From IMG/VR virus record IMGVR_UViG_3300006880_000001, positions 62,001 through 126,000 of that record: a DNA stretch of 64,000 nucleotides; one strand, given 5' to 3'. Under the pieces are notes generated by a model that was given only the letters and a program-made list of their open reading frames with translations, was not told where the DNA came from and ran no database searches. Each line of letters begins with the position of its first letter. Position 1 is the first letter of the stretch. The translations under genes were made by a program, and so were the position numbers. Below, piece by piece: positions 1-64,000 of the stretch. The stretch is from a virus.

Positions 1-144
1 CTCGACCTGCGCCTGCTGCGCGTTCGACAGCTGGACGGCCGAGAAGTAGCTGTCGTCGATCCAGTCACGGAGGGAGATCACGGTCCCGTCCGAGAGCTTG
101 ACCGTGGTCGTTCCTGGGGATACACCAACAGTTCCCTGCGACAT
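1..144 (-). CDS. Unknown small protein, 3' part outside window
   Basis: The gene runs off the left edge; 48 residues are visible. It starts at an ATG preceded by AGGAGA. The N-terminus contains VGVSPGTTT, which recurs near the start of the protein at 5429, and then a polar stretch (LSDGTVISLRDWIDD). No family recognised. It is the first visible member, reading leftwards, of the minus-strand block of presumed structural genes. Confidence 0.7.
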   Translation of the reverse strand, partial: MSQGTVGVSPGTTTVKLSDGTVISLRDWIDDSYFSAVQLSNAQQAQVE

Positions 145-233
145 TGTCTTTTCTCCTGAGAGGGTGAGGACTTGCAGCCCTATCGGGGAGGGCGGACCTC
201 CCTAGCGCAGGGCTTGGTGGACGTGGGTCGGGA

Positions 234-815
234 TCAGCCCCAGATCGTGCCGCCGTACGCGCCGGCGAGGTTCGACGTCTGGGGGCCGCCGAGCAGGTTG
301 ACCTGATCCGACTGCGCGGACTGGCCGAGCAGATCGACCGGCGGCGACTCCGACAGCGACGCACCGGCGATCGAGCCGCCGTTGATCATGCCGTAGGCCG
401 GCGACTGCGGAGTCGCGGCGGGCAGACCCATGGCGCCGTTCAGGTAGTCGACCTGGGGCAGGCCGAAGCCGTTCAGGTAGTCGACCTGGGGCAGGCCGAG
501 GGCCGCGGAGCCCATCAGGTGGCGCTCGACGAAACGCACGCCGGCCGAGACGAGGAGACCGAGACCGGCCATGACGCCGGCGCGGCGGGTCGAGGGCATC
601 GCCCACAGCCCCAGCGCAGCGGCCGCGCCGACGCCGAAGCCGACGTCGTCGCTCTTCATGTACCAGCTCGATCCCTTGTCCGTCGCCATGCGGACGAGGG
701 CGCTCACGATGGCGGGCGCGCCGGCGCCGATGAAGGCGCCGTACAGGGGAGGCAGGCCCTCGGGCTCGCCGAACTCGTTGAGGCCAAGCAGGTTGACCTC
801 GCTCAGGTGCTTCAT
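234..815 (-). CDS. Small multi-pass membrane protein with duplicated motif
   Basis: 193 aa. I start it at the ATG after GAGGAG rather than at the far-upstream ATG, which lies inside the preceding gene. Three hydrophobic stretches (about residues 23-42, 58-74 and 78-96) predict membrane insertion. They are followed by a tandem duplication of GLPQVDYLNG (residues about 107-128) and a Gly/Ser/Asn-rich tail. No homologue recognised. It is probably a virion or membrane component because it sits in a run of similar small membrane proteins. Confidence 0.8.
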   Translation of the reverse strand: MKHLSEVNLLGLNEFGEPEGLPPLYGAFIGAGAPAIVSALVRMATDKGSSWYMKSDDVGFGVGAAAALGLWAMPSTRRAGVMAGLGLLVSAGVRFVERHLMGSAALGLPQVDYLNGFGLPQVDYLNGAMGLPAATPQSPAYGMINGGSIAGASLSESPPVDLLGQSAQSDQVNLLGGPQTSNLAGAYGGTIWG

Positions 816-855
816 CTGTCGTCTCCTCTGGTGAAGGTCACGTGTGGCCTCGGGT

Positions 856-1065
856 TCAGCGGGCGCACTTGGCAGCGCCTCCCTTTTGGAAGGCCCATCC
901 GGTCTTGACGCGCTTGTCGGGGCAGAGTCGCCCCCAGCGCTTGGTTCGGCTGTTGTAGATGCAGCGGCAGCCGTCGGCATCGACGGCGGCACCGTCATCG
1001 CCCAGCCCCGCACCGCGGCGCTTCTTGCCGCGGCGGGGACCGTCGAGTGTGATCACGCTCGGCAT
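856..1065 (-). CDS. Basic Cys-containing mini-protein
   Basis: 69 aa, strongly basic, with a RRGKKRRG patch near the N-terminus and a Cys pair bracketing basic residues (CRCIYNSRTKRWGRLC), plus a C-terminal Cys. Its ATG overlaps the stop of the upstream gene (TGATG) and follows GAGGAG. It resembles in style the basic mini-proteins at 6987, 61579 and 61719. A nucleic-acid-binding or DNA-condensing virion role is an inference from composition only. Confidence 0.75.
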   Translation of the reverse strand: MPSVITLDGPRRGKKRRGAGLGDDGAAVDADGCRCIYNSRTKRWGRLCPDKRVKTGWAFQKGGAAKCAR

Positions 1066-1787
1066 CAGTGCTCCTCGCCCTCGTCGGGCAGCGGTGGCGG
1101 CGAAGGGGCTTGCGGCATGTTGGCCGCCGACTCGCGCATCGGGTTGACGAACTGGCGCCAGCCGCGCTGGTCGGCAGCCTCCTCGACGATCGCGGGGAGC
1201 CCGGCGGTCCACTGCTGGCCGACCGGGACTGCGTAGGCGCCGTGCTGCTCGGCGGTGATGATGGGCGTCGAGGTCGGCGGATGCATCGCCGCCGCGGTCG
1301 TCTTGCCGACGATGTTCATGGCGGCGGTCATGACCGGTTGCATCGGCGGTCGGCCCCAGGCGTAGCCGTGGACGTTGCGCAGCGTACCCGGCTGGAACGG
1401 CGCCGCGGCTTGAGGCGGGGTCGACGGCGAGGTGGCGACCGGCGTCGCCGCGGTCGTCGCGACGAGCGCCGCCGCGCGCTGGATGCGGCGCTTGAGGAAC
1501 CAGCCCCGGACGCGATCCACGAGGCGTGGCTTCCCGGCGCTGAAGCCGTAGTAGTACGGGAGCGGTGCGTAGCCGAGCCCGTTCACCGGCGGCGAAGTCG
1601 GCGGCGACACCACTGCAGTCGTGGCCGGCGCCGCGCTCGTGATCTCGATGCCGAACTGCGGCGCAGCGGTGAACTGCCAGGCGACGTTCATCGCCGCCTG
1701 GACCGGATGGTAGCCCGGAATCGGCTGGCGGACATTCGTCCACGACGTCACATCGGGGCGAACGTACGCGAACGGTGCCTTCTTCAT
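1065..1787 (-). CDS. Pro/Ala/Thr-rich unknown protein
   Basis: 240 aa. The start is the ATG lying 7 nt after a -10 hexamer (TACCGT on this strand), so the mRNA may be leaderless. The protein has an aromatic N-terminal part, a hydrophobic Ala/Val stretch after a basic WFLKRRIQR segment, and long proline-rich linkers. The acidic C-terminus overlaps the next gene's start. No family recognised. First gene of the leftward structural-type operon 1787-1. Confidence 0.75.
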   Translation of the reverse strand: MKKAPFAYVRPDVTSWTNVRQPIPGYHPVQAAMNVAWQFTAAPQFGIEITSAAPATTAVVSPPTSPPVNGLGYAPLPYYYGFSAGKPRLVDRVRGWFLKRRIQRAAALVATTAATPVATSPSTPPQAAAPFQPGTLRNVHGYAWGRPPMQPVMTAAMNIVGKTTAAAMHPPTSTPIITAEQHGAYAVPVGQQWTAGLPAIVEEAADQRGWRQFVNPMRESAANMPQAPSPPPLPDEGEEH

Positions 1788-1794
1788 AGTGTCG

Positions 1795-1821
1795 ACGGTA
1801 GCGTGGATCGAACCTGCGATC
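1795..1821 (-). promoter_or_regulatory. Class B promoter with GATCG-N6-CGATC operator
   Basis: On the minus strand GATCG-CAGGTT-CGATC is followed by an extended -10-like CGCTACCGT. The hexamer TACCGT ends 7 nt before the ATG at 1787. The same operator occurs at 4098, 10234 and 61517, and a degenerate one at 6380. Confidence 0.6.
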
Positions 1822-1913
1822 AACTGCCAAACATCGGAGATCCCACGCGTCGCGGGCGGTGCTCTCCGTTTTCGTGGGTGCGCATGGTCGACGAAGCGAG
1901 GTCGGGGCAGCGC

Positions 1914-2195
1914 TTATCGGCGCTTGCGCTTGTGCAGAAGGGCGTACGCGACCAGCGCGGCGATGCCGACACCACCGGCGATCTTGAGCGCGGGCCAGCG
2001 ATCGGTGATCGCGCCCAGGCCCGCTCGAACCGGATCGAGCATGTCGAACATCGGGAAGCCGAGGTTCGACCGTGCGCAGCCTGGGCAGCCGAGGTACTGC
2101 TGCTGCGTCGGAGGCCGCGTCGGAACGTTCGGGTTGAGCAGCGGGTTGATCCGCGGGTCCGCCGAGAACTGGTAGCTGGGGATGAGACCGAGCAT
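1914..2195 (-). CDS. Small C-terminally membrane-anchored protein
   Basis: 93 aa. The ATG follows GAGGAG. There is a short polar N-terminal region with CPGC, then one hydrophobic helix near the C-terminus (AGGVGIAALVAYALL) followed by a basic HKRKRR tail. This gives an N-out or tail-anchored topology with a basic cytoplasmic or interior end, as in several neighbours. Function unknown. Confidence 0.75.
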   Translation of the reverse strand: MLGLIPSYQFSADPRINPLLNPNVPTRPPTQQQYLGCPGCARSNLGFPMFDMLDPVRAGLGAITDRWPALKIAGGVGIAALVAYALLHKRKRR

Positions 2196-2197
2196 GA

Positions 2198-2965
2198 TCA
2201 ACTCCTCTGCTTTTTCTTCTTGGCGATGATGGCGAGAACGAGGACCCCGAAGACCGCGACGAAGCCGACGCCGGCGTACGGAGCCCACGGGGGGTAAGGC
2301 GAGGGCGGAGGCGGCGGGGGTAGTGGCGTCGACGCCGCGGCTGGCGCCGTCGTAGCGCACATGCCCTGTGCGACGGCGATGCCTTGCTGCGCCGACGCGG
2401 CTGCGCCGGCGCCTCCCTTGGCACCGGCCGCAACAGTTGCCGCGGTCGTGGCAGTCGAGTTGCCGACGAGCTTGCAGCCAGCGTCCTGAACGCCGTTGAC
2501 GGTCTTCCGTACCATGCGCGTCGTCCAGCTCGCGACGTCGCTGCCGGTCTGGCGGGCCTCACGGGAGACGACGCGGGCGACCGGTCGCGTGACCCTCTTG
2601 ACCTGGCGGCCGACGAAGTCGGTCCACCCGCCGAGCTCGCCTGGCGCGAAGTAGCTACCGAGCCCGCGCAGGAAGTAGCTACCGAGCGCGCCGCTGAGGC
2701 TGCGCTGGGCCTTCCCGAGACGGACGAGCTCCTTCACGATGCCGCTGGCGATCTCCGATCCAAGGGCCGCCTCGAGCGCGTCCTCGGCCGGAAGGCCCAT
2801 GCGCTGGAACCTCCGTGAGGTTGAGGCCGTCCGATCCGGGAGCGTGGGATCGATCGCGCTGAGGACGTTTTGCATGACCTCCGGGCGCAGCTGGACGGGA
2901 ACCTCCTTGAGGTCGTTCAGGATGCGCCGCGCGCTCTCGAGACCGGTTTGGAGGATCGGATCCAC
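2198..2965 (-). CDS. Membrane-anchored protein with proline hinge
   Basis: 255 aa. The N-terminal 130 residues are helical and polar. A repeated GSYFLRG/GSYFAPG motif follows, then basic residues, an Ala/Gly-rich low-complexity stretch and a PLPPPPPPSPYPP hinge. A single C-terminal membrane helix (about residues 228-247) ends in KKKKQRS. This tail-anchored architecture recurs through the 1-10 kb block. No homologue recognised. Confidence 0.8.
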   Translation of the reverse strand: MDPILQTGLESARRILNDLKEVPVQLRPEVMQNVLSAIDPTLPDRTASTSRRFQRMGLPAEDALEAALGSEIASGIVKELVRLGKAQRSLSGALGSYFLRGLGSYFAPGELGGWTDFVGRQVKRVTRPVARVVSREARQTGSDVASWTTRMVRKTVNGVQDAGCKLVGNSTATTAATVAAGAKGGAGAAASAQQGIAVAQGMCATTAPAAASTPLPPPPPPSPYPPWAPYAGVGFVAVFGVLVLAIIAKKKKQRS

Positions 2966-2969
2966 GAGA

Positions 2970-3284
2970 TCAGCGCCCCTTCATCGGCTTTCCGAAGCCC
3001 TGTGCGAGCATGAGCGCCGTCGGCAGAACGGGGATCGATCCGCCGAAGATCCACCAGCCGAGGCCCCAGAGCAGCGACTCGTGGTGGCGCTTGTATCCGT
3101 GGTAGGCTGCGAAGCCGCCCTGGAGGGTGTTCGCGAGCAGCAGCGCCACCTGGTAGGCCTTGGCCGCGGCGGGGTCGACCGCTGCAAGCTCACCCAACGC
3201 GCCGGCGATGGTGTGGTCGTCCATCTGTCGGTACTGGGCGAGCGCCGGATACATGCTCTGGCCGCGCATCTTGTAGCTGGGCAT
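2970..3284 (-). CDS. Small membrane protein
   Basis: 104 aa with two hydrophobic segments (AYQVALLLANTLQGGFAAY and LLWGLGWWIFGGSIPVLP) separated by a basic HGYKRHHES loop, and a basic GKPMKGR end. This is a two-helix hairpin topology like holins or virion membrane proteins, but nothing specific supports either. It lies a few bases upstream of the previous gene in the same operon. Confidence 0.75.
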   Translation of the reverse strand: MPSYKMRGQSMYPALAQYRQMDDHTIAGALGELAAVDPAAAKAYQVALLLANTLQGGFAAYHGYKRHHESLLWGLGWWIFGGSIPVLPTALMLAQGFGKPMKGR

Positions 3285-3295
3285 GGGGAGCTCCT

Positions 3296-4060
3296 TCAGG
3301 CGGGGACGTCGACCGGCTTGTCGAACGAGACGCCGGCGGTCTTGATCAGGAAGTCGAGGTGGCGCGCGTACGGCGCCTCATCGGCGAAGCGGCTGTTCGG
3401 CAGGGTGGTGTCCGCTGCGATCCACCGCTTCGGCGACAGCTTCGGCAGCCCCGCGACGACGTAGATGTGGCCCCAGTCCTGGCCGCGGACGCGCGTGACG
3501 CGTAGGCGGGGCTCGATCTGGTTCAAGGCCAGAAGGGTGGCGACGAGCGCGTTGTGATCGTCGCAGTCGCCGCCCTTGAACTCCCAGGTCCGCCACGGGC
3601 TCTGGTAGTAGTCGATCGCCTCGACCGAGCCGTCGGGGAACTTGATCGGCGCGACGTCGCCGGTGTAGCGGACGCGGCCCTTGACCGCGTCGTAGATGGA
3701 GCGCGCCTCGCAGTCACCGTCTCGCGCCGGGCACGAGTAGGTGAGCTGCAGCGCGAGCTTGCGCATCCGTGGGTCGTGGACGCCCTTCCACACACGATCC
3801 TGGATCAGGCGGACACGCTGGTCGATCGGCAGGAACGCCTGCCGGTAGTGCGCCAGCGTCATGTCACCGATCGTCTGCTGAAAGGCCATCCTGGGCCGAC
3901 GGGCGACGTGGGTCACGGTCTCGCCGCGACCGGCCAATCCCTTCCGCCCGCGGGCACCCGCGATCGGCCGCCGGCTGTACCAGCTGGCGGCGACGCCGAT
4001 GCCCAAGGCCGCGGCGGCAACCCCGGTTCCGAGGAGGAGGTACTTCTGCCAGTCCCGCAT
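3296..4060 (-). CDS. Membrane-anchored transglutaminase-like protein
   Basis: 254 aa. A membrane helix (residues 6-27) is followed by a transglutaminase-core cysteine-protease-like domain. The triad is visible: Cys166 in KGGDCDDHNA, His198 in DWGHIYVV and Asp217 in WIAADTT. Such domains cleave or cross-link proteins or peptidoglycan peptides. In a phage structural block a role in cell-wall entry or virion maturation is plausible but inferred. The start is 8 nt downstream of a -10-like TACCAT, and the gene diverges from 4132 across a shared operator. Family confident, substrate unknown. Confidence 0.85.
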   Translation of the reverse strand: MRDWQKYLLLGTGVAAAALGIGVAASWYSRRPIAGARGRKGLAGRGETVTHVARRPRMAFQQTIGDMTLAHYRQAFLPIDQRVRLIQDRVWKGVHDPRMRKLALQLTYSCPARDGDCEARSIYDAVKGRVRYTGDVAPIKFPDGSVEAIDYYQSPWRTWEFKGGDCDDHNALVATLLALNQIEPRLRVTRVRGQDWGHIYVVAGLPKLSPKRWIAADTTLPNSRFADEAPYARHLDFLIKTAGVSFDKPVDVPA

Positions 4061-4068
4061 CGTGGTCG

Positions 4069-4125
4069 ATGGTACACGGACCCCCCGAACTTCGCTAGAT
4101 CGCACCTTCGATCGACTGGTAGAGT
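4069..4125. promoter_or_regulatory. Bidirectional class B promoter region
   Basis: GATCG-CACCTT-CGATC at 4098-4113 lies between divergent genes. Plus strand: TGGTAGAGT (hexamer 4120-4125) is 6 nt before the ATG at 4132. Minus strand: TACCAT (4074-4069) is 8 nt before the ATG at 4060. Both would give leaderless or nearly leaderless mRNAs under one inverted-repeat operator. Confidence 0.6.
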
Positions 4126-4131
4126 GGGGCC

Positions 4132-4680
4132 ATGTCGCTCGGCATGATCACGGTTCCCGGTCTCGGCAACATCGCGTACACGGGGGCCTCGCGCCAGGAC
4201 ATGTCCCTCCTCGGCGCGTTCGGCGCGGACGTACCGGACCCCAACGTCAAGGCGTTGCAGGAGTCGCTGATCAAGCTCACCGTGTACGTTCCGACGGCGA
4301 ACCCCGGCGCCGCCACCGGCATCCTCGACGCCACCACCATCCAAGCGGTCGCCGCGGTCATCCCGACCCTGACCCGCTACCTGTCGAAGGACGTTGCGAC
4401 GGTCATCCAGTTCGCCTTGCTCGGTGCCGGTCTCTCCGAGACCGCCATGAACAAGGCGAAGCCCTACGTGAAGCAGTACGCTCGGGTCATCAAGACGGCC
4501 GTCGACGCCCTCTACATCGAGAAGTCGTCGAAACCCCCGGCGCCAGGGACCACCTCGACGCCGTACTACCAGCCGCAGACGTACGCGACCAAACCCTGGT
4601 ACACGACCGGCGTCGGTATCGCGGCACTGGCGGTCGGAAGCCTTCTTCTCCTCGGCGGCCTCTACGTCGCGGTGAAGTGA
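4132..4680 (+). CDS. C-terminally membrane-anchored protein
   Basis: 182 aa, first gene of a rightward structural-type operon. The N-terminal half (LQESLIKLTVY...TGILDATTIQAVAAVIP) is faintly like a peptidoglycan-binding helical repeat, where a small domain selects for 'G..d..T..Av', but the match is weak. A Pro/Thr/Tyr linker leads to a C-terminal membrane helix (about residues 157-178). Function unknown. Confidence 0.8.
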   Translation: MSLGMITVPGLGNIAYTGASRQDMSLLGAFGADVPDPNVKALQESLIKLTVYVPTANPGAATGILDATTIQAVAAVIPTLTRYLSKDVATVIQFALLGAGLSETAMNKAKPYVKQYARVIKTAVDALYIEKSSKPPAPGTTSTPYYQPQTYATKPWYTTGVGIAALAVGSLLLLGGLYVAVK

Positions 4681-4689
4681 GAGGTCCTC

Positions 4690-4854
4690 ATGCTCCCGAA
4701 CATGTTCTTCCCCGGAAGGGGCTTCCCGCCGACGCCGCCACCACCCAACCCCGAGCAGATCCAGCGGCGCTCCACCACGCTCACCATCGGCATCACCGCC
4801 GGGGTGGCAGTCCTTGCCGCGATCGGCGCGGCGTTCTTCCTCCGCCGTCGATGA
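4690..4854 (+). CDS. 54-aa single-pass membrane protein
   Basis: The short gene starts at an ATG after GAGG. The peptide has a proline-rich N-terminus (FPPTPPPPNP), then a membrane helix (TLTIGITAGVAVLAAIGAAF) and a FLRRR end. It lies directly between two membrane-protein genes in one operon. Tiny tail-anchored proteins of this type are common in membrane-containing virions and among holin or spanin accessories; no specific role can be assigned. Confidence 0.7.
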   Translation: MLPNMFFPGRGFPPTPPPPNPEQIQRRSTTLTIGITAGVAVLAAIGAAFFLRRR

Positions 4855-4863
4855 GGTGATGAA

Positions 4864-5385
4864 ATGGGTATTCGCGACGACCTGATGGCTCTCTTCAAGC
4901 TCATTCCGGGCGGCGGTACCGCAGCCCAGAAGATGACCGACTTCGAGGAGCTGATCAAAGCCAAGGCCCGCGAGGGCGCCGAGCAGGCGATCCCGACGAT
5001 CAAGGCACAGGTCGCCCAGCAGGTGACGCCGTACATCGCGGTGGCCCTCGCACTCGGTGCCATCGGCGCCGTCACCGGCGTCGCCGCCGTGGCGAAGACT
5101 CGCCGTCGCAGCCTCAGCGGCTTCGGGCACAGCGCTGGCGATCACCACGACCGCATGCACACCTCGCTACGGGCGGTGAGCCGCCACGCCAGCACCGCCG
5201 AGGAGGCCGCCTTCAGTCGCCAGTGCAAGCGATCGCTCGCCAACCTCCTGGCGGCGGAACGCGGGCACGGCGAGGCCGACGCCGAGAGCTCGGGGGCTGG
5301 GGAGACGCACAGCCCGGCGCTCCGCGCCCTCGACCGCGCGACCTCGTCCGCGCAGCGCCAGTTCGTCAAGCACTGCCTGAAGTAG
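4864..5385 (+). CDS. Unknown protein with one central membrane helix
   Basis: 173 aa. An amphipathic N-terminal half (EELIKAKAREGAEQ) is followed by a hydrophobic helix (about residues 58-79) and a His/Ser-rich polar C-terminal half. The start ATG follows GAGGTGATGAA. No family recognised; part of the 4132 operon. Confidence 0.75.
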   Translation: MGIRDDLMALFKLIPGGGTAAQKMTDFEELIKAKAREGAEQAIPTIKAQVAQQVTPYIAVALALGAIGAVTGVAAVAKTRRRSLSGFGHSAGDHHDRMHTSLRAVSRHASTAEEAAFSRQCKRSLANLLAAERGHGEADAESSGAGETHSPALRALDRATSSAQRQFVKHCLK

Positions 5386-5398
5386 GCGGCCGTCGACA

Positions 5399-5422
5399 GC
5401 CGGCGGCGCCTGATGGTACGCT
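5399..5422 (+). promoter_or_regulatory. Extended -10 promoter with GCCGGCGG element
   Basis: GCCGGCGG is followed by TGGTACGCT, and hexamer TACGCT ends 6 nt before the ATG at 5429. The same pair of elements (GCCGGCGG, then TGGTACGCT) precedes the gene at 15086, so these two form a third small promoter group. Confidence 0.45.
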
Positions 5423-5428
5423 GCCAGC

Positions 5429-5791
5429 ATGCCTGGCCACGTCGGCGTCTCGCCCGGTACGACCACGCTTCTCCTCGCCGGGCCGTGCTTCCCGATGGGC
5501 GAGGACAAGCCCGACGGTGGCGTCTGGCCGTGGCGCCACAACTGCCCTCAGTGCGCGAAGCCGGCAGCCCCGGCTGCGGCGGCACCGAAGGCGGCGCCGG
5601 CCGCGCCCCCTCCGATCGAGAACCGTCAGCTGTCGGTCTACTGGCCGTACGCACGGGACCAACAGCTCAGAGCCCCACAGCTCCTCGGCGCCGACGGATC
5701 GGCGCAGCACCAGGTCGGGATGGTCGTTGGGTTCCTCGCTGGCCTCGGGGGCGTCCTGCTGCTCGCGGCGAAGATGAAGAAGGGACGCTGA
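5429..5791 (+). CDS. C-terminally membrane-anchored protein sharing VGVSPGTTT
   Basis: 120 aa. The N-terminus carries VGVSPGTTT, identical to the start of the gene at 1-144(-). A CPQC pair, an Ala/Pro-rich linker and a C-terminal membrane helix (MVVGFLAGLGGVLLLAA) with a KMKKGR end follow. The start codon is 6 nt from a -10 hexamer. Its stop overlaps the next ATG (TGATG). Confidence 0.75.
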   Translation: MPGHVGVSPGTTTLLLAGPCFPMGEDKPDGGVWPWRHNCPQCAKPAAPAAAAPKAAPAAPPPIENRQLSVYWPYARDQQLRAPQLLGADGSAQHQVGMVVGFLAGLGGVLLLAAKMKKGR

Positions 5792-6378
5792 TGCGCGACA
5801 TCACCACCATCCTCGGCGCCGCCAACGGCCTGGGCCTTGTCCTCTCCCCCTGGGGCAACCTCCCGAACGGAGGGTCGCCGTGGGAGGTCGAGATGCTCTA
5901 CCCGGTCCCGGAGCCCCTCAAGCCCTACGACGCCATGTACAACACGCGCGGCGAGGCAGGCTTCTACCACGACTCGCCGATGGGTGGTGCGGGGCTCGGC
6001 TACATCCCGACCAACATCCAGGTCTCGAGCCAGGCCTGCTACGTCCCCTTCCAGAACGCGCCGATCACCACCGCCGAGGTCTTCTGGCCGACCTCGTGGG
6101 TGCCGCCGAACGGGTGGTCGCCGGCGGGTGGTTACGGCCCTCAGCCCACGTGGCGGAAGCGGGGTCTCGGCGAGACGGCGGCCGAAGCTGCGGTCGAAGA
6201 CGCCGCGCGCCACCAGCGCAAGGTGTTCATCCTCCAGGTCCTCACGACCACCGCCGTCGTCGCCGTGTCCGCGCTGAACTTCTACCGCGGCATCAAGGAG
6301 GAGGCGGTGAAGCGGCGGGTGGCGAGCGCGAGCGGAACCGCGGGGATCGGGCGCGCCCGGTCTCGGCGTCGGCGTTGA
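5791..6378 (+). CDS. Unknown protein with C-terminal membrane helix
   Basis: 195 aa. The first 130 residues are rich in Pro, Gly, Tyr and Trp (SPWGNLPNGGSPW, WVPPNGWSPAGGYGP), an extracellular or virion-surface style composition. A membrane helix (KVFILQVLTTTAVVAVSAL) and a very basic tail (RARSRRRR) follow. No homologue recognised. Confidence 0.75.
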   Translation: MRDITTILGAANGLGLVLSPWGNLPNGGSPWEVEMLYPVPEPLKPYDAMYNTRGEAGFYHDSPMGGAGLGYIPTNIQVSSQACYVPFQNAPITTAEVFWPTSWVPPNGWSPAGGYGPQPTWRKRGLGETAAEAAVEDAARHQRKVFILQVLTTTAVVAVSALNFYRGIKEEAVKRRVASASGTAGIGRARSRRRR

Positions 6379-6379
6379 G

Positions 6380-6404
6380 GATCCCAGGTTCGATCTGGTA
6401 GCCT
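6380..6404 (+). promoter_or_regulatory. Class B-like promoter
   Basis: GATCC-CAGGTT-CGATC, a degenerate copy of the operator, directly abuts TGGTAGCCT. Hexamer TAGCCT ends 7 nt before the ATG at 6412. The spacer also contains GGGAGG, which could serve as a ribosome binding site if transcription starts further upstream. Confidence 0.55.
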
Positions 6405-6411
6405 GGGAGGC

Positions 6412-6990
6412 ATGACAGCCTTCCTCGCGGCCTCCGACCGGGACAACCTCACGGTCGTTAAGAGGGGCCTCCTCGAGCCGCTGGATGCGCTGATCCGGAG
6501 CCAACTCGGCACCACGCGCGTCCGTACACCCACCTTCGGCTCGGGGCTGGCGACGACCTCGCTGCTCAACACCGGGGTCATCTACTGGCCGCAGAGCGCG
6601 CTCGCCGACGTCCGCCAGGCATGGCAAGGCCTGGCCCAGAGCCACGCGCTCTACGGGCCGGTGGCCGACTTCCCGCTCAAGCCCAGCCTCGACGCCGAGC
6701 CCAGCCTGGCCGAGGGCATCGCGAAGGGCGGCGTCACCGGCGTCGCGCAGGCCACCCAGGCCTTCGTCCTCTTGACGACGCCGCTCGCGGCCAAGGGCGC
6801 CGCGATGCGGTTCTTGACGCTGGCGAACATCGACGAGTCACCGCTCCTCGACACCGCCGCGCTCGTCGGCGGGTCCAAGACCGGCTTCCTGTGGGGCTTC
6901 CTCGCCGGCGTCGGCTACCTGGCGTGGCTCCACCGCGAGGGCATCGGGCACGTCGTCTCGAAGGTTCGAGGCGCGCTGAGGCAGCCATGA
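6412..6990 (+). CDS. Unknown membrane-associated protein
   Basis: 192 aa. A soluble N-terminal half is followed by hydrophobic segments (ATQAFVLLTTPLAAKGAAM and TGFLWGFLAGVGYLAWL) and a basic C-terminus. The stop overlaps the next ATG (ATGA). First gene of a three-gene run 6412-7667 together with a basic mini-protein and a membrane protein. Confidence 0.75.
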   Translation: MTAFLAASDRDNLTVVKRGLLEPLDALIRSQLGTTRVRTPTFGSGLATTSLLNTGVIYWPQSALADVRQAWQGLAQSHALYGPVADFPLKPSLDAEPSLAEGIAKGGVTGVAQATQAFVLLTTPLAAKGAAMRFLTLANIDESPLLDTAALVGGSKTGFLWGFLAGVGYLAWLHREGIGHVVSKVRGALRQP

Positions 6991-7238
6991 AGGGTCCGTA
7001 CTGCGAGAAGGTCGTCCACGCGAAGAGCTACTTCGACAAGCGCAGCTTCCGCACGAAGCGCCGCGGCAAGGTCGAGCTCCTCATCGGGTGCCCCCGTGGG
7101 AAGTGGATGCCCAAGGCGAAGTACAAGGGCAAGAAGGGCCGCTGTGCTGTCGGCACCCGAGCGCACGTGGTGAGGACTCCCCTCAAGGGCATGCGGTGTC
7201 CAGCCGGGGCCAAGCGTCGCACCAGACGAACGAGGTGA
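6987..7238 (+). CDS. Basic Cys-containing mini-protein
   Basis: 83 aa, about one third Lys/Arg, with Cys residues spaced through basic loops (CEKVVHAKSYF, CPRGKWMPKAKYKGKKGRC, RCPAGAKRRTRRTR). No acidic patches. Composition fits DNA condensation or packaging inside a virion, or RNA binding; this is inference. Overlaps the upstream stop by ATGA. Confidence 0.75.
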   Translation: MKGPYCEKVVHAKSYFDKRSFRTKRRGKVELLIGCPRGKWMPKAKYKGKKGRCAVGTRAHVVRTPLKGMRCPAGAKRRTRRTR

Positions 7239-7244
7239 TCTTCG

Positions 7245-7667
7245 ATGTCTCGCCCCAACCAACGCCGTTACGTTCGAACCCTGCCTCGTGCGCCGCGTCC
7301 ATACCGGCGGCGGAGCGCGGGAGCGATCTCCGAGTACGCCCTCGGCGCGCCAGCGCTGCCGACCTACCGGACCGTCGCCGGCGTCCTCGAGAAGAAGACC
7401 GGCTCCGGCGCTGCGCTCGCGGGCTGGACCTTCCTGCGGGGCGTCTTCCTGATCGGCCTGCCGTTCCTCATCGTCGGCACGCCGTGGCGGAAGGTCGTGG
7501 CCGGCGCAGCGCTCTCGTCGTCGCTGATGTCGCTCTTCACGCTCCTGCGCATCTTCAACGCGCGGGAAGAGATCCGACGTGAGATGATCCGTGCCGAGCT
7601 CCCCCGCGTCCCCAACTGGGCGCGGCGGCGGCTCCGCGGTGCTGGCTTCCGTCCGACCGAGGACTAG
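7245..7667 (+). CDS. Small two-helix membrane protein
   Basis: 140 aa. A basic N-terminus (RAPRPYRRRSAG) is followed by two hydrophobic helices (LRGVFLIGLPFLIVGTP and VVAGAALSSSLMSLFTLL) and an Arg-rich amphipathic C-terminus. Its end meets the convergent gene at 7664. Function unknown. Confidence 0.75.
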   Translation: MSRPNQRRYVRTLPRAPRPYRRRSAGAISEYALGAPALPTYRTVAGVLEKKTGSGAALAGWTFLRGVFLIGLPFLIVGTPWRKVVAGAALSSSLMSLFTLLRIFNAREEIRREMIRAELPRVPNWARRRLRGAGFRPTED

Positions 7668-7999
7668 GTCGTCGCCGGTGGTTCGGTGGGCGGCGTCGAC
7701 GACTCCTCGAACGTCGCCCGCAACCGCTCTTCGGTCAGGATCACCCGGGTTCCGTTCGGCAGCGTGACCTCTACGCAATGCGTGCCGTGGACCGCCTTGC
7801 GTACGTCGATGGCGCCGGTGAAGTTGTTGGCCGGGAGCTCCTCGGCGCCGCCGTGGGTGAGGGCAGCGTGGGTGACCACCTGTCCGAGCGCGATGAGCTC
7901 CTCGACGAACCGTCGCACGAGGAGGTCCACGTCCCCGGCGTGCGGGGGTTGGTTGTGGTGCGTTCCCACGCCGCTGATGCTGATGTGCCAATTGCCCAT
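7664..7999 (-). CDS. Conserved-looking small soluble protein
   Basis: 111 aa, starting MGNWHISISGVGTHHN, with a helical middle (DLLVRRFVEELIALGQVV) and a short beta-rich C-terminal part. The WHI.I.GVG.HHN style start recalls small proteins seen in several phages and plasmids, function unknown. It lies downstream of the large coiled-coil gene on the same strand. Confidence 0.65.
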   Translation of the reverse strand: MGNWHISISGVGTHHNQPPHAGDVDLLVRRFVEELIALGQVVTHAALTHGGAEELPANNFTGAIDVRKAVHGTHCVEVTLPNGTRVILTEERLRATFEESSTPPTEPPATT

Positions 8000-8011
8000 C
8001 GGACGTCCCTT

Positions 8012-10216
8012 TCAGCCCGCCGCGTCCTCGTCGCTGCCCTCGTCCTCGTCATCTCCCTCGTCCTCGTCTCCCTCTTCGTCTTCGGAGAGTTGGGGGGCTT
8101 CGACCTGCGACTCGGCGACCTTGGTCATGGCCTTCCACGCCTCGGCGAGGTTCTGGACCACGCCCGCGTGGTACTCGACCGGCACGTCGGGCAGGACGAC
8201 GTCGATCAGATCGGCGAACCGAGCCGTCATGAACAGCTCGTGGAACGCGGGGACGTTGATCTGGTTCCCGAGGATGTGGTTCGCGGCCTCGATGAGGTAG
8301 GCCGCGCACTCCTCCGGCGCCGCGCCCGGCGGCCGTCCGTTGACGAGCTTCGGCGGATCCTGCATCACCGCGTCGACGAACTCGCCGACAGCGCGACGCA
8401 GCTTCTGGATGTGGTCCATCGCCGGACCGAACCACTCCGCGTCGGTCTTGCCGTGCCGACGCAGTTGGATGACCTTGGCACCCTCGGGCTTCGCCGACTC
8501 GACCTTCGGGGCCTCCGCGGCGGCCCCCTCGACCGCGGCGGACGCTTCCTTCGGGCGCTTGGCCTTCTTGGCCTTCACGGCGGAGGGTTGGGTCTCCACG
8601 CTCGGCGGCGTCGGCGCACTGCGCGGACCCTGGGGGAGCTGCTGCGCCGCCCCGAGACCACCACCACGCTGAGCCGCGACGGCCGCGGCCTGCGCCTGAG
8701 CGATCTCGCCGCGGGCGCGGTTGGCGCTCACAGCCTCGTCGCGGCGTGCGGCGACCATCTTGCCGACGATCTCCTTCCCGTCGGAGATGGCGTCACGGAT
8801 GAGACCGGTCACGGAGTCACCGTTGCCTCCCATCGTCTGCATCATGTTCTCCATCGCCACCTTCTGGAGCTGGAGCATGTCGCCGGTGAGGTTGATGACG
8901 GTCTTGCGCAGGTCGGAGACGCCATCGCCGCTCTCCTTGAAGATGCCGATCACGTCCCGCGGCGTCATGATCTGGTTGGCCATGCGATCGGCGACGGCGC
9001 GCTGGTCTCGCAGGGCCTCCTTCACGAAGTCGAGCACCGGGTCGTGCTGTGGCTTCGCCGCGGCAGCGGCCGCGGCAGCCGCAGCGGCGGCGGCCTGCTG
9101 CGCCTTGAGCTCGTCGATCGAACGCCGGCTGTCCTCCTGTTGCTGACGGATGAGGTCCTTCAGCGCCTGCTCGCGATCGCGCGCCTCCAGCCGCTCGCGC
9201 TCGCGCAGACGCTCCGCCTCGAGCCGCTCGCGCTCGCGGCGGTTCTCCTCCTCTTGGCGGCGCATCTGCTCGTTCTGCGCCTTGATCTGCTCCTGGAGGG
9301 AGAGCAGCTGCGGGTCCGGCCCCTGCGGCTGCCCTGCCTTCTCCACGACCTTGACGATCAGGTCCTCGAGCCGCGCGAAGCGCTGGTCGATCGCCGCCTG
9401 CTGCCGCTCGCGGTCCATCCGCTCGCGCTCCGCGCGCATCTGCTCGGCCTCCGGGCTCGGACCGGTGGGGCGCCGGATCTCGGCCTGGATCGCGTCCAGC
9501 TGCTGACGACTCGCAGCCTGGATGGCCTCGAGCTGGGTCCGGTTCTGGGCGGCGATCCGCTCGATCTCCGCCTTGTGCTCGGCCTCGATCCGCTGGCGCT
9601 CGACGTCGCGCAGCTGCGTCTCCAGCTGGCGGTTGTGGGCCTCGAGCTCGCGGGTCTTGGAGTCGTCGCGGAAGGGGTTGTCGAACATGATCGTCTCCTG
9701 CCACGGGCGGCGGTAGCCCCCGTTCGGTGTCGCGTACGGAGCGGGGGCCTGGTACACGGTCCCGATCGGCGCCTGGGCGAAGCTGCCCGGCTGCGAGATC
9801 GGTGGCGTCGCCCAGATGGCCGCCGGCGGCGGGAATTGTCCGGTGGGGGTGGTCCCCCCTGGGGTTGGTGGACTGACGATGGTCTCCAGGGGCGGCCAGG
9901 CCTTCTCGACGTAGACTCGCGGGTCGTAGAAGCACTCCCAGGTGTGTGCGTCTCCGTCCCTATCGGTGACCGTGATGTTGTACAGACCCCCACCGACGGC
10001 GTCGCGAAGCCACGTCTCGAGCTGGAGGACGCTCGAGATATCCCACCCCTCCCCAGAAGCCAGCTCAGGACCGAGTGACGGGAGCGGTGTGATGGGGCTT
10101 CGGAGCGCGTTCGGCCCATTCCCCTTGATCCGCTCTACGCGGACAAACAGGGGCTCCTTCATGCCTCGGACCTTGTTGAGGTCGAAGACCACGGAGGGAC
10201 GCTTGGGCGGTGCCAT
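8012..10216 (-). CDS. Large coiled-coil protein with acidic tail
   Basis: 734 aa. Start chosen at the ATG 6 nt after hexamer TACCGT; a TTG two codons upstream is less likely. N-terminal about 110 residues: a compact domain (GDGDAHTWECFYDPRVYVEKAW). Then a Pro/Gly linker, a long coiled coil rich in Arg/Glu/Gln (about residues 180-370), an Ala run of about 15, helical regions, and a C-terminus ending in a Glu/Asp-rich stretch. The composition suggests a scaffold, tether or internal virion protein, but no family is recognised. Confidence 0.8.
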   Translation of the reverse strand: MAPPKRPSVVFDLNKVRGMKEPLFVRVERIKGNGPNALRSPITPLPSLGPELASGEGWDISSVLQLETWLRDAVGGGLYNITVTDRDGDAHTWECFYDPRVYVEKAWPPLETIVSPPTPGGTTPTGQFPPPAAIWATPPISQPGSFAQAPIGTVYQAPAPYATPNGGYRRPWQETIMFDNPFRDDSKTRELEAHNRQLETQLRDVERQRIEAEHKAEIERIAAQNRTQLEAIQAASRQQLDAIQAEIRRPTGPSPEAEQMRAERERMDRERQQAAIDQRFARLEDLIVKVVEKAGQPQGPDPQLLSLQEQIKAQNEQMRRQEEENRRERERLEAERLRERERLEARDREQALKDLIRQQQEDSRRSIDELKAQQAAAAAAAAAAAAAKPQHDPVLDFVKEALRDQRAVADRMANQIMTPRDVIGIFKESGDGVSDLRKTVINLTGDMLQLQKVAMENMMQTMGGNGDSVTGLIRDAISDGKEIVGKMVAARRDEAVSANRARGEIAQAQAAAVAAQRGGGLGAAQQLPQGPRSAPTPPSVETQPSAVKAKKAKRPKEASAAVEGAAAEAPKVESAKPEGAKVIQLRRHGKTDAEWFGPAMDHIQKLRRAVGEFVDAVMQDPPKLVNGRPPGAAPEECAAYLIEAANHILGNQINVPAFHELFMTARFADLIDVVLPDVPVEYHAGVVQNLAEAWKAMTKVAESQVEAPQLSEDEEGDEDEGDDEDEGSDEDAAG

Positions 10217-10222
10217 GCCCAA

Positions 10223-10249
10223 ACGGTACCCCGGATCGAAGGTGCGATC
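10223..10249 (-). promoter_or_regulatory. Class B promoter with GATCG-N6-CGATC operator
   Basis: Minus strand: GATCG-CACCTT-CGATC, then GGGGTACCGT. Hexamer TACCGT ends 6 nt before the ATG at 10216. Operator half-sites and core are identical to those at 4098. Confidence 0.6.
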
Positions 10250-10317
10250 ATCGAAATGGCGCGTCTTTCACCCCAGGATTTGCGGGCCCGCAACCGGACT
10301 CGAGGTAACGTCTGACC

Positions 10318-10857
10318 ATGCGCAAGCGTCGCCCGCTCGCCCCCAGTGACCCTCGTGCGCCCTCAGGGATGGCGCATAGGACGTTCGAACGCACCCAGGG
10401 TTGCTGGAACTGCGTGAACTTCCGGCAGGGTGAGCCAGCGGTCGCGTTCTGGTCGCGCAAGCGCGCCGGCGACCTGCAGACCGCCCATGGCTTGGCCCTT
10501 CTGAAGGAGAAGGGAGAGAAAGACCCCGTCATCGTGGGCATGCGCCAGATGATCAACACGATCGATCAGGGCGTGGCGGCCGGCCTCCTGGGCCTCTGCG
10601 GCGTCGGCGCAAGCGAAACGGACCTGGTTCAGAACACTTACCTGTGCGATCGCTGGACGGCCCAAGCCGGCGCCAGCGTGGCGCGCGCTGGGGAAGGCCT
10701 CGACGAGCTCCCGGAAGAGGTCCGGCACGAGGTCGATAGCGCCGTACCCGCCCACGGTCCCACGCAGGAGAGCACGCCACCGCAGTCCACGGAGGACCTG
10801 CCGCAGGTGGACATCTGCTCGATCGCACCTACGACCAAGGACACGGAGGAGAACTGA
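10318..10857 (+). CDS. Unknown protein with N-terminal CWNC
   Basis: 179 aa. RTQGCWNCVNFRQGE near the N-terminus could bind metal with later Cys residues (LCGVG, LCDRW). The C-terminal third is a disordered Pro/Thr/Ser region. Hexamer TAACGT lies 6 nt before the ATG, so the mRNA may be leaderless. First gene of the 10318-12976 operon that includes the amidase. Confidence 0.75.
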   Translation: MRKRRPLAPSDPRAPSGMAHRTFERTQGCWNCVNFRQGEPAVAFWSRKRAGDLQTAHGLALLKEKGEKDPVIVGMRQMINTIDQGVAAGLLGLCGVGASETDLVQNTYLCDRWTAQAGASVARAGEGLDELPEEVRHEVDSAVPAHGPTQESTPPQSTEDLPQVDICSIAPTTKDTEEN

Positions 10858-10859
10858 CC

Positions 10860-11186
10860 GTGCAGCTCCTGATCCTCGCGACCCTGACCACCGCCCTGTT
10901 CTACCTGGGGTCCCGCGCCCAGATCACGTCGTTCCTGTGGCGGCGATATCCCACCTGGTTGGCCCGCTTCGTCGACTGTCCAGCCTGCATCGGTTTCTGG
11001 CACGGTTTGTGGGTCGCCGCGACGCTGCGCGCCCTCGACCACCCACTCCCACCGTATCCCACCGAGGTCTGGAACCTACCCCTCCTCGCCCTGGCCAGCG
11101 TCGTGTGGACGCCCCTCGGCGCCGCGCTGCTCCAGCGGGCCCTGGAAGCGGTTGGTAGCGCCGTCAATGACCCGGAGGCCGGGTGA
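10860..11186 (+). CDS. Small membrane protein with DCPACIGFWHG motif
   Basis: 108 aa from a GTG just after the previous stop. There are hydrophobic helices at residues 2-18 and about 70-95. DCPACIGFWHG resembles the C-x2-C-x-G-F-W motif of DUF1360-type membrane proteins; that is a motif-level resemblance only. Position next to the amidase would suit a lysis accessory or holin-like role, not proven. Confidence 0.7.
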   Translation: MQLLILATLTTALFYLGSRAQITSFLWRRYPTWLARFVDCPACIGFWHGLWVAATLRALDHPLPPYPTEVWNLPLLALASVVWTPLGAALLQRALEAVGSAVNDPEAG

Positions 11187-11187
11187 C

Positions 11188-11703
11188 GTGGCACGGTCCC
11201 CGTCCAATCCGAACGCGCCCTACTACGTCCAGCTGCGGGACTTCAAGCGGCGCCTGATCGAAGGGGCGCTCGAGGTCAGCGATGGCAAGGCAGTCCTCGC
11301 CGCGCAACGGCTCGGGCTCCCCAAGGCGACCTGGAAGAAGCTCTGCCGCGAGCTCGACATCAAGGGCACCTACGCCCCCTACGCCGAACGCACCGCGGCC
11401 GGGATGCGGACCAAGGCCGCGAAGGCAGCCCTCGAACAGGCAGCCACCGTGGATGCCCCTGCCGCCACGGACGCGGACACCCCCGATCCAGGCATCGCCG
11501 AAGCTGTCGAGGGCTTCGAGGAAGATGGCCTGTTCCTCATGGCGGACGAGCCGGATGAGGAGGAAGAGGACACCGAGGAGCTCGACGAGGACGAGGATGA
11601 GGATGAAGACGACGAAGACGAGCTCGACGAGGACGACGGCGACGAGGACGAAGACGAGGACGACGCCGACGACGATGCCGAAGCAGACACCGACCCCAAC
11701 TGA
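11188..11703 (+). CDS. Fis-type HTH protein with very acidic tail
   Basis: 171 aa from a GTG overlapping the upstream operon context. Residues about 23-58 (ALEVSDGKAVLAAQRLGLPK then TWKKLCRELDI) match a Fis/NtrC C-terminal helix-turn-helix, in which a dimer binds an imperfect palindrome. Residues about 110-171 are almost all Asp/Glu. DNA binding is likely. The tail could mimic DNA or contact RNA polymerase. It is a candidate regulator of the palindromic operators in this window, which is inference. Confidence 0.75.
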   Translation: MARSPSNPNAPYYVQLRDFKRRLIEGALEVSDGKAVLAAQRLGLPKATWKKLCRELDIKGTYAPYAERTAAGMRTKAAKAALEQAATVDAPAATDADTPDPGIAEAVEGFEEDGLFLMADEPDEEEEDTEELDEDEDEDEDDEDELDEDDGDEDEDEDDADDDAEADTDPN

Positions 11704-11712
11704 GGAGCCGCC

Positions 11713-12519
11713 ATGTTCACGTTCCTGCGGAGCCTACTGACCGATCTGACCTCCCACGGCGATCACGAGGGGCCGACGTCCGACGACACCGACGAACCCG
11801 ACATCACGATCGACGAGGAGCCGCTCACTATCGACGGCGAGGGCTGGTTCGTCGGCCTCGGCGTCAAGCGCTTCTCGACGGCCCGGACCCAACCACTCCA
11901 GACGCCGTCGGGGCACGTCGAGGGGGTCACCTGGCACTGGACAGCGACCGGCGAAGGCACCGGCGAGCGGCTGTGCAAGAACATCAAGAAGCTGCCCGAG
12001 CCAGGGCAGCATGTTGGCTCCTGGCACGTCCTGATCCCACGCCAGGGCGGCATCCTGCAATGCGCGCCGACGACCGTCGGAACCTGGCATGCTGGTGGAC
12101 CGACTGCCGCGCGGTTCTTCGCCAAGAACCACGGCTGGGCCAAGGCCCCACCGGGCATGAGCCGCATCAGCGCCAACGCGCTCTTCCTCGGCGTCGAGCT
12201 CGAATGCGTGGGCGAGGTGCGATCGATCGCCGGGTCGTGGATGGGGTGGCCCTTCGGCAAGAACGGCCAGAAGGGCCCGATCGTCCCTGACCGTGACATC
12301 GCCACGGCGGGTGGAAGGACGTACCAGGCGTTCACCAACGCACAGGTCACCGAAGCCACGCGCATCGTGCGCGCGCTGGCCACCACCTACCGCCTCCCTG
12401 CGATGCAGTTCTCCTGGACCCATGCGGACATCGACCCGAACCGCAAGATCGATCCAGGGCCGATCTGGACCATGAAGATCCTCCCCGCGATCCTCGCATC
12501 CACCGTCCCCAACACCTGA
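11713..12519 (+). CDS. N-acetylmuramoyl-L-alanine amidase (endolysin)
   Basis: 268 aa. After an acidic N-terminal extension, an Amidase_2/PGRP-type zinc amidase domain: His75 in VTWHWTATG, the His-Ala-Gly motif in TWHAGGP, and the C-terminal H-A-x-I...K-I-D-P-G (WTHADIDPNRKIDPGPIW). It would cleave the amide between muramic acid and the stem peptide at lysis. No signal peptide, so release would need a holin. Only clear lysis gene in the window. Confidence 0.9.
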   Translation: MFTFLRSLLTDLTSHGDHEGPTSDDTDEPDITIDEEPLTIDGEGWFVGLGVKRFSTARTQPLQTPSGHVEGVTWHWTATGEGTGERLCKNIKKLPEPGQHVGSWHVLIPRQGGILQCAPTTVGTWHAGGPTAARFFAKNHGWAKAPPGMSRISANALFLGVELECVGEVRSIAGSWMGWPFGKNGQKGPIVPDRDIATAGGRTYQAFTNAQVTEATRIVRALATTYRLPAMQFSWTHADIDPNRKIDPGPIWTMKILPAILASTVPNT

Positions 12520-12532
12520 AGGATCTCCTCCC

Positions 12533-12976
12533 ATGGCCGTCACTGTCACCATGCCGCTCACGGAGCTCGACGAGCTTCGAAACTCGCTCCGCACTGCCAA
12601 CGAGGCCGTGGCCGCCCTCCAACAGCAGATCCGGACGCTCAAGGAAGACGGCATCCCCATCGAGGCCGCGATCCTCGTCGAGGGCCTCCGAGCCGCGCAC
12701 ATCGTGATCTGCTACGCGATCGCCAACCTCGACCCGGAGTTCGCGCGCCGCTGGCCCGAGGGCGCCCTGGCGACGTACATGCGCGCCTACGAGACGATGC
12801 CCGAGGCCGATCGGGAGTGGATCATCGACACCAAGAACTTCCTCGAGCGGATCACCGAGTACGAAGTACGGCGCCGCGCGACCGACCGATGGACGGCAGC
12901 GCCGGCACGGCACTCTGGTGGCTTCGGGATCGAAGGTGCTCCCGACGTGGACCCCGACGACCCGCAAGCCGCCTGA
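12533..12976 (+). CDS. Unknown helical protein
   Basis: 147 aa. N-terminal coiled coil (ELDELRNSLRTANEAVAALQ), then a compact helical region and a disordered acidic end. Last gene of the amidase operon, with GGATCTCC upstream as a weak ribosome site. No family recognised. Confidence 0.7.
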   Translation: MAVTVTMPLTELDELRNSLRTANEAVAALQQQIRTLKEDGIPIEAAILVEGLRAAHIVICYAIANLDPEFARRWPEGALATYMRAYETMPEADREWIIDTKNFLERITEYEVRRRATDRWTAAPARHSGGFGIEGAPDVDPDDPQAA

Positions 12977-12983
12977 CCCAAAC

Positions 12984-13005
12984 GGTCACCGCGGCGTGGT
13001 AGTGG
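12984..13005 (+). promoter_or_regulatory. Class A GTCAC promoter
   Basis: GGTCAC, 7-nt spacer, then TGGTAGTGG. The hexamer ends 6 nt before the GTG at 13012, giving a predicted leaderless mRNA with a GTG start. Confidence 0.65.
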
Positions 13006-13011
13006 TGTCCA

Positions 13012-14280
13012 GTGAACCTGGACGACCTGGACGACGTGGACGACGACCTCGGTGACGATCCTGCGATCGACGTCACCCTGACCCCTGATCAGCGCCAAGC
13101 ACTGGACCAGATCATGTCGTGGCTGGGGCGCGACGGGCAGCAGACGCTGGCGCTGACCGGCCCCGCCGGGTCGGGCAAGTCGACGCTCCTGAAGGCGCTA
13201 CAGCACCAGCTCCAACGCCGAGGCCGTGATGCCACCTGGTGCGCGACGACGGGCAAGGCGGCCGTGCGACTGGCGCGCGTCACCGGCCAGGCTGCGACAC
13301 TCCACAGCACCCTCTATGGCCCTCCCAAAGAGGTCAAGGGCAAGCTGCGGTTCGACGACCTCAAGCCAGAACCGGACACGGACGTCGTCGTCATCGACGA
13401 GGCTTCGATGCTGACGCCGACCCTCTTCCACGACGTCCAGACGTGGTCGCAGCACCTCCTCTTCGTCGGGGACGGCATGCAGTTGCCGCCAGTACTCGAC
13501 CCCGACGACGAATCGAAGCACGGCAAGACCTACAGCGTGTTCGATCACGTGACGGGCCCCGAGCTGACCACGATCGTCCGTTCGAACGACGAGGTCATCG
13601 ACATCGCCACCGAGCTCCGCACGAAGCACAAGATCCCTCGCAAGGCGGTCACGACCGTCCGGGACCCGATGACCGCGGCGGTCGAGGCCTACCTCGCCGA
13701 CCCCGACGACCACATGCTCATCACCTGGCGCAACGAAGCCCGGATGGCGGCCAACCGCCTCGTCCGTCAACGTCGCGGCATCGAGGATCCGATGCTCCAG
13801 GCGGACGAGCCTTTCCTGGTCCGCAAGAACAGCCGCACGGCCATGAACGGTGACATCTTCACCGCGGAGCGCGTCCGCTCCGGGCCTCAACTGGGCCCCA
13901 TCGCCACGCTCGAGGTGACCACAACCTGCGGGCGCCACCTGCTGGTCTACGCCGCCGGCTCCAAAGAGCCCATGGACGGCGCAATGCCGTTCCTCGGAGA
14001 GGAGGGCTTCCGCGACTACCTCTCCGGCAAGAAGCACGCGAAGGTCTACAACGACCCGGTCCCCGTCACGTACGGCTACTGCGGCACCTGCCATGTCTAC
14101 CAGGGCAGTGAAGCCCGCCGCGTGTCGATCTTCCTGACCGGGCGCGACGCCGGCAACCGCGCGTTCGTCGAGAAGGTCCCCCTCCCGCGTCGTGCCGGCA
14201 TGGTCGAGTTCTCGATCCGCTGGCTCTACACCGCCGTCACGCGCGCCAAGGAAAAGGCCACCCTCTTCTACGACGCCTGA
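13012..14280 (+). CDS. RecD/Dda-like SF1 helicase
   Basis: 422 aa. Walker A GPAGSGKST at residues 50-58, Walker B VVVIDEAS near 128, and the C-terminal RWLYTAVTRAKEKA motif (motif VI of RecD/TraA/Dda-type SF1B helicases). A motif-III-like LLFVGDGMQLPP lies between. Such enzymes unwind 5'-3' at replication origins or forks. The GTG start is 6 nt from a class A -10 hexamer. The family is confident; the exact role is not. Confidence 0.9.
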   Translation: MNLDDLDDVDDDLGDDPAIDVTLTPDQRQALDQIMSWLGRDGQQTLALTGPAGSGKSTLLKALQHQLQRRGRDATWCATTGKAAVRLARVTGQAATLHSTLYGPPKEVKGKLRFDDLKPEPDTDVVVIDEASMLTPTLFHDVQTWSQHLLFVGDGMQLPPVLDPDDESKHGKTYSVFDHVTGPELTTIVRSNDEVIDIATELRTKHKIPRKAVTTVRDPMTAAVEAYLADPDDHMLITWRNEARMAANRLVRQRRGIEDPMLQADEPFLVRKNSRTAMNGDIFTAERVRSGPQLGPIATLEVTTTCGRHLLVYAAGSKEPMDGAMPFLGEEGFRDYLSGKKHAKVYNDPVPVTYGYCGTCHVYQGSEARRVSIFLTGRDAGNRAFVEKVPLPRRAGMVEFSIRWLYTAVTRAKEKATLFYDA

Positions 14281-14281
14281 T

Positions 14282-14638
14282 ATGAACATCGAGGTCAGAC
14301 GCCACACGCCGCGTCCTACGCCCCCACCGTGGCGGTCCATCGCCATCCTGATCCGCACCACCCCCGTTGACAGCACCGAAGCCGTCAACGAGCGCAAGAA
14401 GGTGCTCGTCGCCATCCTTCGCGAAGAGCTTCGTCTCAAGCCCCACCAACTCCGCGTCGCCTTTCGCTTCCGGTACGGCTACGCCATTCACATCCACGTG
14501 TACCGCGGCGAGGGGTCGGACGCCGACCACCGGCTATACCAAGCGTGGGAGACGACCGTCCATCGCTGGGCATACGCGTCGGAGGCTCAGCTACTGGCCC
14601 GCTTCCGCCGCGTCAAGGACAAGATCGACCATGGCTAA
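14282..14638 (+). CDS. Unknown protein
   Basis: 118 aa, ATG two bases after the helicase stop. Alternating beta/helix pattern with a basic helix (TEAVNERKKVLVAILREE) and GYAIHIHVYRGE. The last 8 nt overlap the next gene. No family recognised. Confidence 0.7.
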   Translation: MNIEVRRHTPRPTPPPWRSIAILIRTTPVDSTEAVNERKKVLVAILREELRLKPHQLRVAFRFRYGYAIHIHVYRGEGSDADHRLYQAWETTVHRWAYASEAQLLARFRRVKDKIDHG

Positions 14639-15050
14639 CGACTTCAACACCTGGGTGCTGATCCACATCGACGAAGCCGAGAACGAGGCGCCGCTCATCG
14701 TCGCGCACGCCCTCGATTACGACATCGTCACGCAAGGTCCCTCCATCCCCGAAGCCATGATCGCGGTCTGCGAGGCCGTCCGCATGTTCGTCAGGGAGGC
14801 CGACGACGTACACGTCCGCGCCCCCCAAGACGACTGGGCCATCCTCCACCGGACCCTCGACGGTTCACCCGTAAGCCCAGACGTCATCGCGGCGATCGAT
14901 CCCTGGTCGATCGTCAGCGCCGCCTTCTACGTCTGGGGAGATCAGACGCTGTTCAACATCGCAGGCACGGCCTTCGTCCGTCTCCAGGACACGAACAACG
15001 AGGAGGTCGAGGAGACCGATGAGACCCCGGAGGGGACCCTCCTTTCTTAA
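14631..15050 (+). CDS. Possible HicB-like domain protein
   Basis: 139 aa. The start (LIVAHALDYDIVTQGPSIPE then AMIAVCEAV) resembles the HicB pattern, where a beta hairpin is followed by 'GdT.eEA..n..Ea'. No adjacent HicA-like toxin is visible, so a toxin-antitoxin role is not supported. The C-terminus is acidic. Confidence 0.65.
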   Translation: MANDFNTWVLIHIDEAENEAPLIVAHALDYDIVTQGPSIPEAMIAVCEAVRMFVREADDVHVRAPQDDWAILHRTLDGSPVSPDVIAAIDPWSIVSAAFYVWGDQTLFNIAGTAFVRLQDTNNEEVEETDETPEGTLLS

Positions 15051-15057
15051 CGCGTTC

Positions 15058-15079
15058 GCCGGCGGAGCTCTGGTACGCT
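15058..15079 (+). promoter_or_regulatory. Extended -10 promoter with GCCGGCGG element
   Basis: GCCGGCGG, then TGGTACGCT. Hexamer TACGCT ends 6 nt before the ATG at 15086. Nearly the same arrangement as 5399-5422. Confidence 0.45.
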
Positions 15080-15085
15080 GAGCGA

Positions 15086-15484
15086 ATGTCGACCAACCTT
15101 CCGCCGGAGCAGATCGTCATAGCGGCCCTGCACGACGTCATCTCGCGTGGATACGTTGTCGGCCCGAGCCAGACGTGGGGTGTTCGCCCCTCGTCCCATG
15201 GAACCTGGGCGCCTGACGGCGACCCGATCTGCGCGATCGGTGCGGTCCTCCTCGTGATGCAGCCCTGCACGGACATCGGGACCTGGGCCGAGACCGCGGC
15301 GGTCGCGCTGGGGACGTCGAAGGCGTGGACGAATGGGGTCTCCTGTGGATTCGAGGACATGCACCCCTCGGTCCTGGGCCCATGCTCGGATGACAACGTG
15401 GCCGGGTACGAGTTCGGCCAGCGCCTGCGCAAGATGGTCCCGAGCCTGCTCCTCCGGTATCGACAGACGGTCACCCCGGTCTGA
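15086..15484 (+). CDS. Unknown protein
   Basis: 132 aa, soluble, with scattered Cys and Trp. A helical N-terminus is followed by DPICAIGAVLLVMQPC and a DDNVAGYEFGQRLRKMV end that recalls small phage proteins annotated only as hypothetical. Predicted leaderless start. A class A promoter for the next gene lies inside its last codons. Confidence 0.7.
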   Translation: MSTNLPPEQIVIAALHDVISRGYVVGPSQTWGVRPSSHGTWAPDGDPICAIGAVLLVMQPCTDIGTWAETAAVALGTSKAWTNGVSCGFEDMHPSVLGPCSDDNVAGYEFGQRLRKMVPSLLLRYRQTVTPV

Positions 15485-15490
15485 TAGCTT
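15469..15490 (+). promoter_or_regulatory. Class A GTCAC promoter
   Basis: GGTCAC, 7-nt spacer, then TGATAGCTT. Hexamer TAGCTT ends 6 nt before the ATG at 15497. Confidence 0.65.
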
Positions 15491-15496
15491 CTGGGC

Positions 15497-16012
15497 ATGC
15501 CACGTGGGCGGTTCGCACCGGACGAGAGCGGGCACCTGTACGGTCGCCTTACCGTCATCGCCAGAGAGCCGAATCGCGGCAGCTACGCGACCTGGCGCTG
15601 TCGTTGCGTGTGCGGCAACGAGGTCGTCGTGACGGCGACCATGCTGCGTTCTGGCAATACGACTTCGTGCGGCTGCCTGCGGACCGAGAAGACTGTTGCG
15701 CGGAGCTTCCGCCACGGAGCCGCTCGCCGTAGGAGGATCTGGCCAGAGTACTACGTCTGGGCCGAGATGGTGCAGCGTTGTACGAACACCGCGCATCCCC
15801 AATACCGCGACTACGGTGGTCGAGGTGTAGCGGTGGAGTTCCGATCGTTCGACGAATTCATAGAAGAAGTTGGACGGCGCCCGTCGCCAGACCTGACGAT
15901 CGATCGGATTGACAACGATCGTGGCTACGCGCCAGGGAACGTCAGATGGGCCACGTACACGGAGCAACGCCTGAACCAACGGCGCATGAAGCCCTCCAAG
16001 GGAGGTATTTGA
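15497..16012 (+). CDS. HNH homing-type endonuclease
   Basis: 171 aa. A zinc-binding N-terminal part (CRCVCGNEV...SCGCLRTEK) is followed by YGGRGVAVEFRSFDEF, then LTIDRIDNDRGYAPGNVRW and ATYTEQRLNQRR, the signature of phage HNH/AP2-type endonucleases (IDRIDN.GY.PGN.RWA). Free-standing and with its own class A promoter. Related in layout to the gene at 53317. Expected to nick or cut DNA at a specific site and spread itself. Confidence 0.85.
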   Translation: MPRGRFAPDESGHLYGRLTVIAREPNRGSYATWRCRCVCGNEVVVTATMLRSGNTTSCGCLRTEKTVARSFRHGAARRRRIWPEYYVWAEMVQRCTNTAHPQYRDYGGRGVAVEFRSFDEFIEEVGRRPSPDLTIDRIDNDRGYAPGNVRWATYTEQRLNQRRMKPSKGGI

Positions 16013-16014
16013 CG

Positions 16015-16323
16015 GTGGCTAACGAGTTGAAATTATATAACATTGTGGTAGGATACGAATGTTGGGTCCTGGCCGCGTCGCAAGATGCCGCCTTCGAGGT
16101 GGCGGATGCCGTCTTGCAGGACGGGCAGGCGTCGATCGTCGACCGTGTCTGCTACGACGTCCGCAACGCCAAGGACATCCGTCCCAGTCTCGACGGTCAG
16201 CTTCCGTGGTATGACGAGGGGGAGGCAGAGCAGCTGGCGCAGCTGGGTGTCGACCTCGACCACGACGACATCAAGACGGCCTTCGCGAAGGTCGCCAAAC
16301 CGAATCGGGAGAAGCAGAGATGA
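16015..16323 (+). CDS. Unknown small protein
   Basis: 102 aa from a GTG preceded by GGAGG. The first codons are unusually AT-rich (gttgaaattatataacatt), unlike the neighbours, possibly to keep the start region unstructured. A short beta N-terminus (KLYNIVVGYECWVLAAS) and a helical acidic middle follow. No family recognised. The ATG of the next gene overlaps its stop. Confidence 0.7.
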   Translation: MANELKLYNIVVGYECWVLAASQDAAFEVADAVLQDGQASIVDRVCYDVRNAKDIRPSLDGQLPWYDEGEAEQLAQLGVDLDHDDIKTAFAKVAKPNREKQR

Positions 16324-17084
16324 GCAGGAAGAAGCACCCGCGTTCCGACGACCGGCTGCCCGCCCGCGAGCAGCTCGACCTGATGTCCGCGCCGGCGCAG
16401 CTACCATCGCCGGGCGAGGTCCTGGACGCTGCCTTCCCTCACCTCACCGCAGCGGGGCCGGCGGTCGAGGTCGAAGTCGAGGACGTCGTCTACGCTGATC
16501 CAGTGCAGCCGCACGCCCCAGCGACGATGATGATCCTCGGCCCCGACGGCAACCCACAGGAGATCGCCTACACCAACATCGACCCAGCCACGGCGGCCGT
16601 GGCGAACTTCACGGCGGCGGGGGTGGGCTACACCCCGACCGAGGTCAAGCCACAAACCTTCGAGGCGGTGCTCGCGTTCGGAGACATCCCCGACGCGCCG
16701 CGCACCGAGGCGGACGAGCTCCGTCTGCAGATCGCGCGGCTCGAGGCCAAGATCGCCGGCCACGAGCTCCTCGAGCAAGAGTCGCGCCGCCTTCGCGACA
16801 TGATCCGCGAACTTCAAGAACGCGACATCGCCACGACCAAGGCCAGCTTCGATCGCGAGAAGCGCCTCCTCGACCTCGAGATGCATCGAGCGACCCTCGA
16901 AGACGCCCGTATCTGGCAGATCATGCCGAGCCGAAGCGCGACCCAGAACGGTTGTCCGCCGAAGATCTACGTCGTGGCGCGCCACCCCGGCGAGGCGGTC
17001 CAGAAGGCACTCGACGCCAAGCACGTCTTCAACGCCGCGGACGTCGAGAACGTCACCGTCCTGGGCGGGCCCGCAGTCGTCTGA
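16320..17084 (+). CDS. Unknown coiled-coil protein
   Basis: 254 aa. A disordered Pro-rich N-terminus, a central region around residues 55-110, then a coiled coil (about residues 135-195, ELRLQIARLEAKIAGHELLE) and a C-terminal beta-rich stretch (KIYVVARHPGEAVQKALDAK) that looks like a small compact domain. No family recognised. Confidence 0.75.
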   Translation: MSRKKHPRSDDRLPAREQLDLMSAPAQLPSPGEVLDAAFPHLTAAGPAVEVEVEDVVYADPVQPHAPATMMILGPDGNPQEIAYTNIDPATAAVANFTAAGVGYTPTEVKPQTFEAVLAFGDIPDAPRTEADELRLQIARLEAKIAGHELLEQESRRLRDMIRELQERDIATTKASFDREKRLLDLEMHRATLEDARIWQIMPSRSATQNGCPPKIYVVARHPGEAVQKALDAKHVFNAADVENVTVLGGPAVV

Positions 17085-17231
17085 CCCCCTTCACGGGGAG
17101 GTAGCTCAGAGAGCCGTCATCGTGGCCGTGCGTACGACGCGCAAACACACGGCGTCCTGGAGCACCAGCTTGCTAAGCTGACCGACGGCGGGTCCCAACA
17201 GGCCGCCCCTCCCCTCCTTTCGAGGTCGCTA

Positions 17232-17570
17232 ATGGACAAGGTGAAGCAAGCCCTCGCGGGCTTCGAGTGGTCCCGTCCTGGCCGTCGCGCAGCGGCGCTC
17301 TCGGCGCTGTGGATCGCAGCCACGGGTCGATCGGCGGACGCCAAGGGCATCGGCTGCAGCGAGGAGGCCCTGGCCGTCTACCGGTTGGTGCCTTCGGAGC
17401 AACGCGCGGCGACCCGAACTGCCATCGATCGCGCGATCGACTGTGAACCCCACCGCGAGACCCGCGAGACGATGATCCGCATGCGGGACGCCCTCCTCCT
17501 ACTCGAGGAGCGTGCGGTCGCGCCGGTCCGTCGGCGCCTACCGGATCGCCGCCGTCGCGAGCTCCGCTGA
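17232..17570 (+). CDS. Unknown small basic helical protein
   Basis: 112 aa, helical throughout, Ala/Arg-rich, ending in a strongly basic segment (VRRRLPDRRRRELR). It starts at an ATG downstream of a 147-nt noncoding stretch with inverted repeats, and overlaps the convergent gene by about 30 nt. No family recognised. Confidence 0.65.
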   Translation: MDKVKQALAGFEWSRPGRRAAALSALWIAATGRSADAKGIGCSEEALAVYRLVPSEQRAATRTAIDRAIDCEPHRETRETMIRMRDALLLLEERAVAPVRRRLPDRRRRELR

Positions 17571-18650
17571 GCGGAGCCGGTCCGCGATCGGGCGGAGGAC
17601 CGCGTCGTCCTCACTGAACGGGAGGGCGTCGAGGGGTACGTACCGCGGTGGGCCGATCCGCGTCAGGAAGTCGAAGAAGTCGTTGGTCGCCGCTGCCTGC
17701 TCCTCGTGTGGATGCGGCGTCGCGTGCTTCGGCCCCTGGAAGGTGTACGAGTATGGCGGCTGGCCGGCGAAGAACATGTCGATCGGCACACAGAGGTCGT
17801 TTTCCTCCGCGACCGTCACGTTGTTCGTGTTGCCGAACTCGACGGCGACCGGCAGCCCCAGATGATACCCCCACCAATAGATGTACAGACTGCACTGCGC
17901 CGCGCAGACCTGGATGAACGACGGGTTCACGGCCGGACCCCAGCGCCGTGAGGGTAGGGTCCGTGCGGCCTGGCGTGCCCGCTCGACGGCATCCACCATC
18001 TGCTGCGGAACGAGACGGATGTCGCGGTAGATCTCGAGGTGGCGGCGCTCGCTCTTGACCGCGTGCTGCTCCTGCACGCGCTCCATCCGACGCTCCTTCG
18101 CCGCCTGCGCCCGCTCCGCCGCGGCGCGGAGCTTGATCTCCGCCTCGATCTGCACGCGTTCCAGCCGGCGCTCGTGGGCCGCCTGAGCCCTCTCGGTTGC
18201 GGTCCGCAACCTGAGCTCCGCCTCCGCCTCCATGCGCTTGATGCGGAGCTCCTCGCGGAGGAGGATGACCGCTTTCTGCGCCTCGACCTTGTCGATCGGA
18301 GGCGCCGCCACCGCTGCTTTCCTCCCCGCGCGTTGCTTCGCGAGGTGCGGGTTGGGGGCCGGCGGCACGATCCCGTTGTCGCGGTACCAGACGACCCGCG
18401 TGATGGCTGCGGCCTCCGCTGTGGTCTGGTCGGGGAGCCACTTCCGCACACCCGGAGATGGGCGCACGCACGCGCGGAAGCCCTGGCGGCGTTGGTACAC
18501 GTCTCGGTACCCGGTCGGGGACCCCGGGTCCCGTTCTGGGACCGGGATCTGGTCCCACGCGAGTAGCCCTCCGGTGCGTGTTCCTCGGGTCTGATCCAGC
18601 ATAGGATCAGCGTTGTGGTCGGATCCGTGATCACGGTCCTTGGTCGACAT
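17538..18650 (-). CDS. AP2-like domain protein with coiled coil
   Basis: 370 aa. N-terminal region (GYRDVYQRRQGFRACVR, then VRKWLPD and AAAITRVVWYRDNG) has the beta-beta-beta-helix pattern of AP2/integrase-like DNA-binding domains and is clearly related to the 73-aa protein upstream. Then two near-repeats of a charged coiled coil (ERAQAAHERRLERVQ / ERAQAAKERRMERVQ) and a C-terminal folded domain of about 170 residues with CAAQCSLYIYWWGYHLG. I use the second ATG of ATGATG for Shine-Dalgarno spacing. Function unknown; DNA binding inferred. Confidence 0.75.
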   Translation of the reverse strand: MSTKDRDHGSDHNADPMLDQTRGTRTGGLLAWDQIPVPERDPGSPTGYRDVYQRRQGFRACVRPSPGVRKWLPDQTTAEAAAITRVVWYRDNGIVPPAPNPHLAKQRAGRKAAVAAPPIDKVEAQKAVILLREELRIKRMEAEAELRLRTATERAQAAHERRLERVQIEAEIKLRAAAERAQAAKERRMERVQEQHAVKSERRHLEIYRDIRLVPQQMVDAVERARQAARTLPSRRWGPAVNPSFIQVCAAQCSLYIYWWGYHLGLPVAVEFGNTNNVTVAEENDLCVPIDMFFAGQPPYSYTFQGPKHATPHPHEEQAAATNDFFDFLTRIGPPRYVPLDALPFSEDDAVLRPIADRLRSAELATAAIR

Positions 18651-18852
18651 CATCTCCCCTCTGTTGGTAGTACCACGCGGCGCGTGCAATGGCCGCGAGG
18701 TCCGCGTCATCCTCGTCGGGGAGCCACATGCGGCGCCCCTCCGGCGTGCGGACGCTCGCCCGGAACTTGGCTCCGTGTCGGTGGACGTCCCGGTACCCGG
18801 ACGGCATCTCCGGGTCATGTTCCAGATCCCATGGCGGCAGCGGCCGTAGCAT
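18631..18852 (-). CDS. Stand-alone AP2-like DNA-binding protein
   Basis: 73 aa. SGYRDVHRHGAKFRASVR, RRMWLPDEDDADLAAIARA and AWYYQQRG parallel the N-terminus of the next gene, indicating paralogues of one small AP2-like domain. Start is 7 nt after a class A hexamer on the minus strand, so predicted leaderless. Possibly a small regulator of its longer neighbour. Confidence 0.75.
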   Translation of the reverse strand: MLRPLPPWDLEHDPEMPSGYRDVHRHGAKFRASVRTPEGRRMWLPDEDDADLAAIARAAWYYQQRGDDVDQGP

Positions 18853-18859
18853 CTGGATC

Positions 18860-18881
18860 AACCTACCACAGGGGGGTGACC
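18860..18881 (-). promoter_or_regulatory. Class A GTCAC promoter
   Basis: Minus strand GGTCAC, 7-nt spacer, TGGTAGGTT. Hexamer TAGGTT ends 7 nt before the ATG at 18852. Confidence 0.65.
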
Positions 18882-19061
18882 GTCCGGCGGAGCAGCCTCC
18901 GGCCTCCAACGACCCTCTTCCTCTCCGTCTTTCTACTGTATCTACTATTACTTCTACTAGTAGGTAATGTAAGATCACTACAGAGACAAGTAGACGAAGG
19001 ATCCGGCAAGAGTCCTACGGCCCCAAAACCAAAAACCAGCAGAACCGGAGACGGAACCTGA
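18876..19061 (+). CDS. Possible 61-aa membrane protein in AT-rich, rare-codon segment
   Basis: GTG start after a G-rich stretch. The peptide has a basic start, a strongly hydrophobic helix of mostly Leu (LFLSVFLLYLLLLLLV) and a polar Lys/Thr/Ser tail. Codons are CTA, TTA, GTA, AGA, CAA and GGA, very unlike the surrounding genes. An intrinsic terminator lies 42 nt after the stop on the same strand. It could equally be a noncoding AT-rich element (multiple CTACT/AGTAG inverted repeats at about 18938-18970). The interval 18882-19207 otherwise holds no gene. Confidence 0.3.
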   Translation: MTVRRSSLRPPTTLFLSVFLLYLLLLLLVGNVRSLQRQVDEGSGKSPTAPKPKTSRTGDGT

Positions 19062-19102
19062 GGCCGATCCCAAGAACGAGAATGGGATCCCCCAAAGAAT
19101 CA

Positions 19103-19122
19103 GGCCGGCTCCCGGCCGTTTT
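19103..19122 (+). terminator. Intrinsic terminator
   Basis: GGCCGG-CTC-CCGGCC hairpin followed by GTTTT on the plus strand. It would end a plus-strand transcript from the 18.9 kb region. Confidence 0.55.
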
Positions 19123-19207
19123 GCGGTTTCACCCTGCGGGCTACAATGGGAGGTGACCGCGTCGTCTACCAGATGGGACTGGCGTCACAGCGACGCCGCC
19201 TAACCCA

Positions 19208-20068
19208 TCATCGCCTCGTGCGACGTCCTGGGATCGACCTCCGCCGCCACCAGACAGCGGCGGCTGGCAGCCCCAGCGCCGCAACCGCGGCCCAGATGAC
19301 CCCCTCCGCGCGCCACCACGGCGCCGAGGGAGGCGCCGGCGCGCCTGCGCGCTGCGCGGCGGCGGCTGCCGCCTGCGCGGCCTGGGTGGCCGTCAGGAGC
19401 TCGGCGGCGACCTGCGCCGACGCGACCCCGCCTCCGAGGCTTGCCACCGCCGCCTTCGCGGACGCCAGCGCCACCACCGCGCGCTGGCGCTCCAGCGTCG
19501 TGGGCGCGACGCCGTACCAGGCCACCTGAGGGAGCCACTCCTCGAAGACGCGCAACGCCTCGAGCAGGTAGTCCCGGTCGAGCAGCAACCACGGGGCTGC
19601 CTTCGGCTTGTCGGCGAACGAGGCGATTGCGTTCAGCGCGTCCACGACCTCCACCGGAGCCGGTCCCTTGGTCGGCCGGGCGGTGCGACCGGCGTACGAC
19701 TCGGCCACCACGACGCGGTAGACGCGGCCGGCGATGACGTCGGCGAGAGCGCGGGTGATGCTGAGGTAGTGGTTGCCGGGAAAGGTGAGGTCTGGAGATC
19801 CGCGGCGGACGACGAGGGCGACCCAGGCGCGGCGCTCTTCGCTGAACCGGATGCCGAGGGGGACCGCACCGGAGCTGAGGACGCCTCCGTACCAGAGTGG
19901 GTCGTTGGCGGTCGGGCCGCCTGCGGCGACCACACGGCTGACGATAGCACGGTCGTCGTTCGAGGTGTTGTAATAGCGGTCGCGGTACTTCGACCAACTC
20001 GGGTCCCGACCCTGATAGAGCCGCTGCAGCCACGTGAGGTCGGCGTAGAAGCCGCTGTAGATCGCCAT
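19208..20068 (-). CDS. Unknown protein with C-terminal membrane anchor
   Basis: 286 aa. An N-terminal soluble domain of about 130 residues (ADLTWLQRLYQGRDPSWSKY, then VSRVVAAGGPTANDPLWYGG), an Ala-rich helical region, a Pro hinge, a membrane helix (VIWAAVAALGLPAAAVWW) and a basic tail. The layout matches the tail-anchored proteins of the first 10 kb. Divergent from the TROVE operon. Confidence 0.75.
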   Translation of the reverse strand: MAIYSGFYADLTWLQRLYQGRDPSWSKYRDRYYNTSNDDRAIVSRVVAAGGPTANDPLWYGGVLSSGAVPLGIRFSEERRAWVALVVRRGSPDLTFPGNHYLSITRALADVIAGRVYRVVVAESYAGRTARPTKGPAPVEVVDALNAIASFADKPKAAPWLLLDRDYLLEALRVFEEWLPQVAWYGVAPTTLERQRAVVALASAKAAVASLGGGVASAQVAAELLTATQAAQAAAAAAQRAGAPAPPSAPWWRAEGVIWAAVAALGLPAAAVWWRRRSIPGRRTRR

Positions 20069-20078
20069 GCCCCGATTC

Positions 20079-20100
20079 TGTCACCCCGTGGTGCTAGAAG
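20079..20100 (+). promoter_or_regulatory. Class A GTCAC promoter of the TROVE operon
   Basis: TGTCAC, 7-nt spacer, TGCTAGAAG. The predicted start site is near 20107, about 67 nt upstream of the TROVE ATG and immediately upstream of a six-codon open frame. Confidence 0.65.
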
Positions 20101-20109
20101 GGAACGCTG

Positions 20110-20156
20110 ATGATCGACGACGCCAAGTAGACCTTGCCCACGAGTAGGAACTCGTG
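20110..20156 (+). promoter_or_regulatory. TROVE leader: six-codon frame and hairpin
   Basis: ATG ATC GAC GAC GCC AAG TAG (20110-20130) begins almost at the predicted transcript start. It is followed by CACGAG-TAGGAA-CTCGTG (20139-20156), a 6-bp hairpin 17 nt before the TROVE ATG. This is one of the few class A transcripts here with a real 5' leader. Confidence 0.4.
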
Positions 20157-20173
20157 ATAGCCATGAGGCCGAT

Positions 20174-22054
20174 ATGACCACTGCCCGCGAGAACCTCGGT
20201 CCCGCCGAGACCATCATTCAGGCACTACTCGCGTACACGGACCACCTGGTGCACAACCGCCCCGGCATCGTCACGCCGGATCGGACGGTGACCATTGGCC
20301 TTCGCTGGGAACCCGTGACCCACAAGGTGGAGCAGGACCAGAAGGTCGTCTACCGGCTGACCAAGGTCGGCAAGAAGACGCAGCGGGTCCGCGTTGGGGC
20401 CCTGCGGCCCGACAAGAAGGTGGTCGAGGCCGGGCGGGAGGTTGCCGAGTACCGTGACAGCGGCCTCTTCCCCGAGGTGGCGACCTGGTTCTACCAGCAG
20501 GTCGCCAATGTCTGGCGCCTCGACAACGAGTTCGCCGCGCGGTGGGCGTCGTACGCCTACGGCCAGGAGCACCGTGACCTGAAGTGCGTCCTCGCGGCTT
20601 TCATGCTCGTCCAGACCCGCAAGGGCGACCCGATCGTCGAAGGTGGAGAGGTCCTCTTCCACGACGAAGACTTCCGCGACGTCGGCGAGGCCATGATGCT
20701 CCTCCACAAGAAGGGGGACGACAAGGGCCTGAACCCGAAGCTGCTACTCCGGATCTACGACATCCTGACGCTGCCGGCGGTCGCGGCCATCAACCACGAC
20801 CTCGGCTTCGGGCAGTCGACGCGTCATCCATTCCTCGGCCGCTGGCCGCGGGTGGTGGAGAAGTGGCTCCGCCACCGCGAGGAGAACCCGAAGTTGCTCG
20901 AGGGTCTCATCAAGGCCGGGTTCCGCACGGCGGTCATGGAGCTCGCGCGGCGCGTCGGCTACAAGCCGACCTCCACCCGCTTCTTCGAAGTCCTGCGCTG
21001 GAAGCAGGTCCAGGCCGACGACGGTCGGCGGGAGCTCGCCATCGGGCAGGCTACCGCGGCCGCGGAGAGCTGGGCAGGCCTCTCCGAGGAGCAGATCTGC
21101 CAGGCGATCGTCGCCGCCCGCTACGACTGGAAGCGGATCGTCAGCCTCCTGCCGAAGACCGTCGGCGTCACGCGTGCGGTGATCGCCGCGGCGATGGAGT
21201 CCGGCGGCCTCTCGAACAAGGATCTCGTCATCCTGACGCCCACGCTCGAAGAGCTCGGCCTGCTCGACGTCGGATCGATCAAGGATCGCTGGTCCGCTGC
21301 GCTCAAGGCGGCTGACGACATGCGCGCCAGCAACGTCGCCCGCAACGTTCGCAACAAGGAGACCAAGGAGAAGCTCGAGGAGGCCGCCGACGGCGCGCTG
21401 CAGAAGCAGGTCGAGGCGGTGACCCGCCAGCTGCGGGTCTACTTCATGGTCGACATCTCGGGATCCATGGAGAGCAGCATCGCCACGGCCAAGGAGTACC
21501 TCGCCAAGTTCATCCAGGGATTCCCGTCGGACCAGGTCCACGTCGCGGTCTTCAACACCCAGGGCAAGGAGGTCGCCATCAAGCACCGTTCGGCCGCGGG
21601 GGTCGAGAATGCCTTCCGTGGCTACGTCGCCGGCGGTGGCACCGACTACGGCGCCGGCGTCCGCGCGCTACGTGACCGCAAGCCCAAGGCGGACGAGGAC
21701 GTCCTCTTCATCTTCGTCGGCGACGAGGAGGCTGAGCCCTTCGCCTCGTCCGTGACGCTGTCGGGTCTCAACCCCATGGCCTTCGGCCTGCTCAAGGTTC
21801 GCCCGACGGGGGCCGGGTTCCGGGGGGTCCAGGATCACAACGCCGCCGTGCGCGAGACGGCGCGGCAGCTCAAGATTCCGTGTTTCCCGATCGAGGAGGC
21901 GATCTTCGCCGACCCCTACGCGATTCCGCGCACCATCCGCGCGCTGATCGCGGCGACGCCGATCACGCAGACGACGACGACGGTCACGCCGCGCAAGACC
22001 CTGATCGACCAGATCCTCAAGACCGAGCTCCTGACGAAGCCGACCTGGGCCTGA
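20174..22054 (+). CDS. Ro60-like TROVE/vWA RNA-binding protein
   Basis: 626 aa, near the usual size of bacterial Ro60 (about 540). An N-terminal helical-repeat TROVE-like region (about residues 20-400: WFYQQVANVWRLDNEFAARW, LPAVAAINHDLGFGQ) is followed by a von Willebrand A domain with an intact MIDAS: D427-I-S-G-S in MVDISGSMESS, T490 in GGGTDYG, D517 in FVGDEE. Ro60 family proteins form a ring that holds single-stranded ends of misfolded RNAs and Y RNAs. First gene of an operon that continues to the E1-like gene, with tRNA-like genes beyond it. Assignment strong for vWA, good for TROVE. Confidence 0.85.
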   Translation: MTTARENLGPAETIIQALLAYTDHLVHNRPGIVTPDRTVTIGLRWEPVTHKVEQDQKVVYRLTKVGKKTQRVRVGALRPDKKVVEAGREVAEYRDSGLFPEVATWFYQQVANVWRLDNEFAARWASYAYGQEHRDLKCVLAAFMLVQTRKGDPIVEGGEVLFHDEDFRDVGEAMMLLHKKGDDKGLNPKLLLRIYDILTLPAVAAINHDLGFGQSTRHPFLGRWPRVVEKWLRHREENPKLLEGLIKAGFRTAVMELARRVGYKPTSTRFFEVLRWKQVQADDGRRELAIGQATAAAESWAGLSEEQICQAIVAARYDWKRIVSLLPKTVGVTRAVIAAAMESGGLSNKDLVILTPTLEELGLLDVGSIKDRWSAALKAADDMRASNVARNVRNKETKEKLEEAADGALQKQVEAVTRQLRVYFMVDISGSMESSIATAKEYLAKFIQGFPSDQVHVAVFNTQGKEVAIKHRSAAGVENAFRGYVAGGGTDYGAGVRALRDRKPKADEDVLFIFVGDEEAEPFASSVTLSGLNPMAFGLLKVRPTGAGFRGVQDHNAAVRETARQLKIPCFPIEEAIFADPYAIPRTIRALIAATPITQTTTTVTPRKTLIDQILKTELLTKPTWA

Positions 22055-22063
22055 GGGGGCATC

Positions 22064-22435
22064 ATGGCGAACCCCGTCGAGATCCCCGTCCTCGAGATGC
22101 TCGAGGCCTACCGCAAGCTGGAAGATGCCCTCGCAGCCGTCTTCGGCTTCGATCCCTGTGCGTACGCCGGATTCGGCGACTGCACAGACATGTGGTGGGT
22201 GTCGGATGGCCGGAAGGTGTGGTCGAGCGATCAACAGCTCACCGAGGAGGTGATCACGGCTGGGCGCCACCTCTATTCCCACGTGATCAAGGAGACGCGA
22301 CGCTGCGGTTCCTACGTCGCGTTCCAATTCGAGACGGACACCGACTCGGAGATCGTAGATCTCGTTCACGTGTTCACCACCGATCTCCAGATCCATGACG
22401 AGGGACTCCTCGAGATCGCCCAGGAGACCTGGTGA
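22064..22435 (+). CDS. Unknown protein in TROVE/E1 operon
   Basis: 123 aa, soluble, with CAYAGFGDCTDMWWVSDGR and an alternating beta C-terminal half. The start follows GAGGGGG; the stop overlaps the next GTG (GTGA). No family recognised, but the tight coupling indicates it belongs to the cassette. Confidence 0.7.
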   Translation: MANPVEIPVLEMLEAYRKLEDALAAVFGFDPCAYAGFGDCTDMWWVSDGRKVWSSDQQLTEEVITAGRHLYSHVIKETRRCGSYVAFQFETDTDSEIVDLVHVFTTDLQIHDEGLLEIAQETW

Positions 22436-23382
22436 GCTGGCGAGATCTCCTCGGATCGTCTGACCAGACGATCACGTTGCCGTGGGTGGGTGGAGCGACC
22501 CTGCACGGACCGCGGTCTTGGTGGACCATCACCTACGAGGCGATGCGGTTCCTACGAGGCCACGATCACGGCTGGTACACCTTCCGCATCGATCGCCGCT
22601 GCGTCACCGATCCGCAGCCGGCGGAGCCCGATCCGACGGCCCTCCACTTCGACGCCCACGGGTACCTCGTCGGGGACCGCCTCGCGCGCTGGGACATCCG
22701 GCCTCGCGCAACTGAGCCTGCCGCCATCATCAGCTACACGGAGCCCGTCTTCCTCATCGACCCGGGCCTCGACCGGTTCGTACGCGTCAGCGCGGGCCGC
22801 GTCTACGAGCGCGGTCCCCTCATCTACCGCCAGCAAGAGATGCCGGTCGGGCCGGAGCAGGAGGTCCTCACGGCCTTCCTCGATCGGGCAGAGAACGTCG
22901 ACGCGGTCAGCGGTGTGTCGCCGGCGCTCGAGGCGGCCTTCCGAATGGAGACCCACCAGCGCGCGGAGGCGGAGCGACGTCGAGAGGAGCTCCGCCAAGA
23001 AGCGGCCCGCCTCGAGACGGAGCGTCAGGAGGCGGAACGTCGCCAGCAGATCGTCCAGCAGCTCGGCGACGGAGCGGGCCGACGCGCGGTCGCCCGGACC
23101 GACTTCGGCGACGCCGCGCGAGCGGCCCTCGCCATCGTGGACGCCGAGCTCATCGACCACCGTCGAGGACAGCGCGGAGAGTACGTCGTCCGCTACCGGA
23201 TCGAGAACCGACGCTTCGAATGCGTCTGTGACGAACAGCTCCGGATCATCGACAGTGGTATCTGCCTCGCTGACCACGCGACCGGCGAGAAGGGCGATAC
23301 ACGCTTCACGCTCGAGTCCCTCCCGACGGTCATTCGCCAAGCCATCCGCGAGAACCGCCTCGTCGTCTACCGACACGTCTGA
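22432..23382 (+). CDS. Two-domain unknown protein in TROVE/E1 operon
   Basis: 316 aa from a GTG overlapping the upstream stop. An N-terminal beta-rich domain (GGATLHGPRSWWTITYEAM) spans about residues 1-130. A charged coiled coil (about 175-220, RREELRQEAARLETERQEAE) follows. The C-terminal domain (about 235-316) has RRFECVCDEQLRIIDSG and a short helix. Cys residues in this domain could be catalytic or metal-binding. It occupies the place where an E2-like or adaptor protein might be expected, but I see no E2 signature. Confidence 0.7.
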   Translation: MSWRDLLGSSDQTITLPWVGGATLHGPRSWWTITYEAMRFLRGHDHGWYTFRIDRRCVTDPQPAEPDPTALHFDAHGYLVGDRLARWDIRPRATEPAAIISYTEPVFLIDPGLDRFVRVSAGRVYERGPLIYRQQEMPVGPEQEVLTAFLDRAENVDAVSGVSPALEAAFRMETHQRAEAERRREELRQEAARLETERQEAERRQQIVQQLGDGAGRRAVARTDFGDAARAALAIVDAELIDHRRGQRGEYVVRYRIENRRFECVCDEQLRIIDSGICLADHATGEKGDTRFTLESLPTVIRQAIRENRLVVYRHV

Positions 23383-23396
23383 AGAGGAGCAGGGAC

Positions 23397-23750
23397 ATGG
23401 ACATGAAGCTACCCCTCGTATCGCCAACGAACTCCGATCAGGATGTGGTGTTCGTATCCAACCTCGTCATCGGCCCCGGTGTGGTCCTGGAGGTGCAACG
23501 GACGGCTCCTGCCAAGGCAGGCAGAGTTGTCCAGGTGTGCATCCACGGTTGCATCGTCGACGGACGTCCGTCGCAGCACAGCGATGCCCCGCTCATCACA
23601 CTCGTCGATGCTGACGATCGGATGGTCCTCGTCATCAAGGACGCGATCATCACACGCCAAGGACCTGATCTGGCGTCCCCGATCCCCGCCGAAGTGCCGG
23701 TGGTCGAGTGGACCTCGCTGCCGCCCGAACCGCCCGAGCCCAAGGAGTGA
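23397..23750 (+). CDS. Small beta-rich unknown protein in cassette
   Basis: 117 aa. The predicted fold is a string of beta strands (VVFVSNLVIGPGVVLEVQR, GRVVQVCIHGCIVDG, MVLVIKDAIIT) with a disordered Pro/Glu tail, reminiscent of small beta-barrels. The start follows GAGGAG. Unknown function; lies just upstream of the JAB gene. Confidence 0.65.
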   Translation: MDMKLPLVSPTNSDQDVVFVSNLVIGPGVVLEVQRTAPAKAGRVVQVCIHGCIVDGRPSQHSDAPLITLVDADDRMVLVIKDAIITRQGPDLASPIPAEVPVVEWTSLPPEPPEPKE

Positions 23751-23755
23751 CCGTG

Positions 23756-24190
23756 ATGGAAACCGGCGTCCTCATCGCCAGGGGCATGGCCCCCCTCTAC
23801 TGGCACTTGCCGGAAGGGCGAACCTCCGGTAGCTTGCCCGACTCGCGCGTGCTGTGGGACACCATCTGGCTCCACCGCCACGACCTGGAGGGCTTCGCGC
23901 ATACCCACCCCGGCGGCGGCCAGCCGTGGCCGTCGACCGAAGACATCACCACCTTCTTCGCCATCGAGCTCGCGCTCGGGCGCAAGCTGACCTGGTGGAT
24001 CAGCAACCAGGAGCGGACCGTCGTCGTCGTCACCACCGACGACTACGAATTCGACCACGGCGACACGCGGGTCACGAAGTCCGGCGAGGTCATCGAAGGT
24101 CAGAAGTCCCGCCGTCAATCGTATCGCGTCTTCCCGATCCCCGACGAACCGTCCTGGGTCGCCGAACTTCGCCATCAATCCAACCTCTGA
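23756..24190 (+). CDS. JAMM/JAB-family metallopeptidase (deubiquitinase-like)
   Basis: 144 aa, a minimal JAB domain. The zinc-site signature H-x-H-P-x(n)-S-x2-D is intact: H49, H51, S60, D63 in GFAHTHPGGGQPWPSTEDI. A possible upstream Glu (E2 or E20) would complete the site. JAB enzymes cleave isopeptide or peptide bonds after ubiquitin-like C-terminal Gly. It is followed 9 nt later by a ubiquitin-like gene whose product ends Gly-Arg, which would need exactly such trimming. Start: ATG after AAGGAG; an in-frame GTG precedes it. Confidence 0.85.
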   Translation: METGVLIARGMAPLYWHLPEGRTSGSLPDSRVLWDTIWLHRHDLEGFAHTHPGGGQPWPSTEDITTFFAIELALGRKLTWWISNQERTVVVVTTDDYEFDHGDTRVTKSGEVIEGQKSRRQSYRVFPIPDEPSWVAELRHQSNL

Positions 24191-24199
24191 AGGAGCACC

Positions 24200-24496
24200 A
24201 TGAACGAACTGATCCATGTCGAGGGCCGCCGCGAGCTGGTGCGCGACGACGAAGCCCGCGTCAACATCACCTACAAGGGCGAGAACGGGGACCTACCGGA
24301 CACCATCACCTTCGATGCCACCGACGCTGACGTCAAGACGTGGGTCACGGAGGCAGTCCGGGGCGGGCACGTTCCGGGCATCGCCGCCGACCCCGGCGCG
24401 AACTTCCGCGACTTCGTCGTCGATCGCTTCACGCCCACCGACGCGCGGCCGTTCAACCTCATCTCGATCCGCCCGAAGACGCCGTTCGGCCGATGA
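24200..24496 (+). CDS. Candidate ubiquitin-like (beta-grasp) modifier
   Basis: 98 aa. Predicted order beta (ARVNITYKG), beta (DTITFDAT), helix (DADVKTWVTEAVRGG), beta (FRDFVVDRF), beta (FNLISIRPKT), which is the beta-grasp pattern. It ends TPFG-R, so removal of one residue would expose a C-terminal Gly as in ubiquitin precursors. Size and position between a JAB peptidase and an E1-like gene recall the ubiquitin-like protein C of the PRTRC plasmid cassette. No sequence-level match to ubiquitin is claimed. Confidence 0.7.
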   Translation: MNELIHVEGRRELVRDDEARVNITYKGENGDLPDTITFDATDADVKTWVTEAVRGGHVPGIAADPGANFRDFVVDRFTPTDARPFNLISIRPKTPFGR

Positions 24497-24849
24497 TGAA
24501 CGTCGTCAAGCGATGCCCGGGGTGTGGCGCTACGTGGGTTACGCCCCCGGGATCGATCATCAAATGCCGGAACTGTGGGACGACCTGCGCCGGCACGACG
24601 TCCGTCGCGTTTACCACTGACGCCCCCACGGTACAGACGGCGGACGGTGATGAGACCGCAACAGCGCTCCAACTGGCCGACGCCAAGGTCACGGAGGCCA
24701 GGGATGCGCTGCAGGCTCTCGTCAAGGCGAACCCTGCCCTCGTCCATCCTCAGTGCCGCACGTGGCAATGTCGTCGGTGTCGGCTACGCAACACGATCGA
24801 GATGCTCGAGTGCTGGGAGCCACTTTCACAGGAGGCGAAGAAGTCATGA
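24493..24849 (+). CDS. Double zinc-finger protein with NZF-like half
   Basis: 118 aa, overlapping the ubiquitin-like stop (ATGA). N-terminal zinc ribbon C8-x2-C11...C25-x2-C28. C-terminal finger W91-x-C93-x2-C96-x3-N100-x6-C107 follows the RanBP2/NZF consensus except that the last Cys is Pro110; C88 could substitute. NZF fingers in eukaryotes bind ubiquitin. A helical linker joins the two. The role as reader or ligase-like adaptor for the adjacent ubiquitin-like protein is inference. Confidence 0.75.
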   Translation: MMNVVKRCPGCGATWVTPPGSIIKCRNCGTTCAGTTSVAFTTDAPTVQTADGDETATALQLADAKVTEARDALQALVKANPALVHPQCRTWQCRRCRLRNTIEMLECWEPLSQEAKKS

Positions 24850-25439
24850 CCACCGTAGCGGGTGAGCAGCGGATCGTCATTGCGGGCATCGGAGCGTTGG
24901 GGTCGCATCTCGTGCCCCTGCTGAGGAATCTCCCCGCCGACCTTGTCGTGGTCGACTTCGACCGCGTCGAGAAGAAGAACGTGGCCTCGCAGTTCTACGG
25001 CACCTCCACCGTGGGCCAAACGAAGGTGGAGGCCCTGAAGCGCCTCATGCTGTTCCTCTACGCCGCGCCCGTGCAGGCGAAGGGGTATCGGATCTCCGAG
25101 GCGAACGTCGATGTGCTTCTGGCCGGCGCGACGCTGGTCGTGGATTGCCTCGACAACGGTGATGCGCGTCGACTCGTCCAAGGCTTCGTGCGCCGGCACA
25201 AGGTACCGTGCGTGCACGGCGCCCTCGCCGCCGATGGCAGCTTCGCCCGCGTGATGTGGGACGAGGCGTTTGTCATCGACAACGAGGACGTCGTCGGTCA
25301 GCCGACCTGCGACGGCGGCGAGCACCTGCCGTTCATCGCCGCCACGGCGGCGTGGCTCGCGCAGGCGGTGCAGACGTTCTGCCGGAGCGGAAAACAGTTC
25401 AACTACTATGTTTCTCCGGCGAACGTCATCTTGCTCTGA
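24846..25439 (+). CDS. ThiF/MoeB/E1-like adenylating enzyme
   Basis: 197 aa, overlapping the zinc-finger stop. Rossmann-type G14-x-G-x2-G (IVIAGIGALGSHL), VVDFDRVEKKNVASQFY with the conserved Asp/Asn/Gln of ThiF-E1 enzymes, K60, D100 in VVDCLDN, and candidate catalytic C155 in GQPTCDGGEH. The CxxC zinc pairs of MoeB are absent and the protein is short, as in minimal bacterial E1s. It would adenylate the C-terminal Gly of the ubiquitin-like partner. Last protein gene of the cassette. Confidence 0.85.
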   Translation: MTTVAGEQRIVIAGIGALGSHLVPLLRNLPADLVVVDFDRVEKKNVASQFYGTSTVGQTKVEALKRLMLFLYAAPVQAKGYRISEANVDVLLAGATLVVDCLDNGDARRLVQGFVRRHKVPCVHGALAADGSFARVMWDEAFVIDNEDVVGQPTCDGGEHLPFIAATAAWLAQAVQTFCRSGKQFNYYVSPANVILL

Positions 25440-25447
25440 TCTCGTCC

Positions 25448-25476
25448 TTGACAGGACGGCCACGAGTAGCTAGGTT
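25448..25476 (+). promoter_or_regulatory. Consensus sigma-70 promoter of the tRNA-like cluster
   Basis: TTGACA, 17-nt spacer, TAGGTT. A short hairpin TTCTCG-GACGCGA-CGAGAA follows the expected start. Unlike most protein-gene promoters here it has a normal -35 and no GTCAC box. Confidence 0.65.
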
Positions 25477-25510
25477 GCTTCTCGGACGCGACGAGAAACG
25501 GCCCATCACG

Positions 25511-25640
25511 GAAGGGTAAGGGGACCGGGTCCCCGCCAACTGCTAAATTGGTCCACCCCGACAACGCCTCTCGCTGGCCTCGGCTAGCACACGGCAGCTG
25601 TCTACAAGAACGGTCGGTTCGACTCCGACACCCTTCCCCA
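25511..25640 (+). tRNA. tRNA-like gene, anticodon GCT, with 52-nt insertion
   Basis: Acceptor GAAGGGT pairs fully with ACCCTTC, discriminator C, encoded CCA (25638-25640). D-arm GGGG-ACCGGGT-CCCC; anticodon arm GCCAA/TTGGT with an 8-nt loop containing GCT (25542-25544), nominally Ser. T-arm GTCGG-TTCGACT-CCGAC. Between anticodon and T arms lie 60 nt, of which 25557-25608 is nearly identical to the insertion in the next tRNA-like gene. Total length 130 nt. It may be a tRNA with a giant variable region, a tRNA carrying an intron-like element, or a tRNA-mimicking noncoding RNA. Confidence 0.65.
25557..25608 (+). repeat. 52-nt insertion, copy 1
   Basis: 48 of 52 positions match the copy at 25718-25769. 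The core can fold as GCTGG-CCTCGG-CTAGC, flanked by GCC...GGC. It ends CTGTCTACAAG. It sits in the variable region of the first tRNA-like gene. Confidence 0.8.
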
Positions 25641-25670
25641 CTTCGCTGACAACTGAATAATGACCATTTC

Positions 25671-25803
25671 CGGGGGGACGTCGCCTGGTGGCGACACTTT
25701 CATATGACGAAAGCAATCCCGACAACGCCTCTCGCTGGCCTTGGCTAGCACATGGCGCCTGTCTACAAGGAAGCCGTGACAGGTTCGATTCCTGTACCCC
25801 CGA
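25671..25803 (+). tRNA. tRNA-like gene, anticodon ATG, with 52-nt insertion
   Basis: Acceptor CGGGGGG pairs with ACCCCCG at six of seven positions; D-arm GTCG-CCTGGTGG-CGAC; perfect anticodon arm CTTTC-ATATGAC-GAAAG (anticodon ATG at 25704-25706, nominally His); perfect T-arm ACAGG-TTCGATT-CCTGT. The CCA is not encoded (CTG follows). The variable region is 65 nt and includes the second copy of the insertion. A34 in a His anticodon is unusual, which adds to the doubt that this is an ordinary tRNA. Confidence 0.6.
25718..25769 (+). repeat. 52-nt insertion, copy 2
   Basis: Differs from copy 1 by two C/T changes, both in predicted loops, and an AG/GC dinucleotide. The flanking tRNA sequences are unrelated, so the block moved or was conserved as a unit. 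Confidence 0.8.
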
Positions 25804-25832
25804 CTGAGCGCAGTCATTTCGAGGTGCTTACA

Positions 25833-25907
25833 CGCGAAGATGCTCATTGGTCGAGCATCGGCCTTAAGAGCCGACAGGAGTCGGTTCAAATCCGACCTAC
25901 GCACCCA
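25833..25907 (+). tRNA. tRNA-like gene, anticodon TAA (Leu)
   Basis: D-arm GCTC-ATTGGTC-GAGC, anticodon arm TCGGC-CTTAAGA-GCCGA (anticodon TAA, 25865-25867), 5-nt variable loop, T-arm GTCGG-TTCAAAT-CCGAC, encoded CCA. The acceptor CGCGAAG/CTACGCA has two mismatches. A short variable loop is atypical for bacterial tRNA-Leu, so identity is uncertain. No 52-nt insertion. Confidence 0.6.
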
Positions 25908-25992
25908 ACTCAGCCCCTCTCCTCGACCGCGCTCGTTATTTGACCGAAGGGTTGTGGGTCGCCCGCCAGATCGGTGCGGTGAACTACACCTC

Positions 25993-26042
25993 GGCCGCCA
26001 TCCTCGCCAACCAGCTGCAATTGGTTGGTGAGGGTGGCGGCC
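25993..26042 (+). ncRNA. 21-bp stem-loop after the tRNA-like genes
   Basis: Arms 25993-26013 and 26022-26042 pair at all 21 positions, two as G-U, with an 8-nt loop (GCTGCAAT); CTCAGCCTTTT follows. It may be a terminator, a processing site or a small structured RNA. The same bases are also open in one frame (TTG at 25940 to TGA at 26057, 39 residues), so a short coding function is not excluded. Confidence 0.6.
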
Positions 26043-26066
26043 TCAGCCTTTTGGGGTGAGCGGAAT

Positions 26067-26088
26067 GGTCACTGCGCCGATGTACTAT
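26067..26088 (+). promoter_or_regulatory. Class A-like GTCAC promoter
   Basis: GGTCAC, 7-nt spacer, ATGTACTAT. The T-A positions align with the class A consensus although TGn is replaced by ATG. The ATG of the next gene is at 26098. Confidence 0.45.
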
Positions 26089-26097
26089 GGTTTGACC

Positions 26098-26550
26098 ATG
26101 AGAACCATCGTCGCTCTGACAGCCCTCCTCGCAGCCGTCTTCTCCGTCGGCGCCGCCCTGGCCGACACCGCCCCTCTCGATCCCGATGAGGGAGTCTCCC
26201 CGGCCGCGCCGGGGATGATGACCCTGGTCGTCTACGTGCGCGGCGAGCGCCTCGACACCATCGCGGTCAGGACCTGCGACTACGACATCCGGATCCAGGA
26301 GCCGCGGGTCGGGTGGATGCGCCGGTACTGGTGCGGCAACCTGCCGGGGACGGATGGCGCCGAGATCACCAGCGGCTACACCGTCGACGTGCCGGCGCGG
26401 GTCGGCTGGTACCAAGTCTGGGGGTGGCGGGTCGTCGGCGCCGACTGGTGGACGCTCATGCCCCACGCGACGGCCTACCGGATCACCGCCGAGGACGTCC
26501 GTCGCGGGTACCTGATGACCTGGGCGAGCTACACGTTGCCGAAGACCTGA
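26098..26550 (+). CDS. Secreted protein of unknown function
   Basis: 150 aa. A clear signal peptide (MRTIVALTALLAAVFSVGAA then LADTA) is followed by a beta-rich domain (MTLVVYVRGERLDTIAVRTC) with one likely disulphide (Cys pair about 40 residues apart) and many Trp/Tyr. I start it at the ATG that gives the signal peptide. Exported, probably periplasmic or extracellular; target unknown. Confidence 0.75.
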   Translation: MRTIVALTALLAAVFSVGAALADTAPLDPDEGVSPAAPGMMTLVVYVRGERLDTIAVRTCDYDIRIQEPRVGWMRRYWCGNLPGTDGAEITSGYTVDVPARVGWYQVWGWRVVGADWWTLMPHATAYRITAEDVRRGYLMTWASYTLPKT

Positions 26551-26553
26551 CGT

Positions 26554-27210
26554 TCACGGCCGGCGGCGTCGAGTCCGCCGCAGCCGCGTCCTCGTCGCAA
26601 GGCGCCGGAGCGCGCGGCCGAGGAGATCCGCCGCCGGCTGTGCCGGGTACCGGGTGCCGACGTCGAGGATGGTCACGCGGCCGTTGTCGTCGATGCCGAC
26701 GTTGTCACTGTGGAGGTCGTCGAGGGCGGGGATGCCACGCTCGTCGAGCTCCGTGACCGTCTCGTGGAGGTGCTCCATGACGTACCGGCACTCGTCCATC
26801 TCCGACCGGCGCGCCGAGACGGTGCACACCTCCTTGGCGATCTGGCTTCGTGGCGTCTTCGCGCGGAACGCGTCGACGAAGTTGATGAACCAGTCGCTCC
26901 AGTAGCCGGGGGAGGGCCGAAGCCGGTCAACCACCACCGCGTAGGCGTACGGCTGTCCGTTCTGGCGCAGGAGGTAGGTCTGGTGGACCTTGACGACGCC
27001 GCGGATGCCTTGCCCTCGTTGGAGGCCATCGACGTCGCTGGCGTCGGTGGTGACCTTCACCAGCTTGCCGTCGTCGCGCTCGTAGACACAGGCCTGAGAC
27101 CCGCACGCGATCGGCTTCGTACCCTTCAGACGAAGGGCCTCCTCCTGCTTCGAGCTCAAGCAGAGGAGGGTCCTCTTCGCCGCGCGGACGCAGCTCGGTG
27201 GCTTCGCCAC
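26554..27210 (-). CDS. Protein kinase-like fold protein
   Basis: 218 aa from a GTG just after the upstream stop. Kinase-type elements: a Gly-containing ACGSQACVYERDDGKLVKV lobe with a candidate ATP-binding Lys, a catalytic-loop-like LDDLHSDNVGI (H-x-D-N), and a metal-binding ILDVG. This resembles RIO/aminoglycoside-phosphotransferase-like folds more than Hanks kinases. The C-terminus is very basic. Substrate unknown. Start uncertain by a few codons. Confidence 0.7.
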   Translation of the reverse strand: MAKPPSCVRAAKRTLLCLSSKQEEALRLKGTKPIACGSQACVYERDDGKLVKVTTDASDVDGLQRGQGIRGVVKVHQTYLLRQNGQPYAYAVVVDRLRPSPGYWSDWFINFVDAFRAKTPRSQIAKEVCTVSARRSEMDECRYVMEHLHETVTELDERGIPALDDLHSDNVGIDDNGRVTILDVGTRYPAQPAADLLGRALRRLATRTRLRRTRRRRP

Positions 27211-27218
27211 GGGCCGCC

Positions 27219-28046
27219 TCAGCGGCGCGAGCGCGACACGCCGTAGGCGACTCCGCCCACGACGGCCAGCGCCAGGCCGACCTTGAGCCACTTCGGGAGT
27301 CCGAAGTGGATGGCGCCCTCTGCCGAGGTGGTCATCGACGTCTCATCCGGGGGAGGGATCGGGAGGCCGGCCTGCACCGGCGGCTGCGTCGGGATCTGCG
27401 AGCCCGGCACCGGTGAGGAGGGGGGCTTGATGGGCGGGGACGGCAGCTGCGAGCCCGGGATCGGCTGGCCGGGGATCGGCAACGACGGGGGCTTCACCGG
27501 CGTCGAGCCGGTCGGCATGCAGACACCCGGACCGATGATGGGGACGACGTAGTTGGTCCCGGCGGGGCACTGGGTGTTGTACGTCTGGGGCAGCGTGGTC
27601 GGCTTGGCACAGAGCCACGCTCCGCTGGCCTGGAGGACGGGCGTCGTCCCGACGGGGCAGGATGGCTTCGGCGCCGGCGTCGGCGTGGTGCAGACCCACC
27701 TGCTGTTCGCGGCGCTCCAGACCATGGTCTGGCCCGGCTGGCAGCGCGGGATGGGGGCTTTGAGGCAGGACCAGCCCGTCACGATGGTCTTGAGCGTGGA
27801 TCCGATGGAGCCCGGTACCGCGGCGGTTCGGGTCGGCGTCGCCACGTAGCCCACCTTGCACGTCGGCTTCGGCGCCGGCTTCGGTGCCGTCGTCGTGGGT
27901 GTGGTCGACGTCGGAATCCCGCCGCCGCCACCGTAGTCGGTGGGGCTGGGGGTCATCGTGGCGTTCAACGCCGGGCCAGCGAGGCGCGCGCCGAGCAGAA
28001 CCGTACGCCCGTCGGGGCCCGTGATCTCACCGCTGATCCAGGACAT
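27219..28046 (-). CDS. Cys-repeat, proline-rich membrane-anchored protein
   Basis: 275 aa. After a short N-terminal region, four Cys-pair units (CKVGYV...WSC, CQPGQTMVWSAANSRWVC, CPVGTTP...GAWLC, CPAGTNY...GPGVC) are separated by Thr/Pro linkers. Then repeated PIPGSQLP / PVPGSQIP segments, a membrane helix (KVGLALAVVGGVAYGV) and an SRSRR end. This looks like an extracellular or virion-surface stalk with small disulphide modules. No homologue recognised. Confidence 0.75.
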   Translation of the reverse strand: MSWISGEITGPDGRTVLLGARLAGPALNATMTPSPTDYGGGGGIPTSTTPTTTAPKPAPKPTCKVGYVATPTRTAAVPGSIGSTLKTIVTGWSCLKAPIPRCQPGQTMVWSAANSRWVCTTPTPAPKPSCPVGTTPVLQASGAWLCAKPTTLPQTYNTQCPAGTNYVVPIIGPGVCMPTGSTPVKPPSLPIPGQPIPGSQLPSPPIKPPSSPVPGSQIPTQPPVQAGLPIPPPDETSMTTSAEGAIHFGLPKWLKVGLALAVVGGVAYGVSRSRR

Positions 28047-28099
28047 GTCTGGAGCATCGCACGAGGACCGTCCCAGATCCACGGCCAACCACGTCGAGC

Positions 28100-28121
28100 T
28101 GTCACCGCGCCGTGGTAGACG
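28100..28121 (+). promoter_or_regulatory. Class A GTCAC promoter
   Basis: TGTCAC, 7-nt spacer, TGGTAGACG. The hexamer ends 7 nt before the ATG at 28129. Confidence 0.65.
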
Positions 28122-28128
28122 TGGGTGC

Positions 28129-28761
28129 ATGCCGAAGCGCAACCGCGCCAAGCTGACCAGGCGGTTGGTCGACGTCATCCCCAACGACGTCGACCTGCAG
28201 GAGCTCTTGGAGGTCCTGATCGAGGGGAGTGCGACCCACAAGGCGTCGGAGACGCCATGGCGATCCTGGGTGTTCGCTACCCGGTTCTGCATCGATGTCT
28301 ACTGCCGCGCGGTGATGGACTCCAAGGACATTGACGCCGACGCGCAGGACATCTTCCGGTTCCTGGTTCGGTTGGTGAACGAGGCCAACCAGCCGCTCGC
28401 CGAGACCTTCCGCGCCAACAACTACGACCGCGCCATCGAGCTCGAGTACGTCGCCGACAAGCTGAACGCACCGTTCGCAGCGGTCGCCGCGCTCCGGGAT
28501 GGGTTGGCCATCGTCCGCCTCGGGCTCGCACGATCCGATGGAGGTGGGGCCGCGTTCCTCGGGCGCCTTGATCGGTTCGTTGCGCAGTGCGAGGTCCATG
28601 GCGTGGACGTCGATGACCTTGTTGAGAAGTGGCGAATGGAGGACGCCCTCTACGGTTGTCCAGCTGAGGATCGGGCGAAGCTCGAGAGAGCCTTCCGTAC
28701 GGCCTGGCGCCGCGGCTTGATAGGATTGGCGTATGCCATCCACCCCCACCCCCACGGTTGA
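28129..28761 (+). CDS. Unknown helical protein
   Basis: 210 aa, basic N-terminus (PKRNRAKLTRRL), then helical throughout (DLQELLEVLIEGSATHKASE). The region LQELLEVLIEGSATHK recalls small effector-associated helical domains, but not enough to name. Predicted leaderless. The next gene starts inside its last codons. Confidence 0.7.
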   Translation: MPKRNRAKLTRRLVDVIPNDVDLQELLEVLIEGSATHKASETPWRSWVFATRFCIDVYCRAVMDSKDIDADAQDIFRFLVRLVNEANQPLAETFRANNYDRAIELEYVADKLNAPFAAVAALRDGLAIVRLGLARSDGGGAAFLGRLDRFVAQCEVHGVDVDDLVEKWRMEDALYGCPAEDRAKLERAFRTAWRRGLIGLAYAIHPHPHG

Positions 28762-29047
28762 TGTCCCGCCCCTCCACCTACTCGTCGAGGTGTCGAAGAA
28801 TGGCTACAAGCTCCCGCCCGAGAAGTCGCAGTACAAGGTCGCCAGCTGGGACGCGCTACCCGCGGTCATCGCTGGCGTCATCGGCCGAACGTTCGTCGAC
28901 GCCATCCACGTCTCCGCGACCACCGCGGAGCTCCTCCGCACCCTCGCCACCACCGCTATCACCGACGACGATCGCAAGGCCCACGTGGCGCTGAGCGCAG
29001 GTGGGACCGGACGCCCGATCTACAAGCTTCGGATCCTCATCGATTGA
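28733..29047 (+). CDS. Unknown small protein
   Basis: 104 aa, overlapping the previous gene by 29 nt. A TGATAGGAT extended -10 ends 6 nt before the ATG, giving a second internal leaderless start. Mixed alpha/beta. No family recognised. Confidence 0.65.
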   Translation: MPSTPTPTVDVPPLHLLVEVSKNGYKLPPEKSQYKVASWDALPAVIAGVIGRTFVDAIHVSATTAELLRTLATTAITDDDRKAHVALSAGGTGRPIYKLRILID

Positions 29048-29214
29048 ATGTCGGCGACCTCTATAAGGCCCCGTGGGGGACGTACCGCCTCCACCGCTTC
29101 GGCTACGACCCGATCGGATCGTTCGTGGTCGTCCTCCAGGATGTTCTGAATCATTCGGCTTTCGTGCAACCCAAGATCCAACGTCTCTTCGGTGTCTACC
29201 TTCGCATCACGTGA
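29044..29214 (+). CDS. Short beta-rich protein with TTG start
   Basis: 56 aa. TTG overlaps the upstream stop (TTGA). Sequence VGDLYKAPWGTYRLHRFGYD then SFVVVLQDVLN looks like a genuine small beta fold, and the frame ends just before the next gene's Shine-Dalgarno. Too short for certainty. Confidence 0.5.
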   Translation: MNVGDLYKAPWGTYRLHRFGYDPIGSFVVVLQDVLNHSAFVQPKIQRLFGVYLRIT

Positions 29215-29221
29215 GAGGCCC

Positions 29222-29611
29222 ATGTCCGTCTACGTCATCCACAACGACTCTCTCGAGGAAACCCTCCACAGCGTCGTCGGCGAGGCGAAGATCCACCGCT
29301 GGAACTGCCCCTGTGGATGCTCCGATTGCCGGGGCTACGTGCTCTACGCGTGGAACGCGCACCGCCCCTCGGTGTGCATCGTGGCGTCAACGGTCTACGC
29401 CTACGACGACCACGTTCACCTCTTCGGTGCTGAGACCCTCGAAGAGATCGACACCTTCCCAGACTTCGCGACGCGTTTGTTGAGCGCGGACGACGGCCTC
29501 CAGTTGGAGGTCTGGCTGATCGCCGGACTGCGGGAGGTCCTTCGCGACTTCTTCACAACCTCTGTGCAGGAGAGCGTGTCCTGCAACCTTCAGAATCAGC
29601 CCAACAACTGA
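29222..29611 (+). CDS. Unknown protein with Cys-rich knuckle
   Basis: 129 aa. WNCPCGCSDCRGYVLYAW near residue 30 may bind zinc. The remainder is mixed helix and strand. ATG follows GAGAGGCC. No family recognised. Confidence 0.7.
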   Translation: MSVYVIHNDSLEETLHSVVGEAKIHRWNCPCGCSDCRGYVLYAWNAHRPSVCIVASTVYAYDDHVHLFGAETLEEIDTFPDFATRLLSADDGLQLEVWLIAGLREVLRDFFTTSVQESVSCNLQNQPNN

Positions 29612-29623
29612 GAGGACCCGTCC

Positions 29624-30157
29624 ATGAGCAAAGCGCCCCACAAGTACTGGACCGACCAAGACGACCCCGACAAGCTCACCGTCAGCTTCGGCTGGCGCCT
29701 CTTCGTCGGCATCGCCGTCGCCTGCCTGTTCCTGTTCACCCTCGGGGGCATCCTGTGGATGCTCAAGGTCGGCAGCTCCGACATCCGCGGCCGTGGCGAC
29801 GCCTACACACAGAAGACAAGTGGCGCCAATCGGGTCTTCGCCCAGGAGCAGTTCGAGCGCCTCTTCGCCGAGGTCCGCGCCTCCGATCAGAAGATCACGA
29901 TCGCCCGGCTGGCCCTCGCCGAATGGCAGGCGCGACACCCCGAAGGCTGTCGGCCGCCACTGCCATGCGAAGGCGATCGCCTCTCGACCGACATGCGCGG
30001 CATGCAGAACTATTGTCTCTCGATTCGGGCCCAGTACGAGGCCGAGGCGCGCTCCTACACGAAAGAGCAATTCCGCGCCGGGGATCTGCCGGCTCGTCTG
30101 TCCGAAGCAGACCCCGCCTTCAGTCGTTGGGGCTTCGGCGACTACGACTGTCAATGA
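29624..30157 (+). CDS. Single-pass membrane protein with periplasmic domain
   Basis: 177 aa. A cytoplasmic start, one membrane helix (LFVGIAVACLFLFTLGGILW) and a C-terminal domain with three Cys and a central helix rich in Gln/Glu/Arg. Topology suggests an inner-membrane protein facing the periplasm or virion exterior. Function unknown. ATGA overlap with the next gene. Confidence 0.75.
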   Translation: MSKAPHKYWTDQDDPDKLTVSFGWRLFVGIAVACLFLFTLGGILWMLKVGSSDIRGRGDAYTQKTSGANRVFAQEQFERLFAEVRASDQKITIARLALAEWQARHPEGCRPPLPCEGDRLSTDMRGMQNYCLSIRAQYEAEARSYTKEQFRAGDLPARLSEADPAFSRWGFGDYDCQ

Positions 30158-30372
30158 CCATGCCGCGGCGGGGACCCCAGGGGCCGTTCCGTGGCCGCAT
30201 CGTCGCCTTCGACGCCGCCTCCTACGCGGGTCGAGTGGCCATCGACCTGGAGGTTTGGCCGTTCCGTGCTACGTGCTGCAACCACGACCTTGTGGTCGAT
30301 TCTGTCGTCAGCGTGTACCTCGACCACCGCGATCGCGTCTTCGCCATCCGTCGCCCAAAGGAAGAAAAATGA
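30154..30372 (+). CDS. Small beta-rich protein
   Basis: 72 aa, basic start then alternating strands (GRIVAFDAASYAGRVAIDLE) like an OB or SH3-type barrel, with a CC pair. Coupled on both sides by ATGA-type overlaps. Unknown. Confidence 0.65.
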   Translation: MTMPRRGPQGPFRGRIVAFDAASYAGRVAIDLEVWPFRATCCNHDLVVDSVVSVYLDHRDRVFAIRRPKEEK

Positions 30373-30947
30373 AGCTCGTCATGGCCGTCGTCCTCATCTG
30401 GCTGTCCTTCGGCTGCCAGGAGATGAAGAACACCAACAAGGAAGCCCAGCGCGAACAGCAGATCACCGAGGCCTACCAAAGCCGCCTCAACCAAGCGGTC
30501 CCGTACCCGTTGGCGCAGATGCACGACAGCCTCGAGCGTCGCAACATTCGCGAGCGCCTCCTGCGGTTCAACAACCCAGCCAAGATCGGGTACGTCTACC
30601 TCTTCACGCCGATGGGTCAGATGATCGGCTACTACACGATCAAGGGCAAGGTGACATCCACCCAGAGCCAAATGACGGTGCCGCAGACGGTCGTTTGCCC
30701 CGACGTCTACGACAAAGGCGGTACGCTCGATCCGTGCTTCACGATCGATGCGATGGGCGACGACGGTAGCTATGGACCCAACGAAGGTGGTGACGATGGG
30801 ATCTTCTTCTTCACCACCGAGGGGGTGATGCTCTCCTGGAACGGCCTCTGGCTGTACAGCGACGCTCCCCTCAGCGTCGACGTCAAGCCGCTCACCATCT
30901 ACGACGCCACGACCGCGAAGCCGTCGAGCACGGCCGAGTTGCCATGA
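30369..30947 (+). CDS. Predicted lipoprotein
   Basis: 192 aa. A short signal peptide ends in SFGC with the lipid-modified Cys at 16 (MKLVMAVVLIWLSFGC). A beta-rich mature domain (KIGYVYLFTPMGQMIGYYTI, VVCPDVYDKGGTLDPCFTID) carries one Cys pair. Such proteins occur in phages and plasmids without assigned function. Exposed on the host envelope; a superinfection or envelope role is conjecture. Confidence 0.75.
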   Translation: MKLVMAVVLIWLSFGCQEMKNTNKEAQREQQITEAYQSRLNQAVPYPLAQMHDSLERRNIRERLLRFNNPAKIGYVYLFTPMGQMIGYYTIKGKVTSTQSQMTVPQTVVCPDVYDKGGTLDPCFTIDAMGDDGSYGPNEGGDDGIFFFTTEGVMLSWNGLWLYSDAPLSVDVKPLTIYDATTAKPSSTAELP

Positions 30948-31231
30948 GCCGACCATCCGAGATGGCCCCAAACTGGCCGATGATCGTCATCGTGGCCATT
31001 GCGCTCGCGGCCCTCGCCGGCGCGGTCGTCCAGAGCTGTACGACCCGAGGAGCGGACGAGGCAGCCTACGATGCTGCGGCCATCTTGGGCGAGCAGGTCG
31101 AATGCTTTGGGATGGGACACCTCAGCGACAACGTATGCATCGGCAAGACGTCCAAACGCGGTGTCCGTTGTCCACTCAGTCCGAGTCGTCCTTGCTTCCT
31201 CATCACCCCAGCCCAAGCGGAGAGACCGTGA
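30944..31231 (+). CDS. Small membrane protein with Cys tail
   Basis: 95 aa. One membrane helix (WPMIVIVAIALAALAGAVVQ) ends near a Cys (SCTTR), and the tail contains four more Cys. GTGA overlap with the next gene. Unknown; third member of an envelope-protein run 29624-31395. Confidence 0.65.
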   Translation: MSRPSEMAPNWPMIVIVAIALAALAGAVVQSCTTRGADEAAYDAAAILGEQVECFGMGHLSDNVCIGKTSKRGVRCPLSPSRPCFLITPAQAERP

Positions 31232-31395
31232 TCCTGAATGTGTTCATTTTCATCCTGGTTGTTGTCATCTACTGCGTTCCGGTCCTCGTTGGCTACCTCG
31301 TCGGGGGTGACGTCGATACGGCGATCGCCACCGGACTGGCTAGCGCCAGCATCCCCGCTGTCTTGTGGATCGTCGGCCTCGGCCGCGGCAAATGA
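31228..31395 (+). CDS. 55-aa two-helix membrane protein
   Basis: GTG start overlapping the upstream stop. Two hydrophobic helices (FIFILVVVIYCVPVLVGYLV and ATGLASASIPAVLWIVGL) joined by a short acidic loop, GRGK end. Holin-like size and topology, but far from the amidase gene, so no lysis role is claimed. Confidence 0.65.
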   Translation: MILNVFIFILVVVIYCVPVLVGYLVGGDVDTAIATGLASASIPAVLWIVGLGRGK

Positions 31396-32012
31396 AGAAG
31401 CCGTACCCATTGCAGTGGCCGGAAGGCTGGCCGCGGACCAAGACGTCTCGGCGTCGGCGGGCTCGCTTCGACACCGGCCTCCACGACGCCGCACGGGGCA
31501 TCGTGGACAACCTGCGCATGATGCAGGCCCGCCAGGTGGTCATCACCACCGACATGCCGGCGCGCAGCGACGGCCTGCCCTACGCGACCGCACGTGAGCC
31601 GGAGGACGTCGGCGTCGCGGTCTGGTGGGTCGACGAGCACGGCAACGAGCGGGTCATCGCGTGTGATGTCTGGGAGAAAGTCGGAGACAACCTGCACGCC
31701 ATCGAGCTCAGCCTGGCTGCGCTCCGAGGCCTCGATCGCTGGGGGGCGAGCGAGGTAGTCAAGCGTGCCTTCGCGGGCTTCGCGGCGTTGCCACCGGGTG
31801 GGGATAGCCCACCTCGACGATCGTGGCGTGAGGTGCTCGGCGCCGAGGGACTCGAGAGCTTCCCACCCGAGGATCAGTGGGTCATGGTCAAGGCACTCCA
31901 TCGGTCTCGGATGGAGGCGGCGCACCCGGACGCAGGTGGGACCACCGAGCAGGCGCTGGAGCTGAACGCGGCCCTCGACGAGGCCAAGCTCGAGCTGCAG
32001 CCCAGTCGGTAG
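31392..32012 (+). CDS. Protein with C-terminal J-domain-like HPD motif
   Basis: 206 aa. The C-terminal about 45 residues contain AHPDAGGTTEQALELNAALD, the HPD-x-GG...lN.A pattern of a partial J domain (DnaK partner). The rest is a basic N-terminus and a compact middle (ITTDMPARSDGLPYATAREP). This architecture is common in phages and plasmids. Possible chaperone recruitment, inferred. Confidence 0.75.
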   Translation: MKKPYPLQWPEGWPRTKTSRRRRARFDTGLHDAARGIVDNLRMMQARQVVITTDMPARSDGLPYATAREPEDVGVAVWWVDEHGNERVIACDVWEKVGDNLHAIELSLAALRGLDRWGASEVVKRAFAGFAALPPGGDSPPRRSWREVLGAEGLESFPPEDQWVMVKALHRSRMEAAHPDAGGTTEQALELNAALDEAKLELQPSR

Positions 32013-32040
32013 CACGTGGGATCGTCTGGTCCAGCCAGTC

Positions 32041-32063
32041 GGTCACCCCTACCGGGCTAATGT
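32041..32063 (+). promoter_or_regulatory. Degenerate class A promoter
   Basis: GGTCAC followed by an 8-nt rather than 7-nt interval to GGCTAATGT. It would start the structured leader of the gene at 32155. Confidence 0.4.
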
Positions 32064-32073
32064 CTTAGGATTC

Positions 32074-32139
32074 CACATCAATTAGGATTGGATGTGCCGT
32101 TCGTTGTGAACGGGAGTACGATTTGAACGTTGTTACTCC
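32074..32139 (+). promoter_or_regulatory. Structured 5' leader with three hairpins
   Basis: CACATC/GATGTG (32074-32096), CCGTTC-GTTGT-GAACGG (32097-32113) and GGAGTA/TACTCC (32113-32139) stand in tandem, followed by GCGGAGGCCTCTCC, a self-complementary segment holding the Shine-Dalgarno. Could be a regulatory leader, as most genes here have no leader at all. Confidence 0.5.
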
Positions 32140-32154
32140 GCGGAGGCCTCTCCA

Positions 32155-32487
32155 ATGCGCATCGCTTGGCAAAGCGGTTCCTGGCGAGATGAAGACGGAA
32201 TCCTCGTGGACCTGACAGACGCCAAGCTCGGTGATCGCCGGATCACCTGCTACTGCAAGGCGGAGGTTCAGACCGACGGTGCGCCATTGGCGGCTGTCGC
32301 CGGTCTCGTCGCGGGTGCCGTGCGCGCGTTCCGAGAGGTCAGCTGGACAGTCATGCTCTGCGATCGGACGTGGGCACTCCCAACGTACGCGGACCTTCTC
32401 AACTTCTGGTACGGGCTCGACCTCGCGCTCACTAACTTCGACTGTATGTTGCTTCCCCTGGCCGCGATTGCATCGAGGACCAACTGA
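32155..32487 (+). CDS. Unknown protein behind structured leader
   Basis: 110 aa, soluble, several Cys. The pattern DRRITCYCKAEV then SWTVMLCDRTWALPTYADLL suggests an alpha/beta fold. GGAGG is 8 nt before the ATG. Stop overlaps the next ATG. No family recognised. Confidence 0.7.
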   Translation: MRIAWQSGSWRDEDGILVDLTDAKLGDRRITCYCKAEVQTDGAPLAAVAGLVAGAVRAFREVSWTVMLCDRTWALPTYADLLNFWYGLDLALTNFDCMLLPLAAIASRTN

Positions 32488-32771
32488 TGCTCCGTCGACA
32501 CGTCAAACCGGGACAGCGTTTCTACTACCTCTACTGCGGCGCCCCAGGACACTTCTCGTGGACGGCGATCGACGGGGAGACCGACGACGGCCCAGGTCAC
32601 GTCGGCGTCCACCCAGCGCGCGTGACGTGGGACGTGGCGCTTGTCGACGCGGACTACCAGGCGGAGCTCGAACGTAGGATCCACGACGTCTGCACCGATC
32701 CGACGCTCGAGACGATGCGCGCCGAGGACTTCGGCCGCTGGCTAGCGGACCTGCAGTTCGGATCGGGCTGA
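32487..32771 (+). CDS. Unknown small protein
   Basis: 94 aa, coupled by TGATG. Beta-rich start (GQRFYYLYCGAPGHFSWTAI) and a helical acidic end. No family recognised. Confidence 0.7.
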   Translation: MLRRHVKPGQRFYYLYCGAPGHFSWTAIDGETDDGPGHVGVHPARVTWDVALVDADYQAELERRIHDVCTDPTLETMRAEDFGRWLADLQFGSG

Positions 32772-32773
32772 TC

Positions 32774-32795
32774 GGTCACCGCGCGGTGGTAGCGT
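32774..32795 (+). promoter_or_regulatory. Class A GTCAC promoter
   Basis: GGTCAC, 7-nt spacer, TGGTAGCGT. Hexamer TAGCGT ends 7 nt before the ATG at 32803. Confidence 0.65.
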
Positions 32796-32802
32796 CGCGG
32801 TG

Positions 32803-33219
32803 ATGAATCTGACCTTCCCCCGCCTGACCTACATCGCGCATCCGATCGGGCGCCCGCCCGATCGCGACAAGAACCTGCAGCGCGTCCTGCGCTGGTTCGC
32901 CTGGGCGATCGTCCAGGATCCCAACTCGGCCTTCGTCATCCCCTACAAGCCGTACTGCGACGTGCTCGAGGAGACCGACGAGAACCGGGCGCGTGGCATC
33001 CGCGACGATCTCGTGGCGCTTAGCCGCTGCGACAACATCTGGCTCGTCGGCGGACTGATCTCGCCGGGCATGCAGGGCGAATTCGACTACATGGTGGAGC
33101 TTGGCCGTCCGGTCCACGACTTCACCGCGCTCGGCCCTGAGCCGCCGGTCGGTCCTGTCCGCATGACCGGCGAGCAGACACCCTACGGCTTCCTCTGTAC
33201 GGGGTGGGCGCCGTGCTAG
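32803..33219 (+). CDS. DUF4406/deoxyribosyltransferase-like protein
   Basis: 138 aa. YIAHPIGRPPDRDKNLQRV at the start and RCDNIWLVGGLISPGMQGE with FDYMVELGRPVHDF at the end match the DUF4406-type nucleoside 2-deoxyribosyltransferase-like fold common in phages (substrate pocket at GG.S.GM..E...A). Whether it cleaves nucleosides is unknown. Start at the ATG 7 nt from the hexamer; a GTG one codon upstream is the alternative. Confidence 0.8.
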   Translation: MNLTFPRLTYIAHPIGRPPDRDKNLQRVLRWFAWAIVQDPNSAFVIPYKPYCDVLEETDENRARGIRDDLVALSRCDNIWLVGGLISPGMQGEFDYMVELGRPVHDFTALGPEPPVGPVRMTGEQTPYGFLCTGWAPC

Positions 33220-33515
33220 GCCGGCTGCCGGGGGTTGGGACGATCCGCCAAGGCTTCCCGATCCTCGCCTTCTACCACCCGCGCGACGTCCGCAAGGCCG
33301 CATTCGAGGGCCGCAAGGTCTTCGTCTTCGATCCGAAGACTGACCCCAAGGCGTACCGCCGCGCGCGGCGCTTCGTCGACCGCGAGGAGAACCGACGCCG
33401 CGCCATACAGCGTAGCGGCCGCCGCCATGGTGAGCACGTGCCGCCCACACTCGGGCGACGCCTCGACGCCCACGGACGCCACCGCATCCTGGCCATCATG
33501 GAGCACCGGGCGTGA
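33213..33515 (+). CDS. Unknown basic protein
   Basis: 100 aa. GTG overlaps the upstream TAG. Phe/Tyr-rich centre (RKVFVFDPKTDPKAYRRARR) then an Arg/His-rich C-terminal half. Possibly nucleic-acid-binding by composition. No family recognised. Confidence 0.6.
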   Translation: MLGRLPGVGTIRQGFPILAFYHPRDVRKAAFEGRKVFVFDPKTDPKAYRRARRFVDREENRRRAIQRSGRRHGEHVPPTLGRRLDAHGRHRILAIMEHRA

Positions 33516-34003
33516 CCTGCCAGACCTGCCAGACCTGCGGGCGCACGAGGATGACGGACGAGGAGTGGCAACGTCTTCGCGACACCATCGACGCCCTCGG
33601 GCTCCGGCACGAATGGTGGCGACGCGTTCGCGAGATGGCCCCGCACCTCTTCCCAGGGAAGTGCTACGGGAGCACGGACTGCGTTCCCATCGACTGGAAG
33701 TCTCGTGCGGTCGCCGCCGAAGCCGACCTGGTGAAGCTCGCGACCTGCGTGCACGGCGACCGCGCCGACATCGTCGTCTGGCCGCTATGGTTCGACGGCA
33801 AGACCCGCGTCGACATCGTCTGGTGTCGCCGTTGCGGCGCCGCGCGTGTGGACAAGGACGGCCGTCAGGGAGAATGGATGCGGCCCTACCAAGTTCGCGT
33901 CCAAGCCGCGGAAGGGAATGGTCACCCCGGCGTGGTAGATTCTTCGGATGAACCTCCCGACACCGCCGAACGGCGCGACGATCGAGGCGGCCTTCAAGGC
34001 TGA
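33512..34003 (+). CDS. Unknown protein with N-terminal Cys repeats
   Basis: 163 aa. Starts TCQTCQTCGRT and later has WCRRCGAAR, which together could coordinate zinc. The last 56 nt overlap the next gene and its promoter, so the true C-terminus is constrained by dual use. GTGA overlap at the start. Confidence 0.65.
   Translation: MTCQTCQTCGRTRMTDEEWQRLRDTIDALGLRHEWWRRVREMAPHLFPGKCYGSTDCVPIDWKSRAVAAEADLVKLATCVHGDRADIVVWPLWFDGKTRVDIVWCRRCGAARVDKDGRQGEWMRPYQVRVQAAEGNGHPGVVDSSDEPPDTAERRDDRGGLQG
33920..33941 (+). promoter_or_regulatory. Class A GTCAC promoter
   Basis: GGTCAC, 7-nt spacer, TGGTAGATT. Hexamer TAGATT ends 6 nt before the ATG at 33948. Lies inside the upstream coding region. Confidence 0.65.
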
Positions 34004-34280
34004 CCCCGGCCACACCGCCGTCTACCTGCGGAGCCGGACCGCCACGGGCTCCCCCGAGTACAGCCTCTACCCGGTGATCCTCTGGGTCGTCGTCCGCGAC
34101 GACCAGGGCCAGATCATCCGTCCCTACACCCACCGCTTGGACGGCGCCGTCGTCGATGTCGAAGACATCGGCATGCCACTCGTCTGCGTCGTGACCCCCA
34201 ACGAGGACGCCATCAAGACGGCCGACGCCGTCATCGCCGTCACGGAGGGCCTCCCGGAGTCGGTGGGGCTCCCCTCCTGA
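33948..34280 (+). CDS. Unknown small beta-rich protein
   Basis: 110 aa. Strand-rich (PVILWVVVRDDQGQIIRPYT) with a helical end. Predicted leaderless. No family recognised. Confidence 0.7.
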   Translation: MNLPTPPNGATIEAAFKADPGHTAVYLRSRTATGSPEYSLYPVILWVVVRDDQGQIIRPYTHRLDGAVVDVEDIGMPLVCVVTPNEDAIKTADAVIAVTEGLPESVGLPS

Positions 34281-34321
34281 ACCTGCTGGTGCCGTCACCC
34301 AACTTGGGCGATGCTCGTCGA

Positions 34322-34561
34322 ATGGTAACGCTCGAAGCCACACAGACGTTCCTCGGTCATGCCCGTCCGCAGGTGGGGCTCCTTGGCCGCGCGGCCGCGC
34401 TTCTCGGCCTGCCCCTACCGGAACGGACGGTGACCTACTCCTCGCTCAGCGGAGCGTCGACGGGTTCCCTCGGGGCCGTCATCGGCCTCGGCCTCGGCGC
34501 CGCGCTGGGGGCGCACCTGCTGCGCCGCCACCGGCCGCATCGCCGTCGGCGCCGGCGATGA
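34322..34561 (+). CDS. Membrane mini-protein with His/Arg tail
   Basis: 79 aa. An amphipathic N-terminal half is followed by a Gly-rich membrane helix (SLGAVIGLGLGAALGAHLL) and a tail of Arg/His (RRHRPHRRRRRR). Same architecture as the presumed virion membrane proteins at 1-10 kb. Overlaps the next ATG. Confidence 0.65.
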   Translation: MVTLEATQTFLGHARPQVGLLGRAAALLGLPLPERTVTYSSLSGASTGSLGAVIGLGLGAALGAHLLRRHRPHRRRRRR

Positions 34562-34749
34562 GGTGGCGCGCGTTCTGGCGTGGGTTCCTCTCCGGCCTCG
34601 ACCTCACCGGAGCCTTCCCGTCCACCCCGCGACGACTGCTGCGCAGGCCGGTGGCGGAGGCGTTCGCCGACGACTGGCGCGCGGTCGGCAACGACCTCCG
34701 CAAGGCCCTGCACCAACTGAAGCATGGACGAGACGACGATCCTGCGTGA
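34558..34749 (+). CDS. Small basic protein
   Basis: 63 aa. Aromatic, amphipathic start (MRWRAFWRGFLSGLDLTGAF) then basic helices. May associate with membranes peripherally. Overlaps both neighbours. Confidence 0.6.
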   Translation: MRWRAFWRGFLSGLDLTGAFPSTPRRLLRRPVAEAFADDWRAVGNDLRKALHQLKHGRDDDPA

Positions 34750-34891
34750 GCTGACGGCCAAGAAGAAGCCGATCGTGGATCCGTTCTACTGCCCACTGTG
34801 CGGGTACCACATCGTGCTCGACCTTGATGGTCATTTCCTGCCGTGCCTGCTCCGACACGCGATCACCGTCCAGTTCGATCCCCGCGCTTGA
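34724..34891 (+). CDS. 55-aa zinc-finger-like protein
   Basis: YCPLCGYHIVLDLDGHFLPC followed by LLRH gives a C-x2-C...C-x3-H metal site in a tiny protein. Overlaps the previous gene by 26 nt. Its stop codon overlaps the -35 box of the next promoter. No family recognised. Confidence 0.6.
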   Translation: MDETTILRELTAKKKPIVDPFYCPLCGYHIVLDLDGHFLPCLLRHAITVQFDPRA

Positions 34892-34916
34892 CACGCTTCC
34901 TACCCGTGGGTAGGGT
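34888..34916 (+). promoter_or_regulatory. Consensus sigma-70 promoter
   Basis: TTGACA, 17-nt spacer, TAGGGT. The hexamer ends 8 nt before the ATG at 34925. With the tRNA promoter at 25448 it is one of two clear full sigma-70 promoters seen. Confidence 0.65.
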
Positions 34917-34924
34917 GGAAGGCC

Positions 34925-35284
34925 ATGAGCCATCGCCACCCCAAGACGACGAAGCCTCCGAAGCACCTCTCCGAGCCCGAGCGGATGGCGTTCGTGGGTA
35001 AGGGGCCGACGACCCGGTACGTGGGGGGTGACAAGACACCACCGACGCCGTCGCCTCCCCCCATCCAGGCACGCGTTCCTCCCGAGGTCGTCCGCCTGGC
35101 GAGGGAGGTGGCAGTGGGGTCCATGCGCCACGGTCGACCGCGCACGGCTACCGAGCAGCTATTCGCCAAGGTCATCATCGCCATGGACGAAGCCATCCAG
35201 GTGGCTCCGATCTGCCAGGGTGACTGCATGCACGGAACCTGCGCTGTCATCCGCGGCTTCAAGGCTGCGCTCGATCCGAGGTGA
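34925..35284 (+). CDS. Unknown protein
   Basis: 119 aa. A disordered Pro/Thr N-terminus, a helical middle (EVVRLAREVAVGSMRHG) and CQGDCMHGTCAVIRG near the end. Possibly expressed early, given the host-type promoter; that is inference. GTGA overlap with the next gene. Confidence 0.7.
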   Translation: MSHRHPKTTKPPKHLSEPERMAFVGKGPTTRYVGGDKTPPTPSPPPIQARVPPEVVRLAREVAVGSMRHGRPRTATEQLFAKVIIAMDEAIQVAPICQGDCMHGTCAVIRGFKAALDPR

Positions 35285-35691
35285 CCGTGACGAAGGCCAA
35301 GACAAAGGAGCGCCCGTTCAAGAACGGCGACGTCGTCGTCTGGCGCTCCCCCACATCATGGAGTGGCAGTCGATGGATCTGGGGGCGGGTTCGTCGTGTC
35401 ACGTTGGCGGGGACGGTCATCTGCAACGCGGTCGGGTCAGCGGAGACCGTTCAGTTCCGTCGCGGCAAGCACGGGGAGATGTCGCGGGGGATGCGTCACG
35501 CGACGACCGAGGAGATCGCCCAGCGCACCTGGCGCGCCCGTCGTCCGTCCTCCATCCTCATCTCGTTCCGGTCGGGGTTCGATGGCGGCGACCGTTTCAC
35601 AGTCGCCGACGTCGACCTCACCGAGTTCAACCTCACCAGGGTCATCGACGATCTTACGGCGCTCCAGAAGTGGTTGCGGGAGAAGCCATGA
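35281..35691 (+). CDS. Unknown beta-rich protein
   Basis: 136 aa. KNGDVVVWRSP then WIWGRVRRVTLAGTVICNAV suggests a small beta-barrel at the N-terminus followed by a helical C-terminus. GTG start overlaps the upstream stop; ends in ATGA with the next gene. No family recognised. Confidence 0.7.
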   Translation: MTVTKAKTKERPFKNGDVVVWRSPTSWSGSRWIWGRVRRVTLAGTVICNAVGSAETVQFRRGKHGEMSRGMRHATTEEIAQRTWRARRPSSILISFRSGFDGGDRFTVADVDLTEFNLTRVIDDLTALQKWLREKP

Positions 35692-36128
35692 CGTCGGAAT
35701 ACGAGAAGATGCTCGAGGACGCCAGGGCCGCAGCCGAAGCGACCTGGGCACGCCTGACGGCTGCGACCGAGTACCACGTCGAGGCCGACGAGTTCGCCAC
35801 CGGCGAGCTGTGGCTGACCTGGTGTTACCACGGCGGGCTCCCGTGGGAGGCTCAGAGTCCTGGGATGTGGACCGAGATCGGCAAGTTCCATGGCGAACCG
35901 GTCTGTGTCAGCGTCAGCTGGATCAAGGTCGACGCGTACACCATCGCGTTGTGGAACCCGACCAGCCGCGTCGTCAGCTACGACCTCGTCGAGGCGTGGT
36001 TGCGCGAGACGTTTCCCAACGTGAAGCGGAGATCCAACGCCCTCAACTTCCACAACATCGTACTCGACATTGGGCATCGCCGTGGCAGCCGGTTCCAGCT
36101 CGACATGGATCGGCTGAGGAAGCGATGA
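35688..36128 (+). CDS. Unknown protein
   Basis: 146 aa. Helical N-terminus, then Trp/Tyr-rich strands (ELWLTWCYHGGLPWEAQSPG) and SVSWIKVDAYTIALWNPTS. Coupled by ATGA overlaps. No family recognised. Confidence 0.7.
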   Translation: MTSEYEKMLEDARAAAEATWARLTAATEYHVEADEFATGELWLTWCYHGGLPWEAQSPGMWTEIGKFHGEPVCVSVSWIKVDAYTIALWNPTSRVVSYDLVEAWLRETFPNVKRRSNALNFHNIVLDIGHRRGSRFQLDMDRLRKR

Positions 36129-36355
36129 AGAATCCCCATAACCTACTCGTCGCGTTGGACCCGCCTCGGGACGCCCCGCCACGACGGTGGCGGTGCCGTT
36201 ACTGCGGCGTGGAGGGGTTGTGGGAGGAGGTCGACGCCGCGGCCTGCACGTACGTCTATCCGCCCTGCGATCACTGCGGTCAGACGCCGACCTGCGCCAA
36301 GGACTGCGCCGGGATCGCCATGGCCCTCGCGAGCCTCGATCCCAACGTAAACTAG
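36125..36355 (+). CDS. Cys-rich small protein
   Basis: 76 aa. WRCRYCGVEG and CDHCGQTPTCAKDC give seven Cys, enough for one or two zinc sites. Stop lies immediately upstream of a class A promoter. No family recognised. Confidence 0.65.
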   Translation: MKNPHNLLVALDPPRDAPPRRWRCRYCGVEGLWEEVDAAACTYVYPPCDHCGQTPTCAKDCAGIAMALASLDPNVN

Positions 36356-36356
36356 G

Positions 36357-36378
36357 TGTCACCCCGCTCTGGTACGGT
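36357..36378 (+). promoter_or_regulatory. Class A GTCAC promoter
   Basis: TGTCAC, 7-nt spacer, TGGTACGGT. Hexamer TACGGT ends 7 nt before the GTG at 36386. Confidence 0.65.
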
Positions 36379-36385
36379 CTCGCCC

Positions 36386-38698
36386 GTGAAGACCTACCGT
36401 ATCGACAAGAACCTCTTCCTCGTCCTCCAGCCCGTGCCGAAGACGCGCGCGGCCATCCCGGTCCCGCAGCCGACCAACCACATCGTGGTCGTCGACTGCA
36501 GCGGGAGCATGACGGGCGACCTGCCCAAGCTGCGGACGCACCTGAAGTCGAAGCTGGTGACGCTCCTGCGCACCGACGACACGCTGACCGTCATCTGGTT
36601 CTCGGGCAAGGGCGAGTTCGGGGTCTTGGTCGAGGGCCAAAAGGCTGCCACCGCCAAGGACCTGAAGGGGTTCCACGACGCCATCGATCGGTGGTTGCGT
36701 CCGATCGGCCTCACCGGCTTCAAGGAGCCGCTCGAGGAGGTCGCCAAGGTCATCAAGCGCGTCAAGAACGGCAACCCGTTCTCGCTCTTCTTCATGAGCG
36801 ACGGCTGCGACAACCAATGGCCGCGCGCCGACATCCTGAAGACGGTCGAGCAGGCGACGGGAGGACTCGCCGCCGCGGCCTTCGTCGAGTACGGCTTCTA
36901 CGCCGACCGAGCTCTCCTCGCCGCCATGGCCGAGCGGGCCGGCGGCCGGCACCTCTTCGCCCGTGACTTCGCCGAGTACGAGCCGGTCCTGAACAACACC
37001 ATCGAGACGCGTGCCCTGAACGCCGTGCGCGTGCCGGTGACGATCCGGCAGTCGGTCATCGACGGCGTGGCCTTTACCTTCGGAACCGATCATCGGGAGC
37101 TCTTCACCTTCACCGTCGAGGGCACTGCCGACGCCGGTGCGGATCAGGTCGTGGTCCCCGAGAACCTCGACGTGATCGCCTACCTGTCGGAGGAGCATCG
37201 CGGTGACGTCGACGACCTCCCGATGATCGCCGCGAACGTGAACGCGCGGAAGAAGGGGTCGCCGATGACCGAGGCCTACGCTGCCCTCGCCCTCTTCGCT
37301 ATCCGCATGCGGCCCAACGTCGTCTACCCGATCCTGAAGGCGCTCGCCGACGCCGCGCTGATCGAGCAGTTCTCCGGGTGCTTCGGCAAGCAGCGCTACT
37401 CGGACTTCGTCGACAAGGCGCTCCACTTCGCCACCTCGCCGACCAGTCGGTACCCGCAGGGCTGGGACCCGACCAAGGTCCCCGACGACAACGCCTTCAC
37501 GGTCCTCGAGCTCCTCCAGTACCTGTCCTGGGACCACAACAACCGGCTCCTCCTCGACTCACCCGAGTTCAAGTACAGCCGCATCAGCCGCGGTCGGGTC
37601 GACGCCACCGAGGTCATGACCGACGTCGAGCAGACCCGCATCGCCGAGATCACGGCCGAGATGGCCAAGACCAAGGCGGCCAAGAAGGTCAAGGAGCTGC
37701 AGGCCGAGCTCGATCGGCTGATGCAGGCCAAGGGTACCGCCTTCACGTTCACGCCCGAGCCGAACCCGGACGGCTACCCGATCGAGAACCTGACCTACAA
37801 CGAGGACCGCCCGAACATCTCGGTCCTCGTGAAGAAGTCCGGCACCGTCGATCTCACGGGCCGCATCCCGGCGGGGCTGAAGCTGCCCGCGCAGCTCCCG
37901 ACCCACATCTGGCGCAACTACGCCATCATCCGCGACGGCCTCGTCAACGTCGACATCCTGCCGGCGCAGGTGGTGCCGACCACGGCGAAGGACCTCCGCA
38001 CCCGCGGCTGCGACATGACGCCGGTGAACGGGGTCGAGGCCATCCGCGTCCACCTCCTGCCGATCCTGAACCGGACGATGGTCAAGGAGGCCAGCGCCGA
38101 GGACCTGATCCGCATGCAGTGGAACCTGACCCGACTGCGGGCCGCCCAGAAGGTCCTCAACCACTTCAAGAAGAAGGTGGCTGCCCTCGATCCGAAGCCG
38201 CCGGCGACGCTCGCCTCGACGTACGGCGAGGCCGAAGCGACCTGGCTCAAGGATGTCGTCGGAGTCACCGACGGCGGCTTCGCACCCAAGCACACCGTCC
38301 AGGCCGAGTCGAAGGACTTCTACCTGGGCAAGGAGCTCACGGTCAAGCTCAAGGGCTACTCGAGCCTACCGACCGTCGACGAGGTCGCTGCCAAGCTGAA
38401 GGGGGGCAAGCTCAACGGACCCGGCGCGCTCATGGTGACCACCCTCGAAGAGTGCCTCAACCGAGGCCTCTCAGGCCCGACGGGTGACGTCGCCTGGCTC
38501 GAGAAGCAAGCCCGGCTCGCGACGGTGTCGACCCGCCAGCTCATCCAACAGATCGCCGAGATCAAGTTCGCCATCATCGTCGGCCAGGTCTGGTTCAAGG
38601 AGTGGGCGTCCCTCGCCGAGAACACGATGCGCCTCGCATGCGACGGCGTCGACATCCTCGGCACCATCGAGATGAAGGACGTGGAGATCCGGGTATGA
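36386..38698 (+). CDS. Large vWA-domain protein
   Basis: 770 aa. GTG start 7 nt after a class A hexamer. N-terminal vWA with MIDAS (VVVDCSGSMTGD, TGFKEPLEEV, FMSDGCDNQ). Then a beta-rich region (about 210-270), a helical region, a charged coiled coil (about 410-450, TAEMAKTKAAKKVKELQAEL) and long alpha/beta C-terminal regions without known motifs. vWA proteins act as metal-dependent scaffolds, often with MoxR-type ATPases, but no MoxR gene is visible. Second vWA protein after the TROVE protein. Confidence 0.85.
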   Translation: MKTYRIDKNLFLVLQPVPKTRAAIPVPQPTNHIVVVDCSGSMTGDLPKLRTHLKSKLVTLLRTDDTLTVIWFSGKGEFGVLVEGQKAATAKDLKGFHDAIDRWLRPIGLTGFKEPLEEVAKVIKRVKNGNPFSLFFMSDGCDNQWPRADILKTVEQATGGLAAAAFVEYGFYADRALLAAMAERAGGRHLFARDFAEYEPVLNNTIETRALNAVRVPVTIRQSVIDGVAFTFGTDHRELFTFTVEGTADAGADQVVVPENLDVIAYLSEEHRGDVDDLPMIAANVNARKKGSPMTEAYAALALFAIRMRPNVVYPILKALADAALIEQFSGCFGKQRYSDFVDKALHFATSPTSRYPQGWDPTKVPDDNAFTVLELLQYLSWDHNNRLLLDSPEFKYSRISRGRVDATEVMTDVEQTRIAEITAEMAKTKAAKKVKELQAELDRLMQAKGTAFTFTPEPNPDGYPIENLTYNEDRPNISVLVKKSGTVDLTGRIPAGLKLPAQLPTHIWRNYAIIRDGLVNVDILPAQVVPTTAKDLRTRGCDMTPVNGVEAIRVHLLPILNRTMVKEASAEDLIRMQWNLTRLRAAQKVLNHFKKKVAALDPKPPATLASTYGEAEATWLKDVVGVTDGGFAPKHTVQAESKDFYLGKELTVKLKGYSSLPTVDEVAAKLKGGKLNGPGALMVTTLEECLNRGLSGPTGDVAWLEKQARLATVSTRQLIQQIAEIKFAIIVGQVWFKEWASLAENTMRLACDGVDILGTIEMKDVEIRV

Positions 38699-38718
38699 CC
38701 GCACCCGAAGGAGGAGAC

Positions 38719-38916
38719 ATGAGCAGCGACTGGGACGGCTACGAACGGAGCGAGGCCACGGAACGCGCCCAGGACCGTCACGAGGAGGAACTGCGGAAGC
38801 GGGACGAAAGGCTCCTGCGCATCACCGAGATCTATAACGCCTGGGCTGACGGCGACCGATCCAGTCCGACCGCCACCCTGCTCTTGATCGGGAAGGCGCT
38901 CGGTGAGCCTTTCTGA
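38719..38916 (+). CDS. Small charged helical protein
   Basis: 65 aa. AAGGAGGAG is well placed before this ATG, which I prefer over an upstream ATG overlapping the vWA stop. Acidic/basic helix (EATERAQDRHEEELRKRDER). Unknown. Confidence 0.65.
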   Translation: MSSDWDGYERSEATERAQDRHEEELRKRDERLLRITEIYNAWADGDRSSPTATLLLIGKALGEPF

Positions 38917-38956
38917 CCGCACCTCCGTCAACTACTAACGCCCGACGAAATGATCC

Positions 38957-39778
38957 GTGAGTCATCACCAAATGAAACCCATCGCGCTTGTGGACATGGA
39001 CGGGACTGTCGCCGACTTCGACGGCGCCATGCGACGGGAGCTCGCGCTACTCCGTGCTCCGGGGGAGCCGGAGACGCATGACGAGACCATCTACGAAGAT
39101 GTCCCGCACATCAAGGTTCGTCGGCGGCTCATCAAGGGCCGCCCCGGCTTCTGGCGGAACCTCGAACCCATCCAACGCGGGATGGATCTCGTGACCGCGC
39201 TCCAGTGGCTCGGCTTCGGGATCCACGCCCTCACCAAGGGACCGCGGTCCACGCCGGTGGCGTGGAAGGAGAAGGTCGAGTGGTGCGTCGAGCATCTGCC
39301 GGACGCGATGATCACCCTGACGGAGGACAAGTCCCTCGTCTACGGCAAGGTCCTCGCAGACGACTGGCCCGCGTACTATCGGCCGTGGCTGGCGCACCGT
39401 CCTCGTGGAATGGTCATCGTTCCCCGCCAGCCGTGGAACGTGGAGGACCTGCTGCGCCCCGAAGACCAGGATCGGATCATCGCCTACGACGGCACCGGGG
39501 ACATCGTGACCCGACAGCAAGAGATGGCGGCGATCTGCGCGCGGCTCGCGCTGCAGCTCTCTGATCCAGCGCCACCAGCCACCGCACCACCGCCCACGCC
39601 GTGGCCTGGCCATGCGGTGGTTCTGCCGCCCGGCAGCGTGACCCGCGAGCTCCACGACTTCGCTGACGCCCTCGACGCGCAGTACGCGAGAGGTCCGATC
39701 TCGAAGTCGAGCGGCCGCACGACGACGCGCGCTGGGGGGACGCTGCGCTGGGCCTACGACGCGAAGGACGCGAAGTGA
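38957..39778 (+). CDS. HAD-superfamily 5'-nucleotidase-like protein
   Basis: 273 aa. ALVDMDGTVADFDGAM is the HAD motif I (DxDGT/V) typical of 5'(3')-deoxyribonucleotidases. FGIHALTKGP fits motif II, and DDWPAYYRPWL with IIAYDG sits where motif IV is expected. A disordered Pro-rich C-terminal tail of about 75 residues follows. Likely dephosphorylates nucleotides or a related substrate. GTG at 38957 or ATG at 38972. Confidence 0.8.
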   Translation: MSHHQMKPIALVDMDGTVADFDGAMRRELALLRAPGEPETHDETIYEDVPHIKVRRRLIKGRPGFWRNLEPIQRGMDLVTALQWLGFGIHALTKGPRSTPVAWKEKVEWCVEHLPDAMITLTEDKSLVYGKVLADDWPAYYRPWLAHRPRGMVIVPRQPWNVEDLLRPEDQDRIIAYDGTGDIVTRQQEMAAICARLALQLSDPAPPATAPPPTPWPGHAVVLPPGSVTRELHDFADALDAQYARGPISKSSGRTTTRAGGTLRWAYDAKDAK

Positions 39779-40188
39779 TGCCTCGGCCGCGCATCGAGAC
39801 CCCCGACGAGCTCCTCGACGCCCTCCTGAAGGAGCAGTACGGCGTCTCCGCCCGGCTGCACTGCTTCGGTGACCACGATTCGCACCCGGCTGTGTGCGTC
39901 CATCGCGACGTCGGTTGTCACGTGGACATAACCGCCATCGACGTGGCACCCGAGGTCGCGCAGTGGGGGATCGCCAGCCGGTTCCTCATCAACGCCCCGG
40001 TGTGGGGACGACGATCGGCCTCCGTATGGCGCCTGACCGAGGAGGGCGAGGCGGAGGCCAGGCAAGCCCGGGTCCGGCTACGAAGCCGACCCAAGCCCCT
40101 CCCCCCGGTGTACATCGTCGACCGCGACCCGGGAGACGAGGACGATCATGGGAAGTCGAAGATGATCTCCTGCGTCGATGTTCCGTAG
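39778..40188 (+). CDS. Unknown protein
   Basis: 136 aa. Alpha/beta N-terminal half with CFGDHDSHPAVCVHRDVGCH, where Cys/His could bind metal, and a basic helix later (EEGEAEARQARVRLRSR). The end overlaps the convergent gene by 43 nt. No family recognised. Confidence 0.7.
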   Translation: MPRPRIETPDELLDALLKEQYGVSARLHCFGDHDSHPAVCVHRDVGCHVDITAIDVAPEVAQWGIASRFLINAPVWGRRSASVWRLTEEGEAEARQARVRLRSRPKPLPPVYIVDRDPGDEDDHGKSKMISCVDVP

Positions 40189-40619
40189 ACGCGGACGAAG
40201 TACGCGGCGACGGTCTCCGACGTGGAGCTTCGGTTCAGTTCGACCACGATGTAGTAGTAGTAGTTGATGAAGTCGTAGGTGTGCGTGAAGTCCTCGATGA
40301 GTCGGCGCGTGCCCGGCGCCGACCCGTTGTCCGAGCGGACGGACGCGATCTGGGCCGCCACGCCGGTGTTCTTGTGGGCGCGGAACAGGTAGGCGTTGAC
40401 GTGCGCTGAGGTCCCGGTACCGGTGCTGTCCGTGTAGAGCAGCTCGAGGTACTTGTACTGCTCGTTCGTCAGCCAGTCCTGGATGTCGCCGACGAGCTGG
40501 ATCGTCCCGACTTGGCCGGAGGCGAAGCTGATGCCGCCACCGGGGATGGTGGCGTACTTACCAGCGCTCTGGGTACTGGGAACGCACGCGTTCGCAACGC
40601 TCTGCCATTGCATGATCAT
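40146..40619 (-). CDS. Unknown beta-rich protein
   Basis: 157 aa. Gly-rich strands (KYATIPGGGISFASGQVGTI), VNAYLFRAHKNTGV and YDFINYYYYIVVELNRSS suggest a beta-sandwich such as phage fibre or decoration domains, but this is fold-level guesswork. It lies between plus-strand gene runs. GAGGTGACC precedes the start. Confidence 0.7.
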   Translation of the reverse strand: MIMQWQSVANACVPSTQSAGKYATIPGGGISFASGQVGTIQLVGDIQDWLTNEQYKYLELLYTDSTGTGTSAHVNAYLFRAHKNTGVAAQIASVRSDNGSAPGTRRLIEDFTHTYDFINYYYYIVVELNRSSTSETVAAYFVRVYGTSTQEIIFDFP

Positions 40620-40714
40620 CGACGGTCACCTCAGGTTGGTTTCCCCGAGTTTGTTGACCGCCCCAAAATCCGTCAAGAAGGCTCACGATGGCTGCGACGG
40701 CTTCCTACACGAGT

Positions 40715-41029
40715 TCATCGGAGTCCAAGAGCCATCTCGTCGGCGAGCATCACCAGGACATGACCGTGGCACGGCTCGCCGGCGACACAGTAGCAGCCCA
40801 GTCGCTTGCCGTGGAGTTCGAGGATCTGCTCCCGCGACGGCTTCTGCCAGTCCGCGATCTCGAAGTCGGTCGTGAGCCATCGCGCGTACGCCGAGACCGC
40901 GGAGGCCTGGTCGCGAACCACGAACACGGCCTTCGTGCCCTCCTTGTGGCTATACGGGTTACCGAACGGCGACCCGCGACCGATGAAAACGTCGTACGTC
41001 TCGAGGTGGATGTTGACGACGCGGGTCAC
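40715..41029 (-). CDS. DUF4326-family protein
   Basis: 104 aa. IGRGSPFGNPYSHKEG near the N-terminus and LHGKRLGCYCVAGEPCHGHV near the C-terminus are the DUF4326 signature (GNP...LGCWC.P..CHG.vL). Small phage proteins of this family have no established function. I choose the GTG at 41029 because it lies exactly 7 nt from the class A hexamer; the ATG two codons upstream would leave only one base. Confidence 0.85.
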   Translation of the reverse strand: MTRVVNIHLETYDVFIGRGSPFGNPYSHKEGTKAVFVVRDQASAVSAYARWLTTDFEIADWQKPSREQILELHGKRLGCYCVAGEPCHGHVLVMLADEMALGLR

Positions 41030-41036
41030 CGCCATT

Positions 41037-41058
41037 CCCGTATCATGGCGCGGTGACC
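41037..41058 (-). promoter_or_regulatory. Class A GTCAC promoter
   Basis: Minus strand GGTCAC, 7-nt spacer, TGATACGGG. Hexamer TACGGG ends 7 nt before the GTG at 41029. A second GGTCAC box lies about 30 bp further upstream. Confidence 0.6.
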
Positions 41059-41237
41059 GTCCATCTCCAACCACCGCGGTGACCGACGGCGCGGCGTGCG
41101 TCGAGTAGCCGCCGCCGGGTGGGATCGGTGGGATGGCATGCGACCAGTCGCCTCAACTCCGCGTCGATCGCGCGCCAGATGTTGTAGACCAGGTCGATCT
41201 TCGCGAACCACGCCGCGGCCCGCGTTCGCCTACCCAC
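41043..41237 (-). CDS. Unknown basic small protein
   Basis: 64 aa from a GTG overlapping the upstream stop. Helical centre (KIDLVYNIWRAIDAELRRLV) and an Arg-rich end whose codons overlap the promoter of the next gene. Moderately supported. Confidence 0.5.
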   Translation of the reverse strand: MGRRTRAAAWFAKIDLVYNIWRAIDAELRRLVACHPTDPTRRRLLDARRAVGHRGGWRWTVTAP

Positions 41238-41454
41238 ACCGGATCCGCGTCGCGCTCTCCCACCAGTCCGTGCAGTAGTTCTGCGGTGGGCAGGGGATGA
41301 GGTTCGTCCCCGCCCACGCCTGGTAGTAGCGGTTGTAGCAAGAGCCATAGCGACCCCCGGTGGGGCGGTAGAACTTGCAGGAGGCGCAGTTGGCGCCGCC
41401 GTCCGGGACGACAACCCCTGGTTGGTGGCTTCGCGGGAGGAAGAAGCGACCCAT
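41230..41454 (-). CDS. Small Cys-rich protein
   Basis: 74 aa. GGANCASCKFYRPTGGRYGS, then CYNRYYQAW and PCPPQNYCTDWWE give at least six Cys in a pattern used by small metal-binding or Fe-S-like proteins (C-x2-C...C...C). GGAGG precedes the ATG. Function unknown. Confidence 0.7.
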   Translation of the reverse strand: MGRFFLPRSHQPGVVVPDGGANCASCKFYRPTGGRYGSCYNRYYQAWAGTNLIPCPPQNYCTDWWESATRIRCG

Positions 41455-41469
41455 CTGAGGTACCTCCGG

Positions 41470-42297
41470 TCAGGGTTTGATGAAGCGCAGGCCCAGGTAC
41501 CGGACCACGTAGTCGTAGATCGACGTCGCCTCGGGGATGGCCGGATTCTTGGTGTAGCCCATGGGCTCGAAGCGGGCGCCGGCGAAGCGTGCGACGAGAT
41601 CCTCCACCGTGGTCCCGGTCTGAAGCCCGATGGACACCATCTTCGCCCATCCGTCGACGAGCGCGCCCAGGGTCGAGCCCTCCTTGGCGATCCGGAGGAA
41701 GATCTCACCTGGGGTCATGTCCTCGTAGAGCCCCACGATCAGATAGCCCTCGCAGTTGGCGATCGTGAACTTGTGGGTGATGCTGAAGCGCTCGGGTGGC
41801 ATGTGGCGCCGTGCGCGCGGCGCGGGCGTCGGGGTCTGTGGTGCCACCTCCAGCGTCGGCTCCTGGGTCTCGGCCTCGGTCTCGTCGGCCAGGGGAACGA
41901 TCTTGAGGAGGGCTGCGTCGGCAGGAGCCATGGGCGTGTCCTTTGGGTAGAGGTGCTGGAACAGGTTGCAGAGATCGTCCAAGAGTTGGACGTCGCGTTC
42001 GATGTGGTACTCGACCTTCTGCACGGCGATCACGACCGTCGTGTGGTGCCGGTTCCCGAAGGCGCGGCCGAGCTCGGGGTAGCTGAGCCGCGTGAAGCGC
42101 CGTGCGAGGTACATCGCGACGGCGCGGACGTACGTGATGTTGTGAGCCCGTGACGGACCGACGATGGGACCGACCGTCGTTCCGTAGAAGGCGGCGACCG
42201 TCTTCAGGATGGTCGGCACGGTGAGAACCGGACGTGGCGTGTGGTTCTCTTGCACCTTCCGGTTCCCAAAGCTGCGAAGACGGTGGAGAGACGTCAT
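41470..42297 (-). CDS. DnaA domain IV fused to NrdJ C-terminal domain
   Basis: 275 aa. Residues about 28-105 match the DnaA C-terminal DNA-binding domain, including SRAHNITYVRAVAMYLARR and the GNRHHTTV signature (usually G.RDHSTV). After a Pro/Thr linker, residues about 175-275 match the C-terminal domain of adenosylcobalamin-dependent ribonucleotide reductase: LYEDMTPGEIFLRIAKEGST and ARFEPMGYTKNPAIPEATSI. No DnaA AAA+ domain and no RNR catalytic barrel. Possibly a DnaA-box binder carrying a regulatory or nucleotide-related domain. Stop/start overlap with the replicative ATPase gene upstream supports a replication role. Confidence 0.8.
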   Translation of the reverse strand: MTSLHRLRSFGNRKVQENHTPRPVLTVPTILKTVAAFYGTTVGPIVGPSRAHNITYVRAVAMYLARRFTRLSYPELGRAFGNRHHTTVVIAVQKVEYHIERDVQLLDDLCNLFQHLYPKDTPMAPADAALLKIVPLADETEAETQEPTLEVAPQTPTPAPRARRHMPPERFSITHKFTIANCEGYLIVGLYEDMTPGEIFLRIAKEGSTLGALVDGWAKMVSIGLQTGTTVEDLVARFAGARFEPMGYTKNPAIPEATSIYDYVVRYLGLRFIKP

Positions 42298-43961
42298 AGG
42301 TCCCCGATCTCGATGTAGAGCCCCTCGCGCTTGGCCTGCTCCTTCTTCTCCTCGGCCGCCCTGTCGACGGTCTTGCCGCCTGGCAGAGCGGTCAGCCCCT
42401 TCGGGGACTTGGGCCAGAGCGCGAAGGTCTTGTGGCCATCGGCAGCGCCTTCCTGGACGATGAAGTGCGTCTTGAGATGCTCCGATCGCAGCTTCTGCGA
42501 GAGCATGCGCGCCGAGCGGTAGAAGGTCTTTTGGTTTTCCTGCGCCAGCTGGTTCAGATCCGCGTAGAGGTCGGTCACCGACTTCGGGCGGCCGACGCGG
42601 TGTGGCCAGCGCAGGTAGATGGTGAGGAGGTCGATCAGCGGATCGTTCTCGTTGGCGAGCGCTTCGGACTCGGCCTTGAGCGCCTGGAGCATGTCCTCGA
42701 TCTCGGTGCGGTCCCAGTCGAGGACGCGCCCGACGAGGAAGGCCATCTGCGCGTAGTCGCCCATCCGGTTCCAGTCCGCGGCGGTCTCCGCCTCCTCCTC
42801 CCAGGCGCCTGCGCGGATCAGATCGACGATCTTGTTGCAGTAGAAGAGGTACTCGCCGAAGAGCCGCGGGCGGAGCGCGGCGAGGCGCTCGTGAAGTACG
42901 TTGTCCGGGAGCGAGGTACCGACCTCACGCTTGGCGAGGCGAAGGACGATGAGGCGTTCGGCCGTGTCCTCGCGTCGGAACGAGGCCGGGTCCTTCGAGG
43001 CGACCGCGATGAAGCTCTGCGGCCTCATCTTCACGACGGCCTTGTCGCTGTAGAGCTTGCGGCGGTCCCAACCACCGCCAGTGACGTAGCTGCACACCGC
43101 GTCGGGGATCCACTCGATATAGTTGTCGGTGTTGTCGAGGACCGTGATCGGGTTGGCCAGGAGCTGGACCGGGAAGTCCCGTTCGCCGTCCTTCGAGATC
43201 ATGATGGGGTTGATGTTCCCGTGGACGACCTGTTGGATCTTGCGCGCGGCGGTCGACTTGCCGGACCCCGGAGCGCCTTCGAGTAGAAGGAGGGGCTTCG
43301 AGGCGATCAGGTCGGGGAACGCCAAGCAGAAGAGCCACGTCGTGAGGGCCATCTGCTGCTGCTCGGGCAGGATGCCACCGATCGAGTTGTCGGCGTAGCA
43401 GAGGTCGACCAGTGCGGGCAGTAGCTCGCCGTGAGGGCCGATCTCCGGCTCAGCGACGTCGCTGCCGCTGTCGTCGTCGAGGAAGAGCGCGCTGTAGCCG
43501 TTGGGCTCGCTCACGACCGTCGTGCCGTCGAGGACGCGGATCGATCCGTTCCAGCGCGACATGTAGAGCGTGCACGACGTCCGATCGAACATGGCGAAGC
43601 GCCGCGCTTGACGCGGGACGCCGGTCAGGCAGGACGTGCGGATGGCGTTGAATGCGAGACGGGCCCACTTCTCGGCGGGGTTGAGGCCGTAGCTGTAGTG
43701 GAGGTAGGTCGCGATCGCGATGCCTTGACCATCGAAGGAGAGGAGCTGGCCGTCGCACGTGAGCAACAGCGCTTCGTCCTCGGGCTTGGCCAGGACGAAC
43801 TGCGATCCCAGCTCCAGCTCACGCGTGCGGATGTAGGCCTCGAGCTCTTGCTGCCGGTCGCGCTCGCGTTTGTCGGTGTTGCCGACGATGGCATTGATCT
43901 GAAGGCTGTCGCTACTCGCGGTGGACGAGGACGCAAAGGTACCGTATTGACCACGTGGCAT
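42294..43961 (-). CDS. P-loop replicative ATPase (SF3/D5-like)
   Basis: 555 aa. Walker A EGAPGSGKSTAARK, Walker B ITVLDNTDNY, a sensor-like SFIAVASKDPASFRREDTAE and RLIVLRL follow the order in D5/VirE-type phage helicase ATPases. About 220 residues of unassigned N-terminus (possible primase or loader domain) and a helical C-terminus with a winged-helix-like region. Likely replicative helicase or loader. Start taken as ATG 43961; a GTG slightly upstream is possible. Transcribed divergently from the SNF2-like helicase. Confidence 0.8.
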   Translation of the reverse strand: MPRGQYGTFASSSTASSDSLQINAIVGNTDKRERDRQQELEAYIRTRELELGSQFVLAKPEDEALLLTCDGQLLSFDGQGIAIATYLHYSYGLNPAEKWARLAFNAIRTSCLTGVPRQARRFAMFDRTSCTLYMSRWNGSIRVLDGTTVVSEPNGYSALFLDDDSGSDVAEPEIGPHGELLPALVDLCYADNSIGGILPEQQQMALTTWLFCLAFPDLIASKPLLLLEGAPGSGKSTAARKIQQVVHGNINPIMISKDGERDFPVQLLANPITVLDNTDNYIEWIPDAVCSYVTGGGWDRRKLYSDKAVVKMRPQSFIAVASKDPASFRREDTAERLIVLRLAKREVGTSLPDNVLHERLAALRPRLFGEYLFYCNKIVDLIRAGAWEEEAETAADWNRMGDYAQMAFLVGRVLDWDRTEIEDMLQALKAESEALANENDPLIDLLTIYLRWPHRVGRPKSVTDLYADLNQLAQENQKTFYRSARMLSQKLRSEHLKTHFIVQEGAADGHKTFALWPKSPKGLTALPGGKTVDRAAEEKKEQAKREGLYIEIGDL

Positions 43962-44011
43962 CGGTGGGCTCGTCACCTGGCGGAGGTCGATCCTTCCCGG
44001 CGAGGGGATCG

Positions 44012-44076
44012 AACCTAGCACGGCGGGGTGACCGCAGCGGAGGTACCTCACGGTGGTCACCCCGCCGTGCTAGGGC
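44012..44076. promoter_or_regulatory. Divergent pair of class A GTCAC promoters
   Basis: Plus: GGTCAC (44055), 7 nt, TGCTAGGGC, 7 nt before ATG 44084. Minus: GGTCAC (44033), 7 nt, TGCTAGGTT, leading to the ATPase gene with a leader of about 45 nt. The boxes share GGTCACCCCGCCGTGCTAGG almost exactly and face away from each other. Confidence 0.65.
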
Positions 44077-44083
44077 TCGGTGG

Positions 44084-45661
44084 ATGCCGGATCGTACCTT
44101 CGAGCCGCCGCGCGTTTGGCCCAGCGACAAGGGTTCCGACTGGTTCGTCGTGGAAGGTGCGATCGAGCCTACCAAACAGCTCCTCGGGGGCTCGCCGGGC
44201 TACCGGGAGCGTCGCGGGAGGATCGAGATCCACCGGAGCCAGTTTCCTGTCGTAGGCCTTGACGCCGACCGCTTGCTCACACACCAGGTCCGCGATCCCT
44301 CGCGCGCCGCGCGGGATCGTCGGCTCGGCGTCGCGCTCTACCCGCATCAACACGTCGGCGTGGACTTCTGTGACCGGCGCCGGGGCATCCTCGTCGCCGA
44401 CGAGCCCCGCACCGGCAAGACCCTCCAGGCCCTCGCCAGCCACGACCCCGCCCGCGGACCGCTCGCCATCGTCTGCCCCCTGCACGTCCGCAGCGTCTGG
44501 CTCGGCTGGTTGGCGAAGGTGTTCCCCGGGATCGAACCGTCGATCGTCACCGGGGCCACGTTCCGCGCCGAGGCGCTGCGGCGCCCCCTCGTCGTCGCCC
44601 ACTACGACATCCTGCGGCACCACAAGGACCTCGGGGCCCACTTCGGGACGTTGATCCTGGACGAGGCCCACGCGTTGTCGCGCTTCCGGTCCGAGCGAAC
44701 CCGTGCGGTCGCGCTGTGGGCGTCGCTCTCGGACCAGGTCCTGGCGTTGACCGGGACCCCGCTCTGGAACGAGGTCGCCGCACTCTGGTCGCTCCTCTCC
44801 CTCGTCGTCCCCGGCGCCTTCGGTTCGGTGCGGGACTTCGGGATGCGGTACGGGGACCCCGAGCTCACCGCGTGGGGGTGGCGCTTCGAGGGGAGCTCCA
44901 ACCGTGAGGAACTGAAGGAGCGGCTCGCCGAAGTGATGCTGTACCGACGCCTCGCCGACGTCGCGCCGACGCTGCCCCAGATCACCCAGGAGGCGATCCT
45001 GGTGCCGATCTCGCCGGACATGGCCCTCGAGATCGATCTCGCCGCCGAGGCCATGCGCACCGGCGTGACCAACACGATCGGCGGCATGGCTCGGACGCGC
45101 CACGCGGTCGCTGCGGTCAAGGTCCCCGCAGCCGTCGATCTCGCCATGGCCGATCTCGACCGCGGCGAACCGATCGTCATTTGGACCTGGCACCGGGACA
45201 CGGCACAGGCGATCGCCAAGAAGCTCGGCAAGAAGCACCCAGCCTTCGTGGTCACCGGCGACGATTCCATCGCCAAGCGGGACGCCGCGCTGAACGCCTG
45301 GCGAGCCGTCCCCGGCGCGCTCTGCATCACCATCACGGTCGGCAACAGCGGCATCGACCTCTCCCACGCACGGCTCGCGTGCTTCGCCGAATTCGACTTC
45401 ACCCCGGCGCTCGTTGGCCAGGCCAGCTACCGCACCTACCACGCGTCGCGACCGATGCACGTCCGCTACCTCGTCGCCGACCATCCGATCGAGCAACGAA
45501 TCGTCGACGTTCTCCTCAAGAAGGTGGGCCATTCGCAGGCGGTCGGCGTCCCGGCGTCCGAAGCTGCGATCGACACCCTGTCGAAGGCCTTCCTGGGAGG
45601 GGGTCAAGACGGCGAGGGCGACCTCGACCGGCTGCTCCTCGACATCCTGGCCGGCTGCTGA
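44084..45661 (+). CDS. SNF2/DEAD-like SF2 helicase
   Basis: 525 aa. LYPHQHVGVDF, motif I ADEPRTGKT (residues 106-113), motif II LILDEAHAL, motif III LALTGTPLWNEV, and a C-terminal helicase half ending with GIDLSHARLACFAEFDFTPA. This is the layout of phage SNF2-type SF2 helicases used in replication or repair. The predicted mRNA is leaderless. Good family confidence. Confidence 0.9.
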   Translation: MPDRTFEPPRVWPSDKGSDWFVVEGAIEPTKQLLGGSPGYRERRGRIEIHRSQFPVVGLDADRLLTHQVRDPSRAARDRRLGVALYPHQHVGVDFCDRRRGILVADEPRTGKTLQALASHDPARGPLAIVCPLHVRSVWLGWLAKVFPGIEPSIVTGATFRAEALRRPLVVAHYDILRHHKDLGAHFGTLILDEAHALSRFRSERTRAVALWASLSDQVLALTGTPLWNEVAALWSLLSLVVPGAFGSVRDFGMRYGDPELTAWGWRFEGSSNREELKERLAEVMLYRRLADVAPTLPQITQEAILVPISPDMALEIDLAAEAMRTGVTNTIGGMARTRHAVAAVKVPAAVDLAMADLDRGEPIVIWTWHRDTAQAIAKKLGKKHPAFVVTGDDSIAKRDAALNAWRAVPGALCITITVGNSGIDLSHARLACFAEFDFTPALVGQASYRTYHASRPMHVRYLVADHPIEQRIVDVLLKKVGHSQAVGVPASEAAIDTLSKAFLGGGQDGEGDLDRLLLDILAGC

Positions 45662-45714
45662 TTCTTGAGTCGTTGCTCGCACCTACGATCTAGTCGATCC
45701 GGACCGCGTGGAAG

Positions 45715-45736
45715 TGTCACCCCGCGGTGGTAAGCA
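45715..45736 (+). promoter_or_regulatory. Class A GTCAC promoter
   Basis: TGTCAC, 7-nt spacer, TGGTA with hexamer TAAGCA. Expected transcript start is near 45743, about 40 nt before the ATG at 45783. Confidence 0.6.
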
Positions 45737-45782
45737 TGGACCCTCGTCGAATTGTCCTGTCCGTCCCGTCCGCGCGACATCC

Positions 45783-46979
45783 ATGAAGACGCCTGATCCG
45801 ACGTGCCTCCTCTGTGGCGCTGCGCTCGAAGCCTATGGCGAAGGGCTGCACCTGCATCCAGACAGCGCCCTCTGCGCGGTCGTCGTGACCGATCGCTTCG
45901 GACGCTGCGTCGATGATCGATTCGAGTTTGTCGACGGGGAGATCTATGAGCGCGACGGTGCCCCGCTGATCGTCCCTTCGACCTTGATCCAGCCCATCGA
46001 CGTCCTGCCCAAGCAGAAGGCGGCGACCAAGGAGTTCTCGATCGACATCGCCGAGGACCGCTTCATGCGCGTCGAGCCGGCGGTCGAGCTCTGCTTCCGC
46101 GAGGTCGGTCTCGAGAAGCTCGGCGGCGCGTCGGGCGACTACGGCTGGTCGAGCTACTCCCTGTACCAGCGCTGCCCGTACGCCTGGTTCCGCCAGCATG
46201 TTCTGGCTCGGCAGCTCGCCTCCAAGGACGCCATCGCCCTCTACGGCGACGAGCCCAAGGCGCTCTCCCTCGGCATCCTCGTCCACGTCTTCCTCGCCTG
46301 CCACTACGAGGCGATGCGCGACGACAACTTTCCGCTGCCGCCGGACCTGATGGCGCAGCAGCTCCGAGGACGCATCAACCCGGAGTTCTTCGACGAGGCG
46401 TGGCGTCTCTTCGAGGGTTACCGCAACTTCTACACCGAGGTCTCCGCCGATCCCTTCATCCCTCTCGCGGTCGAGCATCATGTCGTCGACCCCGAGACCA
46501 AAGACTCCTGCCGCTACGACCTCGTCGCCAAGCTCGATGAGCCCTGGCAGTTCTGGCCGGAGGGGACCTACATCATCGAGCACAAGACAGCGCCACGCCG
46601 CGACCAGACCTCCCTGAACTCCTGGTTCAACGACGGCGAGATCCTCGGCCAGATGCGGCTGTGGCGGAAGCTCAAGCTCGATCGTAGGTTCGGTCCACTC
46701 CGCGGCGTCATCGTCAACCTGATCTTCAAGACGAAGGAGCTCGGCTTCGAGCGCATCTTCGTCTCACCCGATCGCTGGCAGCTGAAGTCGCACGAGTCCG
46801 ATCTGAAGATGTGGCGCGCGATCCGCAGCCTGGCGATCGCGTCCGGGCACTTCCCGCGGTCGCGCGCGAACTGCGTCAACCGGTTCGGCTTCTGCCAGTT
46901 CTGGACCCACTGCGCCACCAACGACAACCCATCCGACGAGACCACGCCAGAGGGGGGTGATGAAGCCAAAGTTGGATGA
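45783..46979 (+). CDS. Cas4/RecB-like PD-(D/E)XK nuclease
   Basis: 398 aa. RCPYAWFRQH at the start of the nuclease region, the GTYIIEHKTAPRRDQ motif (E-x-K) and CVNRFGFCQFWTHC near the end, i.e. one Cys before and three after the core, as in Cas4/AddB Fe-S nucleases. An extra N-terminal Cys-containing segment (CLLCGAAL...LCAVV) precedes. Likely a 5'-3' exonuclease in recombination together with Sak4-like and DUF669-like neighbours. Confidence 0.85.
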   Translation: MKTPDPTCLLCGAALEAYGEGLHLHPDSALCAVVVTDRFGRCVDDRFEFVDGEIYERDGAPLIVPSTLIQPIDVLPKQKAATKEFSIDIAEDRFMRVEPAVELCFREVGLEKLGGASGDYGWSSYSLYQRCPYAWFRQHVLARQLASKDAIALYGDEPKALSLGILVHVFLACHYEAMRDDNFPLPPDLMAQQLRGRINPEFFDEAWRLFEGYRNFYTEVSADPFIPLAVEHHVVDPETKDSCRYDLVAKLDEPWQFWPEGTYIIEHKTAPRRDQTSLNSWFNDGEILGQMRLWRKLKLDRRFGPLRGVIVNLIFKTKELGFERIFVSPDRWQLKSHESDLKMWRAIRSLAIASGHFPRSRANCVNRFGFCQFWTHCATNDNPSDETTPEGGDEAKVG

Positions 46980-47196
46980 AGGCTACGACATTGCCGACGG
47001 GTTCGAGTGGTGCACCCACTCCGAGTGCCGTCTGATCGGCCTCCATCCGGCGCACGTCGTTGTTCCCCGCGGTCGCCCACCATCGAAGTGCCCTGAGTGC
47101 GGCGCCATGATCATAACGAAGGGCAAGATCCGCCGCTGTGTCGCCTGTCCATGGCAGCGCGAGTACGGCAAGAAGAAACGGAGCTCCGACCGATGA
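46960..47196 (+). CDS. Zinc-ribbon protein
   Basis: 78 aa. CPECGAMIITKGKIRRCVAC is a clear C-x2-C/C-x2-C zinc ribbon, preceded by WCTHSEC and a basic end. GAGGGGGG before the start. Sits between the nuclease and Sak4-like genes with overlaps on both sides. Confidence 0.75.
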   Translation: MKPKLDEGYDIADGFEWCTHSECRLIGLHPAHVVVPRGRPPSKCPECGAMIITKGKIRRCVACPWQREYGKKKRSSDR

Positions 47197-48134
47197 GGGT
47201 GATCGACATCTCGAAGCCGCAGGAACGCTGGATCATCATGGCCTATGGTGATCTTCGTTCTGGTAAGACGCATTTCGCAGCGACTTGGGAACGTCCTCTC
47301 TTCTTCTCCGACCCTACGGAGAATGGGTTCACGACCATCGGTTCGATGGACCCGAGCTGGTTCTACGACCCCAAGGTGAAGCCCCAGGTTTGGGCCTGGG
47401 ACCAGTTCTCGGACCTTCCGGGCATGATCCAGAAGGCGCTGCCGCTCGTGCAGAAGGGGGAGGTCAAGACCATCGTCATCGACAGCGCGACCTACCTCTC
47501 CGAGATGCTCCTCGCGGAGCTGAGCACGCGATACAACGACACGCGCAAGCTGTACGCCGACATGGGCAACAAGTTGCGCGAGCTCCGTCTCGCCGTGCAT
47601 CGCCTGCCCTGCAACGTAGTCTGGCTCTGCCACGACCAACCGCCGGATGAACAGAACCCGACCGGTCGCCCGCAGATTCCCGGCAAGCAGGCCAAGGGCT
47701 TCGCCGGCGCCTGCGACTTCATCCTCTACCTGCGCTCGGAGGTCGTCACCAAGGGCAAGGACAGCCGCGTCACCTACGAGATGCGGACCCTGCGCTACGG
47801 CGCCTTCATCGCGGGCGGTCGCTACCGATTACCGAACCCGCTGCCGACGACGACCGCGCGTGACTTCCTGGCGCACGTCGCTGCAGCGCCGCGGGTCGCC
47901 TTCAACGTCGACGAGGTCTTCGACGAGAGCGAACCGGAGCAGACCGAGGAGGGAGCCGCCGACGCCGACGCCTCACCGCCGGGCGACGATGCCGGTCGTG
48001 AGCTGCCGATGTCGAGGAAGGCCGCCCCCGCCGCAACCCCGTCGAGACCCACAGCCCCGGCACGACCCGCGCCCGGTCCCACCGCTGCCCGTCCCATCGC
48101 CTCCACCGCCCGCCCAGCGCCAACCAAGCGCTGA
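47193..48134 (+). CDS. Sak4-like RecA-fold ATPase
   Basis: 313 aa. Walker A YGDLRSGKTHF (residues 18-27), Walker B TIVIDSATYL, and VVWLCHDQ resemble Sak4/AAA_24 phage single-strand annealing ATPases. A Pro/Ala/Thr-rich disordered tail of about 70 residues ends the protein. Neighbours (Cas4-like nuclease, DUF669-like protein) are typical Sak4 partners. Confidence 0.85.
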   Translation: MRVIDISKPQERWIIMAYGDLRSGKTHFAATWERPLFFSDPTENGFTTIGSMDPSWFYDPKVKPQVWAWDQFSDLPGMIQKALPLVQKGEVKTIVIDSATYLSEMLLAELSTRYNDTRKLYADMGNKLRELRLAVHRLPCNVVWLCHDQPPDEQNPTGRPQIPGKQAKGFAGACDFILYLRSEVVTKGKDSRVTYEMRTLRYGAFIAGGRYRLPNPLPTTTARDFLAHVAAAPRVAFNVDEVFDESEPEQTEEGAADADASPPGDDAGRELPMSRKAAPAATPSRPTAPARPAPGPTAARPIASTARPAPTKR

Positions 48135-48178
48135 TCTGACCGTTCAACGTAAATGGAACACAGCACAGGAGCACAGAC

Positions 48179-48715
48179 ATGTCTTTCGTCGATCTGAACA
48201 TTCAGCTGCCCGATCTGTCCGATGTCGATGCTTGGGGTGGTGGCAACCGCCCGCTCGTGCCGCCCGGTCTCTACCTCCTCGAGCTCATCGAGGCCGAGTC
48301 CAGCAGCTCGAAGAGCACGAACCAGCCGACCCTGAAGACCACCTTCCGTGTGCTCTCCGACGGCGACGCGCACGGCATGGAGCTCCAGAAGTCCTACTCC
48401 CTGCAGGGTGACAAGTGGGTTCGGGCGCGCCTGAAGAGCTTTCTTCAGGCGATCCAGCACCCGCTCGATCAGCCGATCACCGGCGCGATCGTCGGCAGTC
48501 GCATGTTCGCGGAAGTGACGCAGAAGCCGCTGCCGAAGCGCGACACGGATCCGCCCGACGCCGAGGTCAAGTACATCAACGAGATCAGCAACGAGCAGGC
48601 CGAGGAGGCGATGGAGGCGGCACCGCCGCCCCCTCCGCAGCAGGCGGCCGCGCCCGCGCCGAGTCGCCGTGCGGTCAGCCGCACCAACGGCGCGGCGGCC
48701 CAGAAGACGCGCTGA
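48179..48715 (+). CDS. DUF669-like single-strand-binding partner
   Basis: 178 aa. The beta-rich core (PPGLYLLELIEAESSSSKST, KTTFRVLSDGDAHGMELQKS) and helical insert fit DUF669 proteins that accompany Sak4-like recombinases, with a Pro/Ala-rich tail. Likely binds ssDNA. A strong terminator hairpin follows 16 nt after the stop. Confidence 0.75.
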   Translation: MSFVDLNIQLPDLSDVDAWGGGNRPLVPPGLYLLELIEAESSSSKSTNQPTLKTTFRVLSDGDAHGMELQKSYSLQGDKWVRARLKSFLQAIQHPLDQPITGAIVGSRMFAEVTQKPLPKRDTDPPDAEVKYINEISNEQAEEAMEAAPPPPPQQAAAPAPSRRAVSRTNGAAAQKTR

Positions 48716-48731
48716 CCCGGTCGGCGTTCGC

Positions 48732-48765
48732 CTGGGGTGATCTCTCACCAGGGGGATCACCCCAG
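48732..48765 (+). terminator. Hairpin terminator of recombination operon
   Basis: CTGGGGTGATC (48732-48742) pairs with GATCACCCCAG (48755-48765), 11 bp with a 12-nt loop. No U-tract follows (TACTCCC), so it may be bidirectional or Rho-assisted. Confidence 0.5.
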
Positions 48766-48844
48766 TACTCCCATTCCTCACGCTAACGAAAGCCATAATG
48801 ATTTGGTCATCTTGTCAGCGTGACGTGTGTTCCGCGGGGACAAC

Positions 48845-48933
48845 GCCCCCACAAGGGGCTTGCCGATGAAGTTCATTTGTCCTACAACGAGTAGGACGGA
48901 AGGAACCCACGAGTCGTAGACGCCACGTCTACG
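48845..48933 (+). promoter_or_regulatory. Structured leader upstream of 49034
   Basis: Three hairpins: GCCCC-CACAA-GGGGC (48845-48859), GTCCTAC-AACGA-GTAGGAC (48879-48897) and CGTAGACG-CCA-CGTCTACG (48915-48933). The 318-nt gap 48716-49033 otherwise contains only the terminator and a relatively AT-rich stretch near 48785-48815; no gene is seen in it. Confidence 0.45.
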
Positions 48934-49033
48934 CCTTCCCGGGCATCGGGGGACCAGTCTGCTCGCAAGGCCGGCGCACGGCCACACCGTGCCCTGAGCC
49001 AGAACCGTCTTCACAACCACATTGGGGGGCCAC

Positions 49034-49528
49034 GTGGCGCTGCAACAGCGTCGGGCGATTGCTACGCCCGAATCCGATCTCCTTGTTGCCGATCTCTGCC
49101 GTGAAGAGCACTGTCGCCGGATCGGGACACACCGGAAGGGTGAGTGTCGAATCGGGTCTGACGTCGTATCGAAGCGGGAGTTGATGGAGATCAACGAGGA
49201 GGCCCACACTACCGACGGTCGTACGTGCCGCTTCCGGTACAAGGCCATCGACTGTTGCATCATCGCCTCGATCGGGCGGCACCGCGGCCTCATCCTCCGC
49301 GAGATCGTGGACCGGGTTCGCAATGACTACGGCCATATCGAACGCCGGAGCATCCTGCGCCGGATCCAGAAGCTCGCCGCCATCGACCGGATCTTCATCT
49401 ACAAGAGCCCCCGCTACCCGCAGCGGCTCTACTTGAGCCACCTGTCGCCGCTCAAGAGCGATCCGGAGATGCCGCTCATCCTCGACGAGCAGATCGGCGA
49501 CGCCCTGTCCGGCCTGGACCACCACTGA
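49034..49528 (+). CDS. Winged-helix-like DNA-binding protein
   Basis: 164 aa. The region ILREIVDRVRNDYGHIERRS to QKLAAIDRIFIYKSP has helix-helix-wing spacing of winged-helix regulators; four Cys near the N-terminus (LCREEHCRRI, RKGEC) may bind zinc. GTG follows GGGGGG. Located directly upstream of the DNA polymerase and behind a structured leader, so it may regulate replication genes. Confidence 0.65.
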   Translation: MALQQRRAIATPESDLLVADLCREEHCRRIGTHRKGECRIGSDVVSKRELMEINEEAHTTDGRTCRFRYKAIDCCIIASIGRHRGLILREIVDRVRNDYGHIERRSILRRIQKLAAIDRIFIYKSPRYPQRLYLSHLSPLKSDPEMPLILDEQIGDALSGLDHH

Positions 49529-49538
49529 GGGATCCCCG

Positions 49539-52500
49539 GTGAACGGGGACGACACGGAAGCCCTCCCGGCCCGACCTGCGATCCGCGGGACCACGGAGGG
49601 TGCCGAGTGCTGGCGCTGCCCGTTTGCGGCGGCCGGGCGCCCAGCCCGTGCGGTAACGGCGGAAGGTCCTGAGGATCCCACCTGGATCCTGCTCTCCGAC
49701 TACCCCGGACGTACCGAAGTCATCTTCGGTCGTCCGCTTTGTTTGGTGCCGGAGACCCTTGTCCTGATGGCTGATTTGACTTGGCGTCCGTTGGGAGATC
49801 TCCTCGTCGGCGACAAGATCTTGACGATCGAAGACGAACCACAGCCTGATCCAAGGTCCCGCTTCGGACGAGCCGCCAGACGCTGGGTCGTCGCGGAGGT
49901 GACCGCCGCCGTCCGGCATAGATCACCAACGGTCCGTGTTGCAACATCTGAGGGTTCTCTAGTTGGATCAGGGGACCACCGCGTCCTCACGTCCATCGAC
50001 ATCAAGGACCCCGACGGTCGGCGGCGAAAGGGCAGGAAACAGTGGACACGGATGGATCGGCTAGTCTGCGGTCCAACGCGCCGATCACAGATTGTATTCG
50101 TCGAAAAGCCGTGGGGTACGCTGACCAGCTACGACGCTGGTTGGTTGGCGGGTGCGTTGGATGGCGAAGGGTACGTCGCCGGTTCAAAGCGCATGGGGAA
50201 ACGGACCGGGAAGTACGGAACGATCGGGTTCTCGCAAAACGTTGGAGATGTCTACGACCGATTCGTAACAATCGCGGAGACGTTGGGCTTCGCGCTCCGA
50301 GCCAGAGAAGACGTCGCTGAGGGCACCCAAACCAACCGTGGCCGCCACAGCACCACGCACGTGAAGAGCCACGTACGCGGTGGCACGGTAGCGTGGATGC
50401 GGTTGATTGGATCCGTGCGTCCGGTACGGCTCCTCCCGCAATTCGTCGACGCTATCCAGGGGAAGCAGTCCCACCATTCTTGGCGGAGGGCGGTCGTCCA
50501 TACCCGTGCAGACGCCGGCGTTCAGGACGTCGTAGACATTACCACGACGGCTGGAACCTTCATTGCTAACGGTTTCGTAGTCCACAACTGCGGCCAGACC
50601 GGCAAAGTCGTGGATCGGATGCTCGCCGCCGTCGGCCGCCCGCGGAAGGAGATCTGGATCACCAACACCACGCTCTGCATCAAGGACGGCGCCACCGACG
50701 ACGACAAAGCGGCCGCCGTCCGCGCCTGTCGGCCGCGCCTCCTGCACGAGCTCCGGCGCTTCCCGGGCAAGCCCATCCTCGCCCTGGGCGGCTACGCAGC
50801 CCGTGCCGTCATCCCCCACGTCCTCCAGCTCAGCAAGGCCGAGCAGATCGCCGCCGCGGCCGCGATGGCTACGGAGGCTGTGGAGCCGCCGCTCCCGCCC
50901 GAGCTCGTCGCCAAGGACGATCCCGAGTACCGCCGGCTCATCGAACGCGGCCAACGCTTCGCGGACGAGGTCGACGCCGGAACCCGCCTCCTGCCCAAGG
51001 ATCGGGCCAAGAAGAAGCGGACGCCGGAGGAGCGCGAGGAGGAGATCCGCCGGCGGCACGAGACGCGAGAGGCCAAACAGTTGGCCAAGGAGCGGCAGAA
51101 GGAGGAGCGGAAGCGGTTAGCGAAGGGGCTCCAGCTGACCGACGTCCTGTCGACGCTCCACACCGCGGACGTCGACGGGTCGGGGCCGCGGGAGATCGTC
51201 GTCAACGTCAACCCGGCTGCGCTGCTGAAGGCGGGGGGCCGGGCCATCGCCGGGTCGCACACCCCGGACCTGGGCTACTACAACATCCTCTACGACATCG
51301 GTAAGATCGACGCCCTCGCCCGCGGTGTCGACATCCGGCTCCACGCCGAGACCGACGTCGAGTACGTCGACGACGCCCGCGCCACCTTCATCTTCCTCGA
51401 GATGCTCCGGGAGATCCGCAACGGGTGCAAGCGGGCCACCATCGACCTCGAGACCTACGTCGAGGACGACGTCCGCCACACGGCCCTCATGCCGTACGTG
51501 GCCCGGATCCGCGCCATCGGGATCGGGACCCCGGACCGGGCGGTCTGCGTCCTCTGGGATCTCTTGTCGCCATACGCCAAGGAAGTTTTGAAGGCGTTCC
51601 TGGTCGACATGACCGTCACCAAGGGCGGCCACAACTTCCTCCTGTACGACTGCGCGGTCTTCGAGGCGAACGGCTTTCGCATCGACGGACCCACCTTCGA
51701 CACGATGTTCCTCCACCACGCCGCGTTCCCCGGTGTGGCGCACCGCCTGCAGCTCGTAACGGCGCAGTTCTACGGCGTCCCGCCCTGGAAGTCGGAGTTC
51801 CGCGACGGCGACGAGTCCATCCCCGAGCTCGTCGACTACTGCGCCAAGGACGTGGCTGGAACCGCCAAGATCGAGATCCCGCTCGCAGCCTGGGTGCGGA
51901 AGACCGACACCGAGCGGGTCTACGAGATCGACAAGGTCCAGGGCGACATCGCGCGTGCCATGCACCTGGTTGGCGTCCCCATCGACCGGGACGTCAACGA
52001 GCACCTGCTCCAGACCTTCCGCAAGAACGTCGCCGACGCCGAGGAGAAGATCCTCGCCATCGCGCACGAGCCGTCCATCCAGGAGCGGATCCGGAGCTTC
52101 ATTTCCTACGAGCAGGCCAAGACCCGACGGAAGAGCGACCCCGTCGAGTTCATGCCGCGGTACCACACCCGGCTCGCGGATCTCGGCAAGAAGGAGGCCA
52201 AGGGTAAATGGGCATGGTCCGTGACCAAGAACGCGGACATCATCGGCCTCCTGCGCGCGCTGGGCATCAACCTCTACAAGCTGACGCCGACCGGCAAGAT
52301 CTCGACCTCGAAGGCGGTCTTCGAGGACCTGATCCACCACGACATCGTCCGCGAGATCGTCCTCTACCGCGAGAACGACAAGCTGCTCTCGACCTTCCTC
52401 TTCCGCATGTTCGATCGGGAGACGAAGAAGGGTCTGGTCCCCGGCTACACCGACCGCAACAGCCGCTGCCATCCGGTCTGGCGGACCATCCTGATCTCCG

Positions 52501-53324
52501 GTCGATGGGCGTCGACGACGCCGGTCATGTCGAACGTGCCCAAGGCGGACAAGAAGAAGAACCGCCCCAACCTACGCGCCCAGGTGGTGGCTCCAAAGGG
52601 GCGAATCTTCTGCGGGTTCGATTTTTCGCAGATCGAAGCTAGGCTCATCGCGCTCCGCTCCGGCGACCCTTGGCTGACCAACGTCTTCGCCACCGGCCAG
52701 GACATCCATACCGTTTGCACTCGCGAGTGGTACCCCGGCTTCGACGAGCTCAAGAAGGCGGATCCCGAGCGCGCCAAGAACGTCCGTGACGCCACCAAGC
52801 GCTTCGAGTACGGCGCCTTCTACAAGGGCTCGATCGAGACCTTGTGGAAGACTCTCATGAAGGACGGCTACCAGGTCAAGATCGCGGACGTCGAGAAGGC
52901 GGTTCGTATCCTCATGACCAAGATGGCGCGGGTCCCCATCTGGCAGGATGACTGCCTCCGCAAGGCCACGACGCCGCCGTACACCATCTACTCGGCCATC
53001 CTCAAGCGCCGCCGGGTGTTCCCCCTCAACGTGGACCCGGGTGAAGCTGTGAACTCGGAGATCCAACCTTCGGCCGCCGACATCATGAACATCGGCATGT
53101 GGCGGATGTGGCAACGACTTCCGAAGTACAACGGCTACCAGACGATCCAGGTCGGTAAGGGCTGCTACCCCTTGCTCCAGATACACGACGCCTGCGTCTA
53201 CGAATGCGACGAAGACGACGCCGACGAAGTGGCAAAGGACATTAAGGAATGTTTCGAACAGGAATATGGAGGCGTTCCATTCCCCGTCGAAATCGACATC
53301 GGAAAGAGTTGGGCTGATGTCTAG
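49539..53324 (+). CDS. UDG-like/DNA polymerase A fusion, interrupted by intein
   Basis: 1261 aa precursor, 978 aa after splicing. The N-terminal extein begins a UDG-like domain (CWRCPFAAAGR, TWILLSDYPGR, GRPL, then CGQTGKVVDRML, IWITNTTLC). A charged linker, a 3'-5' exonuclease (TIDLETYVEDD near 633, HNFLLYDCAVFEANG) and the family A polymerase core follow: motif A GFDFSQIEARL near 1027, motif B KRFEYGAFYKG, motif C LLQIHDACVYE near 1215. UDG-polymerase fusions are known in SPO1-type phages. GTG start. Replicative polymerase of the element. Confidence 0.9.
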   Translation: MNGDDTEALPARPAIRGTTEGAECWRCPFAAAGRPARAVTAEGPEDPTWILLSDYPGRTEVIFGRPLCLVPETLVLMADLTWRPLGDLLVGDKILTIEDEPQPDPRSRFGRAARRWVVAEVTAAVRHRSPTVRVATSEGSLVGSGDHRVLTSIDIKDPDGRRRKGRKQWTRMDRLVCGPTRRSQIVFVEKPWGTLTSYDAGWLAGALDGEGYVAGSKRMGKRTGKYGTIGFSQNVGDVYDRFVTIAETLGFALRAREDVAEGTQTNRGRHSTTHVKSHVRGGTVAWMRLIGSVRPVRLLPQFVDAIQGKQSHHSWRRAVVHTRADAGVQDVVDITTTAGTFIANGFVVHNCGQTGKVVDRMLAAVGRPRKEIWITNTTLCIKDGATDDDKAAAVRACRPRLLHELRRFPGKPILALGGYAARAVIPHVLQLSKAEQIAAAAAMATEAVEPPLPPELVAKDDPEYRRLIERGQRFADEVDAGTRLLPKDRAKKKRTPEEREEEIRRRHETREAKQLAKERQKEERKRLAKGLQLTDVLSTLHTADVDGSGPREIVVNVNPAALLKAGGRAIAGSHTPDLGYYNILYDIGKIDALARGVDIRLHAETDVEYVDDARATFIFLEMLREIRNGCKRATIDLETYVEDDVRHTALMPYVARIRAIGIGTPDRAVCVLWDLLSPYAKEVLKAFLVDMTVTKGGHNFLLYDCAVFEANGFRIDGPTFDTMFLHHAAFPGVAHRLQLVTAQFYGVPPWKSEFRDGDESIPELVDYCAKDVAGTAKIEIPLAAWVRKTDTERVYEIDKVQGDIARAMHLVGVPIDRDVNEHLLQTFRKNVADAEEKILAIAHEPSIQERIRSFISYEQAKTRRKSDPVEFMPRYHTRLADLGKKEAKGKWAWSVTKNADIIGLLRALGINLYKLTPTGKISTSKAVFEDLIHHDIVREIVLYRENDKLLSTFLFRMFDRETKKGLVPGYTDRNSRCHPVWRTILISGRWASTTPVMSNVPKADKKKNRPNLRAQVVAPKGRIFCGFDFSQIEARLIALRSGDPWLTNVFATGQDIHTVCTREWYPGFDELKKADPERAKNVRDATKRFEYGAFYKGSIETLWKTLMKDGYQVKIADVEKAVRILMTKMARVPIWQDDCLRKATTPPYTIYSAILKRRRVFPLNVDPGEAVNSEIQPSAADIMNIGMWRMWQRLPKYNGYQTIQVGKGCYPLLQIHDACVYECDEDDADEVAKDIKECFEQEYGGVPFPVEIDIGKSWADV
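49740..50588 (+). mobile_element. Intein with LAGLIDADG endonuclease in the polymerase gene
   Basis: 283 aa between GRPL and CGQTG. It begins CLVPETLVLM (block A), has SLVGSGDHRVLT (block B), a LAGLIDADG motif WLAGALDGEGYVAG, and ends FIANGFVVHN before Cys+1 (blocks F, G). All splicing residues (Cys1, penultimate His, terminal Asn, Cys+1) are present, so it should be active. Its DNA has visibly fewer G/C-ending codons than the exteins. Confidence 0.9.
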
Positions 53325-53838
53325 GGCCACGGACCTTACCAGCCGCAGATTCGAGCGCCTGGTCGTGCAGCACGAAGCCGGCCGAGACAAGGGAGGCCGC
53401 GCCATTTGGTGGGCAAAATGTGATTGTGGCAGTGTGGTTCGCGTAATGGCGACGAACCTCATGCGCGGTCAGGTACGGTCTTGCGGATGCCTACGGCGAG
53501 AACGGTCGGCGGCCGTACACCACAGACACGGGCACAACAAGCGAGGGGATGCAGGTCCGAGTCGCGAGTATCTGACCTGGTTGAGGATGAAGGCGCGGTG
53601 CTGTAACGCTAACAACCCAGATTATCCGGCCTATGGCGGCCGAGGCGTCCGTCTACATCCTGCATGGCAACAAGACTTTGTTGCGTTCTTGGCGTACCTG
53701 CACAATACCATCGGGCCTCATCCCGGGAAGGGATACAGCGTCGATCGCATCGACAATGAGAGCGGCTACGTCCCAGGCAACATCCGATGGGCAACGGCCA
53801 AGGTCCAAGCTAACAACCGTCGCCAACGCCACCGATGA
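53317..53838 (+). CDS. HNH homing-type endonuclease
   Basis: 173 aa. Overlaps the polymerase stop by 8 nt. Zinc-binding CDCGSVVRV...SCGCLRRE, then YGGRGVRLHPAWQQDFVAF and YSVDRIDNESGYVPGNIRWA, same family as 15497. Position next to an intein-bearing polymerase suggests homing into the replication locus. Composition is less GC-biased than its neighbours. Confidence 0.85.
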   Translation: MSRATDLTSRRFERLVVQHEAGRDKGGRAIWWAKCDCGSVVRVMATNLMRGQVRSCGCLRRERSAAVHHRHGHNKRGDAGPSREYLTWLRMKARCCNANNPDYPAYGGRGVRLHPAWQQDFVAFLAYLHNTIGPHPGKGYSVDRIDNESGYVPGNIRWATAKVQANNRRQRHR

Positions 53839-53872
53839 CCGGCTGCGCCAAGAGCTGGGACCTCGTCTGAAC

Positions 53873-53894
53873 GGTCACCGGGAGCTGCTACGCT
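53873..53894 (+). promoter_or_regulatory. Class A GTCAC promoter
   Basis: GGTCAC, 7-nt spacer, TGCTACGCT. Hexamer TACGCT ends 6 nt before the GTG at 53901. Confidence 0.65.
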
Positions 53895-53900
53895 CCCGCC

Positions 53901-54431
53901 GTGCACTACAAGCTGGATCTGGCGCGCATCACTGGGATCACCGTCACCGGGGGCAGCACCGGGACCATCACCGTCGTCGCCACGCCACCCGGCTACGTCG
54001 TCGCGGAGCTCCCTGCCATCGTCATCCCCTACGAAGTCGTCGACGACGACGACTGCGAAGGACACCCCATGTCGATCGTGAACAACCTCGAGCACCACAC
54101 CGGAGAGAACTCCATGACCGCGCGAACCATCCCCATCGTCGAGAAGACCCCACCCGCGACCGTCAAGATCCACAAGGGGACGCTCATCCTCCACGGCCAG
54201 CGCAGCAAGAGGGCGATCGCACGCACGTCGATCACCGCGATCGAGATCTGGCGGCCTGGTCCAGGTAACTCGCTCCAGGAGGGTTGTGTGGTGGCGTCCA
54301 TCGGCGGGATCGGTCCGTCATCAACGCCGTTCGAGATCGTCATGACGGAGGCCGACGCCGAGAGCGTCTTCGCCTGGTTCTGCGAGGGTGCGGAGAACGG
54401 TCACCGGGAGGTGTTAGGTTCGGGTCGATGA
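53901..54431 (+). CDS. Unknown protein
   Basis: 176 aa from a leaderless-type GTG. N-terminal half is beta-rich (GTITVVATPPGYVVAELPAI); an internal ATG (54069) could start a shorter form. The C-terminal half (KIHKGTLILHGQRSKRAIAR, TSITAIEIWRPG) looks like a PH-type or small beta domain. The next promoter lies inside its last codons. Confidence 0.65.
   Translation: MHYKLDLARITGITVTGGSTGTITVVATPPGYVVAELPAIVIPYEVVDDDDCEGHPMSIVNNLEHHTGENSMTARTIPIVEKTPPATVKIHKGTLILHGQRSKRAIARTSITAIEIWRPGPGNSLQEGCVVASIGGIGPSSTPFEIVMTEADAESVFAWFCEGAENGHREVLGSGR
54399..54420 (+). promoter_or_regulatory. Class A GTCAC promoter
   Basis: GGTCAC, 7-nt spacer, TGTTAGGTT. Hexamer TAGGTT ends 7 nt before the ATG at 54428. 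Confidence 0.65.
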
Positions 54432-54652
54432 GCACCAAAGTGGTCTACCGAACTGAGAGCATCGAGGTGGAAATCCCGGTCGGAGACGGGATGCGTACCA
54501 TGCGCCTGGTGAATTATGGGCATGGCTGGGATGCCTACATCACCCTGGGCACGCCGGCGGACCACCGCAGCAACACCCCAGACGACGCGGCACGACTCCT
54601 CAAGGAGGAGATCATCGTGCTCGCCGAGGCCCTCTCCAAGGTCCAGTTCTGA
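54428..54652 (+). CDS. Unknown small protein
   Basis: 74 aa. Beta hairpin start (SIEVEIPVGDGMRTMRLVNY) and a helical end. Predicted leaderless; overlaps the previous stop by 4 nt and the next start by 1 nt. No family recognised. Confidence 0.65.
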   Translation: MSTKVVYRTESIEVEIPVGDGMRTMRLVNYGHGWDAYITLGTPADHRSNTPDDAARLLKEEIIVLAEALSKVQF

Positions 54653-54942
54653 TGTTCTTCGGGAAGCTCCTGGGTAGGATTAGCAACAAGCGCTGCGTCG
54701 AGATCCGAACGGACGCGAAGGAGGCGACTGTCGGCGAGGCGAAGCTCATGGCCGAGGAGCTGTTGTACTGGCGCGCCAGGGCGATGCTCATCACCAACGG
54801 GCAAATCCTGGCGCTCAAATGCGACTACTGCGGACATGAGCAAGATGTCCGCCTCGACCCAAATACGAGACCCATCTTCAATGGCGTCCCCTGCGACCGC
54901 TGTGGGCTGTTCATGCCCGCGAAGGACTACGAAGGCCCATGA
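54652..54942 (+). CDS. Zinc-ribbon protein
   Basis: 96 aa. Helical N-terminus then KCDYCGHEQDVRL...PCDRCGLFMP, a four-Cys zinc ribbon. Coupled by ATGA to the thymidylate synthase gene. Unknown role. Confidence 0.7.
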   Translation: MFFGKLLGRISNKRCVEIRTDAKEATVGEAKLMAEELLYWRARAMLITNGQILALKCDYCGHEQDVRLDPNTRPIFNGVPCDRCGLFMPAKDYEGP

Positions 54943-56063
54943 CCGCCATCACCGCCCACATCCTCGCCGACTCCATCTCCTACCGCGGCCACCGGCTCAC
55001 GACCTGGGAGCTCACCTACCCGCGCTTCATCCACTCCGAGCTCCTGACCCACGGCCTCTTCCGTCGGAACGCGGCGTCGTCCCGTGCGATCCCGACTGCG
55101 AAGCTGCGTGAGCGAGTTCTGACCGGACCGGCGATCCCGGTTCACTGGGGGCAGAACCAGAAGGGGATGCAGGCGGACCACGAGGTCTCCGATCCGGAGA
55201 TCGCCCGCGAGTGGTGGCTGCGTGGCCGCGACCTCATGGCGGCCCACCACGAGGAGGGCGAGCGGCTGGGCCTCCACAAGCAGATCGTCAACCGGGTGAT
55301 CGAGCCCTGGATGATGATCACGGTCATCCTGTCGGCCACCGACTGGGCCAACTACTTCCACCAACGCGCACACAAGGACGCCGAGCCCAACTTCCAGAAG
55401 CTCGCCCACCTCATGCGCGAGATGTACTTCGACACCCTTCCGGTCGAGGTCGCCACCGGCGATTGGCATATGCCGTTCGTCCAAGACGAGGACTGGAAGT
55501 TGACCGCTGGCATGGCGAGCCAACTCATCACCTTGTTGAGGGTCTCGGCCGGACGCTGTGCTCGTGTCTCATACCTCACCCACGACGGGCGACGCGACCT
55601 TCAGGAGGACGTCGACCTCTGCGGGCGGCTCATCCAGGTCGACAATCCAGAGGCACCGATGCATGCCTCGCCACTCGACCACCCGGCGCAAGCCACCGGC
55701 GACGATGTCCGTCACGGAACCTTCCTCGGATGGAAGGGCTTCCGCAAGACGTTCACCGGCGAAGACGGACCAGACACGACCATCAAATGCCCACGCTGCG
55801 GCATCTGGGGAGGCCAGCATTCTTCGAAATGCCGCTGGAGGGCGTACAGCCTGCGCCAGCAGATCGTCAACATCGCCGTGGGCGAAGGCCTCGACATCAT
55901 GTACGGCACCGACAACCTGGCTACGCTGCTCGACGCGTTGGCGATGAAGGCGTTCCGCGCAGGTTGGGCGTTGGAGAGCCCGGAGACGCGGGCGATCCGG
56001 CGAGGGCTACAACTCGTGGAGAGGGGATGGATCCCTGAGGACGAGCCGGCGGTGTTGCGATGA
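54939..56063 (+). CDS. thyX: ThyX-like flavin-dependent thymidylate synthase
   Basis: 374 aa, longer than typical ThyX (about 230). The ThyX signature region is LTHGLFRRNAASSRAIPTAK (cf. RHR...S....SxR), and EPWMMITVILSATDWANYFH fits the family. RRAGRCAR-type basic residues follow near VSAGRCARVSYLTHDG. A CPRCGIWGGQHSSKC insert looks like a zinc knuckle. It would methylate dUMP with folate and FAD, matching the kinase and deaminase genes nearby. Confidence 0.8.
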   Translation: MTAITAHILADSISYRGHRLTTWELTYPRFIHSELLTHGLFRRNAASSRAIPTAKLRERVLTGPAIPVHWGQNQKGMQADHEVSDPEIAREWWLRGRDLMAAHHEEGERLGLHKQIVNRVIEPWMMITVILSATDWANYFHQRAHKDAEPNFQKLAHLMREMYFDTLPVEVATGDWHMPFVQDEDWKLTAGMASQLITLLRVSAGRCARVSYLTHDGRRDLQEDVDLCGRLIQVDNPEAPMHASPLDHPAQATGDDVRHGTFLGWKGFRKTFTGEDGPDTTIKCPRCGIWGGQHSSKCRWRAYSLRQQIVNIAVGEGLDIMYGTDNLATLLDALAMKAFRAGWALESPETRAIRRGLQLVERGWIPEDEPAVLR

Positions 56064-56452
56064 AGGGGACCGGCCACGCGGAGGATTGTCAATTCGTCAG
56101 CTACGGCGGCCCGACCTGCAACTGCGACTCCACGCAAGGCGACCACGCGGTCGCGTGCGAAGCCCGGCGTCGGATCGTTCAGTCCATGCAGGTGCAAGGC
56201 TGGCAGCTGGAGGCACGTAACGACCCGCCAAGCTCCCTCCACTTCGCCCGTCGGATGGGCGACCACGTCGTGCTGGTGACTCGGCTCATCGACGGTTGGC
56301 AGTTCCATTGGTTCAAGCGACAGCTCGTGATCGCGGAGTCCCGTGGCTTCGCGACCGTCGAGGAGTGCCTCGAAGGCTTCTGGAAGGCCATCGGCGACAC
56401 TTGGGATGCGCTGCGCGAGGCCCTCGTCGCCGCACTCAAGGAGGCGAAGTGA
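56060..56452 (+). CDS. Unknown protein with N-terminal Cys/His
   Basis: 130 aa. GTGHAEDCQFVSYGGPTCNC at the start could bind metal; then a helix-strand domain (VVLVTRLIDGWQFHWFKRQL) with a helical end. ATGA and GTGA overlaps. No family recognised. Confidence 0.7.
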   Translation: MKGTGHAEDCQFVSYGGPTCNCDSTQGDHAVACEARRRIVQSMQVQGWQLEARNDPPSSLHFARRMGDHVVLVTRLIDGWQFHWFKRQLVIAESRGFATVEECLEGFWKAIGDTWDALREALVAALKEAK

Positions 56453-56769
56453 AGGTCGGCATCATCGCCAAGGAGCCTCGTAAGGGCCGCCCGACCATCG
56501 CGGAGCGCAAGGCGGCCGAGAAGCTGATCTCCGACCTCCAGGAGCTCCTGGACAACGAGATGGAGCCGTACCGCGTCAAGGGTGCAGGTGCGTCCGGTCG
56601 CATGAAGGAAGTCGTGGCTGGCATCGAAGCCTACTGGCAGACCCGCGGCGTCTCCGCGAGAGAGGCCAGCGGTTGGCGGCTCAAGCAAAGCCTGAAGGCC
56701 GCTGCCAAGGAGGCGGCTGCGCTGCCGGACTGGATGCGCGCCGGAGCCCAACGCCGAGAGGAGACGTGA
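56449..56769 (+). CDS. Unknown small basic protein
   Basis: 106 aa. Begins with a beta strand and basic KEPRKGRPTIAERKAAEKLI, otherwise helical. GTG start overlaps the upstream stop. Possibly nucleic-acid-binding. No family recognised. Confidence 0.65.
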   Translation: MKVGIIAKEPRKGRPTIAERKAAEKLISDLQELLDNEMEPYRVKGAGASGRMKEVVAGIEAYWQTRGVSAREASGWRLKQSLKAAAKEAAALPDWMRAGAQRREET

Positions 56770-56966
56770 TGGGGAGGTCGAACGGCAAAACGTTTGTCAT
56801 CCTCCTCGTCACCGTGATCGCTCTTGGGACGATGGTTTTGGTCGGCCTGTTCCTGGAGGGCGGCGACAAGGAAACGGCGAAGGCGGTCGCTGCGATCGGT
56901 GGTGCCATGGCAGCCTTCGTCGTGGTCGTCAGCGTCGTATGCCTCCTCGGGGAAGACGAGACGTAG
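56769..56966 (+). CDS. 65-aa two-helix membrane protein
   Basis: TGATG overlap. Two hydrophobic helices (FVILLVTVIALGTMVLVGLF and AAIGGAMAAFVVVVSVVCLL) with an acidic loop. Unknown. Confidence 0.7.
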   Translation: MGRSNGKTFVILLVTVIALGTMVLVGLFLEGGDKETAKAVAAIGGAMAAFVVVVSVVCLLGEDET

Positions 56967-57012
56967 TTCAAGCGCCGTGACGTCGCGGTAGCAAGCCGGG
57001 GAAGCGGGGGCG

Positions 57013-57064
57013 CGGGCCCTTCTGGATAGCCGGTCATGAACTGATGACGAAGGGTCCGCACTTT
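57013..57064 (+). promoter_or_regulatory. Attenuator-like hairpin before dNMP kinase
   Basis: GCGGGCCCTTC (57013-57023) pairs with GAAGGGTCCGC (57050-57060) with one G-U. Inside, GTCAT-GAACTG-ATGAC forms a second stem. ACTTTT follows, so the element resembles an intrinsic terminator located 26 nt upstream of the kinase ATG. Confidence 0.5.
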
Positions 57065-57089
57065 TGTAGCTCGCAGAGGAGACGAACCG

Positions 57090-57857
57090 ATGATCGTATG
57101 TTTCGAGGGAATCGACGCGTCGGGCAAGAACACCCAATCGAAGGCGTTGGCTACTCACCCCGACATCCTGGCCGCCTTCACCGAGGTGCGGCTGTTCGAC
57201 TTCCCCCACTACCAGGGCCTCGCCGGTGGTGTCGTCGGCCGCATCCTGAAGGGCGAGGTCATCATCGCGACGCCGGATCAGATCGACGCGAACTACGACG
57301 ACCTGCCCGACTACAACGGCCTGAAAAAGCTGTGGAGCCACGACAAGGCGGTCATCATTCAGTCGGTGATGCTCGCCGACCGCGGTGAGTTCTCGGCGAT
57401 GCTGCGCGACTTCGAGGACGACCCGACGCGTCTCCTCATCCTCGATCGCTACTACCTGTCGGGCAACGTCTACGGCCAAGCCGACGGCCTTCCGCTCGAG
57501 TGGCTTGACGCCATCCACAGCGTCCTGCCGCGGCCGGACATCGCGTTCCTCCTGGACATCACCGTCGAGGAGTCGTTCCGCCGACGGCCGGAGCGGCGGG
57601 ACTACTACGAGAAGAACACGGACAAGCTCCTTGCCGTTCGCGAGCTCTACCACACCGAGTTCAAGCGCGTGACGAACCTCGACGAGTTCGACTGTCACAT
57701 CCTCGCCGCCGATCGCCCCGACGGGGACATCACACGCGAGGTCGTCGGCATCGTCGTCTCCCTAGCCAGCATGGACTGCCCCAACTGCCAATGGCTGTCG
57801 TCGGACCCGGACGACTTCTGCAGCCGCCACAAGCCCCCGCACCACCAGGAGCCATGA
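57090..57857 (+). CDS. Thymidylate/dNMP kinase
   Basis: 255 aa. P-loop FEGIDASGKNTQS (residues 5-17) with the TMPK-specific D-x-S-G-K, DRYYLSGNVYG near residue 118, and a LID-like RRRPERRDYYEKN. Extra C-terminal CPNCQW...FCSRH gives a zinc-like tail. Phosphorylates dTMP or other dNMPs, with ThyX upstream. The gene has a leader with a hairpin, and GAGGAG before the ATG. Confidence 0.9.
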   Translation: MIVCFEGIDASGKNTQSKALATHPDILAAFTEVRLFDFPHYQGLAGGVVGRILKGEVIIATPDQIDANYDDLPDYNGLKKLWSHDKAVIIQSVMLADRGEFSAMLRDFEDDPTRLLILDRYYLSGNVYGQADGLPLEWLDAIHSVLPRPDIAFLLDITVEESFRRRPERRDYYEKNTDKLLAVRELYHTEFKRVTNLDEFDCHILAADRPDGDITREVVGIVVSLASMDCPNCQWLSSDPDDFCSRHKPPHHQEP

Positions 57858-58357
57858 CGATGAACCAGAGCGAGGAAGGTTGGAAGAAGGCCTGGCAGCC
57901 CCGCATCCAGTGGAGCTGGCTGCGATGGGACGCGCCGGAGGCGCAGCGACTCGGCATCAAGGATCGCCCCGCCTACATGCGCTGGGAGCCGACCACGGGC
58001 GGCGCATCCTACGTCGCCGTGCTGGACCTCCTGTGGGTCTGGGTTAGCCCCGTCGAGGCCCTGCACATCGTCCTGCGCGACTGCCCGAGCAACATGGAGC
58101 CGCGCCTCGCCGAGTGGCGCTACCTCGGCGGCGTGCTCTGTCGCCGACTCGCCACGACCGAGACGTTCACAGACATCGTCCTCTCGCTCTCGTCGCCGGT
58201 CCGCGCCCACTCCGGCTGCCGCCTGCCGCCGACGTCCCTCTGCGCTGCCGCTTCCGGTGCCCTTCGCTCCGACGCGGGGATGGAGCCGCTGGTCCAGCGG
58301 TGGCGCAACTACAACGACGCTCAGAACTTCCGGGTCAACCCACCGCAAGGAGTCTAG
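57854..58357 (+). CDS. Unknown protein
   Basis: 167 aa, Trp/Arg-rich (WQPRIQWSWLRWDAPEAQR) with a helical centre and a disordered end. Starts at an ATG overlapping the kinase stop. No family recognised. Confidence 0.7.
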   Translation: MTMNQSEEGWKKAWQPRIQWSWLRWDAPEAQRLGIKDRPAYMRWEPTTGGASYVAVLDLLWVWVSPVEALHIVLRDCPSNMEPRLAEWRYLGGVLCRRLATTETFTDIVLSLSSPVRAHSGCRLPPTSLCAAASGALRSDAGMEPLVQRWRNYNDAQNFRVNPPQGV

Positions 58358-58360
58358 GTC

Positions 58361-58621
58361 ATGAACAAGCACGAACGGGAGTGGCGCCGCCGCCAGGCGC
58401 AGGAGAAGCGCGAGGCGGAGCAGCGCGAGGAGCTGAAGAAGGCCTTCAAGGCCGAGCTCGAAGGCGTCGAGAAGGCCGTCATGGCTCTCAGCGATGCCAT
58501 GCTGAACGAGAAGAAGTACGCCCCGTTCGTCGGACGCCAGGCGAGGAGGTCGGTCCTGGGGGCGGTCTTAGCGCTCCGCACCGCGCGCAACGACATGACC
58601 AAGCCAAGCGGGGCCCGATGA
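58361..58621 (+). CDS. Small coiled-coil protein
   Basis: 86 aa, basic then charged coiled coil (WRRRQAQEKREAEQREELKK) and a helical C-terminus. GGAGTC before the ATG is weak. ATGA overlap with the next gene. Unknown. Confidence 0.65.
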   Translation: MNKHEREWRRRQAQEKREAEQREELKKAFKAELEGVEKAVMALSDAMLNEKKYAPFVGRQARRSVLGAVLALRTARNDMTKPSGAR

Positions 58622-58827
58622 GCAATCAGGTCGCCAAGGAAGGGCACGTCTTCGTCTGCCAGGCCTGCGGCAAGATGAGCAGGGACCGCTACGGCAACCA
58701 GCCGATCAGTGGGGGCTGGGACGAGTCGTGCATGCTGAACTGCACCGAGGTGGCCGAAGATCGGCTCACCATCCGCCATGGCCGTGTCGTCGAGGTCGCC
58801 GATCCGAAGGAGGTTGTGTCGCCATGA
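58618..58827 (+). CDS. Zinc-finger-like small protein
   Basis: 69 aa. VFVCQACGKMSRDRYG and SCMLNCTEV make a C-x2-C...C-x3-C pattern. Short beta tail. Coupled by ATGA on both sides. Confidence 0.7.
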   Translation: MSNQVAKEGHVFVCQACGKMSRDRYGNQPISGGWDESCMLNCTEVAEDRLTIRHGRVVEVADPKEVVSP

Positions 58828-59432
58828 AGAAGTGGCCGATCGGCGGCGAGGAGGTCCACCTCATGCGGTCCACCGTCGCGCACCTCGTGGAGCGCAGCAC
58901 GAAGGAAGACTGGACCGTCCAAGGGTTGGGCATGGCGCGCCTACGCATCGGCGACAGCATGCGGATCCATGTCTGGAGCCCCGACTTCGGATGGGAGTCC
59001 GACCGGATCCACACCCACCCATGGTCCTTCACCTCGTTCGTCCTCGCCGGTTCGCTGCGCCAGGATCGCCTCGTCCAGCGCTACGACGGACCTGCGGAGG
59101 CGTGGTTCACGACCTGGAACCGGTCCCTGATCCGATGCGGGGAGGGGGGAGGCATCGAGTCCGCTCCTACGCAGGTGCACCTGGCGCCGGAGGCGGAGGG
59201 GGAGCTGATCCGATCCGGTGAGGCATATCGCATGGAGTACTCCGAGATCCACGCCACCTACCCCGACGAGGTTGCGATCACCCTCGTCCACAAGCATATC
59301 CTGGCGCATGTCTCGCCCGAGCACGCCAACGTCTACTGGCGCGGCGAACGCTGGAAGTCCGCCGAGCCGCAGCCAGCCACCACCGCCGAGTGGGCCAAAG
59401 TCGTCGACATCGTCAGCGCTCGCCTGGGCTGA
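58824..59432 (+). CDS. Cupin-like protein
   Basis: 202 aa. RIHTHPWSFTSFVLAGSLRQ and later EYSEIHATYP match the two cupin motifs (H-x-H...G and H near the end), with a beta-rich core. Likely a metal-binding cupin fold such as a small-molecule or sugar-nucleotide enzyme or binding protein. Substrate unknown. Confidence 0.75.
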   Translation: MKKWPIGGEEVHLMRSTVAHLVERSTKEDWTVQGLGMARLRIGDSMRIHVWSPDFGWESDRIHTHPWSFTSFVLAGSLRQDRLVQRYDGPAEAWFTTWNRSLIRCGEGGGIESAPTQVHLAPEAEGELIRSGEAYRMEYSEIHATYPDEVAITLVHKHILAHVSPEHANVYWRGERWKSAEPQPATTAEWAKVVDIVSARLG

Positions 59433-59433
59433 C

Positions 59434-59529
59434 ATGCTCCTCATCCACTGCCTCGTGATCGTCCCCGCCGCCTGCGTGGCCTTCTGGTTGAACGTGGGCG
59501 CGGTGGTGGTCGGAATCGGAGAACCATGA
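59434..59529 (+). CDS. 31-aa membrane peptide
   Basis: ATG two bases after the cupin stop. Almost entirely hydrophobic (HCLVIVPAACVAFWLNVGAV). Its stop overlaps the next ATG (ATGA). Very short but tightly fitted in the operon. Confidence 0.5.
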   Translation: MLLIHCLVIVPAACVAFWLNVGAVVVGIGEP

Positions 59530-59867
59530 GCACGCTGCACCTTCCCTCCGTTGCGGGTTTCCTCGCCGAGGTCCGCCAGATCGTCCACACGTTCGCCGAC
59601 TACGACGTGACACCGCAGCGCGCCGACCACACGCGTACGGGGGTGGACCTCCCTGACCAGTGCGCGCACCTCCTCTGGATGCTGGACGAGATCCGTCCCA
59701 TGGCCGAATCGAAGCCGGACAAGGCCATGCGCTGGATCTGTTTCCTCCAGGGGGTGCTCTGGGCCTGGAACCTCATGAACGTCCAGGTGGGAGGAACCTG
59801 GAACTACCGCATGCTCAACGGGGGCGCGGATCCGGAAGGTGCGATCCCGGCACCGAGGACCCCATGA
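59526..59867 (+). CDS. Unknown helical protein
   Basis: 113 aa, helical, Trp-rich C-terminal half (MRWICFLQGVLWAWNLMNVQ). Shares size and layout with small phage proteins of unknown function. ATGA overlaps on both sides. Confidence 0.7.
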   Translation: MSTLHLPSVAGFLAEVRQIVHTFADYDVTPQRADHTRTGVDLPDQCAHLLWMLDEIRPMAESKPDKAMRWICFLQGVLWAWNLMNVQVGGTWNYRMLNGGADPEGAIPAPRTP

Positions 59868-60160
59868 TTCGCTACCTGCTCCTCATGGTCCTCATCGTCT
59901 GCGTCACCATCTCCTTCGGTTGGCGCGAGGCGTTGCCGGCCTGGGACGTCGCCATCATCCTCGGCCTCGGGGTCTGCTACGGCGCTGCTGCAGCGCGAGT
60001 CATCGCCGAGCCCTCACTGCGTCGTTACCGGAAGCTGACGCAGATCGGTGCGGCGGCGATCCACGCCCGCGAACAGGGTCCGGCGTGGACCCCAGAGCTC
60101 GAGGCTGCCGTCGTGGACGCCGCCACCTACTACGAGAAGATCGTCATCAAGAAAGGTTGA
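59864..60160 (+). CDS. Small membrane protein
   Basis: 98 aa. Two N-terminal membrane helices (YLLLMVLIVCVTISFGW and WDVAIILGLGVCYGAAAARV) and a soluble C-terminal helix. Unknown. Confidence 0.7.
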   Translation: MIRYLLLMVLIVCVTISFGWREALPAWDVAIILGLGVCYGAAAARVIAEPSLRRYRKLTQIGAAAIHAREQGPAWTPELEAAVVDAATYYEKIVIKKG

Positions 60161-60165
60161 GGGCG

Positions 60166-60627
60166 ATGGCCAGCGACTACGACGAGGAGTTGCGCGAGCT
60201 CCACAAACAGATCTGGAAGGAGGAGCAGCGCCACAGCACCCGGCGCGGGCTGCCCCACAACTACACCGCCCTGGTGCGCGCCCGGACCCTCACGAAGCCC
60301 GAGCTGGAGCGCGTGTTGTTCGTGTGGCGAGACGCCGTCCGACGAGACCTTGGCTACGCCTTCGCGATGGGGAATGAGGAGTTCGGGTTCTCACTCGCGA
60401 TCGACGTCTACGCGCCTGGCCAGCACATCTTCCCCGGCGCGGACGTTCCGCCCTCCCACCTGATCACGGTGGGTGCGAACCATCTGCCCTGGTACAAGGG
60501 CTACAAGGAGTCGTGGCAGAAGGCGTGGGAGCTCTTCTCGGAGTTCACGCACTCGGAGAAGAACCGGAAAGCGCTCCGCGAGTGGGGCATGCCCCATCCG
60601 CGCGATGAGAGCTACTACGACTACTAG
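60166..60627 (+). CDS. Unknown soluble protein
   Basis: 153 aa. Helical N-terminus, central strands (GFSLAIDVYAPGQHIFPGAD) and an aromatic end. GAGGGCG before the ATG. No family recognised. Immediately upstream of Dam. Confidence 0.7.
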   Translation: MASDYDEELRELHKQIWKEEQRHSTRRGLPHNYTALVRARTLTKPELERVLFVWRDAVRRDLGYAFAMGNEEFGFSLAIDVYAPGQHIFPGADVPPSHLITVGANHLPWYKGYKESWQKAWELFSEFTHSEKNRKALREWGMPHPRDESYYDY

Positions 60628-60639
60628 GAGAGCCCGAAC

Positions 60640-61509
60640 ATGAGCCGGAGGTCACCGCTGCGTTGGGTGGGTGGGAAGGCGTGGCTCGCAGAGGAGGCCA
60701 CCTTCGAGATCGGGCACCTGCTCGCGCGGGCGCCGCGCGCGCGCTTCTTCGAGCCGTTCCTGGGCTCGGCCGCGGTGGCCCTCGAGCTCCTCGCCCACCG
60801 CCCGCAACTGAAGAGCGTCCTCTCCGACGTCAACGAGAGCCTGATCGGATTCTGGCAGGCCGTCCAGCTCTACCCGGGGCCGCTGTCCCACGCCGTCGCG
60901 TCCGCGATCACCCACTACGGCATCGACGAGGACGGCTACTACGCGATGCGTGACGCGTACAACGCGCTGCGGCCGCGCATCGGCATCAAGTCGTCGGCCC
61001 TCTTCTTCTGCCTGAACAAGCTCGGCTTCAACGGCATCTACCGCGAGAACGCCGACGGGGCCTACAACGTCCCCTGCGGCAAGAAGAAGGCCTTCGGCTG
61101 GGGCGGCCTCGACGAGTTCAAGGCGCTGTCGCGAACGTTGGCCGGCGCCAAGCTCCACGCCAGCGACTGGCGTCCGCGCGTCGCCGAAGCGGGCCGAGGG
61201 GACGTCCTCTACTGCGACCCGCCCTACGACGGCACCTTCGACGACTATGCCGCCGGCGGCTTCGCGCTCACGGATCAGATCGAGCTCGCCGCGCAGCTGC
61301 GCGGAGCCGCGGATCGCGGTGTCCACGTCCTCGCCAACAACGCGGACACCCCGCGCGTGCGCGAGCTCTACACCTGGGCGGACATCGAAGACGTCGACGA
61401 GAGACGATCCGTCGCCGCCGACGGTAAGCGGCGCGGATCTGCATCCTGTCTCGTGATCCGATCCCCCGACGCGGCCGCGCTTCGGGCTGTGGCGTCAACA
61501 GGTAGTTGA
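60640..61509 (+). CDS. dam: Dam-type adenine DNA methyltransferase
   Basis: 289 aa. SPLRWVGGKAWLAEE (AdoMet motif I of the D12 class), FFEPFLGSAAVALEL, and motif IV YCDPPYDGTFDDY near residue 193 identify a D12/Dam-class N6-adenine methyltransferase, usually acting on GATC. The GATCG-N6-CGATC operators in this window contain GATC sites, so methylation could affect those promoters. Last gene before the second basic-protein cluster. Confidence 0.9.
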   Translation: MSRRSPLRWVGGKAWLAEEATFEIGHLLARAPRARFFEPFLGSAAVALELLAHRPQLKSVLSDVNESLIGFWQAVQLYPGPLSHAVASAITHYGIDEDGYYAMRDAYNALRPRIGIKSSALFFCLNKLGFNGIYRENADGAYNVPCGKKKAFGWGGLDEFKALSRTLAGAKLHASDWRPRVAEAGRGDVLYCDPPYDGTFDDYAAGGFALTDQIELAAQLRGAADRGVHVLANNADTPRVRELYTWADIEDVDERRSVAADGKRRGSASCLVIRSPDAAALRAVASTGS

Positions 61510-61516
61510 CTACCCG

Positions 61517-61532
61517 GATCGAAGGTGCGATC
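61517..61532 (+). promoter_or_regulatory. GATCG-N6-CGATC operator
   Basis: GATCG-AAGGTG-CGATC, the reverse complement of the core at 4098, upstream of the genes 61579-62142. No convincing -10 is seen on the plus strand; on the minus strand CGGGTAGTC lies next to it. Confidence 0.5.
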
Positions 61533-61578
61533 CTCGTGCCAGAGCCTCGCGCTCCCACCCATCGAAAGGATCGTCACC

Positions 61579-61716
61579 ATGGCCAAGCACAAGCGCAAGC
61601 GCAAGCACAGCCGGAAGGCCTGCCTCGTCACCTCCGGGCGCAAGAAGGGCAAGCCGAAGAAGGGCTGGCGCCTCGGCAAGGGCGGCCGATGCATCAAGGC
61701 CAAGGGCAAGCGCTGA
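61579..61716 (+). CDS. Basic Cys-containing mini-protein
   Basis: 45 aa, about half Lys/Arg/His (HKRKRKHSRK), with a Cys pair around a basic loop (ACLVTSGRKKGKPKK...RCIKAKGKR). AGGATCGTCACC precedes the ATG. Same type as 856-1065(-), 6987 and 61719. Probable nucleic-acid-condensing virion protein by composition. Confidence 0.7.
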   Translation: MAKHKRKRKHSRKACLVTSGRKKGKPKKGWRLGKGGRCIKAKGKR

Positions 61717-61718
61717 CC

Positions 61719-61844
61719 ATGGCCAAACGAAAGCACAAGAAGGTGGGCGGCAAGGGGACGTGCTTCGACAAGAACAACAAGTTCGTGAAGTGCTCGTCCC
61801 CGAAGGCGGTCCGCAAGGTCCCCCGGCGCCGGAAGCGCAAGTAA
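61719..61844 (+). CDS. Basic Cys-containing mini-protein
   Basis: 41 aa: AKRKHKKVGGKGTCFDKNNK then FVKCSSPKAVRKVPRRRKRK. One Cys pair, 11 basic residues in the last 16. Two bases after the previous stop; coordinately expressed with it. Confidence 0.7.
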   Translation: MAKRKHKKVGGKGTCFDKNNKFVKCSSPKAVRKVPRRRKRK

Positions 61845-61863
61845 CACCACGACGGGAGGTCCT

Positions 61864-62142
61864 ATGGTGACTCTTGGCCTGGCGCAGCTGGAGCGTTGGG
61901 AGCAGGTTCCCGACTTCGAGCCGAGCAACGTCAACCAGCTGGTCATCCAGGACCACACGGGCATCCCCGGGGCGTACACCTCCGGGGGCTACTCGTCGTT
62001 CTTCTTCAACCGGATCGAGCCGGGAGGGACCAGCTTGTACGGTGCAACCGACGATCGGCGGCCCCTCCGGGCCTTCCTGGCTGGCGCGGCGGTGGCCGGG
62101 TTCTTCACCTGGCTGTTCGCTGGCTCCTGCAAGCGACGCTGA
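61864..62142 (+). CDS. C-terminally membrane-anchored protein
   Basis: 92 aa. Polar aromatic N-terminal region (SGGYSSFFFNRIEPGGTSL), one membrane helix (FLAGAAVAGFFTWLFAGSC) and a KRR end. GGGAGGTCCT before the ATG. The tail-anchored layout matches the proteins of the 1-10 kb block, supporting a common structural role. Confidence 0.7.
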   Translation: MVTLGLAQLERWEQVPDFEPSNVNQLVIQDHTGIPGAYTSGGYSSFFFNRIEPGGTSLYGATDDRRPLRAFLAGAAVAGFFTWLFAGSCKRR

Positions 62143-62175
62143 CGCTGACGCAGAGGTTCCGATCCCGGAGCTGAG

Positions 62176-62736
62176 CTACGGGATCGGGCCCTGCGAGGGC
62201 GCGCAGCTGTCCACGCACGACTGCCACCGGATCCGGTTCGACGCATCGCAGACCTCACGCGACGCGTCGCAGATCTCGTGCTCCGCTGCGGTCTCGACCG
62301 ACACGGAGCAGAACTGAAAGTCCGAGCGGCAGCGTGTCGCGCGCTGCCGGAACTGCCTGTCGCACGCCTGGGTGCAGGTCGGCGGAGGTGTCGGGGACCC
62401 GGGTCCCTCGGCGCCGAGCGGCCCGTCTCCGTCTGGAAGATCGAGCGGCGGCGCCAGATCGTCGTCATCGCCACCGTCGTCGTCGGTCGCGCACGCGTCC
62501 CCCGGCCGGCAGATGATGATCACGGTGTTCGCGACGCCGGCGTCGACGTCGGGGGCGTCGGTGGGGCGGGGGCTCGTGGCGATGCCAGATGCGACGGGGC
62601 CGGGGTCCTCGACGTCATCCGACGAGGGGTTGCCGGCCAGCTCCTCGTCGTCCGACTGGCCCAGTCCGTTAGTGGGTACCACACAGGCGGTCGCGACGAC
62701 GAGGGAGAGGGCGATGCCGTAGGTGACGATCTTCAT
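62176..62736 (-). CDS. Predicted Cys-rich lipoprotein
   Basis: 186 aa. Signal peptide with lipobox VATAC (MKIVTYGIALSLVVATAC). A long acidic, Pro-rich linker with DDDGGDDDD precedes a C-terminal domain with eight or more regularly spaced Cys (CTQACDRQF, CRSDFQFC, CDASREVCDAS, CVDSC). A disulphide-rich surface protein; function unknown. Confidence 0.75.
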   Translation of the reverse strand: MKIVTYGIALSLVVATACVVPTNGLGQSDDEELAGNPSSDDVEDPGPVASGIATSPRPTDAPDVDAGVANTVIIICRPGDACATDDDGGDDDDLAPPLDLPDGDGPLGAEGPGSPTPPPTCTQACDRQFRQRATRCRSDFQFCSVSVETAAEHEICDASREVCDASNRIRWQSCVDSCAPSQGPIP

Positions 62737-62842
62737 GATGGCTCCGAACCGATCGCGGTCGATTCAGCGCGTAAATTCCCGCTCCCCGCGACATAGGAGC
62801 AGACGCGCTGTACAACCATACGTCGGCGCGAGCTCGAGGGCT

Positions 62843-63205
62843 CTACCCCCCGGGGGGTGAGGGGGGAACGTGGGTGCGAGGAGCATGGAGCTCCAGGGTG
62901 ACGCCGTCGACCTCCACCACGACGACGCTGGACCGCATCCCGCCGACGCAACCGTCGCGGCCGACCACCGCGAGCGCCTCGGCGAAGGCTTCCTCGGTGA
63001 GGAAGCGGACGGCGATCGACGTGACGACGCACTCCGTGCTCTCGATCAGGCGCTTGGTGAAGATACCGGTGGTGCGACGTTGCGCGAGGAACGACCCGGG
63101 CGGTGGACTCTCCGGCGGACCATCCTGCGCCTGCTTCAACATCCAGTCGGGCTGGACCTGGCCCCACAGCTCGGCCATGCGCAGGACCTTCAGGATCGTC
63201 GTCAT
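62843..63205 (-). CDS. Unknown small protein
   Basis: 120 aa. Helical start (TTILKVLRMAELWGQVQPDW), a strand-rich region (ECVVTSIAVRFLTEEAFAEA) and a Pro-rich end. ATGA overlap with the deaminase gene upstream. The 106 nt between it and 62736 hold no gene. Confidence 0.65.
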   Translation of the reverse strand: MTTILKVLRMAELWGQVQPDWMLKQAQDGPPESPPPGSFLAQRRTTGIFTKRLIESTECVVTSIAVRFLTEEAFAEALAVVGRDGCVGGMRSSVVVVEVDGVTLELHAPRTHVPPSPPGG

Positions 63206-63741
63206 CGGCCCGGCTCCGGATCGCTGGCGTAGGTTCTGACGAGGTCGGCGTAGGTTCCGACCGCTGCCTCGGGGTCGGCGTAGGTTCCGATGACCACCGC
63301 ATTGGGGTACCCGAGTTGTTGGAGGACCACACCACCCTGAAGCATGAGCTCGAGGCTCGAGTCGGTCCCCTGGCTGCGGTAGTACTCGTGGTAGTACACG
63401 ACGAGGATGCCGGCCTGGATGATGCGCAGCGCGCAGAGCCGGCACGGGACGACGGTCGTGTACAGGGTGCAGCCCTCGGCGTCACGGCCGGCGAAGTCGA
63501 TGGCGTTCGACTCAGCGTGCAGCGTGCGCACACACGACGGCTTGCCCTCGATCTCGCGCAGATCGCAGCCGACCTCGAAGCAGTCGGGCTGGCGCCTAGG
63601 CGCGCCGTTGTAGCCACTGGCGACGACGCGGTGCGCTTGGTTGACGATGAGGGCACCCACCCGCTTGCGGGGGCACGAGCCGCGCTGCGCCACCACGTAG
63701 GCCTGGCGCATGAACCATAGATCCCAGTTCGGTCGGGTCAT
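63202..63741 (-). CDS. Deoxycytidylate deaminase
   Basis: 179 aa. Zinc site HAESNA (H75, E77) with PCRLC (C100, C103), plus GYNGAPRR and a further Cys/His set typical of dCMP deaminases. Supplies dUMP for the ThyX-like enzyme. The C-terminal extension carries a short GTYAD repeat generated by a DNA repeat. Predicted leaderless from a class A promoter. Confidence 0.9.
   Translation of the reverse strand: MTRPNWDLWFMRQAYVVAQRGSCPRKRVGALIVNQAHRVVASGYNGAPRRQPDCFEVGCDLREIEGKPSCVRTLHAESNAIDFAGRDAEGCTLYTTVVPCRLCALRIIQAGILVVYYHEYYRSQGTDSSLELMLQGGVVLQQLGYPNAVVIGTYADPEAAVGTYADLVRTYASDPEPGR
63228..63292 (-). repeat. Triple GGCGTAGGTTC repeat in deaminase 3' end
   Basis: GGCGTAGGTTC[C/T]GA occurs three times (plus-strand reading) and encodes the repeated TYA(D/S) residues at the C-terminus of the deaminase. 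It lies beyond the catalytic domain. Confidence 0.6.
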
Positions 63742-63748
63742 CGATCGG

Positions 63749-63802
63749 GATCTATCACGACGGGGTGACCATCCCGGAACGGTCACCGGGCCGTGGTAGC
63801 GA
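63749..63802. promoter_or_regulatory. Divergent pair of class A GTCAC promoters
   Basis: Minus: GGTCAC (63770), 7-nt spacer, TGATAGATC, 7 nt before ATG 63741. Plus: GGTCAC (63781), 7-nt spacer, TGGTAGCGA, upstream of the gene at 63814. The two boxes are back to back with about 10 bp between them. Confidence 0.65.
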
Positions 63803-63813
63803 TGACGAGAACC

Positions 63814-64000
63814 ATGAGCAACCCACGCGCTCCCCGCGCCCCTCAGCCCGCCTTCCACCACCAGCTCACCGAACTCCTCGAAGCCATTTACTGCTACGAC
63901 CGCGCCCTCCGCCGCGCGGGCGGCCCCGCGGGACCCCGCAAGGGCAAAGAGGCCGTCGACGCCGCCGTGGACAAGATCCGCCCTGCTGTGCGCAGTCTGT
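63814..64000 (+). CDS. Unknown protein, 3' end outside window
   Basis: 62 residues visible. Proline-rich start (SNPRAPRAPQPAF) then helical (TELLEAIYCYDRALRRAGGP). ATG chosen for its distance from the class A hexamer; an in-frame ATG at 63802 overlaps the hexamer. No family recognised. Confidence 0.65.
   Translation, partial: MSNPRAPRAPQPAFHHQLTELLEAIYCYDRALRRAGGPAGPRKGKEAVDAAVDKIRPAVRSL

What the first reader, a model, noticed from the sequence alone, without database searches (positions are those of the whole stretch)
20174..25439. Phage-borne cassette: TROVE/vWA + JAB peptidase + ubiquitin-like protein + NZF-like finger + E1-like enzyme
Eight tightly coupled genes combine a Ro60-like RNA-binding protein with what looks like a complete activation and trimming set for a ubiquitin-like modifier (JAB, beta-grasp protein ending Gly-Arg, E1-like). 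Seen: JAB H-x-H...S-x2-D, E1 GxGxxG and Asp/Asn residues, vWA MIDAS. Known: JAB/ThiF/ubiquitin-like neighbourhoods exist in bacteria, e.g. the PRTRC plasmid cassette, and Ro60 binds Y RNAs and misfolded RNAs. Inference: the modifier is conjugated to, or regulated by, the RNA-handling machinery, possibly as a counter-defence or RNA quality-control system.
Basis: partly seen in the sequence, partly recalled or inferred. Interest (0 to 1): 0.9.

Follow-up and report, generated by a model that had tools for sequence, protein, structure and literature searches.

The report
Viral Ro60 and ubiquitin-like cassette among tRNAs
Large bacterial viruses carry, inside their tRNA gene clusters, a conserved five-gene cassette that pairs a relative of the human RNA-quality-control protein Ro60 with a self-contained ubiquitin-like tagging kit, next to tRNA genes bearing an undescribed extra hairpin, which suggests that viruses use ubiquitin-style chemistry to manage their tRNAs.

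Summary
Five of the eight genes (Ro60-like/TROVE-vWA, an unknown 316-aa protein 'g3', JAB, ubiquitin-like, E1-like) form a co-inherited cassette, nearly always in the same order and strand, in dozens of distinct large viral contigs (up to 619 kb) and some Myxococcota-labelled contigs. Pfam TROVE matches 0 of 53 family members, yet the predicted structure's best PDB matches are Ro60/TROVE. The ubiquitin-like protein folds as a beta-grasp and ends ...RPKTPFG plus 0-60 unconserved residues; every tailed copy has a JAB, and the three JAB-less loci have no tail. JAB residues are intact. The E1 keeps its main catalytic residues but has Ser/Ala in place of one canonical Arg. The cassette sits inside same-strand tRNA arrays. 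New here: beside it lie tRNA genes whose variable region holds a ~55-60-nt structured insert with a covarying helix, not in Rfam, found at 42 of 64 cassette loci and 0 of 23 controls. Likeliest role: a viral Ro60-type RNP handling viral tRNAs, controlled by its own ubiquitin-like modifier. Conjugation, targets, g3 and insert function are unproven. PRTRC membership fails. TROVE in tRNA clusters is already known in archaea.

The parts
20174..22054 (+). TROVE-vWA (Ro60-like) protein, 626 aa; highly divergent from Pfam TROVE
   Evidence: Fold search best hits 9kop (Trove domain), 9l5y (Ro60, Thermus phage phiLo), 1yvr (Ro); VWA_2 1.1e-8; conserved in all cassette loci
22064..22435 (+). 123-aa ORF private to this genome, no family match
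22432..23382 (+). g3: conserved core gene of unknown fold; N-terminal domain, charged coiled-coil-like middle, C-terminal domain with invariant Cys278 and near-invariant Cys264; untested candidate for an E2/E3-like or RNP-scaffold role
   Evidence: Alignment of 44 homologues; no recurrent Pfam match; no PDB sequence match
23397..23750 (+). 117-aa ORF private to this genome
23753..24190 (+). JAB/JAMM peptidase with E, HxH, S, D intact
24200..24496 (+). Ubiquitin-like protein, beta-grasp, conserved RPKTPFG then one residue (R)
   Evidence: AlphaFold pLDDT 91; fold search; alignment of 46; tail statistics
24493..24849 (+). Zinc-ribbon / NZF-like protein, private to this genome, overlapping the Ubl stop; some relatives carry CxxC motifs in the Ubl's own C-terminal tail
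   Evidence: sequence
24846..25439 (+). E1-like (ThiF/MoeB fold) adenylating enzyme, about 197 aa; conserved Cys in TCxxGxxLPFI; Ser/Ala in place of the canonical NxxRQ Arg
   Evidence: ThiF 3.3e-21; MoeB best PDB match 1e-14; alignment
25511..25637 (+). tRNA-like gene (acceptor, D, anticodon and T arms) with a 52-nt structured insert (25557-25608) in the variable region
25672..25801 (+). Second tRNA-like gene with a 92%-identical insert (25718-25769)
25833..25907 (+). tRNA-Leu(taa), ordinary

Best explanation
A viral Ro60-type RNA-handling module with its own ubiquitin-like modifier, working on the virus's tRNAs. Shown: five co-inherited genes in tRNA islands; Ro60-like fold; beta-grasp Ubl with a conserved C-terminal Gly and variable tails; JAMM residues intact; most E1 adenylation residues intact; neighbouring tRNA genes with a covarying hairpin insert. 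Inferred: JAB trims the Ubl to ..PFG; E1 activates that glycine; the Ubl is joined to the TROVE protein or a partner (g3 may be the missing transfer factor or scaffold), and JAB can remove it; this controls assembly or turnover of a TROVE RNP on viral tRNAs, with the insert-bearing tRNAs acting as Y-RNA-like ligands. The benefit would be tRNA quality control or repair when host nucleases attack tRNAs.
For: Cassette conserved in order and strand; family distances correlate (Spearman 0.41-0.69, above all 500 permutations for every pair). Ro60/TROVE are the top structural hits. 46 of 61 Ubls have unconserved tails after ..FG, all with a JAB; the 3 JAB-less loci are tailless. Of 69 loci, 57 have tRNAs within about 10 kb, 852 of 880 on the same strand; 17.4 against 1.3 tRNAs per 20 kb in control stretches of the same viruses, p=0.0014. 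Insert helix covariation 0.621 against 0.253 shuffled, 0 of 500; insert found at 42 of 64 cassette loci, 0 of 23 controls. RtcB in 11 of 19 of these viruses, RNA ligase over cut-off in 6. In Salmonella, Ro60, tRNA-like Y RNA and RtcB form an operon induced by damaged tRNAs (PMC7790460).
Against: No biochemistry. No recognisable E2 or E3, and g3's fold is unknown. The E1 has Ser/Ala at a normally conserved Arg. TROVE TM-scores are low (0.29/0.37). The insert might be an intron or an antidefence arm rather than a Ro ligand. tRNA islands collect unrelated genes, and canonical Ro genes sit in phage tRNA arrays without any annotated Ubl system. At least one locus (L067) has TROVE and g3 with no Ubl genes in the 4.6 kb that follow.
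Confidence: 0.5

Rival explanations
1. Sulfur carrier for tRNA thiolation (Urm1/SAMP2/TtuB-like): JAB exposes the C-terminus, E1 adenylates it, sulfur is loaded and passed to viral tRNAs held by the TROVE protein.
For: The best E1 relatives are MoeB and Uba4/ThiF; tRNA arrays adjoin the cassette; JAB/E1/Ubl sets serve sulfur transfer in bacteria (PMC1779556); Urm1 does both jobs (PMC7527816 abstract).
Against: C-terminus is FG, not GG; ATP_bind_3 (NcsA/TtuA/TilS fold) scored over its cut-off in only 1 of 19 of these viruses; no rhodanese domain was reported in the eight cassette proteins. Host enzymes could supply the last step; MnmA/ThiI were not searched.
Confidence: 0.17
2. Counter-defence tagging: the Ubl is conjugated to a host nuclease or defence protein; the TROVE protein recruits damaged tRNA so that the tag is made near the nuclease.
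For: tRNA arrays are proposed antidefence devices (PMC12803027); amplification of anti-defence loci lets phage T6 escape Septu, which cleaves the variable loop of a tRNA (PMC13096335 abstract).
Against: No direct evidence; no known E3 or target-recognition module.
Confidence: 0.15
3. Two unrelated functions that share a permissive tRNA island; the linkage is only neighbourhood.
For: Private genes come and go inside and around the cassette, and tRNA arrays of other mobile elements gather HNH endonucleases (PMC5966550); canonical Ro genes in phage tRNA arrays lack annotated Ubl genes.
Against: Order and strand are kept across large divergence (median identity about 0.5) while intervening genes turn over; distances correlate between families; apart from the five core families, the widespread clusters are antisense or shifted-frame artefacts, plus one or two families found in about half the loci or fewer.
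Confidence: 0.12
4. The E1 is a pseudo-enzyme and the Ubl acts only as a non-covalent scaffold in the RNP.
For: Ser/Ala at the NxxRQ Arg position in all aligned members.
Against: GxGALGSH, the DxD aspartates, Lys60, Asp100/Asp103 and Cys155 (A4 numbering) are invariant or nearly so; a JAB with intact catalytic residues and the processing-type tails make little sense without activation.
Confidence: 0.06

Closest known systems
Ro60/Rsr-Y RNA-RtcBA RNA-repair operon (Salmonella rsr-yrlBA-rtcBA; PMC7790460)
   Same: TROVE-vWA protein next to tRNA-like RNAs; link to damaged tRNA; RtcB in many of the same viruses
   Different: Adds Ubl, JAB, E1 and g3; RtcB is outside the cassette; the RNAs are tRNA genes with a variable-region insert, not YrlA (no Rfam match)
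Canonical Ro-like genes of actinobacteriophages (e.g. Streptomyces phage Blueeyedbeauty, Gordonia phage Sixama)
   Same: Ro-type gene inside a phage tRNA array
   Different: No annotated JAB, Ubl or E1 nearby; the protein aligns with Pfam-recognisable TROVE; no insert-bearing tRNAs found
TROVE genes in archaeal tRNA gene clusters (20 of 29 clusters, PMC6333295)
   Same: TROVE gene within tRNA clusters
   Different: No ubiquitin-like system is mentioned in that paper
Prokaryotic Ubl/JAB/E1 neighbourhoods and Ubl defence systems (Iyer 2006 PMC1779556; CBASS Cap2, PMC10097602)
   Same: Ubl, JAB and E1-fold enzymes encoded together; PADLOC E1-E2 models match the E1 domain
   Different: No E2 domain or recognised E3; the set is with TROVE and tRNAs; the Ubl family matches no Pfam or NCBIfam model
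PRTRC plasmid cassette
   Different: Sub-threshold E1 match only; no PRTRC model hit for the other proteins; no other PRTRC gene recognised

Membership tests
TROVE/Ro60 | Match to Pfam TROVE PF05731 | tested here: not met
   TROVE is not among the families listed for 53 members at E<=10; none in the virus record. The model does find true TROVE proteins elsewhere
TROVE/Ro60 | Helical-repeat TROVE domain followed by a C-terminal vWA domain, Ro60 fold | tested here: met
   Fold search top hits 9kop 4.9e-7, 9l5y, 1yvr over about 545 columns; hhalign 93.6%; TM-scores low, so domain arrangement is uncertain
TROVE/Ro60 | vWA MIDAS (DxSxS..T..D) | tested here: met
   D427, S429, S431, T490, D517 invariant
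TROVE/Ro60 | Binds Y RNA and misfolded RNA | not testable with these tools
   needs binding or CLIP experiments
JAB/JAMM metallopeptidase | Glu, HxH, Ser, Asp metal site | tested here: met
   Invariant in 11 of 11; Prok-JAB 1.2e-5
Ubiquitin-like beta-grasp | beta-beta-alpha-beta-beta fold with a C-terminal Gly | tested here: met
   pLDDT 91, E-E-H-E-E; Foldseek list made up mostly of Ub-like folds (ubiquitin-like domains, RBD/RA, PB1, ESX Ubl) but best E only 0.13; Gly97 invariant in 46
E1/ThiF adenylating enzyme | GxGxxG, DxD, Lys, DCxDN | tested here: met
E1/ThiF adenylating enzyme | Arg of the NxxRQ motif | tested here: not met
   Ser or Ala in all 11 aligned members
PRTRC system | Matches to PRTRC family models | tested here: not met
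   ThiF only, 29 bits against cut-off 144.75; none for JAB, Ubl or g3
Ubl conjugation system with E2 (Bil/CBASS type) | E2 domain | tested here: not met
   No E2 match in any cassette protein; g3's fold not determined
Sulfur carrier for tRNA thiolation | C-terminal GG and a thiolase partner | tested here: not met
   FG terminus; ATP_bind_3 over cut-off in 1 of 19 viruses; MnmA/ThiI not searched
Bacterial Y RNA (YrlA) | Rfam Y RNA match | tested here: not met
   Only weak tRNA-Sec and tRNA matches at these places

The most novel reading that the evidence does not exclude
A dedicated viral system in which ubiquitin-like conjugation regulates a Ro60-type RNP whose RNA partners are viral tRNAs carrying a new structured variable-region insert: ubiquitin chemistry applied to tRNA quality control, with a new RNA family as its RNA arm.
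Probability: 0.33. Interest if true: 0.95.

Novelty: new variant of a known kind. Interest (0 to 1): 0.87.

Why it matters
It joins three subjects usually kept apart: Ro60/Y-RNA biology, prokaryotic ubiquitin-like systems and the unexplained tRNA arrays of large phages. The five genes are short, recur in many viruses and can be reconstituted, so the question of what phage tRNA arrays and their Ro proteins do becomes directly testable. The covarying insert in tRNA variable regions appears to be undescribed (not in Rfam; none found in the searched literature) and gives a concrete RNA to pull down.

Tried and rejected
TROVE by Pfam: negative, rescued by fold. PRTRC membership: rejected. Sulfur-carrier reading: kept as rival; little support from ATP_bind_3. 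Canonical Ro phages with the same cassette: five neighbourhoods read, none annotated with it. Plasmids: no TROVE relative. Dolichospermum plasmid ThiF (H8) and the 595-kb phage LR756511 E1 relative (H2): no cassette seen, not pursued. The exact 27-nt insert pattern in viral contigs: 0 matches, because the element is conserved in structure, not sequence; the pattern and pairing search then found it widely. Inner hairpin of the insert: chosen by my filter, so not counted as independent evidence; only the outer helix was tested for covariation. The JAB/tail association (3 of 3 JAB-less loci tailless, 15 of 61 tailless overall) is small and not corrected for relatedness.
Full report
WHAT IS THERE. 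The window lies in an IMG/VR virus record of 129,359 bases. Its surroundings hold phage-type DNA polymerase, helicases, a Sak4-like annealing protein and thymidylate synthase. Probable starts are 23753/23756 for the JAB and 24846 for the E1.

THE CONSERVED CORE. Scans with the TROVE-vWA and Ubl alignments gave 57 and 49 viral loci, plus 11 bacterial-genome contigs, most of them labelled Myxococcota, Kofleriaceae, Polyangia or Deltaproteobacteria, including one on a 799-kb contig of the cultured Paraliomyxa miuraensis. In nearly every locus long enough to judge, vWA, g3, JAB, Ubl and E1 occur on one strand in that order (L064 has Ubl before JAB, L061, L062 and L065 lack a JAB, L067 lacks the Ubl genes). 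The other three genes of the window (22064-22435, 23397-23750, 24493-24849) found no relative. Pairwise distances of the five families correlate across 47 loci at 0.41-0.69, above all 500 permutations for each pair. In 50,697 sequenced phages only Rctr197k (KX853510) has a close relative of the TROVE-vWA protein or of the Ubl; plasmids have no TROVE relative. One copy of the TROVE gene is present in each of 19 viruses searched.

THE RO60-LIKE PROTEIN. Pfam finds only the vWA domain; TROVE is not listed for any of 53 members. The AlphaFold model (pLDDT 86.6) has as its three best PDB matches a TROVE domain (9kop, 4.9e-7), Ro60 of Thermus phage phiLo (9l5y) and a Ro autoantigen (1yvr), each aligned over about 545 columns; Ro with misfolded RNA (2i91) is sixth. 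TM-scores are low, so the arrangement of the domains is uncertain. Profile-profile comparison with four true TROVE proteins gives 93.6%. The MIDAS residues are invariant. I take it as a divergent Ro60.

THE UBIQUITIN-LIKE SET. The Ubl model (pLDDT 91) has the beta-beta-alpha-beta-beta order of a beta-grasp, and its Foldseek list is mostly Ub-like folds, though with weak E-values. The C-terminus RPKTPFG is the best conserved part, followed by 0 to about 60 unconserved residues: 15 of 61 end at Gly, 21 have one extra residue, 25 have more. Every tailed copy has a JAB; the three loci with a Ubl but no JAB are all tailless, as expected if JAB exposes the glycine. The JAB has all JAMM residues in 11 of 11. 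The E1 keeps GxGALGSH, the DxD aspartates, Lys, DCxDN and one conserved Cys, but the NxxRQ arginine is Ser or Ala throughout. No E2 or E3 is recognisable. g3 is as conserved as the enzymes, with one invariant and one near-invariant Cys in its C-terminal domain, and matches nothing.

THE tRNA CONTEXT. Of 69 distinct loci, 57 have tRNA genes in the roughly 20 kb fetched, 40 have five or more, and 852 of 880 tRNAs are on the cassette's strand; 38 have one within 1.5 kb after the E1 and 27 within 500 bp before the TROVE gene. Matched 20-kb stretches half a genome away have 1.3 tRNAs against 17.4 (18 viruses, Wilcoxon p=0.0014). The link between TROVE genes and tRNA clusters is known in archaea (20 of 29 clusters, PMC6333295), and canonical Ro-like phage genes also sit in tRNA arrays, but without annotated Ubl genes. 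The Ubl set is the new element.

THE tRNA INSERT. Directly after the E1 lie two tRNA-like genes with 52-nt, 92%-identical inserts in the variable region. The same architecture (CC, outer stem, CTC, hairpin, outer stem, ACAAG, then the T arm) recurs in dozens of tRNA genes of the related loci, with intact acceptor and anticodon arms, mostly 7-nt anticodon loops and many anticodons. The outer helix was not used for selection; it pairs in 75.6% of cells (53.1% shuffled, 31-44% when slid) with covariation 0.621 against 0.253, 0 of 500 shuffles reaching it. A covariance model finds 81 copies at 42 of 64 cassette loci and none in 18 control stretches of the same viruses or 5 canonical Ro phage loci (many of the cassette loci supplied the model, the controls did not). 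64 of 78 placed copies lie within 1.5 kb before or 1.8 kb after the cassette. Rfam has no matching family. It could be a Ro-binding arm, an antidefence arm or an intron; I rank the first highest because of its position beside the Ro gene and the tRNA-like nature of bacterial Y RNAs, which is inference.

MECHANISM. Shown: gene set, folds (predicted), catalytic residues, precursor-like Ubl tails, tRNA context, structured insert. Inferred: trimming by JAB, activation by E1, transfer (perhaps through g3) to the TROVE RNP, reversal by JAB, and a role in keeping viral tRNAs usable. RtcB is present in 11 of 19 of these viruses and an RNA ligase over cut-off in 6, in keeping with RNA repair; in Salmonella, Ro60, tRNA-like Y RNA and RtcB form an operon induced by damaged tRNAs (PMC7790460). 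Sulfur transfer to tRNA is the main rival; ATP_bind_3 enzymes are rare in these viruses, but the host could supply them.

NOVELTY. In the open-access papers searched I found no description of this combination or of the insert; the RNA-repair survey most likely to mention it (Burroughs and Aravind 2016) and the 2020 bacterial Ro60 review were not available. The parts are known kinds; the assembly is not.

Noticed in passing
25557-25608 and 25718-25769; also 79 further copies in related loci: Structured ~55-60-nt insert in the variable region of tRNA genes, covarying outer helix, apparently undescribed.
   Followed up: partly
L011, L034, L038, L115: tmRNA genes within the same viral tRNA arrays.
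   Followed up: no
L067: Contig with TROVE and g3 but no JAB, Ubl or E1 in the 4.6 kb that follow; the two RNA-side genes may stand alone.
   Followed up: no
L007, L009, L026, L048 Ubl tails: C-terminal Ubl tails with CxxC zinc-knuckle-like motifs, while the window has a separate zinc-finger ORF right after the Ubl (possible split of a former tail).
   Followed up: no
L120, L121 (genome G001, Paraliomyxa miuraensis): The same bacterial genome that holds a cassette also encodes two separate Pfam-positive TROVE proteins.
   Followed up: partly
window 26554-27291 (-): Weak protein-kinase/APH-like match next to the cassette.
   Followed up: no
L134 (LR756511.1, 595-kb uncultured phage): E1 relative at 38% identity in another giant phage without a detected TROVE relative; could mark a second Ubl cassette.
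   Followed up: no
L146 (virus G007, 619 kb): A second tRNA array (17 tRNAs) far from the cassette, without covariance-model matches to the insert, so the insert seems specific to cassette-proximal tRNAs.
   Followed up: partly

What the first reader, a model, noticed from the sequence alone, without database searches (positions are those of the whole stretch)
24200..24496. Ubiquitin-like protein ending Gly-Arg next to a JAB peptidase
The 98-aa protein follows beta-beta-helix-beta-beta order and ends TPFG-R. Trimming one Arg would expose a terminal Gly that the adjacent E1-like enzyme could adenylate, paralleling eukaryotic ubiquitin precursors processed by deubiquitinases.
Basis: partly seen in the sequence, partly recalled or inferred. 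Interest (0 to 1): 0.7.

Follow-up and report, generated by a model that had tools for sequence, protein, structure and literature searches.

The report
Phage ubiquitin-like cassette beside tRNA-like RNAs
A bacterial virus carries a small ubiquitin-like protein with its own trimming and activating enzymes, a gene set shared by dozens of phages and by myxobacteria and mostly found beside unusual tRNA-shaped RNAs, which suggests an undescribed ubiquitin-like tagging system linked to RNA.

Summary
The 98-aa protein at 24200-24496 is predicted to be a beta-beta-alpha-beta-beta beta-grasp protein (pLDDT 91). In 71 distinct homologues the C-terminal motif RPKTPFG keeps its Gly 71/71. What follows the Gly is free: nothing in 14, one residue in 25, up to 61 in the rest. 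The neighbouring JAB protein keeps the full JAMM metal site; the E1-like enzyme keeps its ATP site and one invariant Cys. In the four cassettes that lack JAB, the Ubl is encoded already ending at Gly (Fisher p = 0.001, not corrected for kinship). This fits JAB trimming the precursor before E1 adenylation. The gene order vWA protein, 'B' protein, JAB, Ubl, E1 is conserved in about 55 phage contigs and in myxobacteria. No family library recognises the Ubl or B. The closest known kind is the JAB-E1-Ubl operon type 6d of Iyer et al. 2006 (PRTRC), whose models do not match. Unexpected: in 43 of 56 phage cassette loci, a covarying ~125-145-nt tRNA-like RNA with an inserted hairpin lies beside the cassette (two copies at 25511-25802). 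Conjugation, targets and the RNA link remain inferred.

The parts
20174..22054 (+). 626-aa vWA protein with a ~400-aa N-terminal part of unknown family (called 'TROVE-like' in my working notes; that label is not proven)
   Evidence: VWA_2 PF13519 1.1e-8; present at the head of the cassette in all complete loci; PF05731 TROVE absent; profile match to true TROVE proteins covers only the vWA part, N-terminal part not significant
22432..23382 (+). 'B' protein, 316 aa: two OB-like domains, coiled coil, C-terminal alpha-beta-beta-beta-alpha domain with invariant Cys278 in DxGICL
   Evidence: family of 53, A7; AF2 pLDDT 91.9; weak OB-type matches to proteasomal ATPase Mpa, Z 5.1; no Pfam, NCBIfam, PHROG or PADLOC match above chance
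23756..24190 (+). JAB/JAMM metallopeptidase, 144 aa (ORF could start at 23708; the ATG at 23756 has the better ribosome site)
   Evidence: Glu2, His49, His51, Ser60 at least 90% conserved and Asp63 invariant; 49/53 homologues match PF14464; nearest solved chain RPN11, E 0.07, not significant
23900..23944 (+). JAMM motif HTHPGGGQPWPSTED
   Evidence: sequence, conservation
24200..24496 (+). Ubiquitin-like protein precursor, 98 aa
24470..24490 (+). C-terminal motif RPKTPFG of the Ubl, Gly97 codon 24488-24490; Arg98 (24491-24493) is the residue to be trimmed
   Evidence: Gly 71/71
24846..25439 (+). E1-like (ThiF/MoeB-type) adenylating enzyme, 197 aa, invariant Cys155 (codon 25308-25310)
   Evidence: PF00899 3e-21; GxGALGS, Asp37, Gln49, Lys60, Asp100, Cys155 invariant in 47; nearest solved MoeB 4e-17, Uba4, ThiF, SUMO E1
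25511..25636 (+). tRNA-like RNA, copy 1, with inserted hairpin between anticodon-like arm and T arm
   Evidence: R1 covariance model 88.5 bits, E 5e-16 (the copy is in the training set); fold z -2.8; only two copies in the 129-kb record
25671..25802 (+). tRNA-like RNA, copy 2
   Evidence: R1 67.8 bits, E 1.7e-11 (in the training set); fold z -3.6
22064..22435 (+). 123-aa ORF, accessory, specific to this phage
   Evidence: no homologue in any other cassette locus
23397..23750 (+). 117-aa ORF, accessory, specific to this phage
   Evidence: no homologue in any other cassette locus
24496..24849 (+). 117-aa ORF with CxxC pairs (zinc-ribbon-like), accessory, specific to this phage
   Evidence: weak zinc-ribbon hits only; no homologue in other loci

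Best explanation
This is a self-contained ubiquitin-like modification cassette. The Ubl is made as a precursor. The JAB peptidase cuts after the Gly of RPKTPFG (here removing one Arg). The E1-like enzyme adenylates the exposed Gly and probably takes it as a thioester on its invariant Cys155. The Ubl is then attached to a target, with the B protein (invariant Cys278, OB-like domains) as the best candidate for transfer or target recognition. JAB can also take the Ubl off again. The target is most likely a component of a ribonucleoprotein formed by the vWA protein and the tRNA-like RNA encoded next to the cassette, so the system would sense or handle damaged or foreign (t)RNA during infection. 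Supported by comparison: precursor with an invariant Gly, JAB-dependence of the tail, complete JAMM and E1 sites, fixed gene order, linked structured RNA. Inferred: cleavage, adenylation, thioester, conjugation, role of B, RNA binding, biological purpose.
For: Gly 71/71 with a free tail of 0-61 residues. JAB-less cassettes (4) all encode tail-less Ubl, against 10 tail-less and 57 tailed with JAB, p 0.001, and those four assemblies hold no other relative of this JAB. JAMM residues conserved. E1 active-site residues and one Cys invariant. Same gene order vWA-B-JAB-Ubl-E1 in essentially all complete loci of phages and bacteria. High-confidence ubiquitin-like model. tRNA-like RNA: 30 of 32 pairs with double-sided changes, covariation score 0.654 against 0.211 +/- 0.013 shuffled; found in 43 of 56 phage cassette loci, on the cassette strand; in eight whole phage records (2.7 Mb) only within about 9 kb of the cassette.
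Against: No E2 enzyme or E3 was recognised; B gave no E2-fold match, although weak matching does not exclude one. The cassette holds no known target. The E1 is a minimal ThiF/MoeB type without a separate Cys domain, so sulfur transfer is possible. JAB is kept where no trimming is needed. The JAB/tail association is not corrected for kinship and rests on four loci from metagenome-assembled genomes. The RNA link is genetic only; in Myxococcus loci the RNA model scores weakly.
Confidence: 0.6

Rival explanations
1. Sulfur-carrier system: the Ubl gets a C-terminal thiocarboxylate from the E1 (as ThiS, MoaD, CysO or Urm1 do) and donates sulfur, possibly to the adjacent tRNA-like RNAs or to phage tRNAs; JAB removes the tail or a small adduct.
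For: E1 is closest to MoeB, Uba4 and ThiF; many tRNA genes flank the cassette; JAB genes also occur in sulfur-linked operons (PMC1779556).
Against: No rhodanese, cysteine desulfurase or thiolase gene was seen as a conserved part of the cassette; the E1 is too short for a rhodanese domain; single Gly after Phe instead of the usual GG (the GG pattern is from general knowledge).
Confidence: 0.22
2. The same machinery acts as a defence or counter-defence module of the CBASS type II / Bil kind: the Ubl is attached to a phage, host or rival-phage protein during infection to disable it.
For: Ubl-type conjugation by E1 and JAB proteins is part of known antiphage systems (PMC10097602 for CBASS type II); the E1 has distant similarity to PADLOC E1-E2 models (5e-12).
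Against: No other convincing PADLOC match in the cassette; it is phage-encoded in most loci and lacks a nucleotide cyclase, caspase or other effector.
Confidence: 0.15
3. Tail-assembly pair like lambda gpI (Ubl) and gpK (JAB-NlpC).
For: PHROG tail protein families match the JAB weakly (8.5e-5).
Against: An E1 goes with it, no NlpC domain, no tail genes recognised nearby; the same cassette is found in Myxococcus contigs.
Confidence: 0.03
4. The Ubl works without being processed or conjugated; the RPKTPFG motif is a binding peptide and tail variation is neutral.
For: The motif reaches seven residues back from the Gly, more than a bare tail needs.
Against: Absolute Gly conservation at the edge of unconstrained sequence, JAMM and E1 sites intact, JAB/tail association.
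Confidence: 0.08

Closest known systems
JAB-E1-E2-Ubl operon type 6d of Iyer, Burroughs and Aravind 2006 (which I believe is what NCBIfam calls the PRTRC system)
   Same: Small stand-alone beta-grasp protein with a highly conserved C-terminal glycine, next to JAB, E1-like and a Cys-bearing partner (PMC1779556).
   Different: PRTRC models A, B and C give no match and ThiF scores far below cut-off (29 against 144.75 bits); no JAB-N domain in the short JAB; here a vWA protein heads the cassette and a tRNA-like RNA accompanies it.
CBASS type II Cap2/Cap3 and Bil systems
   Same: E1-type activation plus JAB removal of a C-terminal conjugate (PMC10097602; Bil from general knowledge).
   Different: Own Ubl, separate small E1, no recognisable E2, no CD-NTase.
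Lambda TAPI / TAPK
   Same: Phage-encoded Ubl with a terminal Gly next to a JAB; processing by JAB proposed in 2006 (PMC1779556).
   Different: No E1 there, NlpC fused, tail genes.
Bacterial Ro60 RNP operon rsr-yrlBA-rtcBA
   Same: A protein ending in a vWA domain, encoded beside an RNA with a tRNA-like domain (YrlA; PMC7790460).
   Different: TROVE domain not detectable here; the RNA does not match any Y RNA family in Rfam at E up to 10; no RtcB in the conserved core; Ubl machinery instead.
vWA-MoxR conflict systems with Ubl conjugation (Kaur et al. 2020)
   Same: vWA proteins linked to JAB, E1 and Ubl (PMC7159879).
   Different: No MoxR ATPase, FtsH, RING, EAD or caspase-like partner in the conserved core.

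Membership tests
Ubiquitin-like modifier (beta-grasp, processed C-terminal Gly) | beta-grasp topology | tested here: met
   AF2 pLDDT 91, beta-beta-alpha-beta-beta; fold matches are mostly beta-grasp domains but weak, so the fold call rests on the model's topology
Ubiquitin-like modifier (beta-grasp, processed C-terminal Gly) | invariant Gly followed by a variable tail | tested here: met
   71/71 Gly; next position 14 residue kinds or none
Ubiquitin-like modifier (beta-grasp, processed C-terminal Gly) | covalent attachment to a target | not testable with these tools
   needs biochemistry
JAB/JAMM isopeptidase | Glu + HxHPx7SxxD zinc site | tested here: met
   Glu2, His49, His51, Ser60 at least 90% and Asp63 invariant in A8; 49/53 match PF14464
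E1-like adenylating enzyme | nucleotide-binding Gly motif and Asp, Lys, Gln residues | tested here: met
   invariant G14, G16, G19, D37, Q49, K60, D100 in 47 sequences; PF00899
E1-like adenylating enzyme | thioester-forming Cys | tested here: inconclusive
   Cys155 invariant but activity untested and its place was not compared with known catalytic Cys
PRTRC system (type 6d) | proteins A, B, C and ThiF above the NCBIfam cut-offs | tested here: not met
Ubl operon with E2 | E2-fold protein with active Cys | tested here: inconclusive
   B has an invariant Cys but no E2 match
Ro60/TROVE protein | TROVE domain | tested here: not met
   PF05731 absent at E up to 10; only the vWA part aligns with TROVE proteins
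Y RNA / YrlA | match to a curated Y RNA family | tested here: not met
   Rfam at E up to 10 lists only tRNA and tRNA-Sec
tRNA-like RNA | acceptor, D, anticodon-like and T helices supported by covariation | tested here: met
   30 of 32 pairs with changes on both sides; acceptor, D and T pairing were also used in picking the sequences
CBASS type II | CD-NTase and Cap2/Cap3 | tested here: not met
   PADLOC scan: only distant E1-E2 similarity of the E1

The most novel reading that the evidence does not exclude
A ubiquitin-like conjugation system that is built around an RNA: a vWA-protein/tRNA-like-RNA particle whose assembly or targets are controlled by Ubl attachment and JAB removal, shared by large phages and myxobacteria. 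The ~50-60-nt insert in the tRNA-like RNAs would be either the binding platform of the particle or a new kind of small tRNA intron.
Probability: 0.4. Interest if true: 0.92.

Novelty: new variant of a known kind. Interest (0 to 1): 0.78.

Why it matters
Ubiquitin precursors that need a dedicated protease before activation are a hallmark of eukaryotes. Here a phage/bacterial family shows the same logic with a natural control: where the JAB gene is missing, the Ubl is encoded mature. It gives a compact three-protein set (Ubl, JAB, E1) for direct test, and a linked structured RNA that would tie ubiquitin-like signalling to tRNA-like molecules, an association I did not find described in the open-access papers searched.

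Tried and rejected
(1) TROVE/Ro60 label for the 626-aa protein: PF05731 not found; hhalign against eight true TROVE proteins aligns only the vWA part; N-terminal halves alone give P 0.07. Label dropped. (2) PRTRC membership: no match of A, B or C models. (3) E2 identity of B: no E2 among the listed Foldseek or VIA-align matches; OB-like and dsRBD-like matches are all weak (best Z 5.1). (4) Ubl alone as query in viral contigs found nothing; the family was reached through E1, vWA and B. (5) Exact insert sequence of the window's tRNA-like RNAs is not in other viral contigs; only a structure model shows the family. (6) No Ubl ORF was recognised in the huge-phage cassette L004 between JAB and E1. 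(7) Single-family fold matches of the Ubl are below significance; the fold call rests on the confident model and the general character of the list. (8) Literature: no paper found describing the cassette; subscription journals and preprints are not covered.

Full report
Observation. The window is part of a 129-kb virus record; PHROG matches to DNA polymerase, Dda-like helicase, Sak4, thymidylate synthase and others agree with a phage. ORF 24200-24496 encodes the 98-aa protein ending RPKTPFGR. Around it, all on the + strand: a 626-aa vWA protein (20174-22054), a 316-aa protein I call B (22432-23382), a JAB (23756-24190), the Ubl, a zinc-ribbon-like ORF, and an E1-like enzyme (24846-25439). The window JAB is below the Pfam cut-off on its own but 49 of its 53 relatives match the JAB family.

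Homologues. The Ubl alone finds nothing in the viral collection, but E1 finds L002 and the named virus Rctr197k, and alignments of the vWA and B proteins find 54 and 19 phage loci. Rctr197k is a large phage from a methane-oxidising enrichment culture, a relative of PaBG. A profile made from two Ubl sequences then finds a Ubl ORF in nearly every locus. Gene order vWA-B-JAB-Ubl-E1 is the same in all complete phage loci. A scan of 84,980 bacterial and archaeal genomes with B gives 46 more loci, mostly Myxococcota, with the same cassette. Some of these (L078-L084, L086) are close to the phage forms and may be phage contigs binned into metagenome-assembled genomes; the Myxococcus, Archangium, Pyxidicoccus and Virgisporangium forms are more distant, and in the Myxococcus-type loci read in detail unrelated genes lie between JAB and Ubl.

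The C-terminus. In 71 distinct Ubl sequences the motif is [RQ]-P-[KRQ]-x-x-[FY]-G, Gly 71/71. The position after it is empty in 14 and holds 14 different residues in the rest; tails are 1 residue in 25, 2-14 in 24, more than 14 in 8. Some long tails look like zinc ribbons or acidic stretches. This is the pattern of a processed precursor. The four cassettes with no JAB gene (L078, L079, L080, L085) all encode a Ubl ending exactly at Gly, while 57 of 67 with JAB have a tail (Fisher p 0.001); searching those four assemblies with the JAB family finds no other copy, whereas two control assemblies show exactly one, in the cassette. The caveats are kinship among L078-L080 and incomplete assemblies. 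JAB is retained in ten cassettes with a mature Ubl, so it is likely to do more than trimming.

Fold and enzymes. The Ubl model has pLDDT 91 and order E-E-H-E-E. Foldseek and VIA-align lists are dominated by beta-grasp domains: UBLCP1 Ubl, PB1, NLE1 Ubl, ubiquitin, SUMO, PI3K adaptor- and Ras-binding domains, and ESX-5 chains. None is individually significant (best Z 5.3). In the viral structure library one close relative appears (62% identity, E 5e-12). JAMM residues Glu2, His49, His51, Ser60 and Asp63 are conserved. The E1 keeps GxGALGS, Asp37, Gln49, Lys60, Asp100 and Cys155 invariant and is nearest to MoeB, Uba4, ThiF and SUMO E1. B is predicted with confidence (pLDDT 91.9): two OB-like domains, a coiled coil and a small C-terminal alpha/beta domain with invariant Cys278; no E2 or other family is recognised.

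An RNA beside the cassette. Reading downstream of the E1 I saw two tRNA-like sequences sharing a ~50-nt insert, missed by ARAGORN and by Rfam at gathering thresholds and scored only as poor tRNA-Sec in a permissive search. A scan for long tRNA-like folds found many more next to other cassettes. Forty aligned copies share invariant CTC and ACAMG motifs. A covariance model built from them matches 43 of 56 phage cassette loci at E up to 0.01 (several of the rest are truncated), on the cassette strand. The 40 training sequences match by construction; most of the 122 listed matches are others. A few low-scoring matches in tRNA-rich loci are ordinary tRNAs. In eight whole phage records (2.7 Mb) every match lies within about 9 kb of the cassette, and the own record has only the two copies. 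Thirty of 32 pairs in six helices change on both sides; the covariation score is 0.654 against 0.211 +/- 0.013 in shuffles and at most 0.223 when slid. The alignment was assembled from sequences chosen for acceptor, D-arm and T-arm pairing, so those helices are partly selected; the two insert helices (74% and 86% of cells paired, all pairs with double changes) were not selected for pairing. Cassette loci from bacterial assemblies also have it (L079-L082, L084, L086, E up to 2.6e-8), with weaker matches at one recurring place about 1 kb upstream of the vWA gene in Myxococcus-type loci.

Working model. Precursor trimming by JAB, activation by E1, then conjugation with B as candidate transferase or adaptor, and a target in a vWA-protein/tRNA-like-RNA particle. 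A protein ending in a vWA domain next to an RNA with a tRNA-like domain recalls the Ro60/YrlA arrangement (PMC7790460), but neither TROVE nor a Y RNA family is detectable, so this is likeness, not membership. The main rival is a sulfur-carrier role; it would be settled by mass spectrometry.

Known or new. The closest description is operon type 6d of Iyer et al. 2006 (PMC1779556), a paper that predicted JAB-linked Ubls with terminal Gly in bacteria and in lambda-type tails. What is different here: phage-borne with E1, a vWA partner, a Ubl and B unmatched by any library, variable precursor tails with the JAB-loss control, and the linked RNA family. The 2021 jumbo-phage survey mentions TROVE proteins, but the searched words for Ubl and E1 do not occur in it as phage systems (PMC7824862); the huge-phage paper holds none of the searched words (PMC7162821).

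Noticed in passing
window 25511-25636 and 25671-25802; model R1 / alignment A14 in many loci: Family of ~125-145-nt tRNA-like RNAs with an inserted hairpin between the anticodon-like arm and the T arm (invariant CTC and ACAMG), linked to the Ubl cassette. It may be a new particle RNA or a new small tRNA intron.
   Followed up: yes
L004 (huge phage LR756511.1, 595 kb): A distant version of the cassette (vWA, B, JAB, E1) in which no Ubl ORF was recognised between JAB and E1; the Ubl may be elsewhere or too divergent.
   Followed up: partly
L021 15233-15565, L024 7058-7423, L043 15067-15555: Ubl precursors whose tails after the Gly look like half or whole zinc ribbons (CxxC motifs), recalling ubiquitin-ribosomal-protein fusions of eukaryotes.
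   Followed up: no
L032 18469-18829, L035 16803-17160, L044 11865-12243: ARAGORN reports tmRNA genes in these phage cassette loci (tags such as ANDNSIADRLVA).
   Followed up: no
L089 (record titled Comamonas sp. KCTC 72670): The locus has the same genes in the same order as the Myxococcus locus L096; the record title looks wrong or the assembly is contaminated.
   Followed up: no
window 22064-22435, 23397-23750, 24496-24849: Three small ORFs sit between the conserved cassette genes in this phage only; no homologue was found in the other cassette loci.
   Followed up: partly
L124 (Virgisporangium, separate contig from the cassette locus L087): This genome has a true TROVE protein in addition to the vWA protein of the cassette, so the two coexist.
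   Followed up: no
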